A stretch of 64,000 nt of DNA from Syntrophus aciditrophicus SB (GTDB lineage: Bacteria > Desulfobacterota > Syntrophia > Syntrophales > Syntrophaceae): assembly GCF_000013405.1 (NCBI RefSeq), contig NC_007759.1:2233001-2297000 (forward strand). Direction: 5' to 3'. Shown piece by piece: positions 1 through 64,000 of the stretch. Position 1 is the first letter of the stretch; each line of letters begins with the position of its first letter. The notes beneath the pieces are model-generated. The model was given only the letters and a program-made list of their open reading frames with translations, did no database searches and was not told the DNA's origin. The position numbers and the translations under genes were made by a program.

Positions 1-261
1 AGAACTCTGAGATACTGGACGAGCGCGAAAACAGGCGGCCGATACCCAGCCGGTTGGCAGATCGATATCTCTTCGGCTGATCTTTCCGTACGTCTTGATC
101 CTCTCCTGCAGGATCAGGAATTGACAACCCCGGGGTCAACGGGCGTCAATTATTACGAGGGCGCTGTAACCGGCAAGGGATTGTCACAGCAGAAGCCGGT
201 CACCTGTGAAGGATACATCGAGATGACCGGCTATGCGGGAAGCATCGGAGGTCTGTTTTGA
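1..261 (+). CDS. AttH / carotenoid 1,2-hydratase-like lipocalin hydrolase, C-terminal end only
   Basis: The reading frame is open from the first base of the window and ends at TGA 259-261, giving the last 86 residues of a protein whose start lies outside. The visible part carries the typical end of the AttH/CrtC-like lipocalin family: a Trp-Thr-Ser segment, TGGRYPAGW, a DQEL segment, then YYEGAVTG and finally GYIEMTGYAG close to the C-terminus. Members are usually exported proteins of about 350-400 residues, often encoded next to an ABC permease; the substrate of this branch is not known. The family call is good, the function is not resolved. Confidence 0.75.
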   Translation, partial: RTLRYWTSAKTGGRYPAGWQIDISSADLSVRLDPLLQDQELTTPGSTGVNYYEGAVTGKGLSQQKPVTCEGYIEMTGYAGSIGGLF

Positions 262-392
262 AAACGAGATCATATTTGACCAGGCGCCAAGTAAAGCCTG
301 CTCAGGCAGACGACGCCGATCAGGACAGCCGCGGTTTCTTTCACAAAAAGAACAACGAAAGGCCCTGCAGACTTTGTTTTTGGCAACTCCCA
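262..392. other. short gap between converging genes
   Basis: This stretch separates the AttH-like gene from the convergent acyl-CoA synthetase gene. I see no convincing open frame and no clear hairpin followed by a T-run. Confidence 0.4.
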
Positions 393-2603
393 TCATTTTG
401 AACCGCCAACCTTCCTTTTTTTATTCTTGTTGCATGGGTTGCCGCGGCGGCGATGGGCGCCATACCACTCCATTCTGTCGAGAACCCTTGCCGCGGCTTG
501 AGGTGACGAAAGGACGATCGGTTTGTAGCGTCTGCCGTAATCAAACACCGATCCACGGATCGGCGAATCGGGCACGTTGATGATCGGCTTGCCCGTGGAC
601 TCCATAAGTTCGGCAACCAGGGCAAGCAAATCTTTTTCCCAGGGAGTCAGCCCGGGATATTCACCGTCGCCGGACACGGGCCGCTGATCGATGCCGCTCA
701 TGGGAACACCCAGCAGGGAAAGAGCGATAACGGCATCCACCGCGTCACATTCGGCCACCGTCCTGAGCACTCGAGGACCTGTTTCTCCACCTGCTGAGGC
801 GACCAGATCCAGCGGGTTTCGCCTGCTCCAGAACGGAGGCAGGATTTTGTCGAGAGCGGCATAGAGCTCGGCCGGGAGTTTCGCAAGATGCAGTCCATGG
901 CGGGCAACCGCGTCCGCCGCCATGACCCCGGCTCCACCGCCCTGCGTCACCACTGCAATCCGCCTTCCCCTGGGCAACGGATTGCAGGCGAGGCAACTCC
1001 CAAGGTCAAGCAAAGCGTCTGTTGTCAAGCAGGTAACGACTCCCGCCTGCCTCGCAGCGGCCTCCCACACAGCCGCGGAACCGGCCATCGCGCCGGTATG
1101 AGAGGCTGCCGCTTTGCTTCCGGATTCAGTCAGGCCGGCACGCAGGACAACGACAGGCTTCACCGCCGCCGTGCGCCGGGCTGCGTCGAGGAAAAGCCTT
1201 CCGTCATCGATGCCTTCGATATACATCAGGACACACGAGGTGTTTGGATCGTCGCGGAGATAGTCGAGAACGTTGACAGCGCCGATTTGCGCCTCGTTGC
1301 CCACGCTTGCGAACTTGTCGATGCCGATGCCTCGTCGCCGGCAGCCGTTCACGACCTGAGAACCGAGATTGCCTGACTGCGAGACAAAACTGAGTGTGCC
1401 CCGGGCTGGATGGAGCGCGACGAATCCGACGGCATGCAGTTGGACCTCGTTGGAAATCATTCCCATGCAATTCGGCCCCATGACCGTTACCCCGCCCTCC
1501 GTTGCGATTCGAGCGATATCCTGCTCCGCCTCAGCTCCTGCTGCCCCGGTTTCGGAAAATCCGGCAGCGATTGCGATGGCCGCCGGGATTTGCTTGCGTC
1601 CACATTCTTTCAGCATAGAAGCCACCTGGCGCCCTCCCACGGTCAACAGGGCCAGATCGGGCGCTTCGGGCAGCGCCTCTATACTCTCATAGGACTGAAG
1701 GCCGAAGAAAACCCCTCCTCTGGCATTGACCGGATAGACCTTCCCTGTATAGCCGCCGTCCAGAATATTGCGCAGGACTGATCCACCCCATTTCGTTACG
1801 TCATCCGACGCGCCCACGATCGCTATGGAACGGGGAGCGAGCAGGGACCGCAGGTTGGGCTTGAATATGCGCTTCGCCTGTTGCGGCACGGTAACCTGCG
1901 ACAGGATGATCAGCGCATCGACGGCGACAGGCTGACCGCCCCGCACAAGGACCGGGTTGACATCGATCTCGGCAATCCGGGGATGATCGATCGCGATCTG
2001 ACCAATTGCCTGTAAAATCTTCGCAAGGGCCACACGATCCACCGGGGGAAATCCACGGAAGGAACCGAGCAGACTCCTGGCTTTGATCAGATCAGGCAGT
2101 TCCGCCGCATCCCAATCGTCCATCGGGGCAAGGGCCAAAACCACATCGCCCAGGGCCTCCGCCAGAACGCCCCCCAGTCCGAAGGCCACTACCGGCCCGA
2201 ACACCGGGTCGCGTTTCATGCCGACCATAAGCTCCCTGTTGCCGGCGACCATCTGCTCCACCAGCACCGCTTCAAGAGCGCCTGCGGCCCGTTTCTTCAG
2301 CAGGCGATATGTCGCGGCGGCTTCTTCCGGGTCCTCGACACCCAGCACTACGAGTCCGGCTTCGGTCTTATGGTGGATGTCGGTGCCGATCGCCTTCAGA
2401 ACTGCCCTGCCCCTGATCTGTTCCACAGCTGCCGCCGCTTCGGTTTCGCTCTTCACCGGTACGCCTTCCGGAACGGGAATGCCGTATGCCGCGAACAGGG
2501 TTTTTGACTGCCACTCATTCAACGCTGCTTTACCGGAAGTCAGGGCTTCCTTTATCAGGTCCGCGGCAGTCGCACGGGCGATTTCGTGTGATTTTTTATT
2601 CAT
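393..2603 (-). CDS. fused ADP-forming acyl-CoA synthetase, beta-alpha domain order
   Basis: This is a 736-residue NDP-forming acyl-CoA (acetate-CoA) ligase that interconverts acyl-CoA, ADP and phosphate with acid, CoA and ATP. An ATP-grasp (beta) domain comes first, about residues 15-230, with VFGPVVAFGLGG and IAEIDVNPVLV. The CoA-binding (alpha) part follows, with a Rossmann start SIAIVGASDD, GPNCMGM, SQSGNLGSQV and SHTGAMAG; the His of the last motif is the expected phospho-carrier. I chose the ATG at 2603, preceded by GGTGG, because a longer frame reaching 2714 would overlap the upstream DUF2784 gene. The C-terminal tail is rich in Lys and Arg. In a syntrophic fermenter such an enzyme would make ATP from acyl-CoA, or activate acids. 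A second copy with the opposite order lies at 16.1 kb. Confidence 0.92.
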   Translation of the reverse strand: MNKKSHEIARATAADLIKEALTSGKAALNEWQSKTLFAAYGIPVPEGVPVKSETEAAAAVEQIRGRAVLKAIGTDIHHKTEAGLVVLGVEDPEEAAATYRLLKKRAAGALEAVLVEQMVAGNRELMVGMKRDPVFGPVVAFGLGGVLAEALGDVVLALAPMDDWDAAELPDLIKARSLLGSFRGFPPVDRVALAKILQAIGQIAIDHPRIAEIDVNPVLVRGGQPVAVDALIILSQVTVPQQAKRIFKPNLRSLLAPRSIAIVGASDDVTKWGGSVLRNILDGGYTGKVYPVNARGGVFFGLQSYESIEALPEAPDLALLTVGGRQVASMLKECGRKQIPAAIAIAAGFSETGAAGAEAEQDIARIATEGGVTVMGPNCMGMISNEVQLHAVGFVALHPARGTLSFVSQSGNLGSQVVNGCRRRGIGIDKFASVGNEAQIGAVNVLDYLRDDPNTSCVLMYIEGIDDGRLFLDAARRTAAVKPVVVLRAGLTESGSKAAASHTGAMAGSAAVWEAAARQAGVVTCLTTDALLDLGSCLACNPLPRGRRIAVVTQGGGAGVMAADAVARHGLHLAKLPAELYAALDKILPPFWSRRNPLDLVASAGGETGPRVLRTVAECDAVDAVIALSLLGVPMSGIDQRPVSGDGEYPGLTPWEKDLLALVAELMESTGKPIINVPDSPIRGSVFDYGRRYKPIVLSSPQAAARVLDRMEWYGAHRRRGNPCNKNKKRKVGGSK

Positions 2604-2668
2604 GGCCACCAAGTTATTTTTTTTATAAGGCTTCAATCGCCTGTGGACGGTATCGTCCGGCAGGGTTT

Positions 2669-3049
2669 TTATCCGCTTTTCAGTCTTATTCGCATCCACC
2701 GCCAGAACAGCCAACTGTATACCGCTCCGTTAACGATTAGAACTGCTGCACCCAGAAAGGTCTGAAGTTCAGGGGTGAGCTTGTCCGGATAAACAATGGG
2801 AATCAGGTAGTGTTCCATGAATCCTGAGGGATAGGCGTCTCTTCCCCCAGCCAGCCGAAGTCTCCACTCCAGAGTGGTCAGGGGACAGAGCCATCCCTTG
2901 AATTCGATGAGCGCGCCCCAGATCACGGAAGGAAGGTGGAACAGCGCAACCCACTTCCATCGGATTACCGGCAACCCTCCAAAAACCACGAAAAGAATGA
3001 ATGCCAGATGAATTATTACCACCATATCTGCGAAGATGCGGTAGATCAT
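2669..3049 (-). CDS. DUF2784 family membrane protein
   Basis: The 126-residue product has four hydrophobic stretches. It begins MIYRIFADMVVIIHLAFIL and contains the family features HLPSVIWGALIEF, GWLCPLTTLEW and a C-terminal Trp-rich segment. DUF2784 proteins are small inner-membrane proteins of unknown function. The gene lies directly upstream of and in the same direction as the beta-alpha acyl-CoA synthetase, separated by 65 bases, so the two are probably co-transcribed. The family is firm and the role is unknown. Confidence 0.85.
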   Translation of the reverse strand: MIYRIFADMVVIIHLAFILFVVFGGLPVIRWKWVALFHLPSVIWGALIEFKGWLCPLTTLEWRLRLAGGRDAYPSGFMEHYLIPIVYPDKLTPELQTFLGAAVLIVNGAVYSWLFWRWMRIRLKSG

Positions 3050-3118
3050 TTCTCTCTCACGGCGCTCCGAAGTGCCTTGTCAAACAGGACGCTTCTCTCT
3101 GGGAACTTGTCCTGACTT

Positions 3119-3450
3119 TTAAATCAATCCTGTTCCGAGTTCTTCTCCTTTCATCTCTTCCGCCGGATAAGGCGTCAACAGGGACAACAGCTGCTCCCCG
3201 TTCTGATTCTCGAGGTCGATCCAGATCGCCTCGCTGCCCTTCGGCAAAATCACCGGATTCTGTCATGAACAGGCAGAATCAATTCATCCGAAACAGTGGT
3301 GATAATCGTACAGGGATGAATCTGCTGATAGGCGGGCGACAGCCTGCTTTCATAAAGCCCGGCAAAGCCGAATGGCTTTCCGGATTGAAGGCTGAAGGAG
3401 AAATATTCCTTCCCTTTTTATACTCGCCGGCAACATCCTCGATACGAAAG
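3119..3450 (-). pseudogene. decayed SRAP/YedK (HMCES-type) gene remnant
   Basis: Translating the minus strand in different frames gives consecutive pieces of an SOS-response-associated peptidase, the family that crosslinks to abasic sites in DNA. One frame reads SGKPFGFAGLYES, then CTIITTVSDELILPVHDRI, matching the family's strand and its HDR motif. One base is then missing near 3254, and the +1 frame continues PVILPKGSEAIW...LLTPYPAEEM to the stop at 3119-3121. Further toward the N-terminus another frame gives a degraded EYKKG piece, and the catalytic Cys2 region is not recognisable. Several frame breaks and the missing N-terminus argue for a pseudogene rather than one sequencing error. The upstream limit is approximate. 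Confidence 0.75.
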
Positions 3451-3682
3451 GAATCCAAGATGAAGGACAAATCCGTTAAAAGAACAAAGCGACCTCACAT
3501 AGGAAAATCACAAATTATTGTCTGAAAATAGAGTTCATCCTGGCATCCCAGTATTTGACTGTAACAGGGCTCGTAGTTATTCCGTATTGTATTATCTGTG
3601 CATTTTCCCGTATAGAACCTTTCCGTCGACACTGACTTTCTTTTTACGTTGAAAAAAAATTCATTAACAGAAAGAAGGAAAC

Positions 3683-3877
3683 ATGACGGTTCAAACGGCA
3701 ACCCGTGAAAAAAAGGAGATGCGGAAAAACCGGAGAATAAGGCTTTTCGGTCTGCAAAATACACTCTTAAGCACAACGACCTTTCATTTCAATTCCGACC
3801 AGGAAAATCGAAATCATCCCGCCATTGAAGAGGCATCCCTTATTTCGGCGTTGATTAAAACCTTCAGCGAGAATTGA
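3683..3877 (+). CDS. possible small hypothetical protein (64 aa)
   Basis: An ATG preceded by AGAAGGAAAC, a fair ribosome binding site, opens a 64-codon frame that is basic in its first third and acidic at the end. I recognise no domain, membrane segment or motif. The surrounding sequence from about 3450 to 4000 is AT-rich and otherwise empty. Only the ribosome binding site supports it, and it may be noise. Confidence 0.3.
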   Translation: MTVQTATREKKEMRKNRRIRLFGLQNTLLSTTTFHFNSDQENRNHPAIEEASLISALIKTFSEN

Positions 3878-4001
3878 GCACAATAACGACAAAAAATGAA
3901 ATAGTCACCAGGAAAGATTAATTCACTGCCATAAATATATCCCTGTCCATGTGACGACATAGGTCGGGAAATTTCCTTGATTATACCTTAATATCAAATA
4001 A

Positions 4002-4292
4002 CTAGAAAGGAAGGTCAATTTTTGGCTGTTTGGCTTTTCTATAAATAAGAAACGTCCGTCCCAGTATCTGTGCCACATCGGCTTTAAGCTGTGAGGCCAG
4101 ATATTCAGCCGCTTCCTTTCGGTCGGTCAGGCTGCTGTCCAGGAGCTTGACCTTGATCAATTCATGATGTTCGAGTGCCGCATCCGTTTCATGAAGGATG
4201 GATTTCGTAATTTCACTTTTACCGATAAGGACCACCGGCTTCAGCTCATGCCCCAATCGGCGCAGGAATCTTTTCTGTTTCCCTGTCAACAT
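4002..4292 (-). CDS. yhbY: YhbY-type CRM-domain ribosome-associated RNA-binding protein
   Basis: The product is 96 residues and is essentially one CRM (CRS1-YhbY) domain. It starts MLTGKQKRFLRRLGHELKPV, the usual family N-terminus, and carries the IGKSEIT loop (the family GxxG-like turn), then HHELIKVKL and QILGRTFLIYR near the end. YhbY binds pre-50S particles and assists ribosome assembly. The ATG at 4292 has GGAG five bases upstream; an in-frame TTG at 4328 would add 12 residues not typical of the family. It stands alone here, with AT-rich DNA on both sides. Confidence 0.9.
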   Translation of the reverse strand: MLTGKQKRFLRRLGHELKPVVLIGKSEITKSILHETDAALEHHELIKVKLLDSSLTDRKEAAEYLASQLKADVAQILGRTFLIYRKAKQPKIDLPF

Positions 4293-4723
4293 GTAATCTC
4301 CGTTTATATAATTGATTTTGCTTGACAATAACTTATTTCTCCTGAAAGGAAGTATAGGAAGAAAGCCTTCATGTCAATGAAATAAATGATGCTCAATCCG
4401 GCGTGGAGCTGCCATACCATACTTAAACTGCTTTGCCACAAAACAGGCAACACATTGCATTGCAAATGAACCTGCGGAAAATTTCCCGGCGTTAAGCGGC
4501 GAATCCGACATCGACATTTTACGAAAGTTTCCCATGACAAATATTCTCAAAAGCATTAACATTATAAAAAAGGGCTGTCCCCGGCCGGATCAATCGGTTT
4601 TTTATCTTTGTCGAAATGCAGCATCATGCCGCCTCTGTCATCAATAATGACCGGCAGTGTTTTCTACATTTGCAACACGTCAATATTTCACATAAACCAT
4701 CGGATCAGGAAAGGCACAATGAA
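4293..4723. other. AT-rich gap between yhbY and the DUF4404 gene
   Basis: About 430 bases between diverging genes. It probably contains both promoters. I find no convincing gene, RNA or strong hairpin. An in-frame extension of the DUF4404 gene back to 4616 exists but has no ribosome binding site and unlikely residues. Confidence 0.35.
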
Positions 4724-5056
4724 ATGATACAGAATACTCTTGAAAAGATCGAAGAAAGATTAAAAAAAACTGAATCGATGAGTGATGAAAACAAATCCGA
4801 ACTGCTCGATCTCATATCAACATTGAGGATTGAAATCGCCAACCTTTCGAAGACTCACAATGAACAGGCGGAAAGCATCACGGGATTTACCGAAGTATCG
4901 ACTCGTGAAGCCATTCGTCAGGAAAAGAACCCTGAACTTGTTAAACTTTCGATCGCGGGTCTGGAAAAATCCGTGGAGGGATTCGAAACTTCTCATCCGA
5001 CACTGGTGGGAATTGTCAATAGAATCTGCACAATGCTTTCCAATTTAGGGATATGA
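4724..5056 (+). CDS. DUF4404-like small coiled-coil protein
   Basis: The product is 110 residues. The first half (IQNTLEKIEERLKK... to about residue 50) is charged heptad-like helix. The C-terminal half has the family ending GFETSHPTLVGIVNRI followed by LSNLGI. This matches DUF4404, short helical proteins of unknown role. The ATG at 4724 is preceded by AGGAAAGG at nine bases; the open frame extends upstream but without support. The stop overlaps the ATG of the TM2 gene (ATGA), so the two are translationally coupled. Confidence 0.65.
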   Translation: MIQNTLEKIEERLKKTESMSDENKSELLDLISTLRIEIANLSKTHNEQAESITGFTEVSTREAIRQEKNPELVKLSIAGLEKSVEGFETSHPTLVGIVNRICTMLSNLGI

Positions 5057-5475
5057 TCTCCCGGCGATCCATGAAAAATCCTTCTCCCACACACAGCGTC
5101 CTCATGGGCTATATCCTCTGGATCTTCGGTTTTACCGGATCGGAAAGGTTTTATTATGGCAGGCCGATTTCCGGTACGGTTTATTTTTTTACGTTCGGCC
5201 TTCTGGGTATCGGCTGGTTTCTGGATCTTTTTCTGATCCCCTCCATGGCCAGGGAGGCAGATCTGCGATTCACGGAAGGGAAAATTGATTATAATCTTGC
5301 CTGGCTTCTTCTGACCTTTCTGGGCATATTCGGCATCCACAGATTTTACATGGGGAAATGGATCAGCGGTCTCCTGTACTTACTTACGCTGGGGATTTTC
5401 GGTATCGGCTATATTTACGATTTCTGGACGCTGAACGATCAGATCACGCTTGTTAATGCCTCCGAACGGCAGTGA
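5053..5475 (+). CDS. TM2-domain membrane protein, duplicated domain
   Basis: The 140-residue protein contains two TM2 hairpins in tandem. The first has GSERFYYGRPISGTVYFFTFG and the second GIHRFYMGKWISGLLYLLTLG, each followed by GIG and an aromatic/acidic end (WFLDLF, YIYDFW). TM2 domains are membrane hairpins whose loop carries a G-x-H/E-R-F-Y motif; their function in bacteria is unknown. The start overlaps the DUF4404 stop by four bases. The His of the usual GxHRFY motif is Glu in repeat 1, so repeat 2 is the canonical copy. Confidence 0.88.
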   Translation: MISRRSMKNPSPTHSVLMGYILWIFGFTGSERFYYGRPISGTVYFFTFGLLGIGWFLDLFLIPSMAREADLRFTEGKIDYNLAWLLLTFLGIFGIHRFYMGKWISGLLYLLTLGIFGIGYIYDFWTLNDQITLVNASERQ

Positions 5476-5534
5476 TGCCGGGATTCCGGATCGCACGGCA
5501 ATGGGCCACGGCATGAATCAGGAAGGAGATCATC

Positions 5535-5771
5535 ATGAAGAACGTAGAAATGTCTGTTGAAGGAAATATTCTGACCATTCATGTTGATTTATCGAAAGAA
5601 TTCGGCCCTTCAGCCTCCGGAAAGACGATGATGATAGCTTCAACGGAAGGCAATGTATCCGTACCGGGCTACGAAGAGGTTAAGGTAGGCTTGAATGTTT
5701 ATCAAAAAAAACAAGACTCGTTTAATTCCATCCTAACCGGTAAAGACTGCAATATCTCTGATTATCCCTGA
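5535..5771 (+). CDS. conserved small hypothetical protein (78 aa)
   Basis: The ATG follows a strong ribosome binding site, AAGGAGATCATC. The product is predicted beta-rich, with EGNILTIHVDLSKEFGPSASGKT and IASTEGNVSVPGYEEVKVGLNVY. I recall this pattern (DLS..FGPS.SGK....ASTEGN) from short unannotated proteins of cyanobacteria and anaerobes, so it is probably real and conserved, but I know no function. It follows the TM2 gene by 59 bases on the same strand. Confidence 0.7.
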   Translation: MKNVEMSVEGNILTIHVDLSKEFGPSASGKTMMIASTEGNVSVPGYEEVKVGLNVYQKKQDSFNSILTGKDCNISDYP

Positions 5772-6056
5772 AAATTTATTATCCCGATGCTGGAATACCC
5801 TTCTGATTTTTTTCGTGGAATATACACATTGTTTTTCTCGTACGCACAAACAAAAGCCGATAATCGGTCTGAACTGCTATCATTCGCACTGTGGTATAAA
5901 CAACACAGACCTGTTCAGAAACGGTTTACAGGATATTGAACAGGCAGAAAACACCAATAATATTAATGGGTACGCATCTTATTTTTTTAAAGAATCGAGG
6001 AAAATAATGGAACGCATTTTGCTTAAATAGGCTTTAACTTAATAAGGATTGAATTT

Positions 6057-7004
6057 ATGTATTTTCAAAGGACTTTGAAAAGCGATCTGTCCTGTCAGAG
6101 TGTGGGGTTGCATTCAGGCAGGAAAGTTAATATGCGAATCAGACCTGCGTCCTCCGACGAAGGCATCATTCTCGTGCGCACGGACACCCGATACAGACAG
6201 ATGATCAGGGTTTGTCTTGAAAATGTTACGGATACAACATTGGCAACAACAATTGGCAGTAGCGGAGCCGCGATTTCTACTGTTGAACACATCCTCTCGG
6301 CGTTAAGTGGGATGGGTGTAGATAACGCGATCATCGAGGTTGATGCGCCTGAAATTCCAATCATGGATGGAAGCGCATTGCCGTTTGTCAACATGTTGAA
6401 GCTTGTGGGTATCCGCACCCAGGAAAAATTGAAAAAATACCTGGTCGTTAAAAAGCCTGTTTCCGTATCGGAAGGGGAAAGTTTCGCAATGCTGGCGCCT
6501 TCCAGTTCCTTCGAAATCACATATAAAATTGAGTTTGACCACCCCCTTATCAAGGAACAGAGCTATCATCTCAAATTGTCCGACGAAACTTATGAAAAGG
6601 AAATCTGCAGTTCTCGTACTTTCGGTTTTTTAAAAGATGTCGAATACCTCCAGGCCAAAGGACTGGCCCTCGGCGGTTCTCTTAAAAATGCCGTCATCCT
6701 TGACGAAAAGAGAATCATCAACAAGGAGGGACTGAGAAGCCACAATGAATTTGTGAAGCACAAAATACTGGATGCAATCGGAGATCTTTCCCTGATAGGG
6801 ATGCCGATCGTCGGGCATTTTATTGCCTACAAATCCGGTCACAAATTGAATTCCATGCTGGTAAAGGCATTACTGGAACAGCAGGAAAACTGGACGACAG
6901 CCAGTTTTTTGAATTGTCAGGACGCCCACGGGCAGAATACCCGCGAAAAATTCAGCATACGGGACATTCCTGCCCGGAAAATTCTGGGCGCCATCCACGC
7001 ATGA
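6057..7004 (+). CDS. lpxC: UDP-3-O-acyl-N-acetylglucosamine deacetylase (LpxC)
   Basis: LpxC is the zinc enzyme of the first committed step of lipid A synthesis; it removes the acetate from UDP-3-O-acyl-GlcNAc in the cytoplasm. The 315-residue length is usual. The two halves are clear: STVEHILSALSGMGVDNA with the first zinc His, IMDGSALPFV, then SRTFGFLKDVEYL, HKILDAIGDLSLIG (second His and the Asp ligand) and GHFIAYKSGHKLN with the catalytic His. The ATG follows AAGGA. A long AT-rich leader (5772-6056) without a convincing gene precedes it. A strong bidirectional hairpin separates it from the convergent rpoD. Confidence 0.96.
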   Translation: MYFQRTLKSDLSCQSVGLHSGRKVNMRIRPASSDEGIILVRTDTRYRQMIRVCLENVTDTTLATTIGSSGAAISTVEHILSALSGMGVDNAIIEVDAPEIPIMDGSALPFVNMLKLVGIRTQEKLKKYLVVKKPVSVSEGESFAMLAPSSSFEITYKIEFDHPLIKEQSYHLKLSDETYEKEICSSRTFGFLKDVEYLQAKGLALGGSLKNAVILDEKRIINKEGLRSHNEFVKHKILDAIGDLSLIGMPIVGHFIAYKSGHKLNSMLVKALLEQQENWTTASFLNCQDAHGQNTREKFSIRDIPARKILGAIHA

Positions 7005-7012
7005 AAATCTGT

Positions 7013-7048
7013 AATCTGCACGCTTCTGGAAACAGGAGCGTGCAGATT
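7013..7048. terminator. bidirectional hairpin between lpxC and rpoD
   Basis: The left arm, AATCTGCACGCTTCTG, pairs with the right arm, CAGGAGCGTGCAGATT, around a GAAA loop; one pair is G-T. It sits between two convergent genes. There is no long T-run on either strand, so it may stop transcription only partly or protect 3' ends. Confidence 0.65.
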
Positions 7049-7066
7049 TAACTTTGGCAGGATTTT

Positions 7067-8809
7067 TTAGACCTGTTTAACAGTCCGTCGTCGTGAAGGA
7101 TTTCTCAATTTGCGGTAAGCGCCGGTCTCTATGGGACCGGGAAATTCACCCTCCTCTTCCCCCTGTTCCAGTTCTTCTTCACCATACTCGATTCTTTCGC
7201 TGATTCCAAAACGCATCCGCAACACCTTTTCTTCCCTTGGTGTCAACGTCGATAATATCTTTCTTGTCTGCTCCGCCAGATCCATACTGATCGTCGCCTC
7301 GGACGGAGACATGATCTTTTTATCTTCTATGAAATCACCAAGATGGCTATCCTCCTCCTCACCGATGGGAGTTTCGAGTGAAATAGGTTCTTTGGCGATT
7401 TTCAGAACCTTCCTTACCTTTTCCAGAGGATACTCCATCTTATTCGCGATTTCATCCGGGCTCGGTTCCCGTCCCAGCTCCTGCACGAGATAGCGTGATG
7501 TGCGAATCAATTTATTAATAGTCTCAATCATATGGACAGGGATTCGAATCGTTCTGGCCTGATCGGCGATCGCCCGGGTAATCGCCTGTCTGATCCACCA
7601 TGTTGCATACGTCGAAAATTTATATCCCCTCTGATATTCAAATTTATCAACAGCCTTCATTAATCCGATGTTTCCCTCCTGGATCAGATCCAGAAACTGC
7701 AACCCCCGATTCGTGTATTTTTTAGCAATGCTGACAACCAGCCGCAGATTGGCTTCAACGAGTTTCCGCTTGGCTTCTTCAGCTTTTTTTTCACCATGCT
7801 CGATGTTGAACAGGATTTTTTTGAAAGCCGTTACAGAGTATCCTGTTTCCTTCGTGATATTTTTTAGCTTTCGATTGGCTTCCCGAATCATGGCTTCCAC
7901 GGATTTCAGCTTTTCCATGGTAATGCCATATTCCGCCAGAATCGCTGCTTCATCTTGAGGATATTTTTTCAGTCTGGAACATGCCTTTTCAATCTGCGTC
8001 AACGAAAGTCCCGTTTCCTCTTTGCATTTTTGAATTTCATCTTCAGCCTTTTCGAGTTCGGCAAGATACCGTTTGATATTGGCAACCAGTTTATCAATCT
8101 GTTTTTTACCAAACCTGACTTTACGGCAAAGCTTGATGATTGCTTTCTTATTCTTTTCCATCTGAATTTTTAAAGCTTTACGTCCATCCTCACTGAGATC
8201 CTTTGCTCTCAACTTCTGCAGAATTTGATCATTTTTGCCGTCAAGCATGGCAACCTTATCAAGCAGTTTTATCACACGTTCCCGTTGAGAGTCTTCCTCA
8301 ACATAGCCGTCTTCATCCTCAAGATTGTCAATCACATTTTTAATACGTATCTCGTCACTTTTCAGTTTATTTCCAATATCAACCACTTCCTTCACGGATG
8401 CCGTGACACCGAATACCGCTCCCATTGCCTCCTGAGCGCCTTCTTCAATAATCTTGGCAATCTCAACCTCACCATCACGGCTCAACAGGGACACATATCC
8501 CATCTCGCGGAGATACATCTTAACGGGGTCTCCTGTCTTTCCCGCGACGGACATCATATCGATAAGCTCCCCTTCTTTCGCGGTTTCTCGTTCCTCGACA
8601 GGACTTTTTACCAGCAGCTTTTCTCCCTTCTCGGTATCAATGATATCGATATTTTTTTCACCGAAAAGCATGATGATATCGTCTATCTGATCTGAAGATG
8701 TAATATCGGACGGCAGAAAGTCATTCACATCGTCATAAGTAAGGAAACCCTTTTCCTCGCCCAGAGAAATTAATTTCTTGAATTCTTCCGATTGTATATT
8801 TTTCCCCAT
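7067..8809 (-). CDS. rpoD: principal sigma-70 factor RpoD with abnormal region 4.2
   Basis: The 580-residue protein has the full principal sigma layout: region 1.1 at the start, 1.2 ([16 protein letters not shown]), a non-conserved acidic/basic insert, 2.1-2.4 ([51 protein letters not shown]), region 3 ([14 protein letters not shown]) and 4.1 ([15 protein letters not shown]). Region 4.2 is wrong. After FGISERIEY the expected TLEEVG..F.VTRERIRQ is replaced by [17 protein letters not shown] (7133-7183), and the frame then returns to [14 protein letters not shown], in line with the usual IEAKALRKLRHPSR. The replacement is within one codon of the normal length. The -35-reading residues of the recognition helix are therefore absent. 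GGGGAG lies eight bases before the ATG. Order yqeY-dnaG-rpoD fits the macromolecular synthesis operon. Confidence 0.93.
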
Positions 8810-8858
8810 GTTGGTTGCTCCCCTCAGTAAATAAAAGGTCTTAGTTAAGGCGCAATTA

Positions 8859-10643
8859 TTACAATTCCCTTTCTTCTCTCATCAGCCGCTCTTTTTCTTT
8901 TAAAAGTTCACGCCCCAATGCCTGATCGCCTGACGCCTGCGCGTTCAACAGACGATTTTTTATATTTTTATGCTGTTCTTTGTACCATCTTCTTTTCACC
9001 TGCCGGATCATATCCGATGTAATCGAATCAAGTTGCTCTTTCTGAAAGGGACTTCCCTTTACAAATAATCTCAGAAAAATATCCTCAATATCGGGATTAT
9101 CAAGTTTCTGAATAAAAGATACGGCGTCACCCGGATTAACGGTTTCATTCACTGCATAATCGATCCAGGATTGACCGATCAATCTCAGGTCCCTGTTTAT
9201 AAAATATTCCATGGCCTTTGACGACAGAATGGAAGGGATGACATCCGGATATTCCATCATCAGATGAATCATATTCAATTCCAGTCCTGAATAAGCGGCT
9301 TCTCTTTGCTGCACGGGCGTGAGAAATTCTTTGCGCGCGTTGGAACGAAGCCTGCGTTGCACCTCTTTTTTCAAAATATCCTGATCTATACCCAGTTTCT
9401 CAGCAACCCGTTTGATAAAAAGATTCCTGTCAATGACATCCTGTATCCCCGTAATGAATGCCGCCGCCCGGGCCGCAGCGCCTCCTCTTTCTTCAAACGA
9501 ATTCCCCCTGCCGATCGCGTTCTCTATATAGTAGTCAACAATCGACGGTGCGCCTTCCACCATCCGCTTTAAGGCCTCCCCACCGTAGCGACGGACAAAA
9601 TCATCCGGATCAAGTCCCTCGGGAAGAACCACTGCCCTGGCATCCATATGAGCTGCAATGAACATCTCAACACTTCGCGCCAGCGCCTTTTTCCCTGCTT
9701 CATCCGAATCAAAGGTGATGGCCACCTGATCGGTATATCGCCTGATCAAGGCGACGTGATCTTTTGTCAGGGCCGTCCCCAGCGTGGCCACAACATTCTT
9801 GATTCCGGCATTCCACAGAACGATAAGATCAAAATATCCTTCAACAAGGATCACATATCCGCACCGGCGTATCTCTTCTTTAGCCAGATTCAATCCGTAA
9901 AGCTGCCTGCCTTTAATATATGCAGGCGACTCCGGTGAATTGAGATACTTTGGTTCACCATCTCCCAGAATTCTGCCGCCGAAGGCGATGATACGCCCGT
10001 CAACATCCTTGACCGGAAACATCAGCCTATTACGGAATCGATCATACAGCACATCCGGCCGATCATCTTTTGCGACGATCAGCCCGGCTTCTCCGGCCAT
10101 TTTCAGGGACTGTTTTTTCCGTTCAAGATGATTTCGCAGATAACGCCAGCCGTCCAGGGCATAGCCCAGACTAAAAACCTCTATCGTGGACTCTTTCAGC
10201 CCCCTTTCTTTCAGATAACTTGAAGCGGCCTTCCCTCCTGGAGAAAAAAGGTTGTCTTTATAATAAGCTGCCGCAATCTGATTAATCTGGATGATTTGTT
10301 CCCTGGCATTGAGTTGACTCTTTCCGTCTCCACGAAAAGAAGATGTGGGAAGAATGACCCCTGTCCTGCGCGCCAGCAGTTTAAGGGTATCGGGGAACGT
10401 TGTATTGTGCAGGCGCATCAGAAAAGCGAATACGTCCCCTTTTTCGCCGCATCCGAAACAGTAATACATCTGTTTTTCACGATTGACCGTGAAGGATGGT
10501 GTTTTTTCGTTGTGAAAAGGGCAGAGACCCAAAAAATTTTTCCCGGCTTTTTTCAGGGAAATATACTCCGATATCAGTTCGACGATATCGATCCTGCTTT
10601 TGATTTCCGCGATTTTATCCCCGGGATGATCTCCTTTCAACAC
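8859..10643 (-). CDS. dnaG: DNA primase DnaG
   Basis: DnaG makes the RNA primers for replication. The 594-residue product has the N-terminal CHC2 zinc finger ([13 protein letters not shown]...[11 protein letters not shown], about residues 42-68) and the RNA polymerase core. The Toprim domain has [17 protein letters not shown] and [13 protein letters not shown], and a C-terminal helical part is the likely DnaB-binding region. The start is unusual. No ATG exists near the family N-terminus (usual pattern IP..KI.EI, here HPGDKIAEI). GTG at 10643 with GGAG four bases upstream, or the next codon TTG, is the only reasonable start. It lies 49 bases upstream of rpoD on the same strand. Confidence 0.95.
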
Positions 10644-10736
10644 ACAACTCCGTCATTGACCGGCGAACAGTAACGTTCTTTCAGCCGACCGCCTGTTACC
10701 CTTTTGAATGCAACCCGTCATTATTGAATTTCATGC

Positions 10737-11186
10737 TTAAGGACGGGAAAGTTTCATTTTCAACCGTTCGTTGACCGCCTTGCCGTCTGCTTTGCCCGTT
10801 ACCCTGGGCATCAGGACTTTCATGACTTTCCCCATATCCTTTACACTGGAGGCCTTGGCTTCCTGAATGGCTTTTTCAATTTCGGCGTCCAGTGCTTCCT
10901 CCGTCAGCTGCTGCGGCATGAACGATTGAATAATCTGCAGTTCCTGTTCTTCTTTTTCGACCAGATCCTCTCTTCCACCACGGCCGAACTGCTCAATCGA
11001 ATCCTTTCTCTGTTTGACCATGGACGAAAGGAGCTGAAGGACTTCCGTATCATTCAACTCCCTTTTCAAGTCAATCTCCCTGTTGTGCAGAGCTGATTTC
11101 ACCATCCGCATAGTCGAAAGCCTCACCTTGTCCTGCTTTTTCGCTGCCGTCACCATTTCAGCTTCAACGATTTCCCTGAAACTCAT
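10737..11186 (-). CDS. yqeY: YqeY/GatB-domain protein
   Basis: The 149-residue protein is a stand-alone YqeY domain, the helical module also found at the C-terminus of GatB and Gln-tRNA synthetase, where it binds tRNA. Family features seen are STMRMVKSALHNREIDL, then ELQIIQSFMPQQL and the conserved MGKVMKVLMPRVTGKADGK followed by VNERLK. It begins the yqeY-dnaG-rpoD set. In many relatives rpsU (ribosomal protein S21) precedes it, but there is no S21 frame in the 320 bases upstream. Its role is probably in translation, but is not established. Confidence 0.92.
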   Translation of the reverse strand: MSFREIVEAEMVTAAKKQDKVRLSTMRMVKSALHNREIDLKRELNDTEVLQLLSSMVKQRKDSIEQFGRGGREDLVEKEEQELQIIQSFMPQQLTEEALDAEIEKAIQEAKASSVKDMGKVMKVLMPRVTGKADGKAVNERLKMKLSRP

Positions 11187-11473
11187 TGCTTCTCCCTTTT
11201 TGTACCCCTTAATCCTTATTTGTGAAATTTCTCGTTATTAACTCGATCATGCCTGCTCAAAAAAGAAAAACAACACATGAGGATAACCTGAGTGTTGAGA
11301 ATTCATTTCGTTATAATTGCTTTTACAAGGATCAGATGATCACCGGTCTCGCGATTTCTGAATCGTGATGTCACAACTTGGTTCAACTCAAGTAAAGGCG
11401 GATGTGCAGGTTGATGCTTCGCGGGATTGGAGAACAAATAAACCGGGACCAGGTCGAAATCTTTATTTAAATA
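11187..11473. other. leader region upstream of yqeY
   Basis: About 290 bases on the 5' side of yqeY. I looked for a ribosomal protein S21 gene, a tRNA and a terminator and found none. It probably serves as the untranslated leader of the operon. Confidence 0.35.
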
Positions 11474-11501
11474 AATTTAATTCATTCTGAAGACTTGTCA
11501 A
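11474..11501 (-). promoter_or_regulatory. possible sigma-70 promoter for yqeY-dnaG-rpoD
   Basis: On the minus strand a perfect TTGACA (11496-11501) is followed after 16 bases by TAAATT (11474-11479). It lies just after the HIT gene stop and about 290 bases before yqeY, in AT-rich DNA. The -10 matches the consensus at four of six positions. This is a sequence match only. Confidence 0.35.
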
Positions 11502-11506
11502 CCTAT

Positions 11507-11857
11507 TTATTGTCCCAGATCATCTCTGAGTTTACATCCGCCCAGCAAGTGCATATGAAGGTGGAAAATGACCTGCCCCCCCTCTTCTTTGCAGTTGATA
11601 ACCGTACGGAATCCCTTTTCATCGATGGCTTTGAGCTTCGCGATTTTCTGAGCAGCGGTCATCATGGACATCAAATATGCCATTGTATCGTCCGAAACGT
11701 CCATGAACGTGGAAATGTGCCGTTTAGGAACAACGACGACATGTACCGGCGCCATGGGATGAATGTCTTCAAAGGCAAGAACATGATCGTCCTCATAAAT
11801 CCTGGCGCAGGGAATCTCCCCTTTAACAATACTGCAGAACAGGCAATTATCCGCCAT
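11507..11857 (-). CDS. HIT-family (HinT-like) nucleotide hydrolase
   Basis: A 116-residue histidine-triad protein of the Hint branch, which hydrolyses nucleoside phosphoramidates and aminoacyl-AMP. It starts NCLFCSIVKGEIPC with the N-terminal Cys pair of the zinc-binding Hint subgroup, has HVVVVPKRHIST in the middle, and ends with the triad HLHMHLLGG. GAGGAGG stands seven bases before the ATG. It is the last gene of the his cluster, 94 bases after hisA; histidine operons of related bacteria also often carry a HIT gene downstream. Confidence 0.93.
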   Translation of the reverse strand: MADNCLFCSIVKGEIPCARIYEDDHVLAFEDIHPMAPVHVVVVPKRHISTFMDVSDDTMAYLMSMMTAAQKIAKLKAIDEKGFRTVINCKEEGGQVIFHLHMHLLGGCKLRDDLGQ

Positions 11858-11951
11858 GCTGTAGCCTCCTCATCTTTCTAACAGTCCTGTTTTTAACAGA
11901 CCTGCTGATTTTCGATTCAAGGTGCCCTATTTCTTTACAGCGGGGTTGATG

Positions 11952-12680
11952 TCAGGAACTTTTTGCAAGGCTTATGGCCTCTTCAAGAGCTATTGCCCCG
12001 GAATAGAGAGCCTTGCCTATAATGACACCTGCTATGCCGGATTCCTCCAGAGGAAGAAGCCTTTTGATATCATCGAGAGTAGCAACGCCGCCTGAAGCTA
12101 TGACCGGAATATCGACCGCTTCGGCAAGCACTCTGGTCCCTTCCACATTAACTCCGGTCTGCATCCCGTCTCTGCTGATATCCGTGTAGATGACAGCGGC
12201 TATGCCTCGGTTCTCGTAAGATATCGCCAATTCAAGGGCAGTGATCGCACTTTGTTCCGTCCATCCCTCGACGGCGACTTTTCCATTGTTTGCGTCAATA
12301 CCAAGAATGACATGCCCAGGAAAAAGATCGCAGGCATTATACACAAATGACCGGTCTTTCAGAGCCGCTGTTCCCAGAATGACCCATTGAACTCCCATAT
12401 CGAGATAGCGTTGTATTGTGGATATATCACGGATTCCACCGCCTATCTCCACGGGAACGCCGACACTCTTGACAATTTGACTGATAATTGCAGCATTCCG
12501 GGGATTGCCGGCAATGGACCCGTCGAGATCAACCAGATGTAACCGTTCCGCCCCTTTTTCCCGCCATGCTTTCGCCATTTCAACAGGATGATCAGAGTAC
12601 ACGGTAACCCGCTCAAAATCCCCCTGAAGAAGTCGCACGCATTTCCCGCCTTTAAGATCAATTGCCGGAATGATGACCAA
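11952..12680 (-). CDS. hisA: HisA, ProFAR isomerase of histidine synthesis
   Basis: HisA converts ProFAR to PRFAR, the fourth step of histidine synthesis. The 242-residue (beta/alpha)8 barrel shows both half-barrel phosphate sites: IPAIDLKGGKCVRLLQGD with the catalytic Asp, EIGGGIRDI, ILGTAALKD, then YTDISRDGMQTG with the second Asp, and VIASGGVATLDDI near the end. The start is TTG at 12680, which has AAGGGGGG nine bases upstream; no ATG is available. Neighbours hisB, hisG and hisI support the assignment. Confidence 0.96.
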   Translation of the reverse strand: MVIIPAIDLKGGKCVRLLQGDFERVTVYSDHPVEMAKAWREKGAERLHLVDLDGSIAGNPRNAAIISQIVKSVGVPVEIGGGIRDISTIQRYLDMGVQWVILGTAALKDRSFVYNACDLFPGHVILGIDANNGKVAVEGWTEQSAITALELAISYENRGIAAVIYTDISRDGMQTGVNVEGTRVLAEAVDIPVIASGGVATLDDIKRLLPLEESGIAGVIIGKALYSGAIALEEAISLAKSS

Positions 12681-12786
12681 TCTGAAAAACCCCCCTTAAG
12701 AATTTACAGATTAAAAACAAACTTTTAATTTCATTTACAATGATGCTTCAGTCGATTATGCCGGTGTGCCTGTACTTGAAAGATTT

Positions 12787-13497
12787 TTACTGCCCATTGG
12801 GGAAGGTTTTCAGAATTTCCAATACACCCTCTTCCGTAAGTTCTTCAGCTGTCAGCCATCGCCCTTTCCCTTTATAAAAAGCAAAAGCCTGAAAGATATT
12901 TTCCATTAGGGAGAGCTGCGTTTTATCAAAAATGCCTCTCCAGATAAGCGAACCGTCGCGAGCATTGATGAGGTGCATGGCAAACGCTACGGAAGCCGCC
13001 TGATCAGTTCCATAAGCGAAACCCCTTCGTTCTCTGAAACGGTAAACATAACCATACATGACTGCGTCCGCGCCCAATTCCTGCCCCGACTTCATCAGCA
13101 GCTCCTTGAGGGGAGCCTTAAGAGAATTCGCGGAAATCCGCTGGAACACACCATGAACTCTTTCAGGCGGAACAATCTCATATTTCTCCGTCTTGTCAAT
13201 GCTCCGGATAAAAACGTCTTCCACGACCTTTTCGGCCTGAGGCGCCACACTGCCCACATTAACAATCGTTCCACAAATCGGACAACGCAGGGCATTATCC
13301 ACCACCTCATCCGGGTCGACTCTCTGTATCGGGAAAACAGCAATGCGGCGCAATGCAACCGATTTTTTTTCAGGAAATGTTTCCACTGAAATCGAATTCT
13401 GAGTACAGCCTTGAATCGTCAATAACAAACCGATGAAAAAAGAAAAGAGACAGCCTGTTACAAAAACAGGTACTTTTGATATGGATGGGTTTTTCAT
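12787..13497 (-). CDS. predicted outer-membrane-directed lipoprotein inside the his cluster
   Basis: The 236-residue product has a lipoprotein signal: a basic start, a hydrophobic run VFVTGCLFSFFIGLLL and the lipobox TIQGC with Cys31 as the lipidated residue. The ATG at 13497 has GGGGAG upstream; the frame runs on to 13578 but would overlap hisB. The mature part contains a CPIC pair followed by GT, then a domain with IVPPERVHGVFQRI, GQELGADAVMYGYVYRF and DGSLIWRGIFDKTQ. That pattern resembles LpoB/GNA1162-type lipoproteins, which belong to cell-envelope assembly; this is inference. It sits where hisH is often found, between hisB and hisA, with 35 bases from hisB, so it is probably co-transcribed. 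Confidence 0.75.
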   Translation of the reverse strand: MKNPSISKVPVFVTGCLFSFFIGLLLTIQGCTQNSISVETFPEKKSVALRRIAVFPIQRVDPDEVVDNALRCPICGTIVNVGSVAPQAEKVVEDVFIRSIDKTEKYEIVPPERVHGVFQRISANSLKAPLKELLMKSGQELGADAVMYGYVYRFRERRGFAYGTDQAASVAFAMHLINARDGSLIWRGIFDKTQLSLMENIFQAFAFYKGKGRWLTAEELTEEGVLEILKTFPNGQ

Positions 13498-13531
13498 CAC
13501 ATCTCCCCGCGCCAACATGAAATTTAATCGG

Positions 13532-14119
13532 TTACAAACATCCTTTGGTGGATAACACACCCTGAATCCGGCTATCAATACTAACCGCCATACTCAATGC
13601 ACGGGCAAAGGCTTTGAATACGGCCTCGGCAATGTGATGATTATTTTCACCATAAAACAGATTGATATGCAAGGTGATTCCGCTATGGTCCGAAAATGCT
13701 TTAAAAAATTCCCTGATCAGCTGCAAATCGAATTCACCGGCTCTCGCTCCGGCTGAGAACGCCACATGATAAACCAGATAAGGCCTTCCAGACACGTCGA
13801 GGGTAACAGCGCACAGGGTTTCATCCATGGGTATCGTCGCCGAACCGTAACGAACCATCCCTGTTTTATCACCCATCGCGTCCTTTACCACTTTTCCCAG
13901 ACAGATGCCCATATCTTCCACCAGATGGTGATCGTCAATCTCCGTATCACCCCGTCCCTTGACCGTGAGATTAAAAAGTCCATGACGGGAAAAAAGAGTG
14001 AGCATATGATCAAAAAAAGGAATAGAGGTTTCAACGACGGCCTGCCCGCCGCCATCAAGATCTATTTCAACGGATATATCGGTTTCGGATGTACTTCTTT
14101 GAACGCTGGCTTGTCTCAT
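13532..14119 (-). CDS. hisB: HisB, imidazoleglycerol-phosphate dehydratase
   Basis: HisB removes water from imidazoleglycerol phosphate to give imidazole acetol phosphate. The 195-residue monofunctional enzyme shows both manganese-binding motifs: FFDHMLTLFSRHG, DDHHLVEDMGICLG, then FFKAFSDHSGITLHI and GENNHHIAEAVFKAFARAL. There is no HisN phosphatase domain. The ATG at 14119 is chosen because GGGAG lies five bases before it; an upstream GTG at 14125 would touch that site. It follows hisG by 76 bases. Confidence 0.96.
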   Translation of the reverse strand: MRQASVQRSTSETDISVEIDLDGGGQAVVETSIPFFDHMLTLFSRHGLFNLTVKGRGDTEIDDHHLVEDMGICLGKVVKDAMGDKTGMVRYGSATIPMDETLCAVTLDVSGRPYLVYHVAFSAGARAGEFDLQLIREFFKAFSDHSGITLHINLFYGENNHHIAEAVFKAFARALSMAVSIDSRIQGVLSTKGCL

Positions 14120-14195
14120 AATCACTCCCGGGATGACGCCCTGTCTGTCAATGCATTGATGAATAAACTATATCTTCCGATCTCCCTTTTCAAAT

Positions 14196-15067
14196 TCAGA
14201 TGACTTTGTTCAGCGGATACTCGATAATGCCCTCTGCTCCACCTTCCTGCAGAAGGGGAATCAGATCTCTGACAGTATTCGCGTCGAGAATCGTTTCAAT
14301 GGCCAGCCAGTCCTCGGAATACAGACTGGATATCGTGGGCGCCCTCAACGACGGAAGTAAACGAATAACCCGGTCAAGATTGTTCCTGGCAACATTCATT
14401 TTGATTCCAACCATGCCCATGGCCTGCAGGGAACCATTCAGAAGAGTCCGGATCTGTTCGATTTTCTGCCTTTTCCAGGGATCGTTCCATGCCGCATGGT
14501 TAGCGATCAAAACTGTATTCGTCCGCATCAATTCATGGATGATCTTCAGATTGTTCGCTCGGATCGTGCTTCCAGTCTCGGTTACTTCCACGATGGCGTC
14601 GACCAGACCCTCAACCACTTTTGCTTCGGTCGCCCCCCAGGAAAACTCGACATGAACGTTGATGCCTCTTTCCTTGAAGTAACGTTTCGTGAAGTGGAGC
14701 AGTTCCGTTGAAAGCCGTTTTCCTTCGAGTTCCTCTATTTTCCGAAGAGGAGAATCCTCCCGAACGACAAGCACCCTACGAGCCTGTTTGGCCGATGTCT
14801 TTGAATAAATCAGATCCTGTATTTCATAAACATCGGAGTCATTTTCAATGATCCAGTCCCTGCCGGTCAACCCCATATCCAGCGTGCCATCCTCCACATA
14901 TCTTGACATTTCCTGCGTCTGACGAGAGTGCAGGAAAGCTCGTCGTCATCGACGTCGGGAAAGTAGCTTCTGCTGTCGTAAGTAATATTCCATCCTGCCC
15001 TTTTGAAAAGGTCAACGGTTTTCGCTTCAAGGCTCCCCTTGGGTATCCCCAGTTTCAATTTGTTCAT
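14196..15067 (-). pseudogene. hisG: HisG, ATP phosphoribosyltransferase (long form), interrupted by a one-base frameshift
   Basis: HisG starts histidine synthesis by joining ATP and PRPP. The first frame begins at ATG 15067 with [21 protein letters not shown] and runs to ELSCTLVR. One base is then missing at about 14917/14918: reading CTCGTCAGA-G-CGCAGG restores [14 protein letters not shown], and the second frame continues [13 protein letters not shown] to the stop at 14196. Joined, the protein would be about 290 residues, the long form with a C-terminal ACT-like feedback domain (MGMVGIKMNVARNNLD). The start overlaps the hisI stop by four bases. The rest is well conserved, so this could be a recent mutation or a sequencing error. 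Confidence 0.85.
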
Positions 15068-15435
15068 TTGTAGACTTCCTCCGGATCAACCAGCTTTTCT
15101 CCAATAATTTCAAAAGATTCCCCAACAATCTTTCGATAAAAGCAGGATCGATACCCCGTGTGGCAGGCTGCCCCGGTTTGCTGCACTTTCAGGACAATGG
15201 CATCCGCATCGCAATCAATCAAGATTTCTTTGATAATCTGGTAATGACCTGATGTCTCCCCCTTGATCCAGAGGCTGTTTCTTGAACGACTCCAGTAAGT
15301 CGCCTTTCCGCTCTCTCTGGTTTTAAGCCAGGATTCGCGGTTCATGTAAGCCAGCATCAGCACTTCGCCGGTGATGCAATCCTGGACAATCGCCGGTATC
15401 AATCCGTTTCCTTTTACAAAATCAGGTTCCAACAT
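15064..15435 (-). CDS. hisI: HisI, phosphoribosyl-AMP cyclohydrolase
   Basis: A 123-residue metal-dependent enzyme that opens the purine ring of phosphoribosyl-AMP. Motifs: [12 protein letters not shown] near the start, [20 protein letters not shown], then [21 protein letters not shown], which supplies the Asp metal ligands and the Cys of the zinc site. The C-terminal HisE (pyrophosphohydrolase) domain of fused enzymes is absent, so hisE must be elsewhere. It is the first gene of the his cluster, and its stop overlaps the hisG start. Confidence 0.95.
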
Positions 15436-15565
15436 CAGAGTTCTCCTTAAAACTATTAGCTTGTACGGATATGAACCAAATAAAATTTAAACATTAATAA
15501 ATCGGAAAATGCTAATTTAAAAATCAGTGATTATCAAGCATTTTTTTATTCGTCTGTGATTTCTC

Positions 15566-15594
15566 TTGACTTTGATTTTATAGAGCCCTATCTC
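15566..15594 (+). promoter_or_regulatory. likely sigma-70 promoter for the 102-aa membrane protein gene
   Basis: TTGACT at 15566-15571, a 17-base spacer and TATCTC at 15589-15594, in AT-rich DNA between divergent genes, about 120 bases before the start at 15713. Sequence match only. Confidence 0.4.
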
Positions 15595-15606
15595 TTAATG
15601 AAGTTT

Positions 15607-15629
15607 TTGCTGATAATTGCCGTCAGCAA
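15607..15629. repeat. inverted repeat after the promoter
   Basis: TTGCTGA (15607-15613) and TCAGCAA (15623-15629) form a seven-base inverted repeat with a nine-base centre, starting about 12 bases after the -10 box. It could be an operator or a 5' hairpin of the transcript. There is no T-run. Confidence 0.4.
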
Positions 15630-15712
15630 TTCACGTCAATAAAAAATCATTTTGAATCATCTCAATTGTTGAATTTATAATTAAACTTATTTTTACAGGG
15701 AGGTATGCGGCA

Positions 15713-16021
15713 ATGTCACTGTTGACCGGCGGCGCGATTTCAACTTTCTTAGGATTGCTCGGCCTTATTTTCTGGTGGTCTCACTTTTTGGCGATTTTAA
15801 AAGGGGCTATTCCTGTTTTTCTGGTTCTTGGAGGAATTTTAGCTATGTACATCGGCTTCGATGACATTCAGGACAAACTGAATCGGGAACGGCAGAAGCA
15901 GGAGGAAGAACTCGCCCGGGCCAGGGAAGAGATTGAGGCCGTGAAAGCACAGACCAGTCAGTATCGTGAGGAATTGGACCGATTGAAAGAAGATACCCAG
16001 AAGAGGTCCTCACAGGAGTAA
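15713..16021 (+). CDS. small membrane protein with coiled-coil tail
   Basis: The 102-residue product has two hydrophobic helices close together, about residues 9-25 and 29-47, the first ending in IFWWSHF. The tail from about residue 52 is highly charged (NRERQKQEEELARAREEIE) and should form a coiled coil; it is cytoplasmic if the N-terminus is inside. A strong site, GGGAGGT, precedes the ATG. I recognise no named family. It stands alone between the his cluster and an acyl-CoA synthetase gene. Confidence 0.7.
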   Translation: MSLLTGGAISTFLGLLGLIFWWSHFLAILKGAIPVFLVLGGILAMYIGFDDIQDKLNRERQKQEEELARAREEIEAVKAQTSQYREELDRLKEDTQKRSSQE

Positions 16022-16138
16022 CACCTTTACTCTTTGTCTAAATTTATACAAGTTCCATGGATCACAGAGATTCAGAAAATATTGCCAGATGTTAATACCA
16101 TGAACTAACCGACACCATCTCATTCATTACTTGATCTC

Positions 16139-18244
16139 ATGCATTCATTTTTCAATCCGCAGAGCATTGCCGTCATCGGAGCAACCCCCAAAACCTTTAA
16201 AGGGGGTTATGCTATTCTCAAAAACCTGAAGACGACTTTCAAGGGACGGATTTACCCCATCAATCCCCAGTATGCTGAAATAGAAGGGCTTCCCTGCTTC
16301 CCGTCGATCAAGGACATTCCTGAAGCCGTTGACCTGGCGATCATTTTCATCGCAGCCGTTCATGTTCCGGCCGCTCTTGAGCAATGCGCAATCAAAGGCG
16401 TTTCGGGAATCATGATCGAATCAGGCGGATTTGCCGAGGCGGATGAAAAGGGAAAAAGTCTTCAAGACGCCATCAGGAGTTTTGTTGAGCGAACAGGGAT
16501 ACGCGTCTGGGGACCAAACTGCATGGGCCTGGTTGATGGGATCCGGGGTCATATCTTCTCTTTCACCGATCCGAAGGTCCTGCCTTTCTGCCTGCATCCC
16601 GGCCCGGTGTCTCTCATTGTTCAAAGCGGCATGCTCTCCGCCGGTTTCGTCATCGATATTTTAAGTCATGGCATAACCGGTTTCAGTAAGGTCTGTTCCA
16701 TCGGCAATAAAGCGGACATTGATGAAAGTGATGTCCTCTCTTTTCTTCTTGAAGATCCGGATACCCGATGTGTCGGACTTTATCTCGAATCTTTCGTCAA
16801 CGGCAGACGATTCATGGACCTCTGCCGGAAGAGCGATAAGCCCGTGATCGTTCTGAAGGGCGGCAGAAGCCGCAAGGGAGCGGAGGCAGCCGTCAGCCAT
16901 ACCGCCAGTCTGGCGGGAAATTATCGGGTCGCCGCCGGCGCGCTCGCCCAGGCCGGTGCTTATGAAGCAAGAGATTTCCATCAGCTTGTTGATTTCTGCC
17001 GCACACTCGCACTGTATCCTCCAAAGCGGAACAAATCCAGGGGACGTATCGCGGTCATCACCTTCAGTGGCGCCGCGGGGATTGTATCCACTGATTTCAT
17101 GAATGAGCTGGATCTCGACGTGGCAGAACTTTCAGAGGCTACGAAGATTCGCCTGGGGCGCATTTTCCCCGAATGGATGCCTGTCGCCAATCCGGTGGAC
17201 ATCTGGCCGGCCATAGAACAGCACAGCGGTACCGGCCTGGATATCTACAGTCTTGCCATGGAAGCGGCCCTTGATGATCCGGGAGTGGATGCCGTGCTTG
17301 TACATGCCTTTTCCGGCTACACAAGAATTCGGCTGGATTTTGATAAAATTTCCCGACAGAGCCGCTCTTCCGGGAAGCCCGTTCTGCTCTGGCTGCCCGG
17401 CAACCGGGATGACGCCTTCCAGGTTCAGATAAAGGCCCGCGATTGCGGCGTCCTTGTATTTCATGAACTTTACCGGGCCGTATCGTGTCTGTCCATCCTG
17501 TTCCAAAGGACCGGGACCTGCTGGCTGCCTGAAGGGAATCAGCCTGTGCCGACCGATGAGCTTCAGAATATCCCCGATGACATTTCCGATCTTCTCAATA
17601 ATGCGGGTGGATCTCTGGATGAAAGGCTGTCGAAAAATATCCTGAAATCCTTTGGAATTCCCACCGTTGAAGAAACATGGATAAAGGACCCCCGGCTGTG
17701 CGAGTCAAAAGCGATTTCAATGGGGTTTCCGCTCGTCATGAAAGGATTGCAGACCGGAGTTGTCCATAAAACGGAACACGGCCTGGTCGAGTTGAATATT
17801 GTCGGACCGGAAGAAGCCAGACAGAGCTTTGAAAGGCTTCTGCAGAAAATGAACGGGCGGGGCTCAGTTTTAATGCAGAAGCAATTGCAGGGCGACGTGG
17901 AATTGATCATGGGCGCCATCCGAGACCCTCAGTTCGGCCCCTGCGTCATGATCGGCATCGGTGGAAGGATGGCCGATCTCATTGAAGATTCGGTCTTTAC
18001 CGTCGCCCCGCTCAGTGTAAAAGAAGCCCTCGACGCCATCGGACGATTGCGAACGCAGACTCTTCTGGATGGATTCCGCGGTTCTCAACCTGCTGACCGT
18101 CACGTTCTTGCCTCCCTGATGGTCACCCTGGGCCACCTTATGGCGCGCTACCCCCGTATCCAGGAAATTGATATCAATCCCATCCTTGTTTCGGGCAGCC
18201 AGGCCGTTGCCGTGGATGCGACAGTCGTTTTAAGCAATCCTTGA
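16139..18244 (+). CDS. fused ADP-forming acyl-CoA synthetase, alpha-beta domain order
   Basis: A 701-residue NDP-forming acyl-CoA ligase. The CoA-binding alpha part comes first: FFNPQSIAVIGATPKTFKGG, WGPNCMGLVDG, VQSGMLSAGFV, then VSHTASLAGN with the His expected to carry phosphate. After a linker rich in Asp and Asn (about residues 465-490) the ATP-grasp beta part follows, with LKSFGIPTVEE, QFGPCVMIGIGG and QEIDINPILVSG. The order is the reverse of the paralogue at 393-2603. The ATG at 16139 fits the family N-terminus although no good ribosome binding site precedes it. The acid used cannot be read from the sequence. Confidence 0.92.
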   Translation: MHSFFNPQSIAVIGATPKTFKGGYAILKNLKTTFKGRIYPINPQYAEIEGLPCFPSIKDIPEAVDLAIIFIAAVHVPAALEQCAIKGVSGIMIESGGFAEADEKGKSLQDAIRSFVERTGIRVWGPNCMGLVDGIRGHIFSFTDPKVLPFCLHPGPVSLIVQSGMLSAGFVIDILSHGITGFSKVCSIGNKADIDESDVLSFLLEDPDTRCVGLYLESFVNGRRFMDLCRKSDKPVIVLKGGRSRKGAEAAVSHTASLAGNYRVAAGALAQAGAYEARDFHQLVDFCRTLALYPPKRNKSRGRIAVITFSGAAGIVSTDFMNELDLDVAELSEATKIRLGRIFPEWMPVANPVDIWPAIEQHSGTGLDIYSLAMEAALDDPGVDAVLVHAFSGYTRIRLDFDKISRQSRSSGKPVLLWLPGNRDDAFQVQIKARDCGVLVFHELYRAVSCLSILFQRTGTCWLPEGNQPVPTDELQNIPDDISDLLNNAGGSLDERLSKNILKSFGIPTVEETWIKDPRLCESKAISMGFPLVMKGLQTGVVHKTEHGLVELNIVGPEEARQSFERLLQKMNGRGSVLMQKQLQGDVELIMGAIRDPQFGPCVMIGIGGRMADLIEDSVFTVAPLSVKEALDAIGRLRTQTLLDGFRGSQPADRHVLASLMVTLGHLMARYPRIQEIDINPILVSGSQAVAVDATVVLSNP

Positions 18245-18272
18245 AATCGAATGTAAAATGGAGGGAAAAATC

Positions 18273-18686
18273 ATGAAGAATCCTGATCCAAACAAGAAAA
18301 TTCCCAGCAACCCTGCTCTTGAAGAGGAAATCCGGCGACGTGCGGAAGGAGGCGAAATAAGCTGTGCGGGGGCCATGCAGATTGCCGCTCAGTTCGGAGA
18401 ATCTCCAAAGGAGCTGGGTCAGAGACTCGATGCAATGGAAATCCGCCTCACCAGATGTCAACTCGGGCTTTACGGTTACACACCCGAAAAGAAAATCGTT
18501 CAGCCGGCAGCGGAGGTATCCCCTGAACTGGAAGCACAGATCAGGAAAGCGATGCAGGGAAATTATCTGCCCTGCATCGCGGCATGGGACATTGCCAGAT
18601 CAAGAAGGATGCCTAAAATGGCCGTTTCCTCAGCCTGCGAAGCCATGGAAATCAAGATCAAGCCCTGCCAGCTCGGCGCTTTCTAA
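18273..18686 (+). CDS. small protein with a duplicated Cys-x(30)-CQLG domain
   Basis: The 137-residue protein is two copies of one 70-residue unit. Each has a helix starting P.LE..IR, a Cys (C31 and C101), an A..IA helix, and a C-terminal strand ending in CQLG (C62 and C132); the Cys-to-CQLG spacing is 31 in both. Copy 1 ends EIRLTRCQLGLYGY, copy 2 EIKIKPCQLGAF. I recall single-copy relatives in anaerobic bacteria without a function; a small winged-helix fold or a metal site are guesses. GGAGGG seven bases before the second in-frame ATG fixes the start at 18273. It follows the acyl-CoA synthetase closely, and its stop overlaps the stop of the convergent phosphorylase gene. Confidence 0.75.
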   Translation: MKNPDPNKKIPSNPALEEEIRRRAEGGEISCAGAMQIAAQFGESPKELGQRLDAMEIRLTRCQLGLYGYTPEKKIVQPAAEVSPELEAQIRKAMQGNYLPCIAAWDIARSRRMPKMAVSSACEAMEIKIKPCQLGAF

Positions 18687-19405
18687 GATTTTCGAATCCG
18701 ATATTTTTCCAGGTATCGGGTTGCTATGCCGATCATCACCCGGGCGTTTTCCCGCGCGTGAGCCACAATTTCTTCAACCGTCAAGAGCTTTTCAACCAGA
18801 CCGTTGCCATAGTTGTCAATGGAACAGAGCGCCCCATAGGCCAGGCCGAGTTCCTGAGCCGTCACGGCTTCGCTTGCCAGGGTCATGCCCACCAGATCGG
18901 CAAACCGGGAAATCATCCGGATCTCGGCTCGCGTTTCCAGGCGCGGACCCGGCATCTGCCAGTATACCCCCCGGTCGATCACATTGACGCCCTCCTCCCG
19001 GGCAGCCTCCAATAGATAATGCCTCACTTTCAAGTCAAGCTGCGGGGTCAAATGGGCGGCCTGTGTTTGATGAATACCGGGAATGCCGGTCAACATAATA
19101 AAATCATCGGGGACCATAATCGTTCCCGGCTTCCATTTCCGATGCAGGGACCCCGCGGAATTGATGGCAACGATTTCCCTGACGCTCAACTCGCAAAGCG
19201 CCTTCATGTTGGCCCGGTGATTAATCTGGTGAGGCAGGATGTAGCGGTTCGGATCCGTTCCATGTCTCGGCAGAAAAACCACGGCATCTGAACGCATGAC
19301 GACGGCCTGGCCGTATTCCGTTTCGATAAACTCCTCCTGAAGATCGCCAAACAGTTCCCTGCCTTGCGGAATTACCGTTCCAGAAATGATTCCCAAAGGT
19401 TGCAT
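18683..19405 (-). CDS. MTAP/PNP-family nucleoside phosphorylase
   Basis: A 240-residue phosphorylase of the methylthioadenosine/purine nucleoside phosphorylase family, which splits nucleosides with phosphate. Motifs: IISGT near the start, FLPRHG, PHQINHRANMKAL, INSAGSLH, YWQMPGPRLETRAEIRMI and VGMTLASEA. The last motif differs from the GMT..PEA of typical MTA phosphorylases, so the base preference (adenine, hypoxanthine or another) is open. The ATG at 19405 has AGGAGA upstream. Its stop overlaps the converging CQLG gene by four bases. Confidence 0.88.
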   Translation of the reverse strand: MQPLGIISGTVIPQGRELFGDLQEEFIETEYGQAVVMRSDAVVFLPRHGTDPNRYILPHQINHRANMKALCELSVREIVAINSAGSLHRKWKPGTIMVPDDFIMLTGIPGIHQTQAAHLTPQLDLKVRHYLLEAAREEGVNVIDRGVYWQMPGPRLETRAEIRMISRFADLVGMTLASEAVTAQELGLAYGALCSIDNYGNGLVEKLLTVEEIVAHARENARVMIGIATRYLEKYRIRKS

Positions 19406-19509
19406 GAAATCTCCTTACCTGCTTCCCCTCCCGGCAGAACTCTATAACAGAACACCCTCTGACTGTCAAAAAGTGTCCATATCCCCTTTTTATGATTCTC
19501 AAAATGCGA

Positions 19510-19539
19510 TTGACATCTTTCAGGAAGATATGATATAGA
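19510..19539 (+). promoter_or_regulatory. likely sigma-70 promoter for trxA-bamD
   Basis: A perfect TTGACA at 19510-19515, an 18-base spacer, and TATAGA at 19534-19539, some 40 bases before the trxA start. It is among the best -35/-10 pairs in the window. Confidence 0.55.
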
Positions 19540-19579
19540 TATCACGAATCAATAAAACTAAAAAGAGGAGGGCCTGCTC

Positions 19580-19912
19580 ATGAGTTCACAGGAATCCCTG
19601 CTTCACGTCACCGATGCCAATTTTGAAGAGGAAATCATTAAATCGGACAAGCCCGCTCTCGTTGATTTCTGGGCAACATGGTGCGGCCCCTGCCGGGCCA
19701 TCGGTCCGCTGGTGGAGGGACTTGCTGAAACCTACAAGGGCAGGGTCAAGATATCAAAACTGAATGTGGACGAAAATCCGAAAACTGCCGCAGACTTCGG
19801 GGTGCGCAGCATCCCTACGCTGATTCTCTTCAAGGATGGCAAGGTGATGGATACCCTGGTCGGGGTCGTCTCAAAGGAGCGGCTGGAAACGTTCGTCAAT
19901 CAAAGTCTCTAA
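19580..19912 (+). CDS. trxA: thioredoxin
   Basis: A 110-residue cytoplasmic thioredoxin with the redox motif WCGPC (Cys35 and Cys38), preceded by PALVDFWA and followed by KLNVDENPKTAADFGVRSIPTLILFKDG with the cis-Pro. There is no signal peptide. GAGGAGGG precedes the ATG at eight bases, and a near-consensus promoter lies just upstream. bamD follows after 21 bases. Confidence 0.96.
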   Translation: MSSQESLLHVTDANFEEEIIKSDKPALVDFWATWCGPCRAIGPLVEGLAETYKGRVKISKLNVDENPKTAADFGVRSIPTLILFKDGKVMDTLVGVVSKERLETFVNQSL

Positions 19913-19933
19913 ATCGCCGACAACTAATACCTC

Positions 19934-20653
19934 ATGAAATACAGAACACTTTGCGTCCGTTCCCTTATTGTTTTCTGCGCGGCCAGTCTACTTCTCTCAC
20001 TACTGACCGGCTGCGCCTGGTTTCGAAAGTCGGACATGACCCGGGCAACCCCGGAAGGTCTTTACCGGAGGGGTTACGAAGATTATCAGAACGGACGCTA
20101 TAAGAAGGCGATTGAGTCCTTTGAGCGGCTGCGCGACGAATATCCCATGAGTGAGCTGGCCATTCTGGCCAAGGTGGGCATAGGTGACGCCCACTACAGC
20201 AATAAGGCCTACGCGGAAGCGGAAGCCGCCTATAATGACTTCGTCTACCTGCATCCCACGAACGAAAATCTGCCCTACGTGATGTATCAGATCGGGATGT
20301 GTCATTACAAGCAGATGTTGAGTATCGACCGCGACCAGACTGAAACCGTACGGGCGGCGAAAGAATTCGAAAAACTTCTGGCTCGGTTTCCCGACAGCAA
20401 ATTTTCCCTCATGGCGGAAAAAATGTTAAGGGAGTGTCGAGTTCGGATCGCCGAGCATGAATTCTATGTAGGGGAGTTCTATTTCAAACAGAAGAAATAT
20501 CAGGCCGCCCTCAAACGTTTTGAAACCATCAATAGAGAGTACGCCAACCTCGGACTGGATTACAAGGTTTCCGCCTACATCCGGGAAACACAGAAGCGGA
20601 TAGCGCAGGAAAAAGCCCGAAAGGAAGCCAGGGAAGCCAAAGAAAAGAAATAA
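19934..20653 (+). CDS. bamD: outer membrane assembly lipoprotein BamD
   Basis: BamD is the essential lipoprotein partner of BamA in inserting outer membrane proteins. The 239-residue product has a lipoprotein signal with lipobox LLTGC (Cys27), then tetratricopeptide-like repeats: LYRRGYEDYQNGRYKKAIESF, AYAEAEAAYNDFVYLHP, and YFKQKKYQAALKRFETI. The tail is a lysine-rich helix (AQEKARKEAREAKEKK). It follows trxA in one transcript unit. Confidence 0.93.
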   Translation: MKYRTLCVRSLIVFCAASLLLSLLTGCAWFRKSDMTRATPEGLYRRGYEDYQNGRYKKAIESFERLRDEYPMSELAILAKVGIGDAHYSNKAYAEAEAAYNDFVYLHPTNENLPYVMYQIGMCHYKQMLSIDRDQTETVRAAKEFEKLLARFPDSKFSLMAEKMLRECRVRIAEHEFYVGEFYFKQKKYQAALKRFETINREYANLGLDYKVSAYIRETQKRIAQEKARKEAREAKEKK

Positions 20654-20702
20654 ATTCCTGAACAGAGAGTCGGTGACGGGAAAAACCGGAAAGAGCCGGG
20701 GC

Positions 20703-22292
20703 TCAGGAAACGATATCCGTTTTGAGTTTTTTGATCTTCAACAGGATTTCCTGAACACAAACCTCAGGCGGAGCGGCGGTACTTACAGAGAAGTGCTCAC
20801 CGTCAGAAAGTTCGTCGACAGGGTCAAAATCTTTTTTCTGCGCCTGATAAATCTCCCATCGTCCATCCGATGCCTCCCCGGTTTCCGATAAGCGCTTTTC
20901 CAGCCGCTCCTTCAAAACGTCTTCCGGACACCTGCATTCAATGGCATAAAAATCCGCCTCTAAACGCCCGGCTGCGAACTTCGCTTTCAGCCGCTCCTCG
21001 CGCCGTTTGTAGGAGGCGTCTATAATGACGGATTTCCCAAGCCTGATCATCCCCTCCGCCCGGCTCAGGGCCTCCGCGTAGGTACGACGGGTTACGGCAT
21101 CGGAATAAATCCCCTGGCCAAACTCGGCGAAATGATGATCCGTGACGGGAATGTTGAGCATTTCCTTGCGTAGAACATCCATCTGAAGGATCTCAGCCCC
21201 CAGGCGGGATGCCAGACTCCTGGCCAGAACACTCTTCCCTGTTCCCATCAGCCCGGTCATCAGGATCAACGCCGGCCTTTCCAGTCGGGCCGCACAGGTG
21301 TATGCCAAATCAAAATACCGGCTCGCCGTTTCCCTTGCTTCATCACGTTCTTTCTGGCTGACGGCCGCGTCATGACTTTTGAAACCGACAACTTTCCCCC
21401 GCACATAAGCGTAATAACATTTATAAAAATTAAGGAGTTGACGGATCTCCTCATCTCCCGAGCATGAAATATAGGCCTGAACAAAGGCCTCTCCATATTC
21501 CGGGCAGCCGTTAAAATCAAGATCCATGGCGAGGAAAGCCGCCTCCGCCGCAACATCCTCATAACGGAACCGTTCGTTAAACTCGATACAGTCAAAGATG
21601 ACAATCTCCGGATCTAGGAGACAGATGTGTTCAAGATGCAGGTCGCCGTGGCAGTCCCGGATCCGGTGGTTAGCCACTCTCCGCCGAAACAGACCTTCCT
21701 GCGCTTCCAGAAATTTGAGGGCCCAGGACCGGATCAGGGCGTATTGGTATCGGGGGATCGTCACGTCGATAAAAGGCAGGGTCTGTTCGAAATTCTCCTC
21801 ATGATTTCTTCTGATGGTCTCCAAGCCGCCGATTTCGTCAATCTTTCCACCTGTTTCAGCCTGACGGTGAAAATCCGCTACTTTCCGTGCAACCCGCTCC
21901 ATCACGGAAATGGAGGTTTCTCCGGAGGCCAGGAGTTTCTTCAGCATCCGCTCTTCAGGGATTTTTTTCATCACAACGGCATAATCCACCACCAAACCGG
22001 GTTCGTTCAGGGCCAGCCGTCCGTCAGGCCTCTCCACAATCCCCACAACAGACAGATATATCTCCGGCGCCAGTCTCCGATTCAGCCTCAACTCTTCCCC
22101 GCAGTAAAACTGCCGCTTTTCCAGGGTAGTAAAGTCAAGAAATCCGAAATCAACGGCTTTCTTGACTTTATAGACAACGTCCCCGGCGATGAAAATCAAA
22201 GAAATATGAGTTTGAAGCAGTTCAACCCGCTCCGGTTTCGCGGGATAAAATTCCGGCAGGCTCATTGCGGCTATCAGTTGTGGATGTGTCAT
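20703..22292 (-). CDS. fused aminoglycoside-phosphotransferase-like and P-loop kinase protein
   Basis: The 529-residue protein joins two kinase folds. The N-terminal part (to about residue 330) is APH-like: VYKVKKAVDFGFLDFTT carries the ATP-site lysine, and RDCHGDLHLEHICL with FDCIEFNERFRYEDVAAEAAFL gives the catalytic and metal residues. The C-terminal part has a Walker A loop GLMGTGKSVLAR and VIIDASYKRREER, like small P-loop kinases of the Zeta/AAA_33 type. The fusion is widespread in proteobacteria under the name AAA family ATPase; the substrates are unknown and it is not evidence for drug resistance. The ATG at 22292 follows a G-rich site. Confidence 0.85.
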   Translation of the reverse strand: MTHPQLIAAMSLPEFYPAKPERVELLQTHISLIFIAGDVVYKVKKAVDFGFLDFTTLEKRQFYCGEELRLNRRLAPEIYLSVVGIVERPDGRLALNEPGLVVDYAVVMKKIPEERMLKKLLASGETSISVMERVARKVADFHRQAETGGKIDEIGGLETIRRNHEENFEQTLPFIDVTIPRYQYALIRSWALKFLEAQEGLFRRRVANHRIRDCHGDLHLEHICLLDPEIVIFDCIEFNERFRYEDVAAEAAFLAMDLDFNGCPEYGEAFVQAYISCSGDEEIRQLLNFYKCYYAYVRGKVVGFKSHDAAVSQKERDEARETASRYFDLAYTCAARLERPALILMTGLMGTGKSVLARSLASRLGAEILQMDVLRKEMLNIPVTDHHFAEFGQGIYSDAVTRRTYAEALSRAEGMIRLGKSVIIDASYKRREERLKAKFAAGRLEADFYAIECRCPEDVLKERLEKRLSETGEASDGRWEIYQAQKKDFDPVDELSDGEHFSVSTAAPPEVCVQEILLKIKKLKTDIVS

Positions 22293-22596
22293 CACACCCC
22301 CCCTCTCGTGATATCCCGGATGATGAGCCGGTGTTCCAGCTGACTCATCCCCCCAAGAACTGGCAGACCTTTAATCAATCCTTCCGGGTTAATCAAGATA
22401 AAACTGATGGAATATTTCTCTTGCCTTTTCTAACCGGCAGCCATTAAGAAGGAGAAAAACGGTCGCCGACCTGGGAAGAAACTTCGAAAAGACAGGGATC
22501 GTGGCAGAATATCCGGAGCTTGATCTGAGCTTTTGCAGTCATGGACGGGGATTGCAGCTCCTGAGTTCATCCTGAAACGCAGGAAGGAGAATATTT
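22293..22596. other. gap between the fused kinase and sirtuin genes
   Basis: Some 300 bases between diverging genes. I see no gene; it must carry the promoters of both sides. No strong -35/-10 pair stood out. Confidence 0.35.
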
Positions 22597-23370
22597 ATGG
22601 AAAAACGGATCGAACTTATCGCTCAGTGGATTGCTGAAGCGAAGACTGTCGTCATTTTTACGGGAGCGGGACTCAGCACGGAATCGGGTATTCCTGATTT
22701 TCGCAGTCCTGGAGGAGTCTGGGACAAGTACAATCCCGAAGATTTTTATTTCGACAATTTTCTCGCCTCGGAAATTTCCCGCTGGAAATACTGGCAGATG
22801 GCGACGGAGATGTATGAACCGATGAAGAAAGCTCAGCCCAATGCCGCCCATAACGCCATCGCCGAACTGGAAAGAATGGGCAGGCTGGACTGCGTGATTA
22901 CCCAGAACATCGACAACCTGCATGTCCGGGCCGGCAATTCCCCTGAGAAGGTCATTGAACTTCATGGAACGGCCATGTCCGTTTCCTGCCTGAACTGCCG
23001 GCAAAAATTCGACAGGGACAGGGTGCAGGAACGGTTGAAAGAAGAAATGAAAGTCCCCTATTGCGACAATTGCGGCGGTCCCCTGAAACCGGATACCATA
23101 TCCTTCGGCCAGGCCATGCCGGTCAGGGAAACCCAGGAGGCCTATGAGCGGTCCTCCGCCTGCGATCTGTTCATTGTCATCGGTTCTTCCCTCGTCGTGC
23201 AGCCTGCAGCGTCCATGCCGGTTACGGCGAGGAGAAACGGCGCCAAGCTGGTCATCATCAACCGCGACCCTACGCCCTGCGATGATATGGCCGATATCGT
23301 TCTCCATGAGCAGGCGGGCGCGGTGATGACGTCTTTGATGCACTGCGTTAAAAAGATAACGGACCGATAG
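22597..23370 (+). CDS. cobB: Sir2-family NAD-dependent protein deacylase
   Basis: A 257-residue sirtuin that removes acyl groups from lysine with NAD. It shows the NAD motif TGAGLSTESGIPDFRSPGGVW, then TQNIDNLHVRAG, the catalytic His in IELHGT, two zinc-binding Cys pairs (SCLNCRQ and YCDNCGG) and VIGSSLVVQPA. There is no N-terminal extension. AAGGAGAA precedes the ATG. In fermenters rich in acyl-CoAs such enzymes keep lysine acylation in check; two acyl-CoA synthetases lie nearby, but a direct link is inference. mazG follows closely. Confidence 0.94.
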   Translation: MEKRIELIAQWIAEAKTVVIFTGAGLSTESGIPDFRSPGGVWDKYNPEDFYFDNFLASEISRWKYWQMATEMYEPMKKAQPNAAHNAIAELERMGRLDCVITQNIDNLHVRAGNSPEKVIELHGTAMSVSCLNCRQKFDRDRVQERLKEEMKVPYCDNCGGPLKPDTISFGQAMPVRETQEAYERSSACDLFIVIGSSLVVQPAASMPVTARRNGAKLVIINRDPTPCDDMADIVLHEQAGAVMTSLMHCVKKITDR

Positions 23371-23397
23371 AGTCCTTTGAAAAAGAGGAAGGTCGTT

Positions 23398-24198
23398 TTG
23401 GAAAATTCCCGCATTGAGAATCGTTTTATTGAACTGGTGAATGTTCTTCGCCGCCTCCGTTCGCCGGATGGCTGCCTCTGGGATCGGCAGCAGAAAAAAG
23501 AGGATATCGGCCGGTATCTCCTGGATGAATCCTATGAAGTGCTCGATGCCGTCGCTTCCGGAGGGTCTGAAGACCTGAAAGAGGAACTGGGCGATCTGCT
23601 GTTTCAGATTCTTTTTCTGGCACAGATTGCCGAAGAATCCGGTGAATTCGGCATCGCCGACGTACTCGAAGAGGTGACGGCGAAAATGATCCGCAGGCAT
23701 CCCCATGTCTTTGGCAACCGTGAGGTGGGCAGTGTCGCCGATATCCGGGCAAACTGGGAGGAAATCAAAAAAAATGAAGAGAAAAAGTATGAACATCACG
23801 AAAGTCTTCTGGACAAGATACCCCGCTCGATGCCCGGCCTGATGCGCGCCCAGAAGATCACCGCACTGGCATCCAAAGTGGGGTTCGACTGGACGGAAGC
23901 ACAGGACGTTATTGCCAAGATTGAAGAGGAACTCGACGAATTGAAAGCAGCGATAAGGACAGGTGACCGGGAGCATATTACAGAGGAAACGGGAGACCTT
24001 TTCTTTTCTCTAGTCAATCTCTGCCGTTTTTTTTCGATGGATGCCGAGCAGACCCTCCAGAGGACGATTCTCAAATTCAATGCTCGCTTTTATCATATCG
24101 AAAAGAAACTGAAAGAACGGGGGAAAACTCCCGCGGATGCATCACTGGAAGAGATGGATAAGTTATGGAACGAAGCCAAAACAGCGTCAAAGGAATAA
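23398..24198 (+). CDS. mazG: MazG nucleoside triphosphate pyrophosphohydrolase
   Basis: A 266-residue double-domain MazG that hydrolyses NTPs to NMP and pyrophosphate. The N-terminal domain has LRRLRSPDGCLWDRQQ, LLDESYEVLDA and the metal site EELGDLLFQILF. The C-terminal domain repeats it with KVGFDWTEA, EEELDELKAAI and EETGDLFFSLVNL. The start is probably TTG at 23398, since GAGGAAGG lies five bases before it; an upstream in-frame TTG at 23377 would include the ribosome binding site. It follows the sirtuin gene on the same strand. Confidence 0.94.
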   Translation: MENSRIENRFIELVNVLRRLRSPDGCLWDRQQKKEDIGRYLLDESYEVLDAVASGGSEDLKEELGDLLFQILFLAQIAEESGEFGIADVLEEVTAKMIRRHPHVFGNREVGSVADIRANWEEIKKNEEKKYEHHESLLDKIPRSMPGLMRAQKITALASKVGFDWTEAQDVIAKIEEELDELKAAIRTGDREHITEETGDLFFSLVNLCRFFSMDAEQTLQRTILKFNARFYHIEKKLKERGKTPADASLEEMDKLWNEAKTASKE

Positions 24199-24205
24199 AC
24201 CCGTC

Positions 24206-24391
24206 ATGAAGTTTTTTCTCTGTGTGCTCGGCATGGTCTTTATTGTCGAAGGACTGCCCTACGTCGCCTTTCCCGGAAAAATCAAATCCTGCCTCTTAAA
24301 GCTTGTCACCCTGCCGGATTCCACATTACAGGCAATGGGCCTGTTCGCCATGCTGACCGGCGTTCTTCTCGTTTACTTTGGGAGAGGCTGA
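24206..24391 (+). CDS. DUF2065 small membrane protein
   Basis: A 61-residue protein with two hydrophobic helices: MKFFLCVLGMVFIVEGLPYVAFPGKIK and a C-terminal segment ending LTGVLLVYFGRG. This is the complete DUF2065 pattern (short inner-membrane proteins, function unknown). The ATG follows AAAGGA at eleven bases, only seven bases after the mazG stop, so it is likely translated from the same mRNA. Confidence 0.85.
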   Translation: MKFFLCVLGMVFIVEGLPYVAFPGKIKSCLLKLVTLPDSTLQAMGLFAMLTGVLLVYFGRG

Positions 24392-24401
24392 AATAAGTTC
24401 A

Positions 24402-24430
24402 TTGACTTTACACATCATTTCTGATTATCA
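24402..24430 (+). promoter_or_regulatory. possible sigma-70 promoter for queA-tgt
   Basis: TTGACT at 24402-24407, a 17-base spacer, and TTATCA at 24425-24430, about 80 bases before queA. Confidence 0.4.
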
Positions 24431-24509
24431 GGACCGCAACGCCGGCGGCATGTCCCGGAACAGCGGGCTGACCGTTTGAATTAAAGGAAATGAACAGGAC
24501 CCCTCATTG

Positions 24510-26763
<2,254 letters not shown>

Positions 26764-26822
26764 CTCCTGATCAGGGTATATTCATAATGTCATAATGGAC
26801 ACGATTGAAGGAGGATAACGCA

Positions 26823-27143
26823 TTGACAGACTTAGCTTATGCCATGGGAAGCGCTCCCGGAGGAGCGGCAGGGGGAGATGTCTCTTTTCTGATCATGATG
26901 GCCGTGATCTTCTGCATTTTTTATTTCCTGCTGATCAGGCCGCAGCAGAAAAAGCAGAAAGAACTCAAAGAAATGCTGGCGAATCTGAATCACGGCGATG
27001 TGGTGATGACCTCGGGAGGCATCCACGGAAAGATTGCTGCCCTGACCGGCGACGTCGTTACTCTTGAAGTGGCCGATAAAGTGCGCGTCAAGGTTTCAAG
27101 GGGCTTTATCGCGGCTGTTCTTGAGAAAGCCGGCAAGGAATAA
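26823..27143 (+). CDS. yajC: YajC, Sec translocase accessory subunit
   Basis: A 106-residue single-pass inner membrane protein that binds SecDF. One helix (SFLIMMAVIFCIFYFLLI) is followed by RPQQKKQKELKEML and the soluble part with GDVVMTSGGIHGKIAAL. The start is TTG at 26823: AAGGAGGA lies eight bases before it and an earlier in-frame TTG overlaps that site. A Gly-Ala-rich segment of the N-terminus precedes the helix. secD begins 18 bases later. Confidence 0.94.
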   Translation: MTDLAYAMGSAPGGAAGGDVSFLIMMAVIFCIFYFLLIRPQQKKQKELKEMLANLNHGDVVMTSGGIHGKIAALTGDVVTLEVADKVRVKVSRGFIAAVLEKAGKE

Positions 27144-27161
27144 GTCTGAAAGGGGAAGTCT

Positions 27162-28763
27162 ATGTTCGGAAGCATAAGAGTGCGGGCTTTCATCGCCCTT
27201 GCCGTTATCCTGGTCGCTGTCTTCTATCTGTTTCCTACGCTGACGGCCGATCTCCCGGAATTCTGGAAAAAGAATCTCCCCAAGGACAGAATTCACCTGG
27301 GTCTCGATCTGCAGGGCGGAATGCATCTCGTTCTTGAGGTGGATGCGGACAAGGCCATTGAAGCGACCCTGGAAAGGACAGCGGTCGATTTAAAAGAAAC
27401 GCTGATGGACAAGCGCATCCGTTTCAAACGGCTGGAACGGTCCACAAGCCAGAACATCACCGTCGAGCTGCCGGACAGTGCATCGCGAAGCGCCTTTGAC
27501 AAAAGCCTCAAAGACTCCTATCCCGACCTTGAAGTCGTCTCCTCGGAAACCGTTGAGGGCATCGAACGGGTGTCACTGGGGGTCAGTGAAAGGCGAAAAG
27601 ATGAAATCCGCAAACTGGCCATCGAACAGAGCCTTGAGACAATCCGCAACCGTGTGGACCAGTTCGGCATCACCGAACCGGAAATCGTCCCTCAGGGTAA
27701 GGACCGTATTCTCATTCAGCTCCCGGGCATCAAAGATCCCGGTCGGGCCAAGAACCTGATCGGCAAAACCGCCCTCCTGGAATTCAAGCTGGTTGACGAG
27801 GGACACAGCATTGATGAAGCCCTGAAAGGCAATGTGCCCGAGGGCAGCGCCATCACCTACGGCTGGAATGTCGACAGCCAGTCCGGACGGCGGACGGAAG
27901 TTCCCTATCTTCTGAAGAGCAAGACTCTGCTGACCGGCGACGCTCTGGAAAATGCGCAGGTCAAGATCAGCGACCGATTCGGCGAACCCCATGTGGCTCT
28001 GACGTTCAATTCCCGCGGGGCCGCGGATTTTGAAAGGATTACCGGGGAGAATGTCAAGAAGCGACTGGCCATCGTTCTCGATGGGGTTGTCCATTCCGCT
28101 CCGGTCATCCAGGAAAAAATTTCGGGAGGACAGGCACAGATTACCGGGTCTTTCACCATGGAGGAAGCGCGCGATCTGGCCATCGTTCTTCGCGCGGGCG
28201 CCCTTCCCGCCCCTGTAAAGATACTTGAAGAAAGGACCGTCGGCCCTTCGCTGGGACAGGATTCCATCGAGATGGGCATCTGGGCGTGCGTCATCGCCGG
28301 CATTCTGGTCGTACTTTTCATGGTTTTCTACTACAGGCTGTCCGGCATGGTTGCCGATGTCGCCCTGGTTCTCAATCTGGTTCTCCTTATGGGAGCGATG
28401 GCCGCCTTCAAGGCAACGCTAACCCTGCCGGGTATTGCCGGCATCGTGCTCACCATCGGGATGGCCGTTGATGCCAACGTCCTGATTTTTGAAAGAATCC
28501 GTGAAGAACTCCGCACGGAAAAAACGCCTCGGGCGGCTGTTGAAGCCGGTTACAGCAAGGCCTTTCTCACCATTCTGGACTCCAACGTAACGACGCTGGT
28601 GGCCGCCCTGTTCCTTTTCGGCTTCGGAACCGGTCCGATCAAGGGATTTGCCGTCACTCTGACCATCGGCATCGTCGTCAGCATGTTCACCGCTATTTTT
28701 GTCACAAGGATTATTTTTGATTACTTCGTCTGGAACCGCAGGATCAAGTCCATCAGCATATAA
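27162..28763 (+). CDS. secD: SecD, protein translocase subunit
   Basis: SecD uses the proton gradient to pull exported proteins from the Sec channel. The 533-residue protein has an N-terminal helix, the family motif LGLDLQGGMHLVLEV, a large periplasmic domain (LIQLPGIKDPGRAKNLIGKTA; later SGGQAQITGSFTMEEARDLAIVLRAGALPAP) and five C-terminal helices with GMAVDANVLIFERIREEL. Spacing of 18 bases from yajC and 38 to secF supports one operon. Confidence 0.97.
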   Translation: MFGSIRVRAFIALAVILVAVFYLFPTLTADLPEFWKKNLPKDRIHLGLDLQGGMHLVLEVDADKAIEATLERTAVDLKETLMDKRIRFKRLERSTSQNITVELPDSASRSAFDKSLKDSYPDLEVVSSETVEGIERVSLGVSERRKDEIRKLAIEQSLETIRNRVDQFGITEPEIVPQGKDRILIQLPGIKDPGRAKNLIGKTALLEFKLVDEGHSIDEALKGNVPEGSAITYGWNVDSQSGRRTEVPYLLKSKTLLTGDALENAQVKISDRFGEPHVALTFNSRGAADFERITGENVKKRLAIVLDGVVHSAPVIQEKISGGQAQITGSFTMEEARDLAIVLRAGALPAPVKILEERTVGPSLGQDSIEMGIWACVIAGILVVLFMVFYYRLSGMVADVALVLNLVLLMGAMAAFKATLTLPGIAGIVLTIGMAVDANVLIFERIREELRTEKTPRAAVEAGYSKAFLTILDSNVTTLVAALFLFGFGTGPIKGFAVTLTIGIVVSMFTAIFVTRIIFDYFVWNRRIKSISI

Positions 28764-28801
28764 AAGAGGGAACTGCAATTTGATACGTCGAGGAGATCTT
28801 C

Positions 28802-29710
28802 ATGGAAATCATTAAATCGGAAACCCACTTTAATTTTGTCGCCATGATGAAAATGGCGGTTACAATCTCGATTGTTTACATCCTGATCGGTATTGCCTCC
28901 ATCTTCTGGCATGGCGGCCTCAATTTTGGAATCGATTTTGCGGGAGGAACACTCATTCAGATCCGGTTCGACCAGGAAACATCGGTGGAAAAGCTCAGAC
29001 AGACACTCGAACCCATCGGCATGGAGAACAGCATTATCCAACAGTTCGGTCCAAATGAAATGGTGGTCAGAACCGCAGCCTCCAGTATGGATCTCAAAGG
29101 ATTGTCAGGACAGATTGAAAACGCCCTCCAGACAACCTATGGTCAGAAGGCCTTTGAAATTCGAAGGGTTGAATCCGTCGGCCCCAAAGTCGGAAGCGAC
29201 CTGACTCGAAAAGCGCTGCTGGCTATCATTTTTTCCTGGATCGGAATCCTCGTTTATGTGGGATTTCGTTTCGAGCTCCGCTATGCCTTTGGCGGGATCA
29301 TCGCTCTTGTTCACGATGTTCTGGTTACCGTGGGAACCCTGTCCCTTCTGAACAAGGAATTCGATCTGATCATCGTTGCCGCGCTGCTCACGATCATCGG
29401 TTACTCCATCAACGACACGATCGTCATTTTTGACCGTATCCGTGAAAATACCCGAAAAAACATGAAAATGCCGCTTATGGATGTCATCAATTTGAGCGTG
29501 AACCAGACCCTCAGTCGAACTCTTCTTACTTCTTTCACTGTCATCCTGGTTCTTCTGGCTCTTTTCTTTTTCGGCGGCCCCGTTATCCATGATTTCGCCT
29601 TTACCCTGCTGGTCGGTTGCATCGCGGGTGTTTACTCGACCGTTTTTATTGCCAGTCCCATTGTGCTGGCCTTTGAAAAAATCCGGCCTTCCCGGATAAA
29701 AAGGAATTAA
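28802..29710 (+). CDS. secF: SecF, protein translocase subunit
   Basis: The partner of SecD. The 302-residue protein starts with one helix, then FGIDFAGGTLIQIRF and VGPKVGSDLTRKALLAIIFSW. The helix bundle has ALVHDVLVTVGTLSLL and YSINDTIVIFDRIREN, followed by SRTLLTSFTVILVLLALFFFGG. GAGGAGATC precedes the ATG. It is a separate gene, not fused to secD. Confidence 0.97.
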   Translation: MEIIKSETHFNFVAMMKMAVTISIVYILIGIASIFWHGGLNFGIDFAGGTLIQIRFDQETSVEKLRQTLEPIGMENSIIQQFGPNEMVVRTAASSMDLKGLSGQIENALQTTYGQKAFEIRRVESVGPKVGSDLTRKALLAIIFSWIGILVYVGFRFELRYAFGGIIALVHDVLVTVGTLSLLNKEFDLIIVAALLTIIGYSINDTIVIFDRIRENTRKNMKMPLMDVINLSVNQTLSRTLLTSFTVILVLLALFFFGGPVIHDFAFTLLVGCIAGVYSTVFIASPIVLAFEKIRPSRIKRN

Positions 29711-29715
29711 CAAGT

Positions 29716-30228
29716 TTGCCCCCTCTCGGCATCGTCGGATTGACTTTTTTCATTATCGTCCTTTTTATTGGCGTATATGCAACAGTCTTCGCCCTGCCGG
29801 GAACGGTTCTGATCTTCCTTGATGTCCTGGTTTATGCCGGTTTTACCGGCTTTCACAACATAGGCGGAAGGATGCTTCTTTGTCTGCTGATACTCTCTCT
29901 TCTTGCCGAGGGACTGGAATTTCTTCTGGGGATTACAGGCGCCACCACTTTCCATGCCTCAAAAAAAAGTCTGACTGCCTCCGCTGTCGGCAGTGTCACC
30001 GGCGCGCTCCTTCTGACTCCCTGGCTGTATGGACTTGGAACCATGGCTGGAATTTTTCTTGGGGGATTGACGGGAATGCTGCTTACAGAACTTATCCGCC
30101 AGAAACATCTGAAACCAACCCTGAGAGACAGCAAAAGCGCCATTCTGGGAAGAATCGCGGGAAGTCTGACAAAAGGATGTCTGGCCTCGGCCATGGTCAT
30201 CATGACCCTGATGTCTATTTACTCATAG
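29716..30228 (+). CDS. DUF456 family membrane protein
   Basis: The 170-residue product has four or five hydrophobic segments and glycine-rich repeats typical of DUF456: LPGTVLIFLDVLVYAGF at the start, KKSLTASAVGSVTGALLLTPWLYGLG, and GIFLGGLTGMLLTELI. The function is unknown. The start is TTG at 29716, with AAGGA about ten bases before it, six bases after the secF stop, so it is probably co-translated with the secretion genes. Confidence 0.85.
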   Translation: MPPLGIVGLTFFIIVLFIGVYATVFALPGTVLIFLDVLVYAGFTGFHNIGGRMLLCLLILSLLAEGLEFLLGITGATTFHASKKSLTASAVGSVTGALLLTPWLYGLGTMAGIFLGGLTGMLLTELIRQKHLKPTLRDSKSAILGRIAGSLTKGCLASAMVIMTLMSIYS

Positions 30229-30292
30229 AATGTAACCGGCCCATTTACGGACTGTAATAACCGCCAAGTCAAACAACAAGAAGGATTGTTTT

Positions 30293-30904
30293 ATGACCAA
30301 AAGAAAATCAAAGCTTCAGGAATATATCGAGGCCATCGTCATCGCCCTGATTGTCGCGTTCTTCATCCGGACCTTTGTGATTCAGGCTTACAAGATACCA
30401 TCCGGATCGATGAAGCCGACCCTTCTGATAGGAGATCACATCCTCGTCAACAAATTCATCTACGGAATCAAAGTGCCGCACTTCCGCAACACTTTGATCT
30501 CCATCAAGGAACCGAAAAAAGGGGATATCGTGGTCTTTATCTATCCGGAGGACAGGACCAAGGATTTCATTAAACGGGTAATTGCCACCAGCGGCGATAC
30601 CGTGGAAATCCGCAATAAGAAGATTTACCTCAATGGCCGACTCTATGAGGAAAGTCACGGTGTTTATACCGACCAGTTTGTCATCCCCGGCTCTATTCAG
30701 CCCCGGGACAATTTCGGACCTGTCACCGTCCCTCCTTCATCCATCTTTGTCATGGGGGACAACAGAGACCAGAGCTATGACAGCCGTTTCTGGGGATTTG
30801 TCGATCTCAAGGACGTCCTGGGCAAAGCCTTCATCATTTACTGGTCATGGGATCGCGAAGATCACGGTGTGCGCTGGAACCGCTTTGGAAATATCCTCCA
30901 TTAA
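30293..30904 (+). CDS. lepB: signal peptidase I
   Basis: LepB cuts signal peptides at the outer face of the inner membrane. The 203-residue enzyme has one N-terminal helix (AIVIALIVAFFIRTFVI), the serine motif IPSGSMKPTLLIGDHILVNKF, the lysine motif in FIKRVIATSGDTVEI, and the C-terminal box VMGDNRDQSYDSRFWGFV. It ends the export cluster yajC-secD-secF-DUF456-lepB and converges with the Nramp-related gene. Confidence 0.96.
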   Translation: MTKRKSKLQEYIEAIVIALIVAFFIRTFVIQAYKIPSGSMKPTLLIGDHILVNKFIYGIKVPHFRNTLISIKEPKKGDIVVFIYPEDRTKDFIKRVIATSGDTVEIRNKKIYLNGRLYEESHGVYTDQFVIPGSIQPRDNFGPVTVPPSSIFVMGDNRDQSYDSRFWGFVDLKDVLGKAFIIYWSWDREDHGVRWNRFGNILH

Positions 30905-30945
30905 AAGTCAATCCCGCAAGAGCCCGCGAAAGCTTTCAGGCGGTT

Positions 30946-32226
30946 TTACAGGAGAGCGGCCGCAACCGTGGCCAGAGACAGCATGATCAGCACGGCGACA
31001 GTGGCCCATGAAATCAGATTCATGACGCGGCCGTTGGTATGTCTGCCCATGATTTTTTCATCATTAATGAGCAGCAGCATGATGATGAGGATGAAAGGAA
31101 GAAGAAGGCCGTTGATGACCTGAGAATAATACATGATGGGAATCAGCGGTACATTGGGCAGCAGAATAATCCCCGCCCCGATAATGATTATGATGGAATA
31201 GAGACCGTAAAACTGGGGGGCCTCAAGGAATTTCCTGTTGAGACTGGATTCCCAGCCAAAGGCTTCGCAGATGGTATAAGCCGTGGACAGGGGTAAAATA
31301 GAAGCAGCAAAAAGCGAGGCGTTCAAAAGTCCAAAAGCAAATAATCCCGAACAATATTTTCCCGCCATCGGTTCAAGTGCGAGGGCCGCATCACGGGCGG
31401 TTTCAATTCTTATCCCCCCCTGGAAAAGCGTAACAGCACAGAGCATCACAATAAAAAACGCAACAACATTTACCATGACGGATCCGATAACCACATCCAG
31501 GCGGGCGTAAGGATAGTCTTCAACCTTCAGACCTTTATCAACTACGGAAGATTGAAGATAAAACTGCATCCATGGCGCGATAGTGGTTCCCACGAGACCG
31601 ATCGCCATCGTCAGATAACCGGCGTCAAATCGCAGGCTGGGATTAAGGGTTGCCCTGCGCACTTCTTCCCAGTCCGGTTTACCCATAAATCCGGAAATAA
31701 TATAGGAAAGATAAAAAAGACAGGCGGTCAGAAATATTTTTTCCACGGACTTGTAATTGCCCTTAACAACAAGCCACCAGACAAACGCGGCGCCAATCGT
31801 TACGGAAAAATATTTGCTGAAGCCAAAGATCTCCATACTGGCCGCAATGCCCGCAAACTCGGCGATCGTGTTGCCCAGGTTGGTCAGCAAAAGAACAATC
31901 ATGAGGTAGAAGGTGACTCTGGCGCCGAACCGTTCCCGAATCAGATCGGACAGTCCTTTACCGGAAACAACCCCCATCCGGGCACCCATTTCCTGAATAA
32001 TGATCAGTGCGCCCGTAATGGGTATCAGGAGCCACAAAAGGGAAAGACCGTATTCCGCTCCAGCCAGTGAATAGGTTGTGATTCCGCCGGCGTCATTATC
32101 CACATTGGAGGTGATAATTCCAGGCCCGATAAAGGCCAAAAGGATTCCGAGAGACTTCCAGAATTTCCTATTGGACAATAAAAAAAATCTTTCCCGAATA
32201 GCTGACAGAAAACGTTTACCCGGCAT
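30946..32226 (-). CDS. Nramp-related divalent metal (probably Mg2+) transporter
   Basis: The 426-residue protein has about eleven membrane helices of the Nramp/SLC11 fold. The two unwound-helix motifs that bind manganese or iron in classical Nramps are changed. DPGN of helix 1 is replaced by DNDAGG (Asp43-Asn44-Asp45-Ala46), and the MPHN of helix 6 by IAPWMQF in VGTTIAPWMQFYLQSS. This is the pattern of the Nramp-related magnesium transporter branch, so Mg2+ is the likelier substrate; that is inference. The upstream gene, 27 bases away on the same strand, is an MgtE-like sensor, which supports the view. The ATG at 32226 has only a weak site (GGTGG). Confidence 0.85.
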   Translation of the reverse strand: MPGKRFLSAIRERFFLLSNRKFWKSLGILLAFIGPGIITSNVDNDAGGITTYSLAGAEYGLSLLWLLIPITGALIIIQEMGARMGVVSGKGLSDLIRERFGARVTFYLMIVLLLTNLGNTIAEFAGIAASMEIFGFSKYFSVTIGAAFVWWLVVKGNYKSVEKIFLTACLFYLSYIISGFMGKPDWEEVRRATLNPSLRFDAGYLTMAIGLVGTTIAPWMQFYLQSSVVDKGLKVEDYPYARLDVVIGSVMVNVVAFFIVMLCAVTLFQGGIRIETARDAALALEPMAGKYCSGLFAFGLLNASLFAASILPLSTAYTICEAFGWESSLNRKFLEAPQFYGLYSIIIIIGAGIILLPNVPLIPIMYYSQVINGLLLPFILIIMLLLINDEKIMGRHTNGRVMNLISWATVAVLIMLSLATVAAALL

Positions 32227-32253
32227 AGATGGCCACCATCGTCTTTCATAACC

Positions 32254-33516
32254 TTATCTCCCCAACCGAGGCGCAACCACTTCGAGCAGATTCTTGAACA
32301 TGATGACCCCTTTCATTTTCTTTTGATCATCCACCACCGGAATGGCCAGCATGCCATATTTGGCAAAATCACTGGCGATCTGATCTTTATCTTCATCAAG
32401 ATCGACCATGACAACCCTCCGGAACATCAGGTCTGAAAGAGAGGTTTCCGGAGCGGCAACCAGCAGTTCCCTCAGACTCAACATCCCGAGAAGATGTTCC
32501 TCTTCATCGGTGACATAAAGATAATACACAAAATCCAGGTCCTCAGCTTCTCTCCGGATCACCTGCAGGGCCTCCAGAGCCGTCGTCGAGGGCGGAAAAC
32601 TCAGATAAGCCGTCGTCATTAATCCACCGGCCGTTTCTTCCGGATGGGCCAGCAGTTCTTTGACATCCTCAGCAATATCCTGTTCCATCTCCTTGAGAAT
32701 GCCTTCCGCCTTATCCTTCGGCAGATCGCTCAACAGGTCAGCCGCCTCGTTTAGGGACATTTCTTCAATAATATCACTTGCCTGAGAATCTTCCATATTC
32801 TCGATCAGGCTGATTTGAATCTTGGGATCCGTCTCTTCCAGAGTCTCCGCTGCCGTCTCCACATCCAGCGACTGAAAAACAGCCGTTCGCTGACGAATAT
32901 CCAGTTCCTCGATAATATCCGCGATATCAGCGGGATGAAGCTGGGATAACCGACTTTCCGCAATTTTGAGACGCAGCAGATCAGGGGAAGAAACCGGCTG
33001 CACAAACCGCCAGGAAATAAACTGATCGGGAAGGTCGTATTCAAAAAGTCCCTTCAACATGAAATCCGTCGCCCTCTCCAGACCTACCCGCCTCATGAGG
33101 CCGCGGAATCCCACGTCCACATGAACCAGATAGAGTTTGCCGTGCGCCTTCAGAAACTGGAGATCGTTCACCCGCCTGACCTTGGCGCCGTTCGTATCGA
33201 CAATCTGCTTGTCCAGCAGGCTTTCTTTGAGCAATATTTCTTCCCTCTCCGGCGCCAATTCACGGACGTCGTCAAGCCCGCGGGAACCGACAACAAAGCA
33301 GCCATTCGTTTCGACCGGATTCTGCCATGGAAAGAACAAAACGGCCTTGCGGGGTCTGGATTTGAGCAGGATACCGGTTACAGAGGGATACGGTTCCCCA
33401 AGACGAACCATCAAGTCAAGAATTCGGCCCAACGATCGTCCTTCTGAATCAAGAATTCTTTTCCCCAGGATCTGGCTTAAAAACAAAAAAACCTGATCTT
33501 CAGAATTAACAGCCAT
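32254..33516 (-). CDS. soluble PRC-barrel / MgtE-N / CBS protein, likely Mg2+ sensor of the Nramp-related transporter
   Basis: The 420-residue protein has no membrane helix. Its N-terminal third contains two PRC-barrel-like units (ILGKRILDSEGRSLGRILDL; SLLDKQIVDTNGAKVRRVNDL). The middle is the MgtE N superhelix with repeated units such as LHPADIADIIEEL and MSLNEAADLLSDLPKDKA, ending in PEETAGGLMTT. The C-terminal part is a CBS pair. In MgtE channels the same N-CBS module binds Mg2+ and gates the pore; here the pore domain is missing and the next gene is an Nramp-related transporter. The ATG at 33516 has GAGG nine bases upstream. A longer frame to 33552 is unlikely. Confidence 0.88.
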   Translation of the reverse strand: MAVNSEDQVFLFLSQILGKRILDSEGRSLGRILDLMVRLGEPYPSVTGILLKSRPRKAVLFFPWQNPVETNGCFVVGSRGLDDVRELAPEREEILLKESLLDKQIVDTNGAKVRRVNDLQFLKAHGKLYLVHVDVGFRGLMRRVGLERATDFMLKGLFEYDLPDQFISWRFVQPVSSPDLLRLKIAESRLSQLHPADIADIIEELDIRQRTAVFQSLDVETAAETLEETDPKIQISLIENMEDSQASDIIEEMSLNEAADLLSDLPKDKAEGILKEMEQDIAEDVKELLAHPEETAGGLMTTAYLSFPPSTTALEALQVIRREAEDLDFVYYLYVTDEEEHLLGMLSLRELLVAAPETSLSDLMFRRVVMVDLDEDKDQIASDFAKYGMLAIPVVDDQKKMKGVIMFKNLLEVVAPRLGR

Positions 33517-33676
33517 GTGATTTTCCTCTAAGTGCTGGGCGTATAGCATCATTGAAGATTAAAAAAAAGAATTTTCCCTCCGAATATCCCCTCTCTGAGT
33601 GTTATATCCAGGCAAGGGGTCCCTGACTTGCCGGGATGACATTGCAGCTTGACAGAATAAAAATATTCTACTAAAA

Positions 33677-33781
33677 ACTCCCGTGAAAATGGGGATGGAG
33701 CATGGAGCAGGGAAAACGCCTGGACATTGTGGAACTCGGATGAATCGGATCAGCCTTCTCACGCAATGGGAAGGCTTTTTT
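33677..33781 (+). terminator. attenuator-like terminator in the pyrR leader
   Basis: AGCCTTC (33752-33758) pairs with GAAGGCT (33770-33776), followed by a run of T to 33781, a simple intrinsic terminator. It sits about 85 bases before pyrR with no gene in front of it on that strand, the position of a PyrR-controlled attenuator. Upstream, ACTCCCGTGAAAAT (33677-33690) flanked by CTCC/GGAG resembles the PyrR-binding loop only partly (UCCNGNGA kept, following GG lost). A further hairpin, GGCAAG/CTTGCC, lies at 33611-33632. The terminator is clear; PyrR control is inference. Confidence 0.6.
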
Positions 33782-33855
33782 GTTGAACAGCCTGAGCTTC
33801 ATATGAGCGACCGAAATTTCGTGCACCTTTCTCACCTGAAACACTGAGTACATAA

Positions 33856-34410
<555 letters not shown>

Positions 34411-34463
34411 AATGCATCACTTGCATGCATCTGCCGCCAGGTCTCTGTTCCAGGGGTTTTGCA

Positions 34464-35387
34464 ATGAAATGGGAACGTAAGGACATTCTGGGCATGAAAG
34501 ATCTTTCCGTAGAGGAAATTCACATGATCCTCGACACGGCGGAGTCGTTTCTCGAAGTATCCGCGCGGGATATCAAAAAAGTGCCAACGCTCCGGGGAAA
34601 GACGATCATCAATTTCTTTGTTGAAGCCAGTACGCGGACCCGAACCTCCTTCGAAATTGCCGGCAAGCGGCTGAGCGCCGACACCATCAATATCTCCGCA
34701 TCAGCAAGCAGCCTGGTCAAGGGGGAAACCCTGGCGGACACGGCGAGAAATCTGGAAGCCATGAATCCCGACGTCATCGTGATCCGTCACAGTTGCGCCG
34801 GAGCGCCTCATATGCTGGCCGGACTTGTCCGGCAGTCCATCATCAACGCCGGCGACGGCGCTCATGAGCATCCGAGCCAGGCTTTGCTGGACATGATGAC
34901 AATCCGAAACCGCAAGGGGGGGCTTTCCGGATTGAACGTGACCATCGTGGGCGATATCGCCCACAGCCGCGTCGCCCGTTCCAACATTTACGGGTTGAAC
35001 AAGATGGGAGTCTGCGTCACCGTGGCCGGCCCCGCCACGATGATTCCCCGGGATATCCAGCAGCTTGGCGTCAAGGTCTGCTTCAGTCTGGAAGAGGCCA
35101 TTCTTGATGCGGATGTCATCATGATGCTCAGGATTCAGACGGAGCGCGAACAGCAGAACATCTTCCCTTCCCTTCGGGAATATTCCACTTTTTATTGCCT
35201 GAACAGGGAGAATATCAAAAAAGCGAAAAAGGATGTCCTGGTGATGCATCCCGGTCCGGTCAACCGCGGCGTGGAAATTTCTCCGGAGATCGCCGACGGC
35301 GTTCATTCCGTCATTCTGGAACAAGTCACCAACGGGGTCGCGGTCCGGATGGCCCTTCTTTATCTGCTGACAGGAGCCTCTTCATGA
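34464..35387 (+). CDS. pyrB: aspartate carbamoyltransferase catalytic subunit
   Basis: PyrB joins carbamoyl phosphate and aspartate in UMP synthesis. The 307-residue enzyme has the carbamoyl phosphate motif [17 protein letters not shown], the loop [38 protein letters not shown] and [11 protein letters not shown]. The ATG at 34464, with AGGGG upstream, is preferred over a frame extension to 34425. There is no pyrI regulatory subunit next to it, as usual for pyrR-pyrB-pyrC operons. Its stop overlaps the pyrC start (ATGA). Confidence 0.96.
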
Positions 35388-36664
35388 AAATACTGCTGAA
35401 GGGGGGACGCGTAATCGACCCCGCGCAAAATCTCGACGGGCAGATGGATCTCCTGCTGGAAAACGGGAAGATTGCCGCCATAGCCGAAGCTGTGGGAAGC
35501 GTCCCGGAAGACACCCGGCTTCTCGATCTCAAAGGCATGATTCTCCTGCCCGGCCTGGTGGACATGCACACTCATCTCCGGGAACCCGGTTACGAATACA
35601 AGGAAACCATCCGCTCGGGAAGCGAAGCGGCCGCGGTCGGGGGGTTCACCTCCATCGCCTGCATGCCGAATACCCTTCCGGTTAATGATAACCGGACTGT
35701 CACCGAGTATATTCTGAAACGGGCGAAAGAATGCGACACTGTCCATGTCTATCCCGTAGCAGCCGTCTCCCGCAATTCCGAGGGAAAGATACTCGCGGAA
35801 TTCGGCGACCTGAAAGAGGCCGGAGCGATTGCCTTTTCCGATGACGGAAAACCCGTCATGAACAGCATTCTGATGAGACGTGCCTTGGAGTATGCCTCAT
35901 CACTGGATCGAATTATCATTTCACACTGCGAGGATCTGAATCTTTCAGCCGGCGGTCTCATGAACGAAGGAAAAATTTCCACGGAACTGGGACTCCCCGG
36001 CATCCCCACCCTTGCGGAGGATGTGATGGTCGCAAGGGATCTGCTTCTCGCCGAGTTTTCCGGCGCGGCGCTGCATATCGCCCATGTGAGTTCCGCTGGA
36101 GCCGTTCGGATGATCCGGGATGCAAAAAAACGGGGAGTTCGGGTTACGGCGGAAACAACACCTCATTATTTCACTTTGACGGACGAGGCCGTGACGAACT
36201 TTAACACCAACACCAAGGTCAGTCCCCCCTTAAGGAGCCGCGAGGATCTCCAGGCCGTTCGGGAAGGACTCCGGGACGGCACTCTCGATGCCATTGTCAC
36301 GGATCATGCGCCTCATGCCCTTACAGATAAAGAGGTGGAATTTGAATATGCCGCCAATGGCATCTCCGGTCTCGAAACGGCACTGGCCTTGAGTCTGACG
36401 CTGGTCGATGACGGGCTGTTGACTCTTTCTGAACTGGTCCGGAAGATGAGTGTCAATCCCGCGAAAATCCTCAATATCCCGAAGGGAACCCTCCGCCCGG
36501 GCGCCGATGCGGACATCACCGTCCTGAATCCCGGAAAAACATGGGTCGTCGATCCTTCAAACTGGCGGTCACAGGGAAAGAATACACCCTTTTTCGGCTG
36601 GACATTGAAGGGAAAAGTCATTATGACCCTGGTGCAGGGAAGAATTGTGTATCAGGAGGATTAG
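35384..36664 (+). CDS. pyrC: dihydroorotase
   Basis: PyrC closes carbamoyl aspartate to dihydroorotate. The 426-residue type I enzyme starts [19 protein letters not shown] and has the zinc motif [20 protein letters not shown], then [28 protein letters not shown] and VTDHAPHA with the catalytic Asp. Because all these residues are present, it is an active dihydroorotase and not the inactive PyrC-like partner seen with some PyrB enzymes. The ATG at 35384 overlaps the pyrB stop. Confidence 0.96.
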
Positions 36665-36851
36665 GAACCTCTCGACGGGAAAGTCTGGGGTTATCCTGCC
36701 TGTCAGCCTGTGACATCCCGGAAATCTCTTATGGACTGAATTCCAGAAATTCCGTATATCTCCAACCCGATAAAATCGGCGAAACATTCCTTGAAAGCGA
36801 CCCCTCAAAGAGGCTTCGTTTGATCATCACAGCCTGTTTATTTTCATCAAA

Positions 36852-38231
36852 ATGCACACTCATATGACAACCGACACCCTGAATGAATTCCATACGAAAA
36901 CGCTGAAACTTTTGAAAAAACTCATCGGCGAAAACCGGGAATTCGATATTATCGATCTTTTTTCTCAAATGCATCCTGCCGATATCGCCTACCTTATCGA
37001 TATACTTCAGGATGAAGAAAAAGTTCGGCTCTTTTCCCTTCTGGATATCGAAAAAGCTTCCGACGTTATTCTGGAAATCAGTGATGCCTCCAAAGATCGG
37101 ATCATCGAGGAACTTTCATCCGAGAAGCTGACAAAAATCATTGACGAGATGGATTCCGACGACGCCGCGGACTTCATCGCCGAGTTGCCCGAAGAGCAGG
37201 CGGAAACGGTTCTGGCGGGCATAGAACCGGAGGACGTTGAAGACGTCAAAAAACTGCTTCAATATCCAGAAGATACCGCAGGCGGCATCATGCAGTCCGA
37301 ACTGGTCTCCGTCCCGGATACCGCCCTTATCCGGGATGCCGTCTCAGCCGTGATCCAGGCCGCGGAAGAAACGGAGGACATCTACAGCATCTTTGTCGTG
37401 GATGCCGAAGGTCATCTTGTCGGAACGGTTCCCCTTCAGCAACTCATTACTGCAAGGAGAAACAGCCCGGTCATCTCTTCCATAGAACGGGACATCCCCC
37501 GGGTCACGGTAGACGTCGATCAGGAACAGGTCGTCCAGATCTTCAAGAAATACGACCTGGTAACCCTTCCGGTTGTGGATGAGGATGAACGTCTTGTCGG
37601 CAGGATTACCGTGGATGATGTCGTCGATGTCATGGAGGAAGAGACATCGGAAGACATATACCGTATCGCCGGCGTGGGCGAGGACGACAGTCCGCTGAGC
37701 GGCCCGGTTCAATCTGTCCGGAAAAGGCTTCCCTGGCTGTACTTCAACCTCCTGACCGCGCTTTGTTCCGCTCTGGTCATCGGTTTTTTTGAAGACACCA
37801 TCAAACTGGTGGTCGCCCTGGCCGTTTTCATGCCGGTAGTGGCCGGTCTCGGAGGAAACGCCGGCGGGCAAACCCTGGTGTTGATCGTCCGCGGACTGGC
37901 CCTGGGAGAGTTAACCCTTGAAAACGCCCGAAAAACCCTGTTCAAGGAACTTCTGGTGGGTGTCGCCAACGGTCTCGCGGTCGGGGTCGTGGTTGGAATC
38001 GTCTGTTATCTTTGGAAAGGGAATTTTCTGCTTGGAGGGATTCTCTTTATGGCCATGACCATCAACATTCTTGTCGGGACCCTGGCCGGAACTCTCATTC
38101 CCCTGACCCTGAAATGGCTGAAACTCGATCCTGCCCTGGGTTCCAACGTATTTGTCACGGCTCTGACTGATGTATGCGGCTTTCTCTCATTCCTGGGGCT
38201 GGCCACGCTTTTTTTGAAACTACTGACATGA
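36852..38231 (+). CDS. mgtE: MgtE magnesium transporter
   Basis: A complete MgtE of 459 residues, a Mg2+-gated Mg2+ channel. The cytoplasmic N domain has MHPADIAYLIDIL, DDAADFIAELPEEQAETVLAG and PEDTAGGIMQSE. A CBS pair follows (IYSIFVVDAEGHLVG; LVTLPVVDEDERLVGRITVDDVVDV), and then the pore domain of five helices with VAGLGGNAGGQTLVLIVRGLALGE. Start codons at 36852 and 36864 are both possible; neither has a good ribosome binding site. The stop overlaps the recO ATG. A split MgtE-like module lies 3 kb upstream. Confidence 0.95.
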   Translation: MHTHMTTDTLNEFHTKTLKLLKKLIGENREFDIIDLFSQMHPADIAYLIDILQDEEKVRLFSLLDIEKASDVILEISDASKDRIIEELSSEKLTKIIDEMDSDDAADFIAELPEEQAETVLAGIEPEDVEDVKKLLQYPEDTAGGIMQSELVSVPDTALIRDAVSAVIQAAEETEDIYSIFVVDAEGHLVGTVPLQQLITARRNSPVISSIERDIPRVTVDVDQEQVVQIFKKYDLVTLPVVDEDERLVGRITVDDVVDVMEEETSEDIYRIAGVGEDDSPLSGPVQSVRKRLPWLYFNLLTALCSALVIGFFEDTIKLVVALAVFMPVVAGLGGNAGGQTLVLIVRGLALGELTLENARKTLFKELLVGVANGLAVGVVVGIVCYLWKGNFLLGGILFMAMTINILVGTLAGTLIPLTLKWLKLDPALGSNVFVTALTDVCGFLSFLGLATLFLKLLT

Positions 38232-39007
38232 ATACCCGGGCGACGCATAAAACGGAAGGGTTTGTCCTGAAAACGCTGAGCTACAGCGATTCGGACCTTA
38301 TCGTGACCTTCTATACGCGGAATTTCGGAAAACTGACAGCAATCGCCAGAGGAGCCAGAAAAAGCAGAAAGCGGTTCGTCAATGTCCTGGAACCCTTCTG
38401 CTGTTCTTCCCTGCTTTTTTCCCGAAAGCAGAGGGACCAGCTGGCATGGCTTGAAAGCTGCCAGGTGATCAACGAATTTCCTGAAATCAGGAAGTCACTG
38501 GACAGAACGCTTCTTGCCTCATATCTCATCGACCTGGTTGATCATTTCTCTATCGAAGAAAAACCGGGCAGGGAACTGTTCGAACTTCTGCGCTCCTTTC
38601 TTCTTCTCATTGAAGAAGGCGACACATCGGAACGGCTTCTGCGATTCTTTGAAATCCGCCACCTGAAACTGACGGGTTACGCGCCGGCTCTCGACTGCTG
38701 CATGATCTGCAAGGCCCCTCTGAATCCGCAGCAGAGGTACGTCTTCAATATCGCTCAGGGAGGGCTGCATTGCAGGTCCTGTTATACGACTCCAGCCGCT
38801 CCGGATGTCCTGCCGATCTCCGTCGGCACCATTAAAACCCTGCTGCTGGGCAGAGAGATTGAAACAGAAAAAATGAAACGAATTCTTTTTTCAGGGCAAA
38901 CGGCGCGGGAAAGCAAATCCCTTCTTTCTCTTTTTATCGGTCATATCCTGGGAAAAGAACTGAAATCGCTGAAAGTCCTCGACGAGATCCAGAGGATGGG
39001 ATTGTAA
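38228..39007 (+). CDS. recO: RecO, recombination mediator
   Basis: RecO loads RecA with RecR at gaps in SSB-coated DNA. The 259-residue protein has an N-terminal OB fold (KTEGFVLKTLSYSDSDLIVTFYTRNFGKLTAIARGARKSR in outline) and a helical C-terminal part with a four-Cys zinc site: CCMICKAPLN and GGLHCRSC. The ATG overlaps the mgtE stop by four bases. A TTGACA promoter for glyQ follows its stop. Confidence 0.93.
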   Translation: MNTRATHKTEGFVLKTLSYSDSDLIVTFYTRNFGKLTAIARGARKSRKRFVNVLEPFCCSSLLFSRKQRDQLAWLESCQVINEFPEIRKSLDRTLLASYLIDLVDHFSIEEKPGRELFELLRSFLLLIEEGDTSERLLRFFEIRHLKLTGYAPALDCCMICKAPLNPQQRYVFNIAQGGLHCRSCYTTPAAPDVLPISVGTIKTLLLGREIETEKMKRILFSGQTARESKSLLSLFIGHILGKELKSLKVLDEIQRMGL

Positions 39008-39022
39008 AGGGTCTTTTTCATA

Positions 39023-39051
39023 TTGACACGCCCCTCTCATCATGATAGGTA
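39023..39051 (+). promoter_or_regulatory. possible sigma-70 promoter for glyQ-glyS
   Basis: A perfect TTGACA at 39023-39028 with a 17-base spacer to TAGGTA (39046-39051), 60 bases before glyQ. The -10 is imperfect. Confidence 0.4.
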
Positions 39052-39110
39052 AGCTGCCGGAAACGCTGAATAAATCATGTAAATGACAAGAAAAGCACAG
39101 GAGGTTTAAG

Positions 39111-39989
39111 GTGACCTTTCAGGAACTGATCTTTGCCCTTGAAAATTACTGGGCGAAACAAGGCTGTGTGATTCAACAGCCTTATGACATCGAAGTGGGA
39201 GCGGGGACATTCAATCCCGCTACCTTTCTGCGGGCTCTGGGACCGGAACCCTGGAATGTGGCCTACGTGGAACCGTCGCGCCGGCCAACGGACGGCCGTT
39301 ACGGCGAGAATCCGAACCGCCTGCAGCATTACTACCAGTATCAGGTCATCATGAAACCGTCCCCTCTGAACATCCAGGAGCTGTATCTCGATTCTCTCCG
39401 GAGTTTCGGCATCGACCCGCTGGAACACGATATCCGTTTCGTTGAAGACGACTGGGAGTCACCCACTGTGGGGGCGTGGGGGCTGGGCTGGGAAGTCTGG
39501 CTGGACGGCATGGAAATCTCCCAATTCACCTATTTTCAGCAGGTCGGCGGCATCGACGTGAAACCCGTCTGCGCGGAACTGACCTACGGCATCGAGCGCA
39601 TCGCCATGTACATCCAGGGGATCGACAATGTCTATGATCTTCAATGGAATGATTCCATCAAATACGGCGACGTCCATCACCAGGGAGAGGTTGAATTTTC
39701 AACCTACAACTTTGAAGTCGCCGATGTGGACATGCTGAGAAAACTCTTCGACATGTACGAGGCCGAAGCCATCCGGACGGCGGAAAAGGATCTGGTCCTT
39801 CCCGCTTACGATTACTGCCTCAAATGTTCCCACACGTTCAACCTCCTCAATGCCCGGGGCGCCATCAGCGTGGCGGAGCGGACCAGTTATATCGGCAGAG
39901 TCCGCAATCTTGCCAGAATTTCCGCAGAAGGATATATCCGGCAGCGTGAACGCATGGGGTTCCCCCTGCTGAACAGATCGGAGGATTGA
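39111..39989 (+). CDS. glyQ: glycyl-tRNA synthetase alpha subunit
   Basis: The alpha subunit of the alpha2-beta2 bacterial glycyl-tRNA synthetase, carrying the class II catalytic core. The 292-residue protein shows [60 protein letters not shown] with the class II motif 2, and [13 protein letters not shown]. The start is GTG at 39111 with AGGAGG upstream. glyS follows after 76 bases. Confidence 0.97.
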
Positions 39990-40065
39990 CACTCGGATTC
40001 CTCAGGTAAAACAGGATCAACATTTCCGCTTTTTTGAAAGCTATTCTTAAAGATGGGAGAATCAG

Positions 40066-42138
40066 ATGAGCAATGAGTTGCTGCTTGAAATAGGAACGGA
40101 AGAAATCCCCGCGGCCTTTCTTCCCAAGGCACTTCAGGACATGAGTTCGATGATCCGCAAAGCGCTTACCGAAGCGAGAATTCCCTTCGGACAGGTCCAC
40201 ACCTTCGGAACGCCCCGGCGACTCTGCCTTGCCGTGGCCGATGTGGCTGAAAAGCAGGAAGATCAGGTCATTGAAAAACTGGGCCCCGCCAGAAGGGTTT
40301 CCTTTGATGCGGACGGGAATCCCACCAAGGCCGCCCTGGGCTTCGCGAAAAGCCAGGGCGTCGACATTTCAGAGATCGGAACGATGCAGACCGATAAAGG
40401 GGAGTACATCTGCATCAGCAGACACATCAGCGGGAAAAGCACTGTTTCCCTGCTGTCGGAAATGCTGTCCAGACTGATCACTTCTCTTTCCTTCAAGAAG
40501 TCCATGCGGTGGGGAAACCTGGATTTTCGGTTCGCCAGACCAATCCACTGGATTCTTGCCCTTTACGGCGGCGAAGTCATCCCCTTCCGTATTGAAAACA
40601 TCGAAAGCGGCGCGACCTCCCGGGGGCACCGTTTCATGCATCCAGAGGCTTTTCCTGTGAGCAATCTGCAGGAGTATCTGGCCCGAACCAGAGAGCATTT
40701 TGTAATCGTAGCCCCCGAGGAAAGGAAGAGAATCATTCTTGAGGAAGCACGCAAAGCCGCTGCGGCCGTTTCCGGACGGGTGCTGGAAAATGAAGACCTT
40801 CTGGAAACCGTCACGTATCTTGTGGAGTATCCCACCATCGTCTGTGGAAGTTTTGATCGAAAGTACCTAGAGCTTCCCAAGGAAGTCCTGATCACCTCCA
40901 TGATGTCGCACCAGAAATATTTTCCTGTCGTGGACCAGGAAGGTCGCCTGCTGCCCTTCTTTATTACGATCAACAATACCCTGGCCCGGGACCCCGCCGT
41001 TGTGACCCGGGGAAATGAAAAAGTCATCCGGGCGAGGCTGTCAGATGCCCAGTTTTTCTTTGAAGAAGATCAGAAGATCCGTCTCGATGACCGGGTGGAA
41101 GGACTTCAACAGGTTGTTTTTCACACCCTGCTGGGAACGTCCTACGAAAAAGTTCAACGTTTCCGAAAGCTGGCCGGCTGGATCGCCGACCGTATCGATC
41201 CGTCCCTGAAAAACAGAGTAAACCGCTCGGCTCTGCTGGCCAAAGCCGATCTGGATACTCAGATGGTCGGAGAGTTTTCAGAGCTGCAGGGCATCATGGG
41301 GAGAGAATATGCCCTCCTTGCTGGCGAAGATCCGACTGTCGCCCGGGCTATCTACGAACACTACCTCCCACTGACCGCCGGCGGCGATCTCCCCCAAACC
41401 CATGAAGGCGCCATTGTCAGCATTGCCGACAAGATGGACAGCATCGCCGGATTCTTCGGCGTCAATCTGGTTCCCACAGGGACGGCGGATCCTTATGCCC
41501 TGCGCCGGCAGGCCCTTGGTGTTATCAATATTATCCTTGATAAAAAGTATCCCCTGACGCTGGATGATCTGGTGGATGAGTGTATTTCGATTCTTGAGGA
41601 AAAGCTGAAGAGGCCGGCGGAAGAAACCCGGAAGGATGTTATAGAATTCTTCAGGGGAAGGCTTGAAAACATGCTGATTTCCCAGGGCCACCCCCACGAC
41701 GTGGTCAGCGCCGTTCTTGCCGCCGGTTTCGCCGATCTTGTCCAGGTCATAAAAAAGATTGAGGCCATGGAATCCTTCAAAGCGCATCCCGCTTATGAAC
41801 CACTGGCCATCGCCTTCAAGCGGGCCGGCAACATCTTGAAGGAATTCAGAAACGGCCGAATCGATCCGGCTCTTTTCAGTGCCGCGGAAGAGAACCAGTT
41901 GTACTCAACCCTTCTGGAGGCCCGCGCCAGGGTTGTCAAGGCCCTGGAGAAAGACGATTACCCTGCCGCACTTCTGGAACTTGCCGCTCTCCGTCAGCCG
42001 ATCGACCACTTTTTTGAATCGGTCATGGTCATGGTTGATGAAGAGAACATCCGCTTTAATCGGCTTTCCCTTCTGGAAGCCCTGTTTTCAATCTTCCGCC
42101 GTATTGCAGATTTTTCACGAATCGTTACGGAATCCTGA
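40066..42138 (+). CDS. glyS: glycyl-tRNA synthetase beta subunit
   Basis: The 690-residue beta subunit binds and positions tRNA-Gly. It starts SNELLLEIGTEEIPAAFLP. It has GTPRRLCLAV, FARPIHWILALYGG, MMSHQKYFPV, DAQFFFEEDQ, the HD-like region KADLDTQMVGEFSELQGIMG and DPYALRRQALG, and ends with an anticodon-binding helical domain (LLELAALRQPIDHFFESVMV). A strong hairpin stops the unit after its stop codon. Confidence 0.97.
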   Translation: MSNELLLEIGTEEIPAAFLPKALQDMSSMIRKALTEARIPFGQVHTFGTPRRLCLAVADVAEKQEDQVIEKLGPARRVSFDADGNPTKAALGFAKSQGVDISEIGTMQTDKGEYICISRHISGKSTVSLLSEMLSRLITSLSFKKSMRWGNLDFRFARPIHWILALYGGEVIPFRIENIESGATSRGHRFMHPEAFPVSNLQEYLARTREHFVIVAPEERKRIILEEARKAAAAVSGRVLENEDLLETVTYLVEYPTIVCGSFDRKYLELPKEVLITSMMSHQKYFPVVDQEGRLLPFFITINNTLARDPAVVTRGNEKVIRARLSDAQFFFEEDQKIRLDDRVEGLQQVVFHTLLGTSYEKVQRFRKLAGWIADRIDPSLKNRVNRSALLAKADLDTQMVGEFSELQGIMGREYALLAGEDPTVARAIYEHYLPLTAGGDLPQTHEGAIVSIADKMDSIAGFFGVNLVPTGTADPYALRRQALGVINIILDKKYPLTLDDLVDECISILEEKLKRPAEETRKDVIEFFRGRLENMLISQGHPHDVVSAVLAAGFADLVQVIKKIEAMESFKAHPAYEPLAIAFKRAGNILKEFRNGRIDPALFSAAEENQLYSTLLEARARVVKALEKDDYPAALLELAALRQPIDHFFESVMVMVDEENIRFNRLSLLEALFSIFRRIADFSRIVTES

Positions 42139-42145
42139 CAATTAT

Positions 42146-42180
42146 GGGGCGTTGAAGGAATCTCTGTTCTTCAACGCCCC
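42146..42180. terminator. hairpin between glyS and the converging uspA gene
   Basis: GGGGCGTTGAAG (42146-42157) pairs perfectly with CTTCAACGCCCC (42169-42180) around an 11-base loop. No T-run follows on either strand, but its position between convergent genes suits a two-way transcription end. Confidence 0.65.
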
Positions 42181-42188
42181 ACGGCATT

Positions 42189-42623
42189 CTACCTTTTGAC
42201 AACCAGGACCGGTTGATCCGCCTTGCGGATTACCGCTTCAGAAACTGAACCAAGCAGCATTTCCTCGATATTGCTTTTTCCGTGCGACCCGATCACAATT
42301 ATTGAAGATTTCTCTTCTTTGGAGACTTTGAGAATTTCCAGAAAGGGAATCCCTTTTTCTATCCTGAACTTGGCATTCAGTCCTTTTTCCAGAAATTGCG
42401 CCACCAATTTACCGCACTCTTCATCAGCAATCTTTCTAAGCTCATTTTCAACCGCCATGAAATCAATAAAAACCTCGTGAACACTTCCAGTCAGCGATCG
42501 TTCGTCAATAACGTGCAGAACAGTAACCTCTTTCGCGCCCGCGTCCTTCAGCTGCTTGACGTAACCCATGGCTTTCTTGGATACATCAGAAAAATCAGTG
42601 GGATACAGAATGCGTTCAAACAT
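42189..42623 (-). CDS. UspA-family universal stress protein (copy 1)
   Basis: A 144-residue single-domain Usp. It starts MFERILYPTDFSDVS and has the ATP-binding signature GSHGKSNIEEMLLGSVSEAV (G-2x-G-9x-G-S), followed by QPVLVVKR. Such proteins bind ATP and respond to stress or starvation; the exact role here is unknown. AGGAGGAG precedes the ATG. It follows a close paralogue by 59 bases, and the two differ mostly between residues 46 and 90. Confidence 0.93.
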   Translation of the reverse strand: MFERILYPTDFSDVSKKAMGYVKQLKDAGAKEVTVLHVIDERSLTGSVHEVFIDFMAVENELRKIADEECGKLVAQFLEKGLNAKFRIEKGIPFLEILKVSKEEKSSIIVIGSHGKSNIEEMLLGSVSEAVIRKADQPVLVVKR

Positions 42624-42682
42624 GGTTCTCTCCTCCTTCAGTAATTGACGTTACGCCTTATCCTCCCTTGCCGGTCATGTTT

Positions 42683-43117
42683 TTAACGCTTGACCACCAG
42701 GACCGGCCGAAGGGCTTTGCGGATGACTTTTTCAGACACCGAACCAAGAAGCATTTCCTCAACATTGCTTACGCCATGCGACCCGATCACAATCAATGAG
42801 ACATCCTCTTCTCTGGACACTTTGAGGATCTCCAGAAAGGGTATGCCCTTTTCTATCCTGTACCGGGCATTCAGCCCCCTTTCCTGAAGTTCTGCCACGA
42901 TATTCTTACACTTCTCCTCGCCAACCTTGCTCAATTCATTTTCAACCGCCATGAAATCAATGCCGCTGAAAACATCAGGCACAACCAGGGTCCGTTCATC
43001 AATGACGTGCAGAACGGTAACCTCCTTTGCGCCCGCGTCCTTCAACTGTTTGACGTATTTCAAGGCTTTCATGGATACATCAGAAAAATCAGTGGGATAC
43101 AGAATGCGTTCAAACAT
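42683..43117 (-). CDS. UspA-family universal stress protein (copy 2)
   Basis: A second 144-residue Usp, nearly identical to copy 1 in its first 45 residues (KQLKDAGAKEVTVLHVIDER in both) and in the segment RIEKGIPFLEILKVS, and with the same signature GSHGVSNVEEMLLGSVSEKV. AAAGGAGG before the ATG at 43117 fixes the start; an earlier in-frame ATG at 43135 overlaps that site. The copies arose by tandem duplication and are probably expressed together. Confidence 0.93.
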   Translation of the reverse strand: MFERILYPTDFSDVSMKALKYVKQLKDAGAKEVTVLHVIDERTLVVPDVFSGIDFMAVENELSKVGEEKCKNIVAELQERGLNARYRIEKGIPFLEILKVSREEDVSLIVIGSHGVSNVEEMLLGSVSEKVIRKALRPVLVVKR

Positions 43118-43471
43118 GATCTTTCCTCCTTTCATTAAAATAACGTTGCACTGTTCCTACCCATGTTCAAAAACTTATCACTTTCAGTAACTGTGTTCAT
43201 GCATCATTCCTGACAGCCACAACCTGAATGTCTCGACAAATAATTTTTCACCACTCGCCGGGCAAAGCGACCTGAAGGAGCGGCATATTAATAAAGGAAA
43301 TGCACCCCGCATGGGGCAAAAATGCAACAGAAAAGATGGTTGAGATCATGAGTTGGAAATTCACCCGCTGCAGCATCTCCTGCAACGGAAAGAATTGCAT
43401 CCAATGAGATAAAGCACTGAAATATAACTGTTTATTAAATACTCTTATTTGTCGTAAAATTCAATATGATT
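43118..43471. other. gap upstream of the uspA pair
   Basis: About 350 bases. It should hold the usp promoter on the minus strand. I looked for a -24/-12 (sigma-54) pair and found none. A small GC hairpin (CCCC-GCAT-GGGG near 43305) is present, without a T-run. Confidence 0.35.
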
Positions 43472-43666
43472 TTACAGGCAAATTCCCTGGTTGTGCCGGA
43501 GCCGGTAATCGACTTCATTATATCCGGCGATGAAGAGATGCGCGAAGTCATAAGACAGCTTATTGACCACGCCGGATGTGGGGCTGAACTTGCCGTTTAC
43601 GGATTCCGTTTTGCCCTGACGAAACCGTTTGCCTTCTTCCATGAACCCGAAAAGGCGTTCACTCAT
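43472..43666 (-). CDS. possible small protein, unknown (64 aa)
   Basis: The 64-codon frame starts at an ATG overlapping the stop of the preceding frame (ATGA), which is how coupled genes look. The product is basic (EEGKRFRQGKTESVNGK) and ends with LFIAGYNEVDYRLRHNQ. I recognise no family. An overlapping frame on the other strand (43466-43678) is about as long, so coding direction is uncertain. Confidence 0.25.
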   Translation of the reverse strand: MSERLFGFMEEGKRFRQGKTESVNGKFSPTSGVVNKLSYDFAHLFIAGYNEVDYRLRHNQGICL

Positions 43667-43929
43667 GCCTTGATATAATCAGGGATATCATCCGTAAAAT
43701 TGGGAAGATCGTTTGAAGACAGTGAATCTCTCTTAATAATGTGACGAATTGAAGGGGTGATTGCTTTTTCCCTCAGGAACTGATATGCACTTTCCCGGTG
43801 TTGTATTTGAAGTTTTCTGATTGCCGGATGCATTCCTTTATTTCTCCGGATATTTTTCCCGCACCAGTCGATCAGAACCATAATGGACAGCAGTCGCAAC
43901 GAGACCGCCCTCAACCTCTTCCTCTTCAT
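43663..43929 (-). CDS. possible small protein, unknown (88 aa)
   Basis: An 88-codon frame whose N-terminus is very basic (KRKRLR) with one hydrophobic stretch (LRLLSIMVLIDWC), followed by a polar part ending DDIPDYIKA. No ribosome binding site precedes the ATG; internal starts are possible, since an AGGAAGAGG run lies inside the frame. It is coupled by a four-base overlap to the next frame. No family recognised. Confidence 0.25.
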   Translation of the reverse strand: MKRKRLRAVSLRLLSIMVLIDWCGKNIRRNKGMHPAIRKLQIQHRESAYQFLREKAITPSIRHIIKRDSLSSNDLPNFTDDIPDYIKA

Positions 43930-44033
43930 CGATGATTGGACTTGGTCCAGGCTTTTCTCATTTCAATGCGTTCTGGAAGAAACGCGGATTTTTTCCGCCA
44001 GACCTCGAGACATGGGAACTTTAAAGAACGGTT

Positions 44034-44576
44034 ATGTTTATCAACGAATTAGGAATTTTCACTCAATCCTTCACACGATTTCTTGAAGAACAGTGTGACG
44101 AAGAAGTCTGGTACGACCTGCGTATTAAGATCGGATTCATAAACGGCCAGCTTGAGGTTCGGCTGGATACGCCGCCCCTCGTCGAAACGACCTTTATCCC
44201 CAATGACGCCATGGAGGAAGAAAGCGCCCTTCCCGACGCCATGACATGGCCCCTTCCAGCCGATTTTATGACTGAATCTCCTTTGATTTCAGCAGATGAA
44301 GAGGAAGACCCTTCTTGTGAAGAAAAGAAAATAGCCAGCAAAGGACAGATCATTACCTGCACCAATGGTCATGAAATCTGTGAACTGTCCCGTGATTTTT
44401 TCAAGGATCAGGATGTTAACCCCGATCTGTTCATCAATTACCGGTCCCCTCAACAGATCATTACGGAAAACAACCGCATTAATGAAATCAAATGTCAGCT
44501 CTGTGGAGCGCAATGGCTTCAAGGCGGTGCATGGAATATCCGTTTTTTCAGTGAAGGTCAATGGATTCCCGAGTAG
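44034..44576 (+). CDS. hypothetical protein with C-terminal zinc-knuckle-like Cys pairs
   Basis: The 180-residue product is acidic in the middle (about residues 50-105, with EEDPSCEEKK). The C-terminal 75 residues look like a small folded domain: TCTNGHEICELSRDFF, then EIKCQLCGAQW and GAWNIRFFSEGQWIP. CxNGHxxC and CQLC could form a zinc ribbon. No family comes to mind. The ATG at 44034 has only AACGG before it. Codon use and length suggest a real gene. Confidence 0.6.
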   Translation: MFINELGIFTQSFTRFLEEQCDEEVWYDLRIKIGFINGQLEVRLDTPPLVETTFIPNDAMEEESALPDAMTWPLPADFMTESPLISADEEEDPSCEEKKIASKGQIITCTNGHEICELSRDFFKDQDVNPDLFINYRSPQQIITENNRINEIKCQLCGAQWLQGGAWNIRFFSEGQWIPE

Positions 44577-44746
44577 CAACTGAACATATCACACAGCGCT
44601 GCGGATTTCGCCGTCGCAACACCCGTTCGATACCCCCCGAGTGGATAAAAAAAAACCGGCGAAGGGTACGGAAGGGTGCGCTCTCTGGTATGTACTCAAA
44701 AGGGCATCCCGCACCTCATGCGTGGAGCGGGGCTTACCGATCCCTT

Positions 44747-45544
44747 TCACGCCTCACGCCCCAGCAGTCTCGCTGCGTTGGAAAAGCAGATTTTTTCCTG
44801 ATCCTGCACGGACAGAAAGGGCAGTTGAAGCAGAAAATTGAGTTCCTCCCTCTGATCCGTCCAGGGACTGTCCGAAGCAAACAGCAGCTTGTCCGGCGGA
44901 TGTTCCCGGAAAATGCGTTCCAGGAATAATCTGGGCATCTTTCTCAGGACAAAGGACGTATCCAGATAAAGATCTTTTCCAAGAAGATGGGCCACAGTCT
45001 CCTCGTAAGCCTCCTCTCCTCCCAGATGAGCGGCAATCATGCAGAGCCTCGGAACGGCTTCATGCACCGCCGCCAGACGTTTCGGCGTTGCGTGAACAGG
45101 ATAAGGCAATCCCCGGTCCATCCCGGCATGGAAAAGAATGAACATCCCTTCCGCGGCAGCCGCTTCGTAAAATGGATACATCCGAAAATCATCGACAAAA
45201 AAATGCTGATAATCAGGATGCAGTTTGAAGCCCTTGAAACCTCGGCGCTTCAAAGATTTTATCTGCTCAGATTTCAACGGATTGGAGGGATGCGTCGTTG
45301 CCATCGTCTCGATGCCCGGCTGTCGAATGCCGCCAAGCCAGCAATGAATAGATGATACCTGTTCCGGCCGGGTCGCCACAGCCGCCACAACGGAGATATC
45401 AATCCCTGCAGCCGTCATGGACCTTTTGAGTCCCTTCAGCGTGCCATCGGTATGAGCTTCAATTCCGGCCCGCTGCCGAACAGCCGCGATCGTCCTGACG
45501 GCCACATGATCAGGATAAATATGAGTATGAAAGTCAATTTTCAT
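44747..45544 (-). CDS. amidohydrolase-2 family metal-dependent hydrolase
   Basis: A 265-residue TIM-barrel hydrolase. It begins MKIDFHTHIYPD with the HxH metal site, then has KGFKLHPDYQHFF, ILFHAGMD with a further His, CMIAAHLGGEEAYEE and LLFASDSPWTD with the metal Asp. Relatives are decarboxylases or hydrolases of the ACMSD type; the substrate is unknown. It stands alone in a poorly coding region. Confidence 0.88.
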   Translation of the reverse strand: MKIDFHTHIYPDHVAVRTIAAVRQRAGIEAHTDGTLKGLKRSMTAAGIDISVVAAVATRPEQVSSIHCWLGGIRQPGIETMATTHPSNPLKSEQIKSLKRRGFKGFKLHPDYQHFFVDDFRMYPFYEAAAAEGMFILFHAGMDRGLPYPVHATPKRLAAVHEAVPRLCMIAAHLGGEEAYEETVAHLLGKDLYLDTSFVLRKMPRLFLERIFREHPPDKLLFASDSPWTDQREELNFLLQLPFLSVQDQEKICFSNAARLLGREA

Positions 45545-45856
45545 TTCGGCACTTCCATAAGAGATTCCCTTCGCCTTTTCAAGTTATATATGAATTCCCA
45601 CGCGGTTTCCCGCATTTCATTCTGTTTTTTCTTTTAATACAGAGAACGAAGTTTTCCATTTGACAGCTCCCTTTTTTCTTTTATAATGATGTAAAATCGT
45701 TTTCACATTCAGCTCTTTCAGCACGATCTCCCTTTCGATTTCGGTTTTGGGTAAGCACCGATTTCATTAAACTCCAGTTTCTTGATTTTTGCTGTCCGAT
45801 TCATCGAACAACGCAGCTTCCGCAACAGCGCATAGAACATAAGGAGAAAAGAAATC

Positions 45857-46018
45857 ATGCTTGATTACACCTTCCTTGATCTTCATCCCGAATCGAAAAA
45901 TCTTATTTTCTATCCTTGTGAAGGCATTGAGGCCTGTCCGTCCTCCCCTGCCTATGATTTTATGATTCCAGTTGCCCATGGCGTCGATACGTCTCCACCG
46001 CTTTTATTTTATAACTGA
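45857..46018 (+). CDS. 53-residue small protein, unknown
   Basis: AAGGAG lies ten bases before an ATG that opens a 53-codon frame ending at TGA 46016-46018. The product reads MLDYTFLDLHPESKN..., has two Cys in CEGIEAC and a hydrophobic C-terminus (PPLLFYN). No signal peptide or family is recognised. The frame on the opposite strand (45767-45979) is open but lacks a ribosome binding site. The sequence looks like a translated gene; its role is open. Confidence 0.5.
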   Translation: MLDYTFLDLHPESKNLIFYPCEGIEACPSSPAYDFMIPVAHGVDTSPPLLFYN

Positions 46019-46152
46019 CAGATATTAGTGGAAATGAATACTGAATTTGATATTTGTTAAGTCAGAATGGCAAATCCAAGATGAATTTAGGAATTATAAT
46101 TCGATAATTCCTAATAAATTCAATTCATTATCTGCAAATTTTCAATTGCAGC

Positions 46153-46181
46153 TTGACAAGGAGGAAAAGTTTCAGTACAAG
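46153..46181 (+). promoter_or_regulatory. possible promoter with a long leader to the FN3 gene
   Basis: A perfect TTGACA at 46153-46158 and TACAAG after 17 bases (46176-46181). If used, the transcript would have about 400 untranslated bases before the FN3 gene at 46595. The -10 is weak. Confidence 0.25.
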
Positions 46182-46594
46182 TCCGCCGATAGATGTAAAA
46201 TGGAAAGCCAAAGCAGCACCACAATCGCTCTGATCGAGTCGAGTTTCGAATTGAGGCGACGCGGTTGAAATTTCCTGTTGATGTGCATGGTTATTCTGAT
46301 GCACAGTGGTGATAGTACTCATCACAAATCTTCTTGTTACGCTCTGTTACACTTCAAGCCCTTCTTTACCGATGCCTGCTCAACATCCTGGGAGATCGAC
46401 AAGCAGGCTTTCCTGGACAAAAATCAAGTTGCAGAAGGTTGTTGCATGCCGGCAAATCCGCCGTAGTCCATCAGTTTGCGAAGCCGATTTTACCAAGCGG
46501 ATCGCGCCGTTGTTCTGTGGTGGAATATACCGGGGATGCATCACCTGTTTGCACCGGCTGCTGTGTCGGAAAATTTTAGAGGAGTAAGACAGTA
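46182..46594. other. non-coding stretch before the FN3 gene
   Basis: About 410 bases with no convincing frame on either strand; several short frames are open but lack ribosome binding sites. It includes an inverted pair GCCGGCAAA (46448-46456) and TTTGCGAAGCC (46475-46485). It may be a structured leader, or decayed DNA. Confidence 0.35.
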
Positions 46595-47254
46595 ATGAAA
46601 GAAAAAAGAAAAAGCTTTAAATTGCGGATTAAACAAAACGTTTCATTAACCATCCTTTTCGGTTGCCTTTTTGGGATCCTCTCTCTCTGCCTGTCCCCCA
46701 TGGGAACATACTCTGGTCACGCGGCAAATGTCACCCTGTCATGGAACCCGAACTCCGAAGCAGATCTTGCGGGATATAAGGTCTATTCCGGAACTTCCTC
46801 CGGAAATTACAGCGGGGCGACTTATGACGCAGGCAAATTTACCAGTATAGGAATCTCCGGCCTTGAGGCAGGAAAAACCTATTATTTTGCAGCCAAGGCC
46901 TACAATACAACCGGATTGCTAAGCAACTATTCCAATCAAGTGAGTTACACCGTTCCGACGACAACAACAACTACGACCACGACTTCAACGTCAACGACAA
47001 GCTCCACTTCCACGGCCACTGCAAAGACCTACTACCTGACGCCTTATATCACCGAAGGTAAATCCTATGGCACCGTAAGTCCGTCAGAAAGAGTTTATGT
47101 GCCCGCCGGCTCCAGTTATACCTTTTACATCAAACCTATAACAGGGCACTATATTTCCGGTGTATGGGTCGACCAGGTCTATGTCGGCAAACCGACTTCT
47201 TATACTTTCAAGAACATTCAGGCAAAGCATTATATGGTTGTTAAGTTCAAATAA
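46595..47254 (+). CDS. exported fibronectin type III protein with Thr-rich linker
   Basis: The 219-residue protein has a long basic N-terminus and a Sec-type hydrophobic run (SLTILFGCLFGILSLCLSP), with likely cleavage near SGHAA. An FN3 domain follows (VTLSWNPNSEADLAGYKVYSG ... TYYFAAKAYNTTGLLSNYSNQVSYTV), then a linker of Thr and Ser (about residues 122-144). A C-terminal beta domain (YGTVSPSERVYVPAGSSYTFYI ... KHYMVVKFK) resembles repeat domains of surface proteins. AGAGGAG precedes the ATG. It lies just before gspD on the same strand and may be exported by the type II system; that is inference from position. Confidence 0.85.
   Translation: MKEKRKSFKLRIKQNVSLTILFGCLFGILSLCLSPMGTYSGHAANVTLSWNPNSEADLAGYKVYSGTSSGNYSGATYDAGKFTSIGISGLEAGKTYYFAAKAYNTTGLLSNYSNQVSYTVPTTTTTTTTTSTSTTSSTSTATAKTYYLTPYITEGKSYGTVSPSERVYVPAGSSYTFYIKPITGHYISGVWVDQVYVGKPTSYTFKNIQAKHYMVVKFK
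46958..47023 (+). repeat. Thr/Ser codon tract in the FN3 gene
   Basis: Nine Thr codons in a row (ACG/ACA/ACT/ACC mixed), then Ser/Thr alternation. The triplet unit is degenerate, so slippage would change the linker length without breaking the frame. Confidence 0.8.
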
Positions 47255-47322
47255 CTGCGATCTTTGTCAACTTGAAACAAAAACATAGGCAATAACACCC
47301 GGCAGGTTCCAGAGAGGAACAT

Positions 47323-49128
47323 ATGAATTACCGCAGGGAACACCGCAGCACTGACGCAGGCAATATGGCCCGTTATCTGGTTGTCTTTCTGATTCTCTGT
47401 CTGACCGCCACAGCGGAAGGAAGGTCGTCTCTATCCCGATCCGGTTCCGCTGTGGCGCTCTCTTCCAATACCCTGCCGGATGCCTACGCGGGAAACGGAA
47501 ATCATGGCGCCGGTCCTCCGGTGAACAATATGGGTTCGCCGGGGGTAACCATTGATTTCGATAATGTGGAGATTCAGACCTTCATCAAGGCCATCGGTGA
47601 AATGACCGGCAGAAATTTTCTCATAGACAAACAGGTCCAGGGAAGCGTTACCGTCTTTTCACCGAAACAGATATCATCAGATGAAGCGTATCGTGTTTTT
47701 CAGTCCGTTCTCGAAATTCACGGTTATACGACCGTTCCCTCAGGAGCCGTCATCAAGATCCTCCCCCGGAAGGATGCCCGGGAAAAGGATATCCCCACTT
47801 TTCTGCAGGATGAAGAAGGAGGACGGGAGGATCAACTGATCACCCGCATTGTCAAGCTGAAGCATGGCAATCCCGAAGATCTCAAAAAAGTTATCGATCC
47901 CCTCGTGACAAGGGACAGTATCGTGCATGCCTATCCCCCTTCCGGCATGCTGGTCATAACGGACGTGGAATCCAACGTGCAGCGGCTTCTGAAGATCATC
48001 ACCGCGCTGGACAGCGAGCTGGAGAAGAACGCCATCGTCATGCACGTTTACCCTCTGCAGAATGCCAGCGCGGAGGATCTGGCCAAGGTTCTGATCAATC
48101 TTCAACCCAAGGAAACCGCTCCAGGAAGCGAAAAAGGCCAACCGGCCCTTTCCAGAAATGTTCAGATCCAGTCGGACAAGGCAACCAATTCCCTGATCAT
48201 CACCGCCTCCGCGGAAGATTACGCACTGCTTCAGGGACTCATTCAAAAGCTGGATTCATCCCGACCGATGGTTTACATCGAAGCCCTGATTCTTGAGGTC
48301 AATATCGTCAAGGACTTCAACCTCGGCACTGAATGGCGAGCCATGCACGACGCAGGCTCCGGAGGCACAGGGTCGCTGTTATTCGGCTCGGGCGGTCTGG
48401 GTCCGCCCGCCGGGACGTATAATATCCTGCCCGATGTCACAACACCTGCCACTTATTCTTCAGGATTTACCTTCGGCATTCTGGGGACGGGAATTACCCT
48501 TGGGGGGATAACCTTTCAGGACATCGGCGCCATGATCCAGGCCATCAAGAGCGATACGGATATTCATATCCTGTCCAAACCGCAGCTTCTGACCATGGAC
48601 AACGAAGAGGCCCAGATTCATGTCGGCAAAAACGTTCCCTATGCAACCCGAAAGGAAACAACCACGACAAATCTTGATTACAGCTCCTATGAATATCGGG
48701 ATGTCGGCGTCAGCCTGAAGATCACGCCGCACATCAACAGTGAGGGATTCGTCCGCATGAAGATCAATCAGGAGGTCAGTCAGGTTACGGAAGATTCTCC
48801 TACCGGACTGCCCACAACCAACAAACGGGCCGTCAACACAACCGTGACCATCAAGGATTCGGAAACCGTGGTCATCGGCGGAATGATTGGAGACAGCACC
48901 CAGCTCGGCACCTACAAAGTGCCTCTCCTGGGTGATATCCCCGTCCTCGGCTGGCTTTTCAAATCCCGATCCTCAAACCGGGAAAAAACGAACCTCTACG
49001 TCTTTATAACGCCCCGCGTCATCCGCCAACATACAGATGCCAGCCGGATATCCAAGGAAAAAAGCGACCATCTGGAAAGGGAGAAGAAAAATCTCTCCAA
49101 CCCTGGTCAGAAGAAAGGAAACCACTGA
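47323..49128 (+). CDS. gspD: GspD, type II secretion secretin
   Basis: The outer membrane ring of the type II system. The 601-residue protein has a signal-like N-terminus. The N0 domain is TIDFDNVEIQTFIKAIGEMTG, and N1-type domains start RIVKLKHGNPEDLKKVIDPL and MHVYPLQNASAEDLAKVLINL. The secretin core has VYIEALILEVNIVKDFNLG, LSKPQLLTMDNEEAQIHVGKNVPY, TTVTIKDSETVVIGGMI and KVPLLGDIPVLGWLF. I count two N1-type domains after N0, not the usual three, which fits the short length. There is no clear lipobox. It heads the cluster D-E-F-G-H-I-J-K-L-M-C. Confidence 0.94.
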   Translation: MNYRREHRSTDAGNMARYLVVFLILCLTATAEGRSSLSRSGSAVALSSNTLPDAYAGNGNHGAGPPVNNMGSPGVTIDFDNVEIQTFIKAIGEMTGRNFLIDKQVQGSVTVFSPKQISSDEAYRVFQSVLEIHGYTTVPSGAVIKILPRKDAREKDIPTFLQDEEGGREDQLITRIVKLKHGNPEDLKKVIDPLVTRDSIVHAYPPSGMLVITDVESNVQRLLKIITALDSELEKNAIVMHVYPLQNASAEDLAKVLINLQPKETAPGSEKGQPALSRNVQIQSDKATNSLIITASAEDYALLQGLIQKLDSSRPMVYIEALILEVNIVKDFNLGTEWRAMHDAGSGGTGSLLFGSGGLGPPAGTYNILPDVTTPATYSSGFTFGILGTGITLGGITFQDIGAMIQAIKSDTDIHILSKPQLLTMDNEEAQIHVGKNVPYATRKETTTTNLDYSSYEYRDVGVSLKITPHINSEGFVRMKINQEVSQVTEDSPTGLPTTNKRAVNTTVTIKDSETVVIGGMIGDSTQLGTYKVPLLGDIPVLGWLFKSRSSNREKTNLYVFITPRVIRQHTDASRISKEKSDHLEREKKNLSNPGQKKGNH

Positions 49129-49133
49129 TATAA

Positions 49134-50798
49134 ATGACGATTACCCCAGAACTTGCCACACCTCATTCCATGGATAATGAAGTCCATCTCAATCCGGAAG
49201 AAGAAAAAATTGTCACCCAGGCCCAGGCATTGAATCTTCCCTTCTGGAGAGAAATGCCGACGGAGATCGCGGGTGTCGGATTCAACGGCCAGGTTCCTGT
49301 TCAATTCCTGAAGCGTCACAAGATCGTCCCCCTGGAAGCACATTCCTCCACGGTTATCGCGGTCAACAATCCTGCTTTCTTCGAACCCATCGACGACCTG
49401 AAGCGACTGCTGCAGAATCCGGATATCTCCATCGTTCTCGCTCCCGAATCCGCCATCCTTTTCGCCATCAAGCAGCTTTATGAACACGACCGCAGCACAG
49501 TGGAGGCCTTTGTCCAGACCTTCATGGATGACTCCTATGACCGGATTCTTTCAGAAATCGAAGAAACGGGGGATATTCTGGATGATGCGCACGAAGCGCC
49601 CATGATCCAGCTGGTCAACCTGATTCTCTCCCGGGCGATCCGGGACCGGGCCAGTGATATTCACATCGAACCCTATCAGAATTCCCTGAAGATCCGGTAT
49701 CGAATCGATGGAATGCTCAGCATTGCCATGGACCTGCCGCGCAAGGTGCACGCCGCCCTCGTTTCCCGTATCAAAATCATGGCCAGACTGGATATCGCGG
49801 AAAAGCGGCTTCCCCAGGATGGCCGTATCGATGCCAGGATCGGGAACCGAAGCGTGGATGTTCGAGTTTCCGTACTGCCGACGGCCTTCGGCGAACGTCT
49901 GGTTCTGCGCCTGCTGGACAAGACGCGCGCGCTGCTGCAATTGCCCGATCTTGGGTTCAATCCGCAAACAATAGGAATTTTCAACCGTCTGATTTCATCC
50001 CCCTATGGGATTATTCTGGTAACCGGACCAACGGGAAGCGGCAAAACGACAACCCTTTACGCCCTCCTTTCCAATCTCAACAATTCGGAAATCAACATCA
50101 TCACCATCGAAGACCCCATTGAATATCAGATTGACGGCATCGCCCAGATTCAGATCAACCCGAAAATTGATCTCTCGTTCGCCAACGGTCTGCGTTCCAT
50201 CGTCCGGCAGGACCCCGATGTCATTCTTGTGGGAGAAGTCAGGGATAAAGAAACAGCGGAAATAGCCATTCAATCGTCGCTTACCGGTCACCTGGTCCTC
50301 TCCACGCTCCATACCAACGATGCCGCCAGTGCGGTGACCCGCCTGATTGACATGGAAATCGAACCTTTTCTCATTACCTCATCGGTAATCGCCATCGTTG
50401 CTCAGCGGCTGGTCCGTGTCCTCTGCCCGCAGTGCAGACAGCCCTATATCCCGGACAGACAATCTTTAACCAATATCGGCCTGTCTCCGGAAATGGCGGA
50501 GAACGCGACGATTTACAGAAAGGGCGGCTGTTCAGCCTGCATGAACACCGGCTACCACGGCAGAACAGCCATTATGGAACTCATGGTGATGGAGGAATCG
50601 CTGAAGCACATGATCCTGAAAACATCGGATTCCAACGCGATTCACCAGGAAGCCGTGGAATGCGGGATGCTGCCTCTGCTCCAGGACGGCGCCCACAAGG
50701 TTCTGGAAGGGATCACAACCATAGAAGAAGTACTCCGGGTCACACGCGTTTTGAAAACCCGCTCACGCAAGCGGACGGCCTCTCATCCCGGTGCATGA
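49134..50798 (+). CDS. gspE: GspE, type II secretion ATPase
   Basis: The cytoplasmic hexameric motor of the system. The 554-residue protein has an N-terminal MshEN-like domain (VGFNGQVPVQFLKRHKIVPL), then ASDIHIEPYQNSLKIRYRIDG. Walker A is GPTGSGKTTTLYALL, Asp/His boxes are IITIEDPIEYQIDG and LRSIVRQDPDVILVGEVRD, then TGHLVLSTLHTNDA. A four-Cys zinc site (CPQC and CSAC) ends the motor. The ATG is five bases after the gspD stop. Confidence 0.96.
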   Translation: MTITPELATPHSMDNEVHLNPEEEKIVTQAQALNLPFWREMPTEIAGVGFNGQVPVQFLKRHKIVPLEAHSSTVIAVNNPAFFEPIDDLKRLLQNPDISIVLAPESAILFAIKQLYEHDRSTVEAFVQTFMDDSYDRILSEIEETGDILDDAHEAPMIQLVNLILSRAIRDRASDIHIEPYQNSLKIRYRIDGMLSIAMDLPRKVHAALVSRIKIMARLDIAEKRLPQDGRIDARIGNRSVDVRVSVLPTAFGERLVLRLLDKTRALLQLPDLGFNPQTIGIFNRLISSPYGIILVTGPTGSGKTTTLYALLSNLNNSEINIITIEDPIEYQIDGIAQIQINPKIDLSFANGLRSIVRQDPDVILVGEVRDKETAEIAIQSSLTGHLVLSTLHTNDAASAVTRLIDMEIEPFLITSSVIAIVAQRLVRVLCPQCRQPYIPDRQSLTNIGLSPEMAENATIYRKGGCSACMNTGYHGRTAIMELMVMEESLKHMILKTSDSNAIHQEAVECGMLPLLQDGAHKVLEGITTIEEVLRVTRVLKTRSRKRTASHPGA

Positions 50799-50983
50799 AG
50801 AAATACCCCTTTTGCTCAGTTATTCCAGTTTCAGATCAGAGATGATATCGAGGCGACAAGGCAGAGGCGCACAGACGTGCCGAAGCGCACGTCGAGGAGC
50901 CGACAGCGAAGCCATCGAATGACGCTCTTTGATGTGTAACCGGAACAAAAGATATCAGACGGAAAGACACAGACCAAAATACC
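50799..50983. other. gspE-gspF gap with GC-rich repeated words
   Basis: The only sizeable gap between consecutive machine genes before gspC. Positions 50842-50925 contain repeated words (GAGGCG, GCGCAC, CGAGGAGCCGACAGCGAAGCC), which look like an intergenic repeat element rather than a gene. Copies elsewhere in the genome would prove it. Confidence 0.3.
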
Positions 50984-52213
50984 ATGCCTTTTTACGAATA
51001 TACCGCCAGGAACCGCAGCGGCGAACAGATCAGCGGAACGCTGGAAGCGCCCAGTGCCACCGCTGCCAGACAGAAATTGCGGGAAGCCTTTATCTTCCCC
51101 ATGGAGTGCAGGGAGGCCAGGATCGGCGCACAGGCCCAGGAGCCCCTGTCCCGGAAGCCATTGCCCTTTGTCAAACCGGTGAATCCCGGCGAGCTGTCGG
51201 TGACAACCCGACATCTGGCAACCCTTCTTTCCGCAGGCATGCCCCTTGTGCAGGCTCTGAATATCCTCGTGACGCAAACGGACAACCAGGCCCTGCAATC
51301 CATCCTTTCGCAGATCCGGAAGGATGTGGTCGAAGGAATCAGTCTTTCCGCCGGCATGTCCTCTTTCCCTCGTGTCTTCTCTTCCTTTTATATCAGCATG
51401 GTCAGAGCGGGGGAGGCTTCCGGAACCTTGCCCGTCGTGCTTGAACGGCTCGCCGATTACAGCGAAAAACAGCAGGAGTTTGCACGAAAAATCAAGGCCG
51501 CTCTCGCTTATCCGATCCTGATGTTTCTTTTCGGCGCACTGATCCTTTTTTTTCTCATCACCTTCGTGATTCCAAACATTACGGAGGTTTTTGAAGAGAT
51601 GAACCAGTCCTTGCCGACGATAACAACCCTGCTGATCTCTTTCAGCGGATTTCTCCACGATGCCTGGTGGCTTCTTCTCCTTCTTGCCGCCGCCGTTGCC
51701 GGCCTTGGTCGTTATGCAATTACCCGGACCGATCGGGGAAAGCGTCTATGGAGCATTATGCTTCTCCGTATCCCCTTTTTCGGTAAAATGAATCGCGAAA
51801 TGGCGATGGCGCGATTTGCCTCCACCCTGGGGACCCTGCTGCAGAACGGCGTCCCCCTGCTTACGGCGCTGGAAATTTCCCGTCACATCGCGAGAAACCT
51901 TCTCATCGCCGAGGCCATTGAAAACGCCGGAGTGGAAATCAAGGAAGGCCAGGGACTTTCCGTCGCCCTTGCCCGCAGCGGTCTGTTCCCGCGGATGGCC
52001 ACGGAAATGATCGCCATCGGTGAACAAAGCGGCCGGCTGGAAGAAATGCTTTCCCGAATCGCCGACAGCTATGAAAAAGAAACGTCTGCCGGCCTGGCCT
52101 TTTTCATGTCCCTGCTGGAACCTTTGATGATCCTGATTATGGGACTTCTCGTCGGATTTGTTGTGATCTCCGTCCTGCTGCCCATTTTTGAAATGAACCA
52201 GCTCGTGAAATAA
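50984..52213 (+). CDS. gspF: GspF, type II secretion inner membrane platform
   Basis: The 409-residue polytopic protein has the usual N-terminus MPFYEYTARNRSGEQISGTLEA. Its two homologous cytoplasmic domains contain TTRHLATLLSAGMPLVQAL and RFASTLGTLLQNGVPLLTAL, each followed by SFPRVFSSFYISMVRAGEASG and LFPRMATEMIAIGEQSGRLEE. Three membrane helices follow the usual pattern. The ATG is AT-rich upstream without a strong site. Confidence 0.96.
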   Translation: MPFYEYTARNRSGEQISGTLEAPSATAARQKLREAFIFPMECREARIGAQAQEPLSRKPLPFVKPVNPGELSVTTRHLATLLSAGMPLVQALNILVTQTDNQALQSILSQIRKDVVEGISLSAGMSSFPRVFSSFYISMVRAGEASGTLPVVLERLADYSEKQQEFARKIKAALAYPILMFLFGALILFFLITFVIPNITEVFEEMNQSLPTITTLLISFSGFLHDAWWLLLLLAAAVAGLGRYAITRTDRGKRLWSIMLLRIPFFGKMNREMAMARFASTLGTLLQNGVPLLTALEISRHIARNLLIAEAIENAGVEIKEGQGLSVALARSGLFPRMATEMIAIGEQSGRLEEMLSRIADSYEKETSAGLAFFMSLLEPLMILIMGLLVGFVVISVLLPIFEMNQLVK

Positions 52214-52260
52214 AATTTCCAGACAAATCCCTCATCACATAACGCAACGCAAGGAGTAAG

Positions 52261-52707
52261 ATGATGTATAAAACTAAAAAAAACAACAAAGGGTTTACCC
52301 TGATCGAACTGATGGTGGTCCTGGTGATCCTCGGGATCCTCGCGGGACTGATCGTTCCCCGGATGATGGGCAGGACCGAGGATGCCAAACGGGTAAAAAC
52401 CCGTCTGCAGATCGATGGTTTGGGGGCGGCGCTGAAGCTCTACAAGCTGGACAACGGCGTTTATCCGACTACTGAGCAGGGGCTGGAAGCCCTGGTTGCC
52501 TCTCCAAAAACGGGGACGCCTCCCCGAGCCTGGCGGGAGGGAGGATATCTGGAAAAGAAAAAAATCCCTTCCGACGGCTGGGGCAATCCCTTTGTCTACG
52601 TAGAGCCGGGGGTTCACGGGGAATATGATCTGAGCTCCAATGGGGCCGACGGGGAACCAGGAGGTGAAGGAAAAAACCAGGACGTGAACAGTTGGGAAGA
52701 TGAATAA
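52261..52707 (+). CDS. gspG: GspG, major pseudopilin
   Basis: The main subunit of the type II pseudopilus. The 148-residue precursor has a short basic leader ending KG, then FTLIELMVVLVILGILAGLIVP with Glu at mature position 5. The globular part has LDNGVYPTTEQGLEAL and DGWGNPFVYVEPG, ending with the calcium-loop segment DLSSNGADGEPGGEG. Two ATGs stand together; AAGGAG precedes them. It overlaps gspH by eight bases. Confidence 0.96.
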   Translation: MMYKTKKNNKGFTLIELMVVLVILGILAGLIVPRMMGRTEDAKRVKTRLQIDGLGAALKLYKLDNGVYPTTEQGLEALVASPKTGTPPRAWREGGYLEKKKIPSDGWGNPFVYVEPGVHGEYDLSSNGADGEPGGEGKNQDVNSWEDE

Positions 52708-53194
52708 CCGGGCTTACACCCTCATCGAGCTGATTGTCGTCATGAGTTTGATCAGCACTCTGCTGGTACTCGCCATTCCTTCTCTGAAGGACACGATGGC
52801 GGCGCATCCCGTCCGGTCGGAAGCACGGAAGCTGGCGGACTGCATCGGCGAGACCCGAAACCGGGCCGTACGGGAACAGGTTGATTATGTTCTTCATGTT
52901 GATCTTGATAAGGGCCGCTTCAGGGCATCCCGCACATCCGATCCTGTCGAGATGCAGCAACAGTCCGGAATCCGGTCATGGGCGCTGCCCGAAGGCATCC
53001 GGATCACCGGCATCCACAGCGGAAACGGAGAAATGCAGAAGGCGGGCGAAGCCACCGTCCTTTTGTCCGGACAGGGGTACGCTCAACCGGCCGTTATCCA
53101 TCTCCGCCGGGATGACTGTGCCGTAAGTCTGACCATCAGCCCCTTCCTGAGTGAGCTTGAAATCCGTGATGAGCCTGCTGAAGATCTGGAGTGA
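52700..53194 (+). CDS. gspH: GspH, minor pseudopilin
   Basis: The 164-residue precursor begins MNNRAYTLIELIVVMSLISTLLVLAIP. The residue before the cleavage site is Ala, not the Gly of its sister pseudopilins, and position +1 is Tyr. Glu5 is kept. The helix continues to KLADCIGETRNRAV, followed by a beta-rich domain, as in GspH/FimT. Its start overlaps gspG. Confidence 0.9.
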   Translation: MNNRAYTLIELIVVMSLISTLLVLAIPSLKDTMAAHPVRSEARKLADCIGETRNRAVREQVDYVLHVDLDKGRFRASRTSDPVEMQQQSGIRSWALPEGIRITGIHSGNGEMQKAGEATVLLSGQGYAQPAVIHLRRDDCAVSLTISPFLSELEIRDEPAEDLE

Positions 53195-53207
53195 AGCCGG
53201 TCAGACC

Positions 53208-53588
53208 ATGATGAAAACGGAAAAAAGACAAAAGGGGTTTACCCTGATAGAGATGATGATCGCTTTGACGGTCCTGGCTCTCGTCGTTGCGGCGGTTTCC
53301 CACGCTTTGGCACAGAGCCTCGCCATGGCTCACCGGATCAAAAAGGATACAACGCTGTCTCTGCTGGCACAGAGCAAAATGGCGGAGATCGAGGCGGCAA
53401 AGGAAGGCGCCGCTTCGGATCATGGAAATTTCGGCGGCAACTTTTCCCAATATGGGTGGCAGGTTTCCGTCCGGGGAAGCGGCATCTCGACCCTGAAGAA
53501 GGTGGAGGTGACGGTTTTGGATACCCTTTCGGAAAAACGCGAAAGTTTCCGTCTCACCAGCCTCCAGTACAGGGAGGAATCCCCATGA
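53208..53588 (+). CDS. gspI: GspI, minor pseudopilin
   Basis: The 126-residue precursor has a short leader MMKTEKRQKG and the pseudopilin helix FTLIEMMIALTVLALVVAAVS, then AQSKMAEIEAAKEG and a beta part. GspI starts the tip complex with GspJ and GspK. I chose the ATG at 53208 because the leader then has a normal length; the frame is open back to 53151 within gspH. Its stop overlaps gspJ. Confidence 0.9.
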   Translation: MMKTEKRQKGFTLIEMMIALTVLALVVAAVSHALAQSLAMAHRIKKDTTLSLLAQSKMAEIEAAKEGAASDHGNFGGNFSQYGWQVSVRGSGISTLKKVEVTVLDTLSEKRESFRLTSLQYREESP

Positions 53589-54247
53589 GGCATCCTCCGG
53601 AAACAAGTAAAAACGGCGGAGAGGCGGGGTTCACGCTCTTCGAGATTCTAGTCGCACTTTTTATCCTTACGCTTATTTTTTCCGTCCTTTTTGCCTCTTA
53701 TTCAGGAACGTTGAAAGTGACCCGCGACTGGGAAGATACCGGGAGGGTCTTCAGTATGGCCAGAAGCTCCATGGAACGCATGATGAAGGATATTGAATCC
53801 GCTTATCCCTCGGGGCAGACGTGTCCCTTTATTCTGGAGCAGGAGGTCATCAGAGAAAAGCCTTTCCCCCGCTTGAGCTTCCATTCCTTAAGCCGGACGA
53901 ATCCGGAGGGGCCGGAAACACCGCCGGCGGGGATCAGCAACATTACCTATTCCGTAAGACTGAATTCGGAAAAAGGAGATTATGAACTTGCCCGAAGTGA
54001 AACTTCGGACAGCGACGATATCGCGGGATCGGATTTCGTGATCTGCCGCGGCCTTTCCTCTATCACTTATCGATTCTACGACCGCGCCGGCAGAGACATA
54101 TCCGATACCTTCTGCTCCTCCGATCAGAAGAGTCCCCCTGCCAGTGTCGTTCTGGAACTCACACTGGTCAATCCTGAGGATGAGAGCAAGCCGTTTCACT
54201 TCATGACCCGAGTCCATCCAGCCAACATGAGTCCGCAGGAGTCCTGA
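53585..54247 (+). CDS. gspJ: GspJ, minor pseudopilin
   Basis: The 220-residue precursor has a leader MRHPPETSKNGGEAG and the helix FTLFEILVALFILTLIFSVLF with Glu5. Then come MARSSMERMMKDIES and a beta-rich domain ending FHFMTRVHPAN. It is a tip component with GspI and GspK. The ATG overlaps the gspI stop (ATGA), showing coupling. Confidence 0.92.
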   Translation: MRHPPETSKNGGEAGFTLFEILVALFILTLIFSVLFASYSGTLKVTRDWEDTGRVFSMARSSMERMMKDIESAYPSGQTCPFILEQEVIREKPFPRLSFHSLSRTNPEGPETPPAGISNITYSVRLNSEKGDYELARSETSDSDDIAGSDFVICRGLSSITYRFYDRAGRDISDTFCSSDQKSPPASVVLELTLVNPEDESKPFHFMTRVHPANMSPQES

Positions 54248-54249
54248 AC

Positions 54250-55221
54250 ATGGCAAAGATGATTAAAAAATCGGGGCAACGAGGAATCGCCCTGATTGTT
54301 GTCCTCTGCATGACTTCGATCATGGTGGCCGCCGCGGTTCAAATGATTTCCCAGACCCGGCGGGAGATCACCGAAACGACGAATCTCAGGGACGGCCTGC
54401 AGGCGCTGTATCTGGCCCGGTCGGGAGTCGCTTTCAGCGAAGCCAGCCTCAATGCGGAGAAGACTAACTATGACGGGCTGGATCAGCCCTGGGCGGATGC
54501 GAAAACCTGGTCGGCCAGATTTAATGCCTTGATCGAGGAAGGTCAAAGCTATATCGTCATTGAGGATGAAACGGGAAAGATTCCGATCAATTTCCTGATC
54601 AATAAGGATGGCGCGGAGAACGCGGAAATCCGAAATCTGCTGGTCCGCTTTCTGAACTTGCCGGAATGGAACCTGACGGAAGAACAGAGTGGAATCATTG
54701 TCGATTCGATAAAAGACTGGATGATATCGAATTCCCAGCCGTCGGAAGGTTCAGATTCTTCCGACACGGAATCAGAGCCCCAGAGGAAAGGTCCATTTCG
54801 ATTTCCGGAAGAGATTCTGAAAACCGGCGCCGTGTCCCGGGATCTTCTCTATGGAACGGCGGGGAAACCAGGACTATGTGCTTATGTCACCCTTTACGGC
54901 AAGGGAAAAATCAACATCAACACGGCGCCCGGACCGGTTCTGATGGCTCTCTTTCCGGGGATCAGCAAGGACACGCTGGAGCAGATCGATTTCTCCAGGC
55001 GCAGGGGGGAGGCTAAACTCGATGACCCGGCCTGGTACAGACAGGTTATCGGCACATCCGGCCTGAATCCGGCTTCGGAACTGATCATGACCAGAAGTGA
55101 AGCATTCCGGATCACCTCCACCGGCGTGCTGGGAAGCTGTCGAAGAACCGTAACGGGAATCTTGGAAAAGGACGGAAAATCGGAGAAGTTCAAGCTCCGG
55201 TTTCTGTATGGAAATTCATGA
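54250..55221 (+). CDS. gspK: GspK, large minor pseudopilin
   Basis: The 323-residue protein has a leader ending in RG and the helix IALIVVLCMTSIMVAAAVQM without Glu5, as expected for GspK, which caps the pseudopilus. A SAM-like alpha domain follows, including DETGKIPINFLINKDG and YGKGKININTAPGPVLMAL. Its stop overlaps the gspL ATG. Confidence 0.93.
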   Translation: MAKMIKKSGQRGIALIVVLCMTSIMVAAAVQMISQTRREITETTNLRDGLQALYLARSGVAFSEASLNAEKTNYDGLDQPWADAKTWSARFNALIEEGQSYIVIEDETGKIPINFLINKDGAENAEIRNLLVRFLNLPEWNLTEEQSGIIVDSIKDWMISNSQPSEGSDSSDTESEPQRKGPFRFPEEILKTGAVSRDLLYGTAGKPGLCAYVTLYGKGKININTAPGPVLMALFPGISKDTLEQIDFSRRRGEAKLDDPAWYRQVIGTSGLNPASELIMTRSEAFRITSTGVLGSCRRTVTGILEKDGKSEKFKLRFLYGNS

Positions 55222-56747
55222 ATAAGAAAACCATTGGCATTGATATCGGTACCGCCTGTTTAAAGGCGGTTTCATTGACCTTCGACTACAAAAGCAGGAA
55301 AAGTATCGCGGCATCCGCTCTGATCGACCTGGATGCTGCCGATGGCCTGGAACAGGCTCTGCAGAAACTTTTCACGGACAAGCATTTTAAAGAAGGGGAA
55401 TGCGTCTTTTCCATTCCAGCGGGCTCCTGTTCGTTTCGCAATCTTTCCCTTCCATTCACTGAAGAAAAGACGATCGATGAGATCATCACATATGAAATGG
55501 AGCCTCACATTCCGGATCCCATCGAAACCGTTCTGGTCGATTCTCTGCCGCCTCGTCACACCCCCGAATCGACAACGGTTCTGGCTGCCGCGGCCAGAAA
55601 GCAGGATGTTCAGGAGCGCGTGCGCTATGCGGCCGGCATCGGCATGGCTGTTGTCGACACGGACGCTGTTCCCATCGCTATGAATCTTCTGGAAAAGAAT
55701 ATCCCCAATGCTTCCGGGATTCTTCTGGATATCGGCGCACATGCTTCCGTTGCCGTTTTCTTTCAGAGCGGCTCCATCGTTCACGTCAGATCCTTTCCCT
55801 GGGGGATCGCGGACTCTCCCGGAACATTCGGGTTTCTTCCGCATTCCGACCCCGATGAGAACAGGAAAAGCCCAGCCGCAGAAAAGGACGGGGAGTTGCA
55901 GAACCAGGATAGAAAAGAACGGAAACGATTTGAGTTTTGCAGACAGATCGCCGATACGCTGCAATTCCTCGCGGAAAACAGTCTTCTCGAAGAAATGCCC
56001 TCCCGCATTTACCTGACCGGAGGCGGCGCGCTGAGCGCGACCCTGCGGGAGGACCTGGAAAAGTTCTTCAAAACTCCGGTAGAGGTTGTCGACCTGCTCA
56101 AAATGAAGGGCATTCCTCTTCCGGGGAAGAACCGACTCTCCTGGAACGCGCCTCTCATGAATCAGGCTCTGGCCCTCGCCCTTCGAGGCGGCAACGGATC
56201 GGCGGGTTTCAATTTCAATAAGACCGAAAAAGCCGTCACAAATGCAAGAAACGGGATGAAGAGTCAACTCCGGTGGACCGCTCTGATGGCGGTTATCCTG
56301 TTCTTTGCCCTGGGAAGCAACCTGGCCGCCGGATATTACGCGGACAGCAGGAAACTTCGCCATCTCAAGGAAGAAACCACGAAAACCTTTAAAAACTGCT
56401 GTCCGGAAGTCACCCGGATCGTCGATCCGGTTCGTCAGTTACAGCAGAAGATCATTGAAGCCCGGGGGTTTTCCAGGGGAGCGGAACAGGGCTCACTTTT
56501 CCTCGACTCCTGGAAAAAAGCGATGGACACATTGCCCGAGGCGTCCGGGATTGTGATCAGGGAACTCAGCTATAATCAGATCGTCCTGGAAATCTCCGGA
56601 GAGGCGTCCGACTTCCAGGCCGTCACCCGCTGGAAAGGCGAACTGGAAAAATCCCGATCCTTCTCCAACATCCAGATGCAGTTTGGCAGCGGCACGAACA
56701 AAGACGCGAAAAAAACGTTCAAATTAAGGATGACCCATGTTCTTTAA
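55218..56747 (+). CDS. gspL: GspL, inner membrane assembly protein
   Basis: The 509-residue protein has a cytoplasmic actin-like domain typical of PilM/GspL. IGIDIGTACLKAVSLTFD is the phosphate-1 loop, with ILLDIGAHASVAVF and YLTGGGALSATLREDLEKFF. One membrane helix (WTALMAVILFFALGSNLAAGYY) and a periplasmic ferredoxin-like domain complete it. GspL links the GspE motor to GspM and GspC. It is longer than enterobacterial GspL because the actin part is complete. Its end overlaps gspM by eleven bases. Confidence 0.9.
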   Translation: MNKKTIGIDIGTACLKAVSLTFDYKSRKSIAASALIDLDAADGLEQALQKLFTDKHFKEGECVFSIPAGSCSFRNLSLPFTEEKTIDEIITYEMEPHIPDPIETVLVDSLPPRHTPESTTVLAAAARKQDVQERVRYAAGIGMAVVDTDAVPIAMNLLEKNIPNASGILLDIGAHASVAVFFQSGSIVHVRSFPWGIADSPGTFGFLPHSDPDENRKSPAAEKDGELQNQDRKERKRFEFCRQIADTLQFLAENSLLEEMPSRIYLTGGGALSATLREDLEKFFKTPVEVVDLLKMKGIPLPGKNRLSWNAPLMNQALALALRGGNGSAGFNFNKTEKAVTNARNGMKSQLRWTALMAVILFFALGSNLAAGYYADSRKLRHLKEETTKTFKNCCPEVTRIVDPVRQLQQKIIEARGFSRGAEQGSLFLDSWKKAMDTLPEASGIVIRELSYNQIVLEISGEASDFQAVTRWKGELEKSRSFSNIQMQFGSGTNKDAKKTFKLRMTHVL

Positions 56748-57297
56748 AACTTTTATGCCATACTGGTCCGGTCTGCGGCAGCGGGAGCGAATCGTCCTGG
56801 GCGGAGGGTTGATCTGCCTTTTTCTGCTCCTGCTTACTCATTTTATTCTCCTGCCCTTTTTCGAAGCAAGGGACAAAATGACCCGTTCGATTGCCCGGCA
56901 GGAAAAGGTTCTTCAGGAACTGACCGAACTGAAAGCGCAATACCAGAGCCTCAAGGGAGGAACCGATGTCCTCCGGCAGGTGATGGAAAGGAGAAGTCCC
57001 GATTTTACCATGGCTTCTCACCTGGATCGGATCATTAACGAAACGGATATGAAATCATGCATTCAGGATTTTCAATCCACGAAATCCCAGGCCGGCGAAG
57101 GATACGATTTAATCCGGACAGAGATTAAAATCGCCCGGGTCACAATGGATCAGCTCATTCAATTTCTTTATCTCGCGGAATCACCGGAATACGGAATCTG
57201 GATAGAGCAGATATCCATTGCCGGAGGCCCTGCGGAAACCGGGTTTTTAAGCGCCACCCTGGCTCTGAAAACTTATGAAAAAACGCCTTCGATATAA
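56737..57297 (+). CDS. gspM: GspM, inner membrane assembly protein
   Basis: The 186-residue bitopic protein has a short cytoplasmic start (YWSGLRQRERIVLGGG), one helix (LICLFLLLLTHFILLPFF) and a periplasmic coiled coil plus small domain. This is the GspM pattern, and it follows gspL directly. Sequence conservation in this family is low, so position is part of the evidence. Confidence 0.88.
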   Translation: MFFKTFMPYWSGLRQRERIVLGGGLICLFLLLLTHFILLPFFEARDKMTRSIARQEKVLQELTELKAQYQSLKGGTDVLRQVMERRSPDFTMASHLDRIINETDMKSCIQDFQSTKSQAGEGYDLIRTEIKIARVTMDQLIQFLYLAESPEYGIWIEQISIAGGPAETGFLSATLALKTYEKTPSI

Positions 57298-57399
57298 GGA
57301 GGAGTCGGAAATCCGTCTCTTCTGCTGAAAACGCCCACTTCATACGGATTGTCGACGAATTCGGAGAAAAGACCTGAAGCCGTCGCAAAGAGGTATTCA

Positions 57400-58257
57400 A
57401 TGTTTAAAACTTTTAACTTATCACATTTCATAAAAGGGAATCCGGGACGGGTTTATCGCATTCTAACCCTCGTCCTGGTTGGCGGGACCGTTCTCTGGAC
57501 GGCATGGAATCTGATTTACAAACTGGGAGCCCCTTTTCCGGGCAAAAAATCACTCCCTCCTGCCCGGCAATCGTCACCCGTAAAGGTCACAATGGAACCG
57601 GCAGCCCCGGCTCAACCCCTTTCGGCTTATTCATCCATCGCGGAAAAGAATCCCTTCGGTATGATTTCCGCGCCTCCCGGCGGACAGAACGCTGAGGGTC
57701 CCCCGCAACCCCCTCCACTGGAACTCGTGGGAACCATCGCTTTCGGGAATACAACGGGATTTGCCGTTCTGAAAGAGGCGGGTCAGGACAACAAGAAGGT
57801 TTACAAGATTGGGGATGCCATCAGTGGAGGAAGGACCCTGGTCCAGGTGAGCAGAAACATGGTCGTTTTCAAAAAGGGAGAAGCGATGGAAACGATTCAT
57901 GCCCGAACGGTCCCTCTGCAATCTTTAACCCTTCAGCAGGGAGATAGCGAGGTTCAGGAGAAACTGGTCGCCCGGAACGAAATGATGAAAAACCTCAACA
58001 ATGTGATTGACGAGAATCTGATCCGCCCTCATTTTACCGATGGGAAAATGGATGGATTTGTGATCGGCAACGTTCCGCCCGACAGTCCCCTCAAGGCCAG
58101 GGGATTCGAAAGCGGTGATCTGCTGCAGGGCATCAACAACAAACCCATCAAGGAACCCGATGATGTTTTCCTGCTTCAGTCCCTGAAGAATGATTCCGGA
58201 AAGGTCACTTACAACATCAAGAGGCAGGGGCGATCCATGGTGCTGAGCACGCCTTAA
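57400..58257 (+). CDS. gspC: GspC, inner membrane protein with PDZ domain
   Basis: GspC connects the inner platform to the secretin and takes part in substrate choice. The 285-residue protein has one helix (YRILTLVLVGGTVLWTAWNLI), a Pro-rich linker, and the HR domain (ELVGTIAFGNTTGFAVLKEAG ... KVYKIGDAISGGRTL). A C-terminal PDZ domain (FVIGNVPPDSPLKARGFESGD) follows. The ATG at 57400 follows AAGAGG; an upstream TTG frame is less likely. It lies at the end of the cluster instead of the beginning. Confidence 0.9.
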   Translation: MFKTFNLSHFIKGNPGRVYRILTLVLVGGTVLWTAWNLIYKLGAPFPGKKSLPPARQSSPVKVTMEPAAPAQPLSAYSSIAEKNPFGMISAPPGGQNAEGPPQPPPLELVGTIAFGNTTGFAVLKEAGQDNKKVYKIGDAISGGRTLVQVSRNMVVFKKGEAMETIHARTVPLQSLTLQQGDSEVQEKLVARNEMMKNLNNVIDENLIRPHFTDGKMDGFVIGNVPPDSPLKARGFESGDLLQGINNKPIKEPDDVFLLQSLKNDSGKVTYNIKRQGRSMVLSTP

Positions 58258-58321
58258 GAAGAGGAAACGGAAGCACCCTGGTTCCTGCAGACGTTCATCT
58301 CCCGGCAAACTCCGGGAACTG

Positions 58322-58361
58322 TCCGGAGCTTTCCCCCCGGGAGAGGCTCCGGAATTTTTTA
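58322..58361 (+). terminator. intrinsic terminator of the type II cluster
   Basis: TCCGGAGC (58322-58329) pairs with GCTCCGGA (58346-58353), followed by ATTTTTT. It lies about 65 bases after gspC and ends the secretion transcript. Confidence 0.8.
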
Positions 58362-58495
58362 TTGCTTTTCCCGGTACAGGCTGTATATAAGGCAGCATGA
58401 GCCTGCGATTCCCTATGCGTGGGTTAAAAATATCGGCGGATTTTTCAGGAAAAAGAACAGCCCCCTCGGCAGAATCCAAAAGGAGCCTTTCGTTT

Positions 58496-58876
58496 ATGCC
58501 CGGTGTTTTTGAAATCAGCATTGAAGAGCAGTTTTCAGCGGCCCATGCACTGCGGAACTATCCCGGAAACTGTGAACACCTTCATGGTCATAACTGGGCC
58601 GTCGAGGTCACCGTCGAGTGCGAGGAGTTGAATGAAATCGGAATCGGCATCGATTTCCGGGAGGTCAAGCAATCCGTGCGGGAGGCTCTGCATCGCCTGG
58701 ATCATGTCAACCTGAATGAACTGCCGCAGTTCTGCGACATCAACCCCTCATCGGAAAACATCGCCCGTCATCTCTACAACGAACTGAGTCGGAAACTGAA
58801 TACGGAAAAGATCAGGGTCTCACGGGTCAGGGTTTCCGAAACGCCGACAAGCAAAGCCTCTTACCGGGAGATATGA
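58496..58876 (+). CDS. queD: QueD, 6-carboxy-tetrahydropterin synthase
   Basis: QueD makes 6-carboxy-tetrahydropterin from dihydroneopterin triphosphate in queuosine synthesis. The 126-residue enzyme has FSAAHALRNYPGNCEHLHGHNW with the zinc His residues and the catalytic Cys, GIGIDFREVKQ, and DHVNLNELPQF followed by PSSENIARHLY. AAGGAG ten bases before the ATG at 58496 sets the start. queE follows at once. Confidence 0.96.
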   Translation: MPGVFEISIEEQFSAAHALRNYPGNCEHLHGHNWAVEVTVECEELNEIGIGIDFREVKQSVREALHRLDHVNLNELPQFCDINPSSENIARHLYNELSRKLNTEKIRVSRVRVSETPTSKASYREI

Positions 58877-58877
58877 G

Positions 58878-59525
58878 GTGCCCCTGAAGGTCAACGAGAT
58901 TTTCTACAGCATTCAGGGAGAATCCTCCTTTATCGGCATTCCCTGCGTTTTCGTCCGGCTGACCGGCTGCAATCTCCGCTGCTCCTACTGCGACACCCGT
59001 TACGCCTACGAGGAAGGAACGCTGTGGGACATCCCCGACATTCTCGACCGGATATCCTCTTATCATTGTCCTCTCGTGGAAATCACGGGAGGGGAACCCC
59101 TGATCCAGAAGGAAACACCCCTTCTGATCCGCGATCTGCTGGACAGAGGATGCCATGTTCTGCTGGAAACCAATGGATCGAGACCCATTCGTACAATCGA
59201 TGAACGCTGTGTACGGATTGTGGATATCAAATGCCCCTCCAGTGGGGAAAGCCGGAGCAACGATTACCGCAACCTGGATGATCTCACCGGACAGGATGAA
59301 ATCAAGTTCGTCCTGGGCGAGAGAAAGGATTACGAGTTCGCTAAGGAAATCCTCATTTCCCGGAATCTGGCAAACCGGATCTCCCATCCCCCCATCTTTT
59401 CTCCTGTCACCAATAGCCTTGATCCAAAAAAGCTGGTCCGATGGATTCTGGAAGATCATCTTCCTGTCCGTTTTCAGCTCCAGCTTCACAAAATCCTGTG
59501 GGGAAACGATGTGCGGGGTGTTTGA
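58878..59525 (+). CDS. queE: QueE, 7-carboxy-7-deazaguanine synthase
   Basis: A radical SAM enzyme that contracts the pterin ring to 7-carboxy-7-deazaguanine. The 215-residue protein shows EIFYSIQGESSFIGIPCVFVR, the iron-sulfur motif CNLRCSYC, ITGGEPLIQ and VDIKCPSSGE. Its CxxxCxxC spacing is the canonical one. It starts with GTG at 58878, one base after the queD stop. Confidence 0.96.
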   Translation: MPLKVNEIFYSIQGESSFIGIPCVFVRLTGCNLRCSYCDTRYAYEEGTLWDIPDILDRISSYHCPLVEITGGEPLIQKETPLLIRDLLDRGCHVLLETNGSRPIRTIDERCVRIVDIKCPSSGESRSNDYRNLDDLTGQDEIKFVLGERKDYEFAKEILISRNLANRISHPPIFSPVTNSLDPKKLVRWILEDHLPVRFQLQLHKILWGNDVRGV

Positions 59526-59559
59526 AACTAGGGAAAAGACTCCAAGAGGCGGCAGGGAA

Positions 59560-59620
59560 AAGCCGGTGCAGTCGCATGTTTACATCATATCGAGGATACA
59601 GAGACGAAGCCGGTGCAGTC
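59560..59620 (+). repeat. 14-base direct repeat in the queE-queC gap
   Basis: AAGCCGGTGCAGTC occurs at 59560-59573 and again at 59607-59620, 47 bases apart. The gap (59526-59670) has no gene. It resembles small dispersed elements, or it may be a remnant of a local duplication. Confidence 0.6.
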
Positions 59621-59670
59621 AGATGAGGAAAGACGACCTGGCATAAAAAGTTAAAACATGAGGCATTTGT

Positions 59671-60366
59671 ATGAGTCCAAAGAAAAAGGCCGTTGTCCTG
59701 CTCAGCGGCGGGCTGGATTCCGCCACCACCATGGCAATCGCGAAAGCGGAAAACTATGAACTTTACGCCCTCACCTTCCAGTACGGCCAGCGCCACGCCG
59801 TCGAACTGGAGGCGGCCAGGCGCATCGCCGCCGCTCTGGGCGCGAAGGAGCATCTTTTTATTTCTATTGATTTAAGAATCATCGGGGGATCAGCCCTTAC
59901 AGGGCCTTTTGAAGTCCCGAAAAAACAGGAGGGAGAAGAGACATCGGCGGAAATTCCCGTAACCTACGTCCCAGCCAGAAACACCATCTTCCTCTCCTAC
60001 GCCCTGGCATGGGCAGAGGTCTTACAGATATCGGAAATCTTTATCGGCGTGAACGCGGTGGATTACAGCGGATATCCCGACTGCCGTCCTGAATATATTA
60101 CAGCCTTTGAAGCCATGGCCAATCTCGCCATCAAGGCGGCTGTGGAAGGCACAATGCGCGTGAAAATCCGCACCCCGCTGATTGATCTCTCCAAGGCGGA
60201 CATCATTCGCAAGGGCATGGCCCTGAGTGTGGACTATGGACTGACCCACAGCTGCTACGATCCCTTGCCTGATGGAAAGCCCTGCGGGCAATGCGACAGT
60301 TGTCATCTCCGCAGAAAGGGATTCCGGGAGGCCGGTTTCGATGATCCGGCGTTTTCTGAAACGTAA
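59671..60366 (+). CDS. queC: QueC, 7-cyano-7-deazaguanine synthase
   Basis: QueC turns 7-carboxy-7-deazaguanine to preQ0 with ATP and ammonia. The 231-residue enzyme has the PP-loop [47 protein letters not shown], and a four-Cys zinc site in [18 protein letters not shown]. With queD and queE it completes preQ0 synthesis from the pterin precursor; queF is not in the window. Confidence 0.97.
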
Positions 60367-60418
60367 CTTTTAAAGGGAAAAAATTCTTCCGTGAAATACG
60401 ATTGGAAAAGATAAACAA

Positions 60419-61027
60419 ATGAAATCAAATTATGAAATATATCGAACACTTCTGTCTCGCATTGCCGCATTTATATGTTTGTTTTTTTTCTTCACTACAC
60501 AGAGTTACTGGGAATCAAAGAATGAATACATTTCATTTTCCTTGTTCTTAGCAGGCATCATTCTTGTCGCTATTGCCTCATTGGGGAGAATGTGGTGTTC
60601 ACTTTACATTGCCGGCTACAAAGATGACATCCTGGTTACAAAAGGTCCGTATTCCCTGTGTCGAAACCCTTTGTATTTTTTCAGCATGATCGGAGTGGCC
60701 GGAATTGGCTTTGCTACCGAAACTCTCACTTTTCCAATAGCTTTCGCTATCCTCTTTGCCCTCTATTATCCTTCTGTTATCAAAAGTGAAGAAAAACGCC
60801 TCAAGCAATTATTTGGAATTGAGTTTGAGCGATACAAAAGCAGAGTGCCTGCTTTTTTCCCAAAGCTCTCGACCTTTGATGAACCTGAAATTTACTCTGT
60901 TAAACCGGCAGTTTACAGGGACCACATGTTCAGTGCCCTGTGGTTTGTCTGGCTGGTTGGCATACTTGAGGTCATTGAGGGATTTAAGGAAATCGGACTG
61001 CTTAAAGCATTATGGACAATTTATTAA
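60419..61027 (+). CDS. isoprenylcysteine-type methyltransferase family membrane protein
   Basis: The 202-residue membrane protein has four or five helices and the ICMT/PEMT signature VTKGPYSLCRNPLYFFSMIGV, which binds SAM, and KSEEKRLKQLFGIEFERYKSRV near the end. These enzymes methylate cysteine carboxyl groups, phospholipids or small molecules; the bacterial substrates are mostly unknown. The DNA is AT-richer than its neighbours, which may point to transfer. It begins 52 bases after queC. Confidence 0.85.
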   Translation: MKSNYEIYRTLLSRIAAFICLFFFFTTQSYWESKNEYISFSLFLAGIILVAIASLGRMWCSLYIAGYKDDILVTKGPYSLCRNPLYFFSMIGVAGIGFATETLTFPIAFAILFALYYPSVIKSEEKRLKQLFGIEFERYKSRVPAFFPKLSTFDEPEIYSVKPAVYRDHMFSALWFVWLVGILEVIEGFKEIGLLKALWTIY

Positions 61028-61157
61028 TTCATGTCAGCAATCAGACCTGACAAAACGCTTATATTTTCTCTCTTTATTTGTTAAGAGAGCTGCGGCCGAT
61101 TGAGATGATTTTCATTGGCTGGCGGAACCATCAACAAGGAATCTGTCCCCCGCGGTC

Positions 61158-62282
61158 TCAACCATCCTTCATCATTTCCAGAACCAGATGTTCAAAAGAT
61201 TTTTGCGGTTTGACTCTCATCTCAATGCTCAAAAAACAGGCGGGCAAGGCCAATTTTTCCATTGGCGCCAATTTGATTTCATCCTTTTCCGTGGTCACGA
61301 TCATCTCCGCTCGGGCTTCCTTCGCCGTGCGTTCAATAAAGGCCAGATCTGAAGAATCATAGCGGTGATGATCCGGATAGGCCAGGAACTCGACGATTTC
61401 CGCGCCTAAAGACTCCAGTGTTTTCCGGAACTGTTCCGGGACGCCGATGCCGGCAAAAGCACAGATCCGTTCCCCCGCCAGGTATTGGAGATCCATCTTC
61501 CGTCCCCCATCCAGGGAAATCAGGGCGCAGGGTTGGTGGATCCCTCTGAAAATCGGGCTGCTGCGCAGTAAAACCGCCCCGGAGTCTCCGGTTTCAACCT
61601 GAGTCCCTGCCGCTTCTCCCGAAGTTCTATTATGCATTCCCCCTGTCCGGATCACGATGTCCGCCCGTCGCAGGGCCCTTGTCGGCGGTTCGCGCAAAGG
61701 TCCCCTGGGCAGAAGAAAACCGTTCCCCCATGGCCGGTCGGAATCCAGCAACACGATGTTGATATCCCGGAAGAGACGGCGATGCTGGAAACCATCGTCC
61801 AGAATAAGGACATCGGCGCCCATGCGTTCGATCGCATTTCTGCCCGTGAGACAGCGGTCCGACCCGGTCAGAACGGGAATCCCGGGGACGCTTCGGGCAA
61901 TGAGCACCGGCTCGTCGCCTCCCTCCAGCGGACTCATCAGGATCGAAGCTCCGTCGCTGACAATATTGACCGGCGCCTTTCCTTTTCCTCCGTAACCCCG
62001 GCTCAACACTGCCGGACGATATCCTAAGTCCTTGAGCAGGCGTGCCAGCAGGATCACCATGGGCGTTTTTCCCGTACCGCCCGCGGTGACGTTCCCCACG
62101 CTGATCACCCTGCAGGGCAGTCTGACGGACCTGAAGAGTTCCCGATCATAGAAATCGTTTCTGAGGACAACCCCAACTCGGTAAAACAGGGAAAAGACTT
62201 CCAGCAGGAGGGCGAAGGGGCTTCTATCTTTACGGGGCCCGGGATCCTCCCAGAGCCGGCGGCATCGTTCTCGAACATTCAT
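61158..62282 (-). CDS. lpxK: LpxK, tetraacyldisaccharide 4'-kinase
   Basis: LpxK phosphorylates the 4' position of the lipid A disaccharide at the inner membrane. The 374-residue enzyme starts with a hydrophobic N-terminal helix, has the P-loop ISVGNVTAGGTGKTPMVILLA, then AVLSRGYGGKGK, DEPVLIA, ADVLILDDGFQHRRL (Walker B region) and FAGIGVPEQF. It lies 15 bases after msbA on the same strand. Confidence 0.95.
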   Translation of the reverse strand: MNVRERCRRLWEDPGPRKDRSPFALLLEVFSLFYRVGVVLRNDFYDRELFRSVRLPCRVISVGNVTAGGTGKTPMVILLARLLKDLGYRPAVLSRGYGGKGKAPVNIVSDGASILMSPLEGGDEPVLIARSVPGIPVLTGSDRCLTGRNAIERMGADVLILDDGFQHRRLFRDINIVLLDSDRPWGNGFLLPRGPLREPPTRALRRADIVIRTGGMHNRTSGEAAGTQVETGDSGAVLLRSSPIFRGIHQPCALISLDGGRKMDLQYLAGERICAFAGIGVPEQFRKTLESLGAEIVEFLAYPDHHRYDSSDLAFIERTAKEARAEMIVTTEKDEIKLAPMEKLALPACFLSIEMRVKPQKSFEHLVLEMMKDG

Positions 62283-62297
62283 GTGAATTTCCGTCCA

Positions 62298-64000
62298 TCA
62301 GGAATCGTTCCGCCCAACCTCTTCCCCGACCTTGTCTTCCTTGAATTGCAACTGATGGAGTTTGTAATATTCCCCTCTCCGGGCCAGCAGCGTTTCATGG
62401 GCGCCTTCTTCCACAATTTCGCCCTTGACCAGCACGACGATCCGGTCGGCATTGCGGATCGTGGACAGACGATGGGCGATCACCAGGGTCGTCCTCCCCT
62501 TCATGAGACGTTCCAGGGCCTCTTGAACTTCCATCTCCGCCTCCGTATCCAGAGACGAGGTGGCTTCATCCAGGATCAGGATAGGGGCATTCTTCAGCAG
62601 CGCCCGGGCAATGGAAATCCGTTGACGTTCTCCTCCCGAAAGCTTTGTGCCCAGTTCGCCGATGACCGTATCGTATCCTTCAGGAAGATTCACAATGAAA
62701 TCGTGGGCATTGGCCGCTCTGGCCGCCTCGATGATCTCCTTTTCCGAACAGCCCTGGCTGCCGTAAGCGATATTGTTTCTCACCGTATCGTTGAACAGGA
62801 TCGTCTGCTGCGTGACGATCCCGATCTGACGGCGCAGCGATATCAGCGAGACATCACGGATGTCATGCCCGTCGATGAGGATCTGCCCGGCAGTCACATC
62901 GTAAAAACGAGGGATCAGATTGACCAGCGTCGTTTTTCCGCCGCCGCTCATTCCGACAAAAGCCACCACTTCGCCTGCACGGATGGTCAGATTGATGTTC
63001 CGCAACACCGGTGTATCATCATAGGCAAAGGAGATATTGCGGATTTCGATTTTTTCGGATATCCGGGGAAGCTCCACGGCTTCATCCCGGTCGACAATAT
63101 CGGGAACAAGATCGATGATGCTGAAAACCCGCTGGGCGCCGGCAATCCCCTGCTGAATCGTGTTGTTGACGTTCGTCAGCCGCTTGACCGGTTCGTAAAG
63201 CATGATCAGCGCCGTCAGGAAGGAAAAAAAGGTACCCGGGGTGGAAGACCCCTTGATGACCTGGTAGCCTCCATAAAAAATGATGGCGGCAATGCCGATT
63301 CCACCCAGAAATTCCATGAAGGGACTGGAAAGGGCGTTGATCGAAACAGATTTCAGGGCCAGATGCATCAGCTTCTCGTTTTCCCTGGCAAAGCGCTGAT
63401 TTTCATGGGCTTCCATGCAGAAGGCCCTGACAATGCGCGTCCCGGAAATGGTCTCCTGAAGGAGGGTGGTGAGACTGCCCATGGTCACCTGGGTCCGGGT
63501 GGCGACGCTTCTCATTTTCTGACCGAATTTGGCAATGGGATAAATCGTCAGGGGGAAAACGATCATGGCGATAATAGCCAGCTGCCAGTCCCGGTAGAAG
63601 ATGACGAACACCAGACAGATCAGGGTAAATGAATCTTTCATGAGACTCGTCACCGCGTCGGATACGGTGCCCTGAATGGAATTCACGTCATTGGTGATCC
63701 GCGACATGAGAACGCCCGTGGGATTTTTCGAAAAGAACGACAGAGACTGCTTCTGGATCTGTTCATAGAGCCGGTTCCGCAGATCGGCAACGATCCGCTG
63801 GCCGATGAAACTCATCAGTATGGCCTGGAAATAACTGCATCCCCCCTTGACCAGATAGATCAGGATAATCGCCAGGGGAATCCATTTGAGCATTTCCGCA
63901 TTCCTGTCGAGAAAAATGTCATCCAGGGCCGGCTTGACAAGAAAGGCCAGGGATGACGTTAAAGCCCCCGCGATCAGCATGCAGACCATGGCCACCGCGA
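62298..64000 (-). CDS. msbA: MsbA-type lipid A / lipopolysaccharide exporter, N-terminus cut off
   Basis: This ABC half-transporter flips lipid A core across the inner membrane. The window holds about 567 codons up to the stop at 62298; the first residues lie beyond base 64000. The membrane domain begins inside the first helix and includes ITNDVNSIQGTVSDA. The ATPase has Walker A VGMSGGGKTTLVNLIPRFY, LSGGERQRISIARALL, Walker B ILILDEATSSLD and VIAHRLSTI. The lpxK gene next to it supports MsbA over a drug exporter. Confidence 0.93.
   Translation of the reverse strand, partial: AVAMVCMLIAGALTSSLAFLVKPALDDIFLDRNAEMLKWIPLAIILIYLVKGGCSYFQAILMSFIGQRIVADLRNRLYEQIQKQSLSFFSKNPTGVLMSRITNDVNSIQGTVSDAVTSLMKDSFTLICLVFVIFYRDWQLAIIAMIVFPLTIYPIAKFGQKMRSVATRTQVTMGSLTTLLQETISGTRIVRAFCMEAHENQRFARENEKLMHLALKSVSINALSSPFMEFLGGIGIAAIIFYGGYQVIKGSSTPGTFFSFLTALIMLYEPVKRLTNVNNTIQQGIAGAQRVFSIIDLVPDIVDRDEAVELPRISEKIEIRNISFAYDDTPVLRNINLTIRAGEVVAFVGMSGGGKTTLVNLIPRFYDVTAGQILIDGHDIRDVSLISLRRQIGIVTQQTILFNDTVRNNIAYGSQGCSEKEIIEAARAANAHDFIVNLPEGYDTVIGELGTKLSGGERQRISIARALLKNAPILILDEATSSLDTEAEMEVQEALERLMKGRTTLVIAHRLSTIRNADRIVVLVKGEIVEEGAHETLLARRGEYYKLHQLQFKEDKVGEEVGRNDS

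Follow-up and report, generated by a model that had tools for sequence, protein, structure and literature searches.

It is already known that genes for NrmT transporters rarely stand alone. Shin et al. 2014 (PMC4072509) reported that most of them adjoin a gene whose product resembles, by homology, the cytosolic portion of MgtE, and speculated that this MgtE-N-like neighbour exerts a cytoplasmic feedback control. In the same study, the NrmT of C. acetobutylicum functioned without a partner; the A. capsulatum NrmT, which has an MgtE-like neighbour, restored Mn2+ import fully and Mg2+ import only at millimolar levels, and co-expression of the partner gave this transporter no better Mg2+ rescue. 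The partner was described there only as a homologue of the MgtE cytosolic domain, and its PRC half is not mentioned in the main text of that paper. More recently, Ramanadane et al. 2022 (PMC8806188) defined the NRMTs by the signature DxxG-TxxA/T and found that EleNRMT accepts Mg2+ and Mn2+ but not Ca2+, and that its transport is not coupled to H+.

The locus analysed here lies in a window of 64,000 nucleotides, by which we mean the whole stretch of DNA, and its features are collected in Table 1. The sensor gene is located 5' and the transporter gene 3', with a spacing of 27 nt (32227-32253); the sensor ATG is at 33516, and an alternative start of the open reading frame is possible at 33552. 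Pfam recognised Nramp in the transporter (E 5e-105), and PRC (E 2e-7), MgtE_N (E 2e-28) and two CBS domains (E 3e-16) in the sensor, while the transmembrane MgtE pore domain (PF01769) was not found in the 420-aa sensor. Open reading frames and Pfam therefore agree with the first-pass annotation, which had described a soluble PRC/MgtE_N/CBS protein lacking a pore, encoded 27 bases 5' of an Nramp-fold gene, and a full MgtE 3.3 kb from the pair; the Pfam domains of the latter are complete. This MgtE was also considered as a part of the pair, and was dropped because it is on the opposite strand and behind pyrR, pyrB and pyrC. As for this pyr region, in some relatives a PyrR-binding-site RNA is found, divergent, 5' of the sensor gene and ahead of pyrR; in the window, a strong terminator-like hairpin at 33752-33776 (+) precedes pyrR (at 33865), and Rfam gave no match there.

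Table 1. Coordinates of the features in the window and in related loci.
Feature	Position	Strand	Description
Sensor gene	32254..33516	(-)	420 aa; two PRC-type beta modules, MgtE_N and two CBS; soluble
PRC-barrel module 1 (residues 11-90)	33247..33486	(-)	Pfam PRC; beta strands in the model
Second beta module (residues 91-185)	32962..33246	(-)	Family-specific invariant residues
MgtE_N domain (residues 193-294)	32635..32940	(-)	Pfam
CBS pair (residues 297-414)	32275..32628	(-)	Pfam; without plug helix after it
NRMT-type Nramp transporter gene	30946..32226	(-)	426 aa
Helix-1 ion-site motif D45-A-G-G48	32083..32094	(-)	DxxG of NRMTs (PMC8806188)
Helix-6 ion-site motif T214-T-I-A217	31576..31587	(-)	TxxA of NRMTs (PMC8806188)
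Full MgtE gene	36852-38231	(+)	MgtE_N, CBS and MgtE pore (Pfam)
Long-frame canonical Nramp	G024:C12:47401-48591
Long-frame canonical Nramp	G060:C69:9665-10921
Long-frame canonical Nramp	G093:C82:6338-7525
Long-frame canonical Nramp	G125:C1:1318604-1319803
PyrR-binding-site RNA	L004:4502-4606	(-)
PyrR-binding-site RNA	L016:4471-4575	(-)
PyrR-binding-site RNA	L019:3685-3788	(-)

The best PDB match of the transporter was EleNRMT (7qia; E 2.5e-116, 46% identical), followed by MntH (8e-26), and EleNRMT also ranked first (TMt 0.89) when the fold search was performed with the joined model described below, so that both searches set the protein nearer to NRMT than to canonical Nramp. The first-pass annotation had pointed out the altered metal motifs DNDAGG and IAPWMQF against DPGN and MPHN, and the alignment with canonical Nramps confirmed it: (N)DAGG and GTTIAPWMQF occupy the places of DPGN and xxMPH, and instead of the MntH/Nramp signature (DPGN, A/CxxM(PH)) the protein has DAGG and TTIAPW, which provide the DxxG in helix 1 and the TxxA/T in helix 6 typical of NRMT/NrmT. 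The ion site D45/G48/T214/A217/Q369 corresponds to D55/G58/T224/A227/Q379 of EleNRMT and is invariant across 78 sequences, although the relatives were collected with short peptide patterns partly overlapping helix 6, and the invariance of this helix is thus favoured by selection. Judged by its sequence, the transporter belongs to an established clade of Nramp (SLC11) proteins, NRMT/NrmT, with a complete predicted Mg2+ ion site of the NRMT type. In the surveyed genomes we also observed canonical Nramps with open frames of 639-712 aa (Table 1), in which an extra fused domain is possible.

A link to Mg2+ comes from the M-box riboswitch (RF00380), found directly 5' of the sensor-NRMT pair in ten relatives, whose transporters are 58-64% identical to that of the window (L058, L062, L064, in which the contig end cuts the M-box, L069, L070, L071, L074, L075, L076 and L078). 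No M-box was detected near the window pair or elsewhere in this genome, nor in the twelve Syntrophales relatives scanned. The rest of the genome encodes one CorA, one MgtE and one ZnuA-type binding protein, and no second Nramp; NRMT is not the sole Mg2+ route, since CorA and MgtE are also present.

The best explanation, which we regard as rather likely, is a two-gene Mg2+ uptake system in which the sensor is predicted to control the NRMT transport. NRMT would be an Nramp-fold carrier admitting Mg2+ and, less selectively, Mn2+, uncoupled from protons and driven by the membrane potential, and the sensor would be its obligate cytosolic partner. The PRC half may dock onto the cytosolic face of NRMT, and the MgtE_N-CBS half would close and open with the intracellular divalent cation, perhaps with a nucleotide, throttling uptake once the cell has enough; the sign of this control would be inhibition at high Mg2+. 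We infer a regulation by a cation or nucleotide inside the cell, and the sensor would do in trans for NRMT what the cytosolic domain does in cis for MgtE.

On the other hand, the pair could be the Mn2+ importer of this genome, because no other Nramp is present, and in that case it would import Mn2+ (or Mn2+/Fe2+) and the sensor would read Mn2+. The full rescue of Mn2+ import by the A. capsulatum NrmT, with its Mg2+ rescue limited to millimolar levels (PMC4072509), and the transport of Mn2+ by NRMTs (PMC8806188) speak for it, together with the coverage of Mg2+ by CorA and MgtE and the missing M-box in this genome. However, the complete NRMT ion site has neither the Met nor the Asn that favour transition metals, close relatives are under M-box control, and the ZnuA-type binding protein could serve a Mn/Zn ABC importer; we therefore consider the Mn2+ importer unlikely.

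Coming back to the sensor of the preferred two-gene Mg2+ uptake system, its two halves differ in what can be recognised. Residues 190-414 fold like the cytosolic domain of MgtE in its Mg2+-bound form, with 244 residues aligned at an rmsd of 2.4 (Z 23.6), while the PRC half gave no PDB sequence match; the fold-search rows for the sensor covered almost only residues 190-420 and hardly the PRC half. Pfam PRC was matched in 54 of 56 members of the sensor family. Conservation within the family is highest in the second beta module, where 12 columns are conserved to at least 97%, compared to 3-4 in the remaining domains, and the invariant residues are D102, Q104, D107, R115, N117, D118, D134, G139, R142, R143 and W169. 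This stretch is absent from MgtE. We infer that the PRC half binds the NRMT transporter on its cytosolic face.

Structure models are consistent with such a contact. The sensor TAA and the transporter start share the same frame; the TAA was read as Gly, giving a joined chain of 856 residues with a 10-residue linker, which is an artefact of the method, and the joined alignment contained 17 joined and 64 single rows. AlphaFold2 predicted the joined chain with a mean pLDDT of 88.8 and pTM 0.69, compared to 82.7 and 0.54 for the sensor alone, despite the larger number of sensor rows in the latter (56 vs 49). On joining, the pLDDT of the PRC half rose from about 81 to about 91, and that of the N-CBS half by about 6 points. 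This suggests that the AlphaFold2 model uses sensor-transporter contacts, and the complex prediction proposed in the first-pass annotation gave a hint of docking rather than a proof.

To what extent the MgtE_N-CBS half resembles the MgtE gate can be read from its ligands. In T. thermophilus MgtE the Mg2+ sites are Mg4 (D91/D247), Mg5 (D226/D250), Mg6 (D95), Mg7 (E59), and Mg2 and Mg3 in the plug helix (PMC5882242); these ligands were mapped onto 72 sensors, with the ATP ligands taken from PMC5529423. Mg6 is Asp in 71 of the 72 sensors (D260 in the window sensor) and Mg7 is acidic in 61 (E224 in the window sensor). By contrast, the Mg4 pair varies, being D/D in 38, S/N in 19, S/S in 8 and D/A in 6, and in the window sensor it is N/N (N256 at the D91 position, and N409); every M-box locus falls among the D/D sensors. 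Mg5 is altered or broken in most of the 72 (G/E in the window sensor, G388 and E412), and the plug helix carrying Mg2 and Mg3 is missing from the sensor. At the ATP site, the window sensor keeps Y170, R187 and V207, while D188 is replaced by E, N203 by F and F227 by M. Of an MgtE-type Mg2+ gate, the window sensor keeps Mg6 and Mg7. The two Mg4 aspartates were probably lost together in one event, because their coordinated loss is seen only in the loci nearest to that of the window. Thus, a Mg2+ sensing identical to that of MgtE is not supported by the sequence for the window lineage, which has lost the Mg4 Asp pair, has no plug helix with Mg2 and Mg3 and shows an eroded ATP site.

These data also bear on the possibility that the partner does not gate NRMT but serves its stability, its assembly or its tethering to the membrane, with the MgtE_N-CBS half as an inherited scaffold or a reader of energy (adenylate). 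PRC domains are known protein-protein modules, the most invariant residues of the sensor sit in the PRC half, and the Mg2+ ligands are incompletely retained and differ from lineage to lineage. A pure scaffold, however, would need none of the ligands counted above, neither the widely kept Mg6 and Mg7 nor the Mg4 D/D pair present in all the M-box loci, which makes this role improbable. Another reading, improbable in our opinion, is that the Syntrophales-type sensor is a rewired gate, in which N-CBS would be held shut by hydrogen bonds or would respond to some ligand that is not Mg2+; the triggers of the partner would then differ within one transporter family. It is prompted by the coordinated change of Mg4 from D/D to S/N, S/S or N/N, which occurs in loci lacking an M-box.

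The control of NRMT by the sensor, which we prefer, draws support from the distribution of the two genes. We collected 80 NRMT loci, 57-82% identical and from many phyla, of which 6 were excluded for contig ends at most 262 bases upstream. In the 74 evaluable loci the sensor is beside NRMT in 73, directly upstream in 72 and directly downstream in one (L068), and the sole exception without a sensor within 6 kb is L054 (NRMT at 5989-7257). In the window phylum, 118 genomes were surveyed for full-length sensor (at least 260 bits) and NRMT (at least 320 bits): the same 30 genomes carry both, and the other 88 carry neither. An operon is not needed for this co-occurrence, because 3 of the 30 genomes have the genes in convergent orientation (G060, G024, G087) and 4 have them on separate contigs (G085, G056, G111, G109). 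A second phylum, that of L070, was surveyed in 119 genomes, with NRMT at 350 bits or more and the sensor searched by its PRC half; both were found in the same 13 genomes, adjacent in all 12 loci inspected. Fisher P values were 1e-28 for the window phylum and 1e-17 for the second one, with the evidence overstated by the relatedness of the genomes. The sensor is absent from the surveyed genomes having canonical Nramps only. In addition, pairwise distances of sensor and NRMT were correlated (r 0.89, 0 of 2000 permutations), which is in large part explained by shared ancestry.

Since the two genes are almost never apart, the sensor is probably the control partner of the NRMT transporter. The lack of a conserved neighbourhood had been set beforehand as a result that would refute the proposal, and the opposite was observed, in the loci as well as in the genomes of both phyla. 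A simple hitch-hiking, in which the genes travel jointly and function separately, would suit a short, often overlapping gene pair transferable as a single block, but it is very improbable, as the pair is kept when convergent or on separate contigs, no sampled genome of the two phyla has one gene alone and only L054 has no sensor within 6 kb.

Some loci deserve a separate mention. The L097 sensor was not used, being split by a frameshift inside MgtE_N that is possibly an assembly error. A natural sensor-NRMT fusion was searched for and none was found; the 840-aa open frame of G238, a candidate, has an in-frame TAG between the genes. One genome (G130) has a second sensor PRC half (G130:C4:6049-6534), together with one close NRMT and a distant one (35%) on another contig, and the distant NRMT type possibly uses a partner too.

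Taken together, the proposal of the first-pass annotation that the sensor senses Mg2+ and controls the transporter finds support in the conserved pairing, in the NRMT ion site and in the M-box of relatives, but a gating identical to that of MgtE is doubtful, with the plug helix and Mg ligands missing. Similarly, a gating module known from one type of Mg2+ channel does stand beside the transporter of another, but this is not new: both the pairing and the idea of feedback control were already published by Shin et al. 2014 (PMC4072509). What the present analysis adds is that the one-to-one co-occurrence in two phyla, unlinked cases included, turns the MgtE-like neighbour of NrmT into an expected subunit, and that within the PRC half the second module (residues ~91-185) is singled out as the prime target for mutagenesis. 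If true, a facilitative Nramp-fold carrier would be gated in trans by a borrowed channel gate.

Compared to the cytosolic domain of T. thermophilus MgtE (2yvy), the sensor is alike in the order of the domains, in the fold of residues 190-414 and in the Mg6 and Mg7 ligands; it differs in being a separate soluble protein, with neither pore nor plug helix and with the PRC half added N-terminally, and in the partial loss of the Mg2-Mg5 and ATP-site ligands. It is 33% identical, across the N-CBS part, to the MgtE of the same genome, which instead is a complete channel whose mapped Mg4-Mg7 ligands are all acidic. With the NrmT/NRMT clade (Ca_c0685, Ca_c3329, EleNRMT; PMC4072509, PMC8806188) the window pair shares the clade itself, the ion-site signature and the adjacent gene. 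Relatives in this clade have an upstream M-box and the window genome has none; however, the M-box occurs only in a subset of NRMT members and is not required for membership. The partner protein of the window lineage has lost the Mg4 Asp pair. The pair is, nevertheless, an ordinary and well-formed member of a known transporter-partner system, for which the evidence of an obligate partnership is stronger here than in PMC4072509 or PMC8806188.
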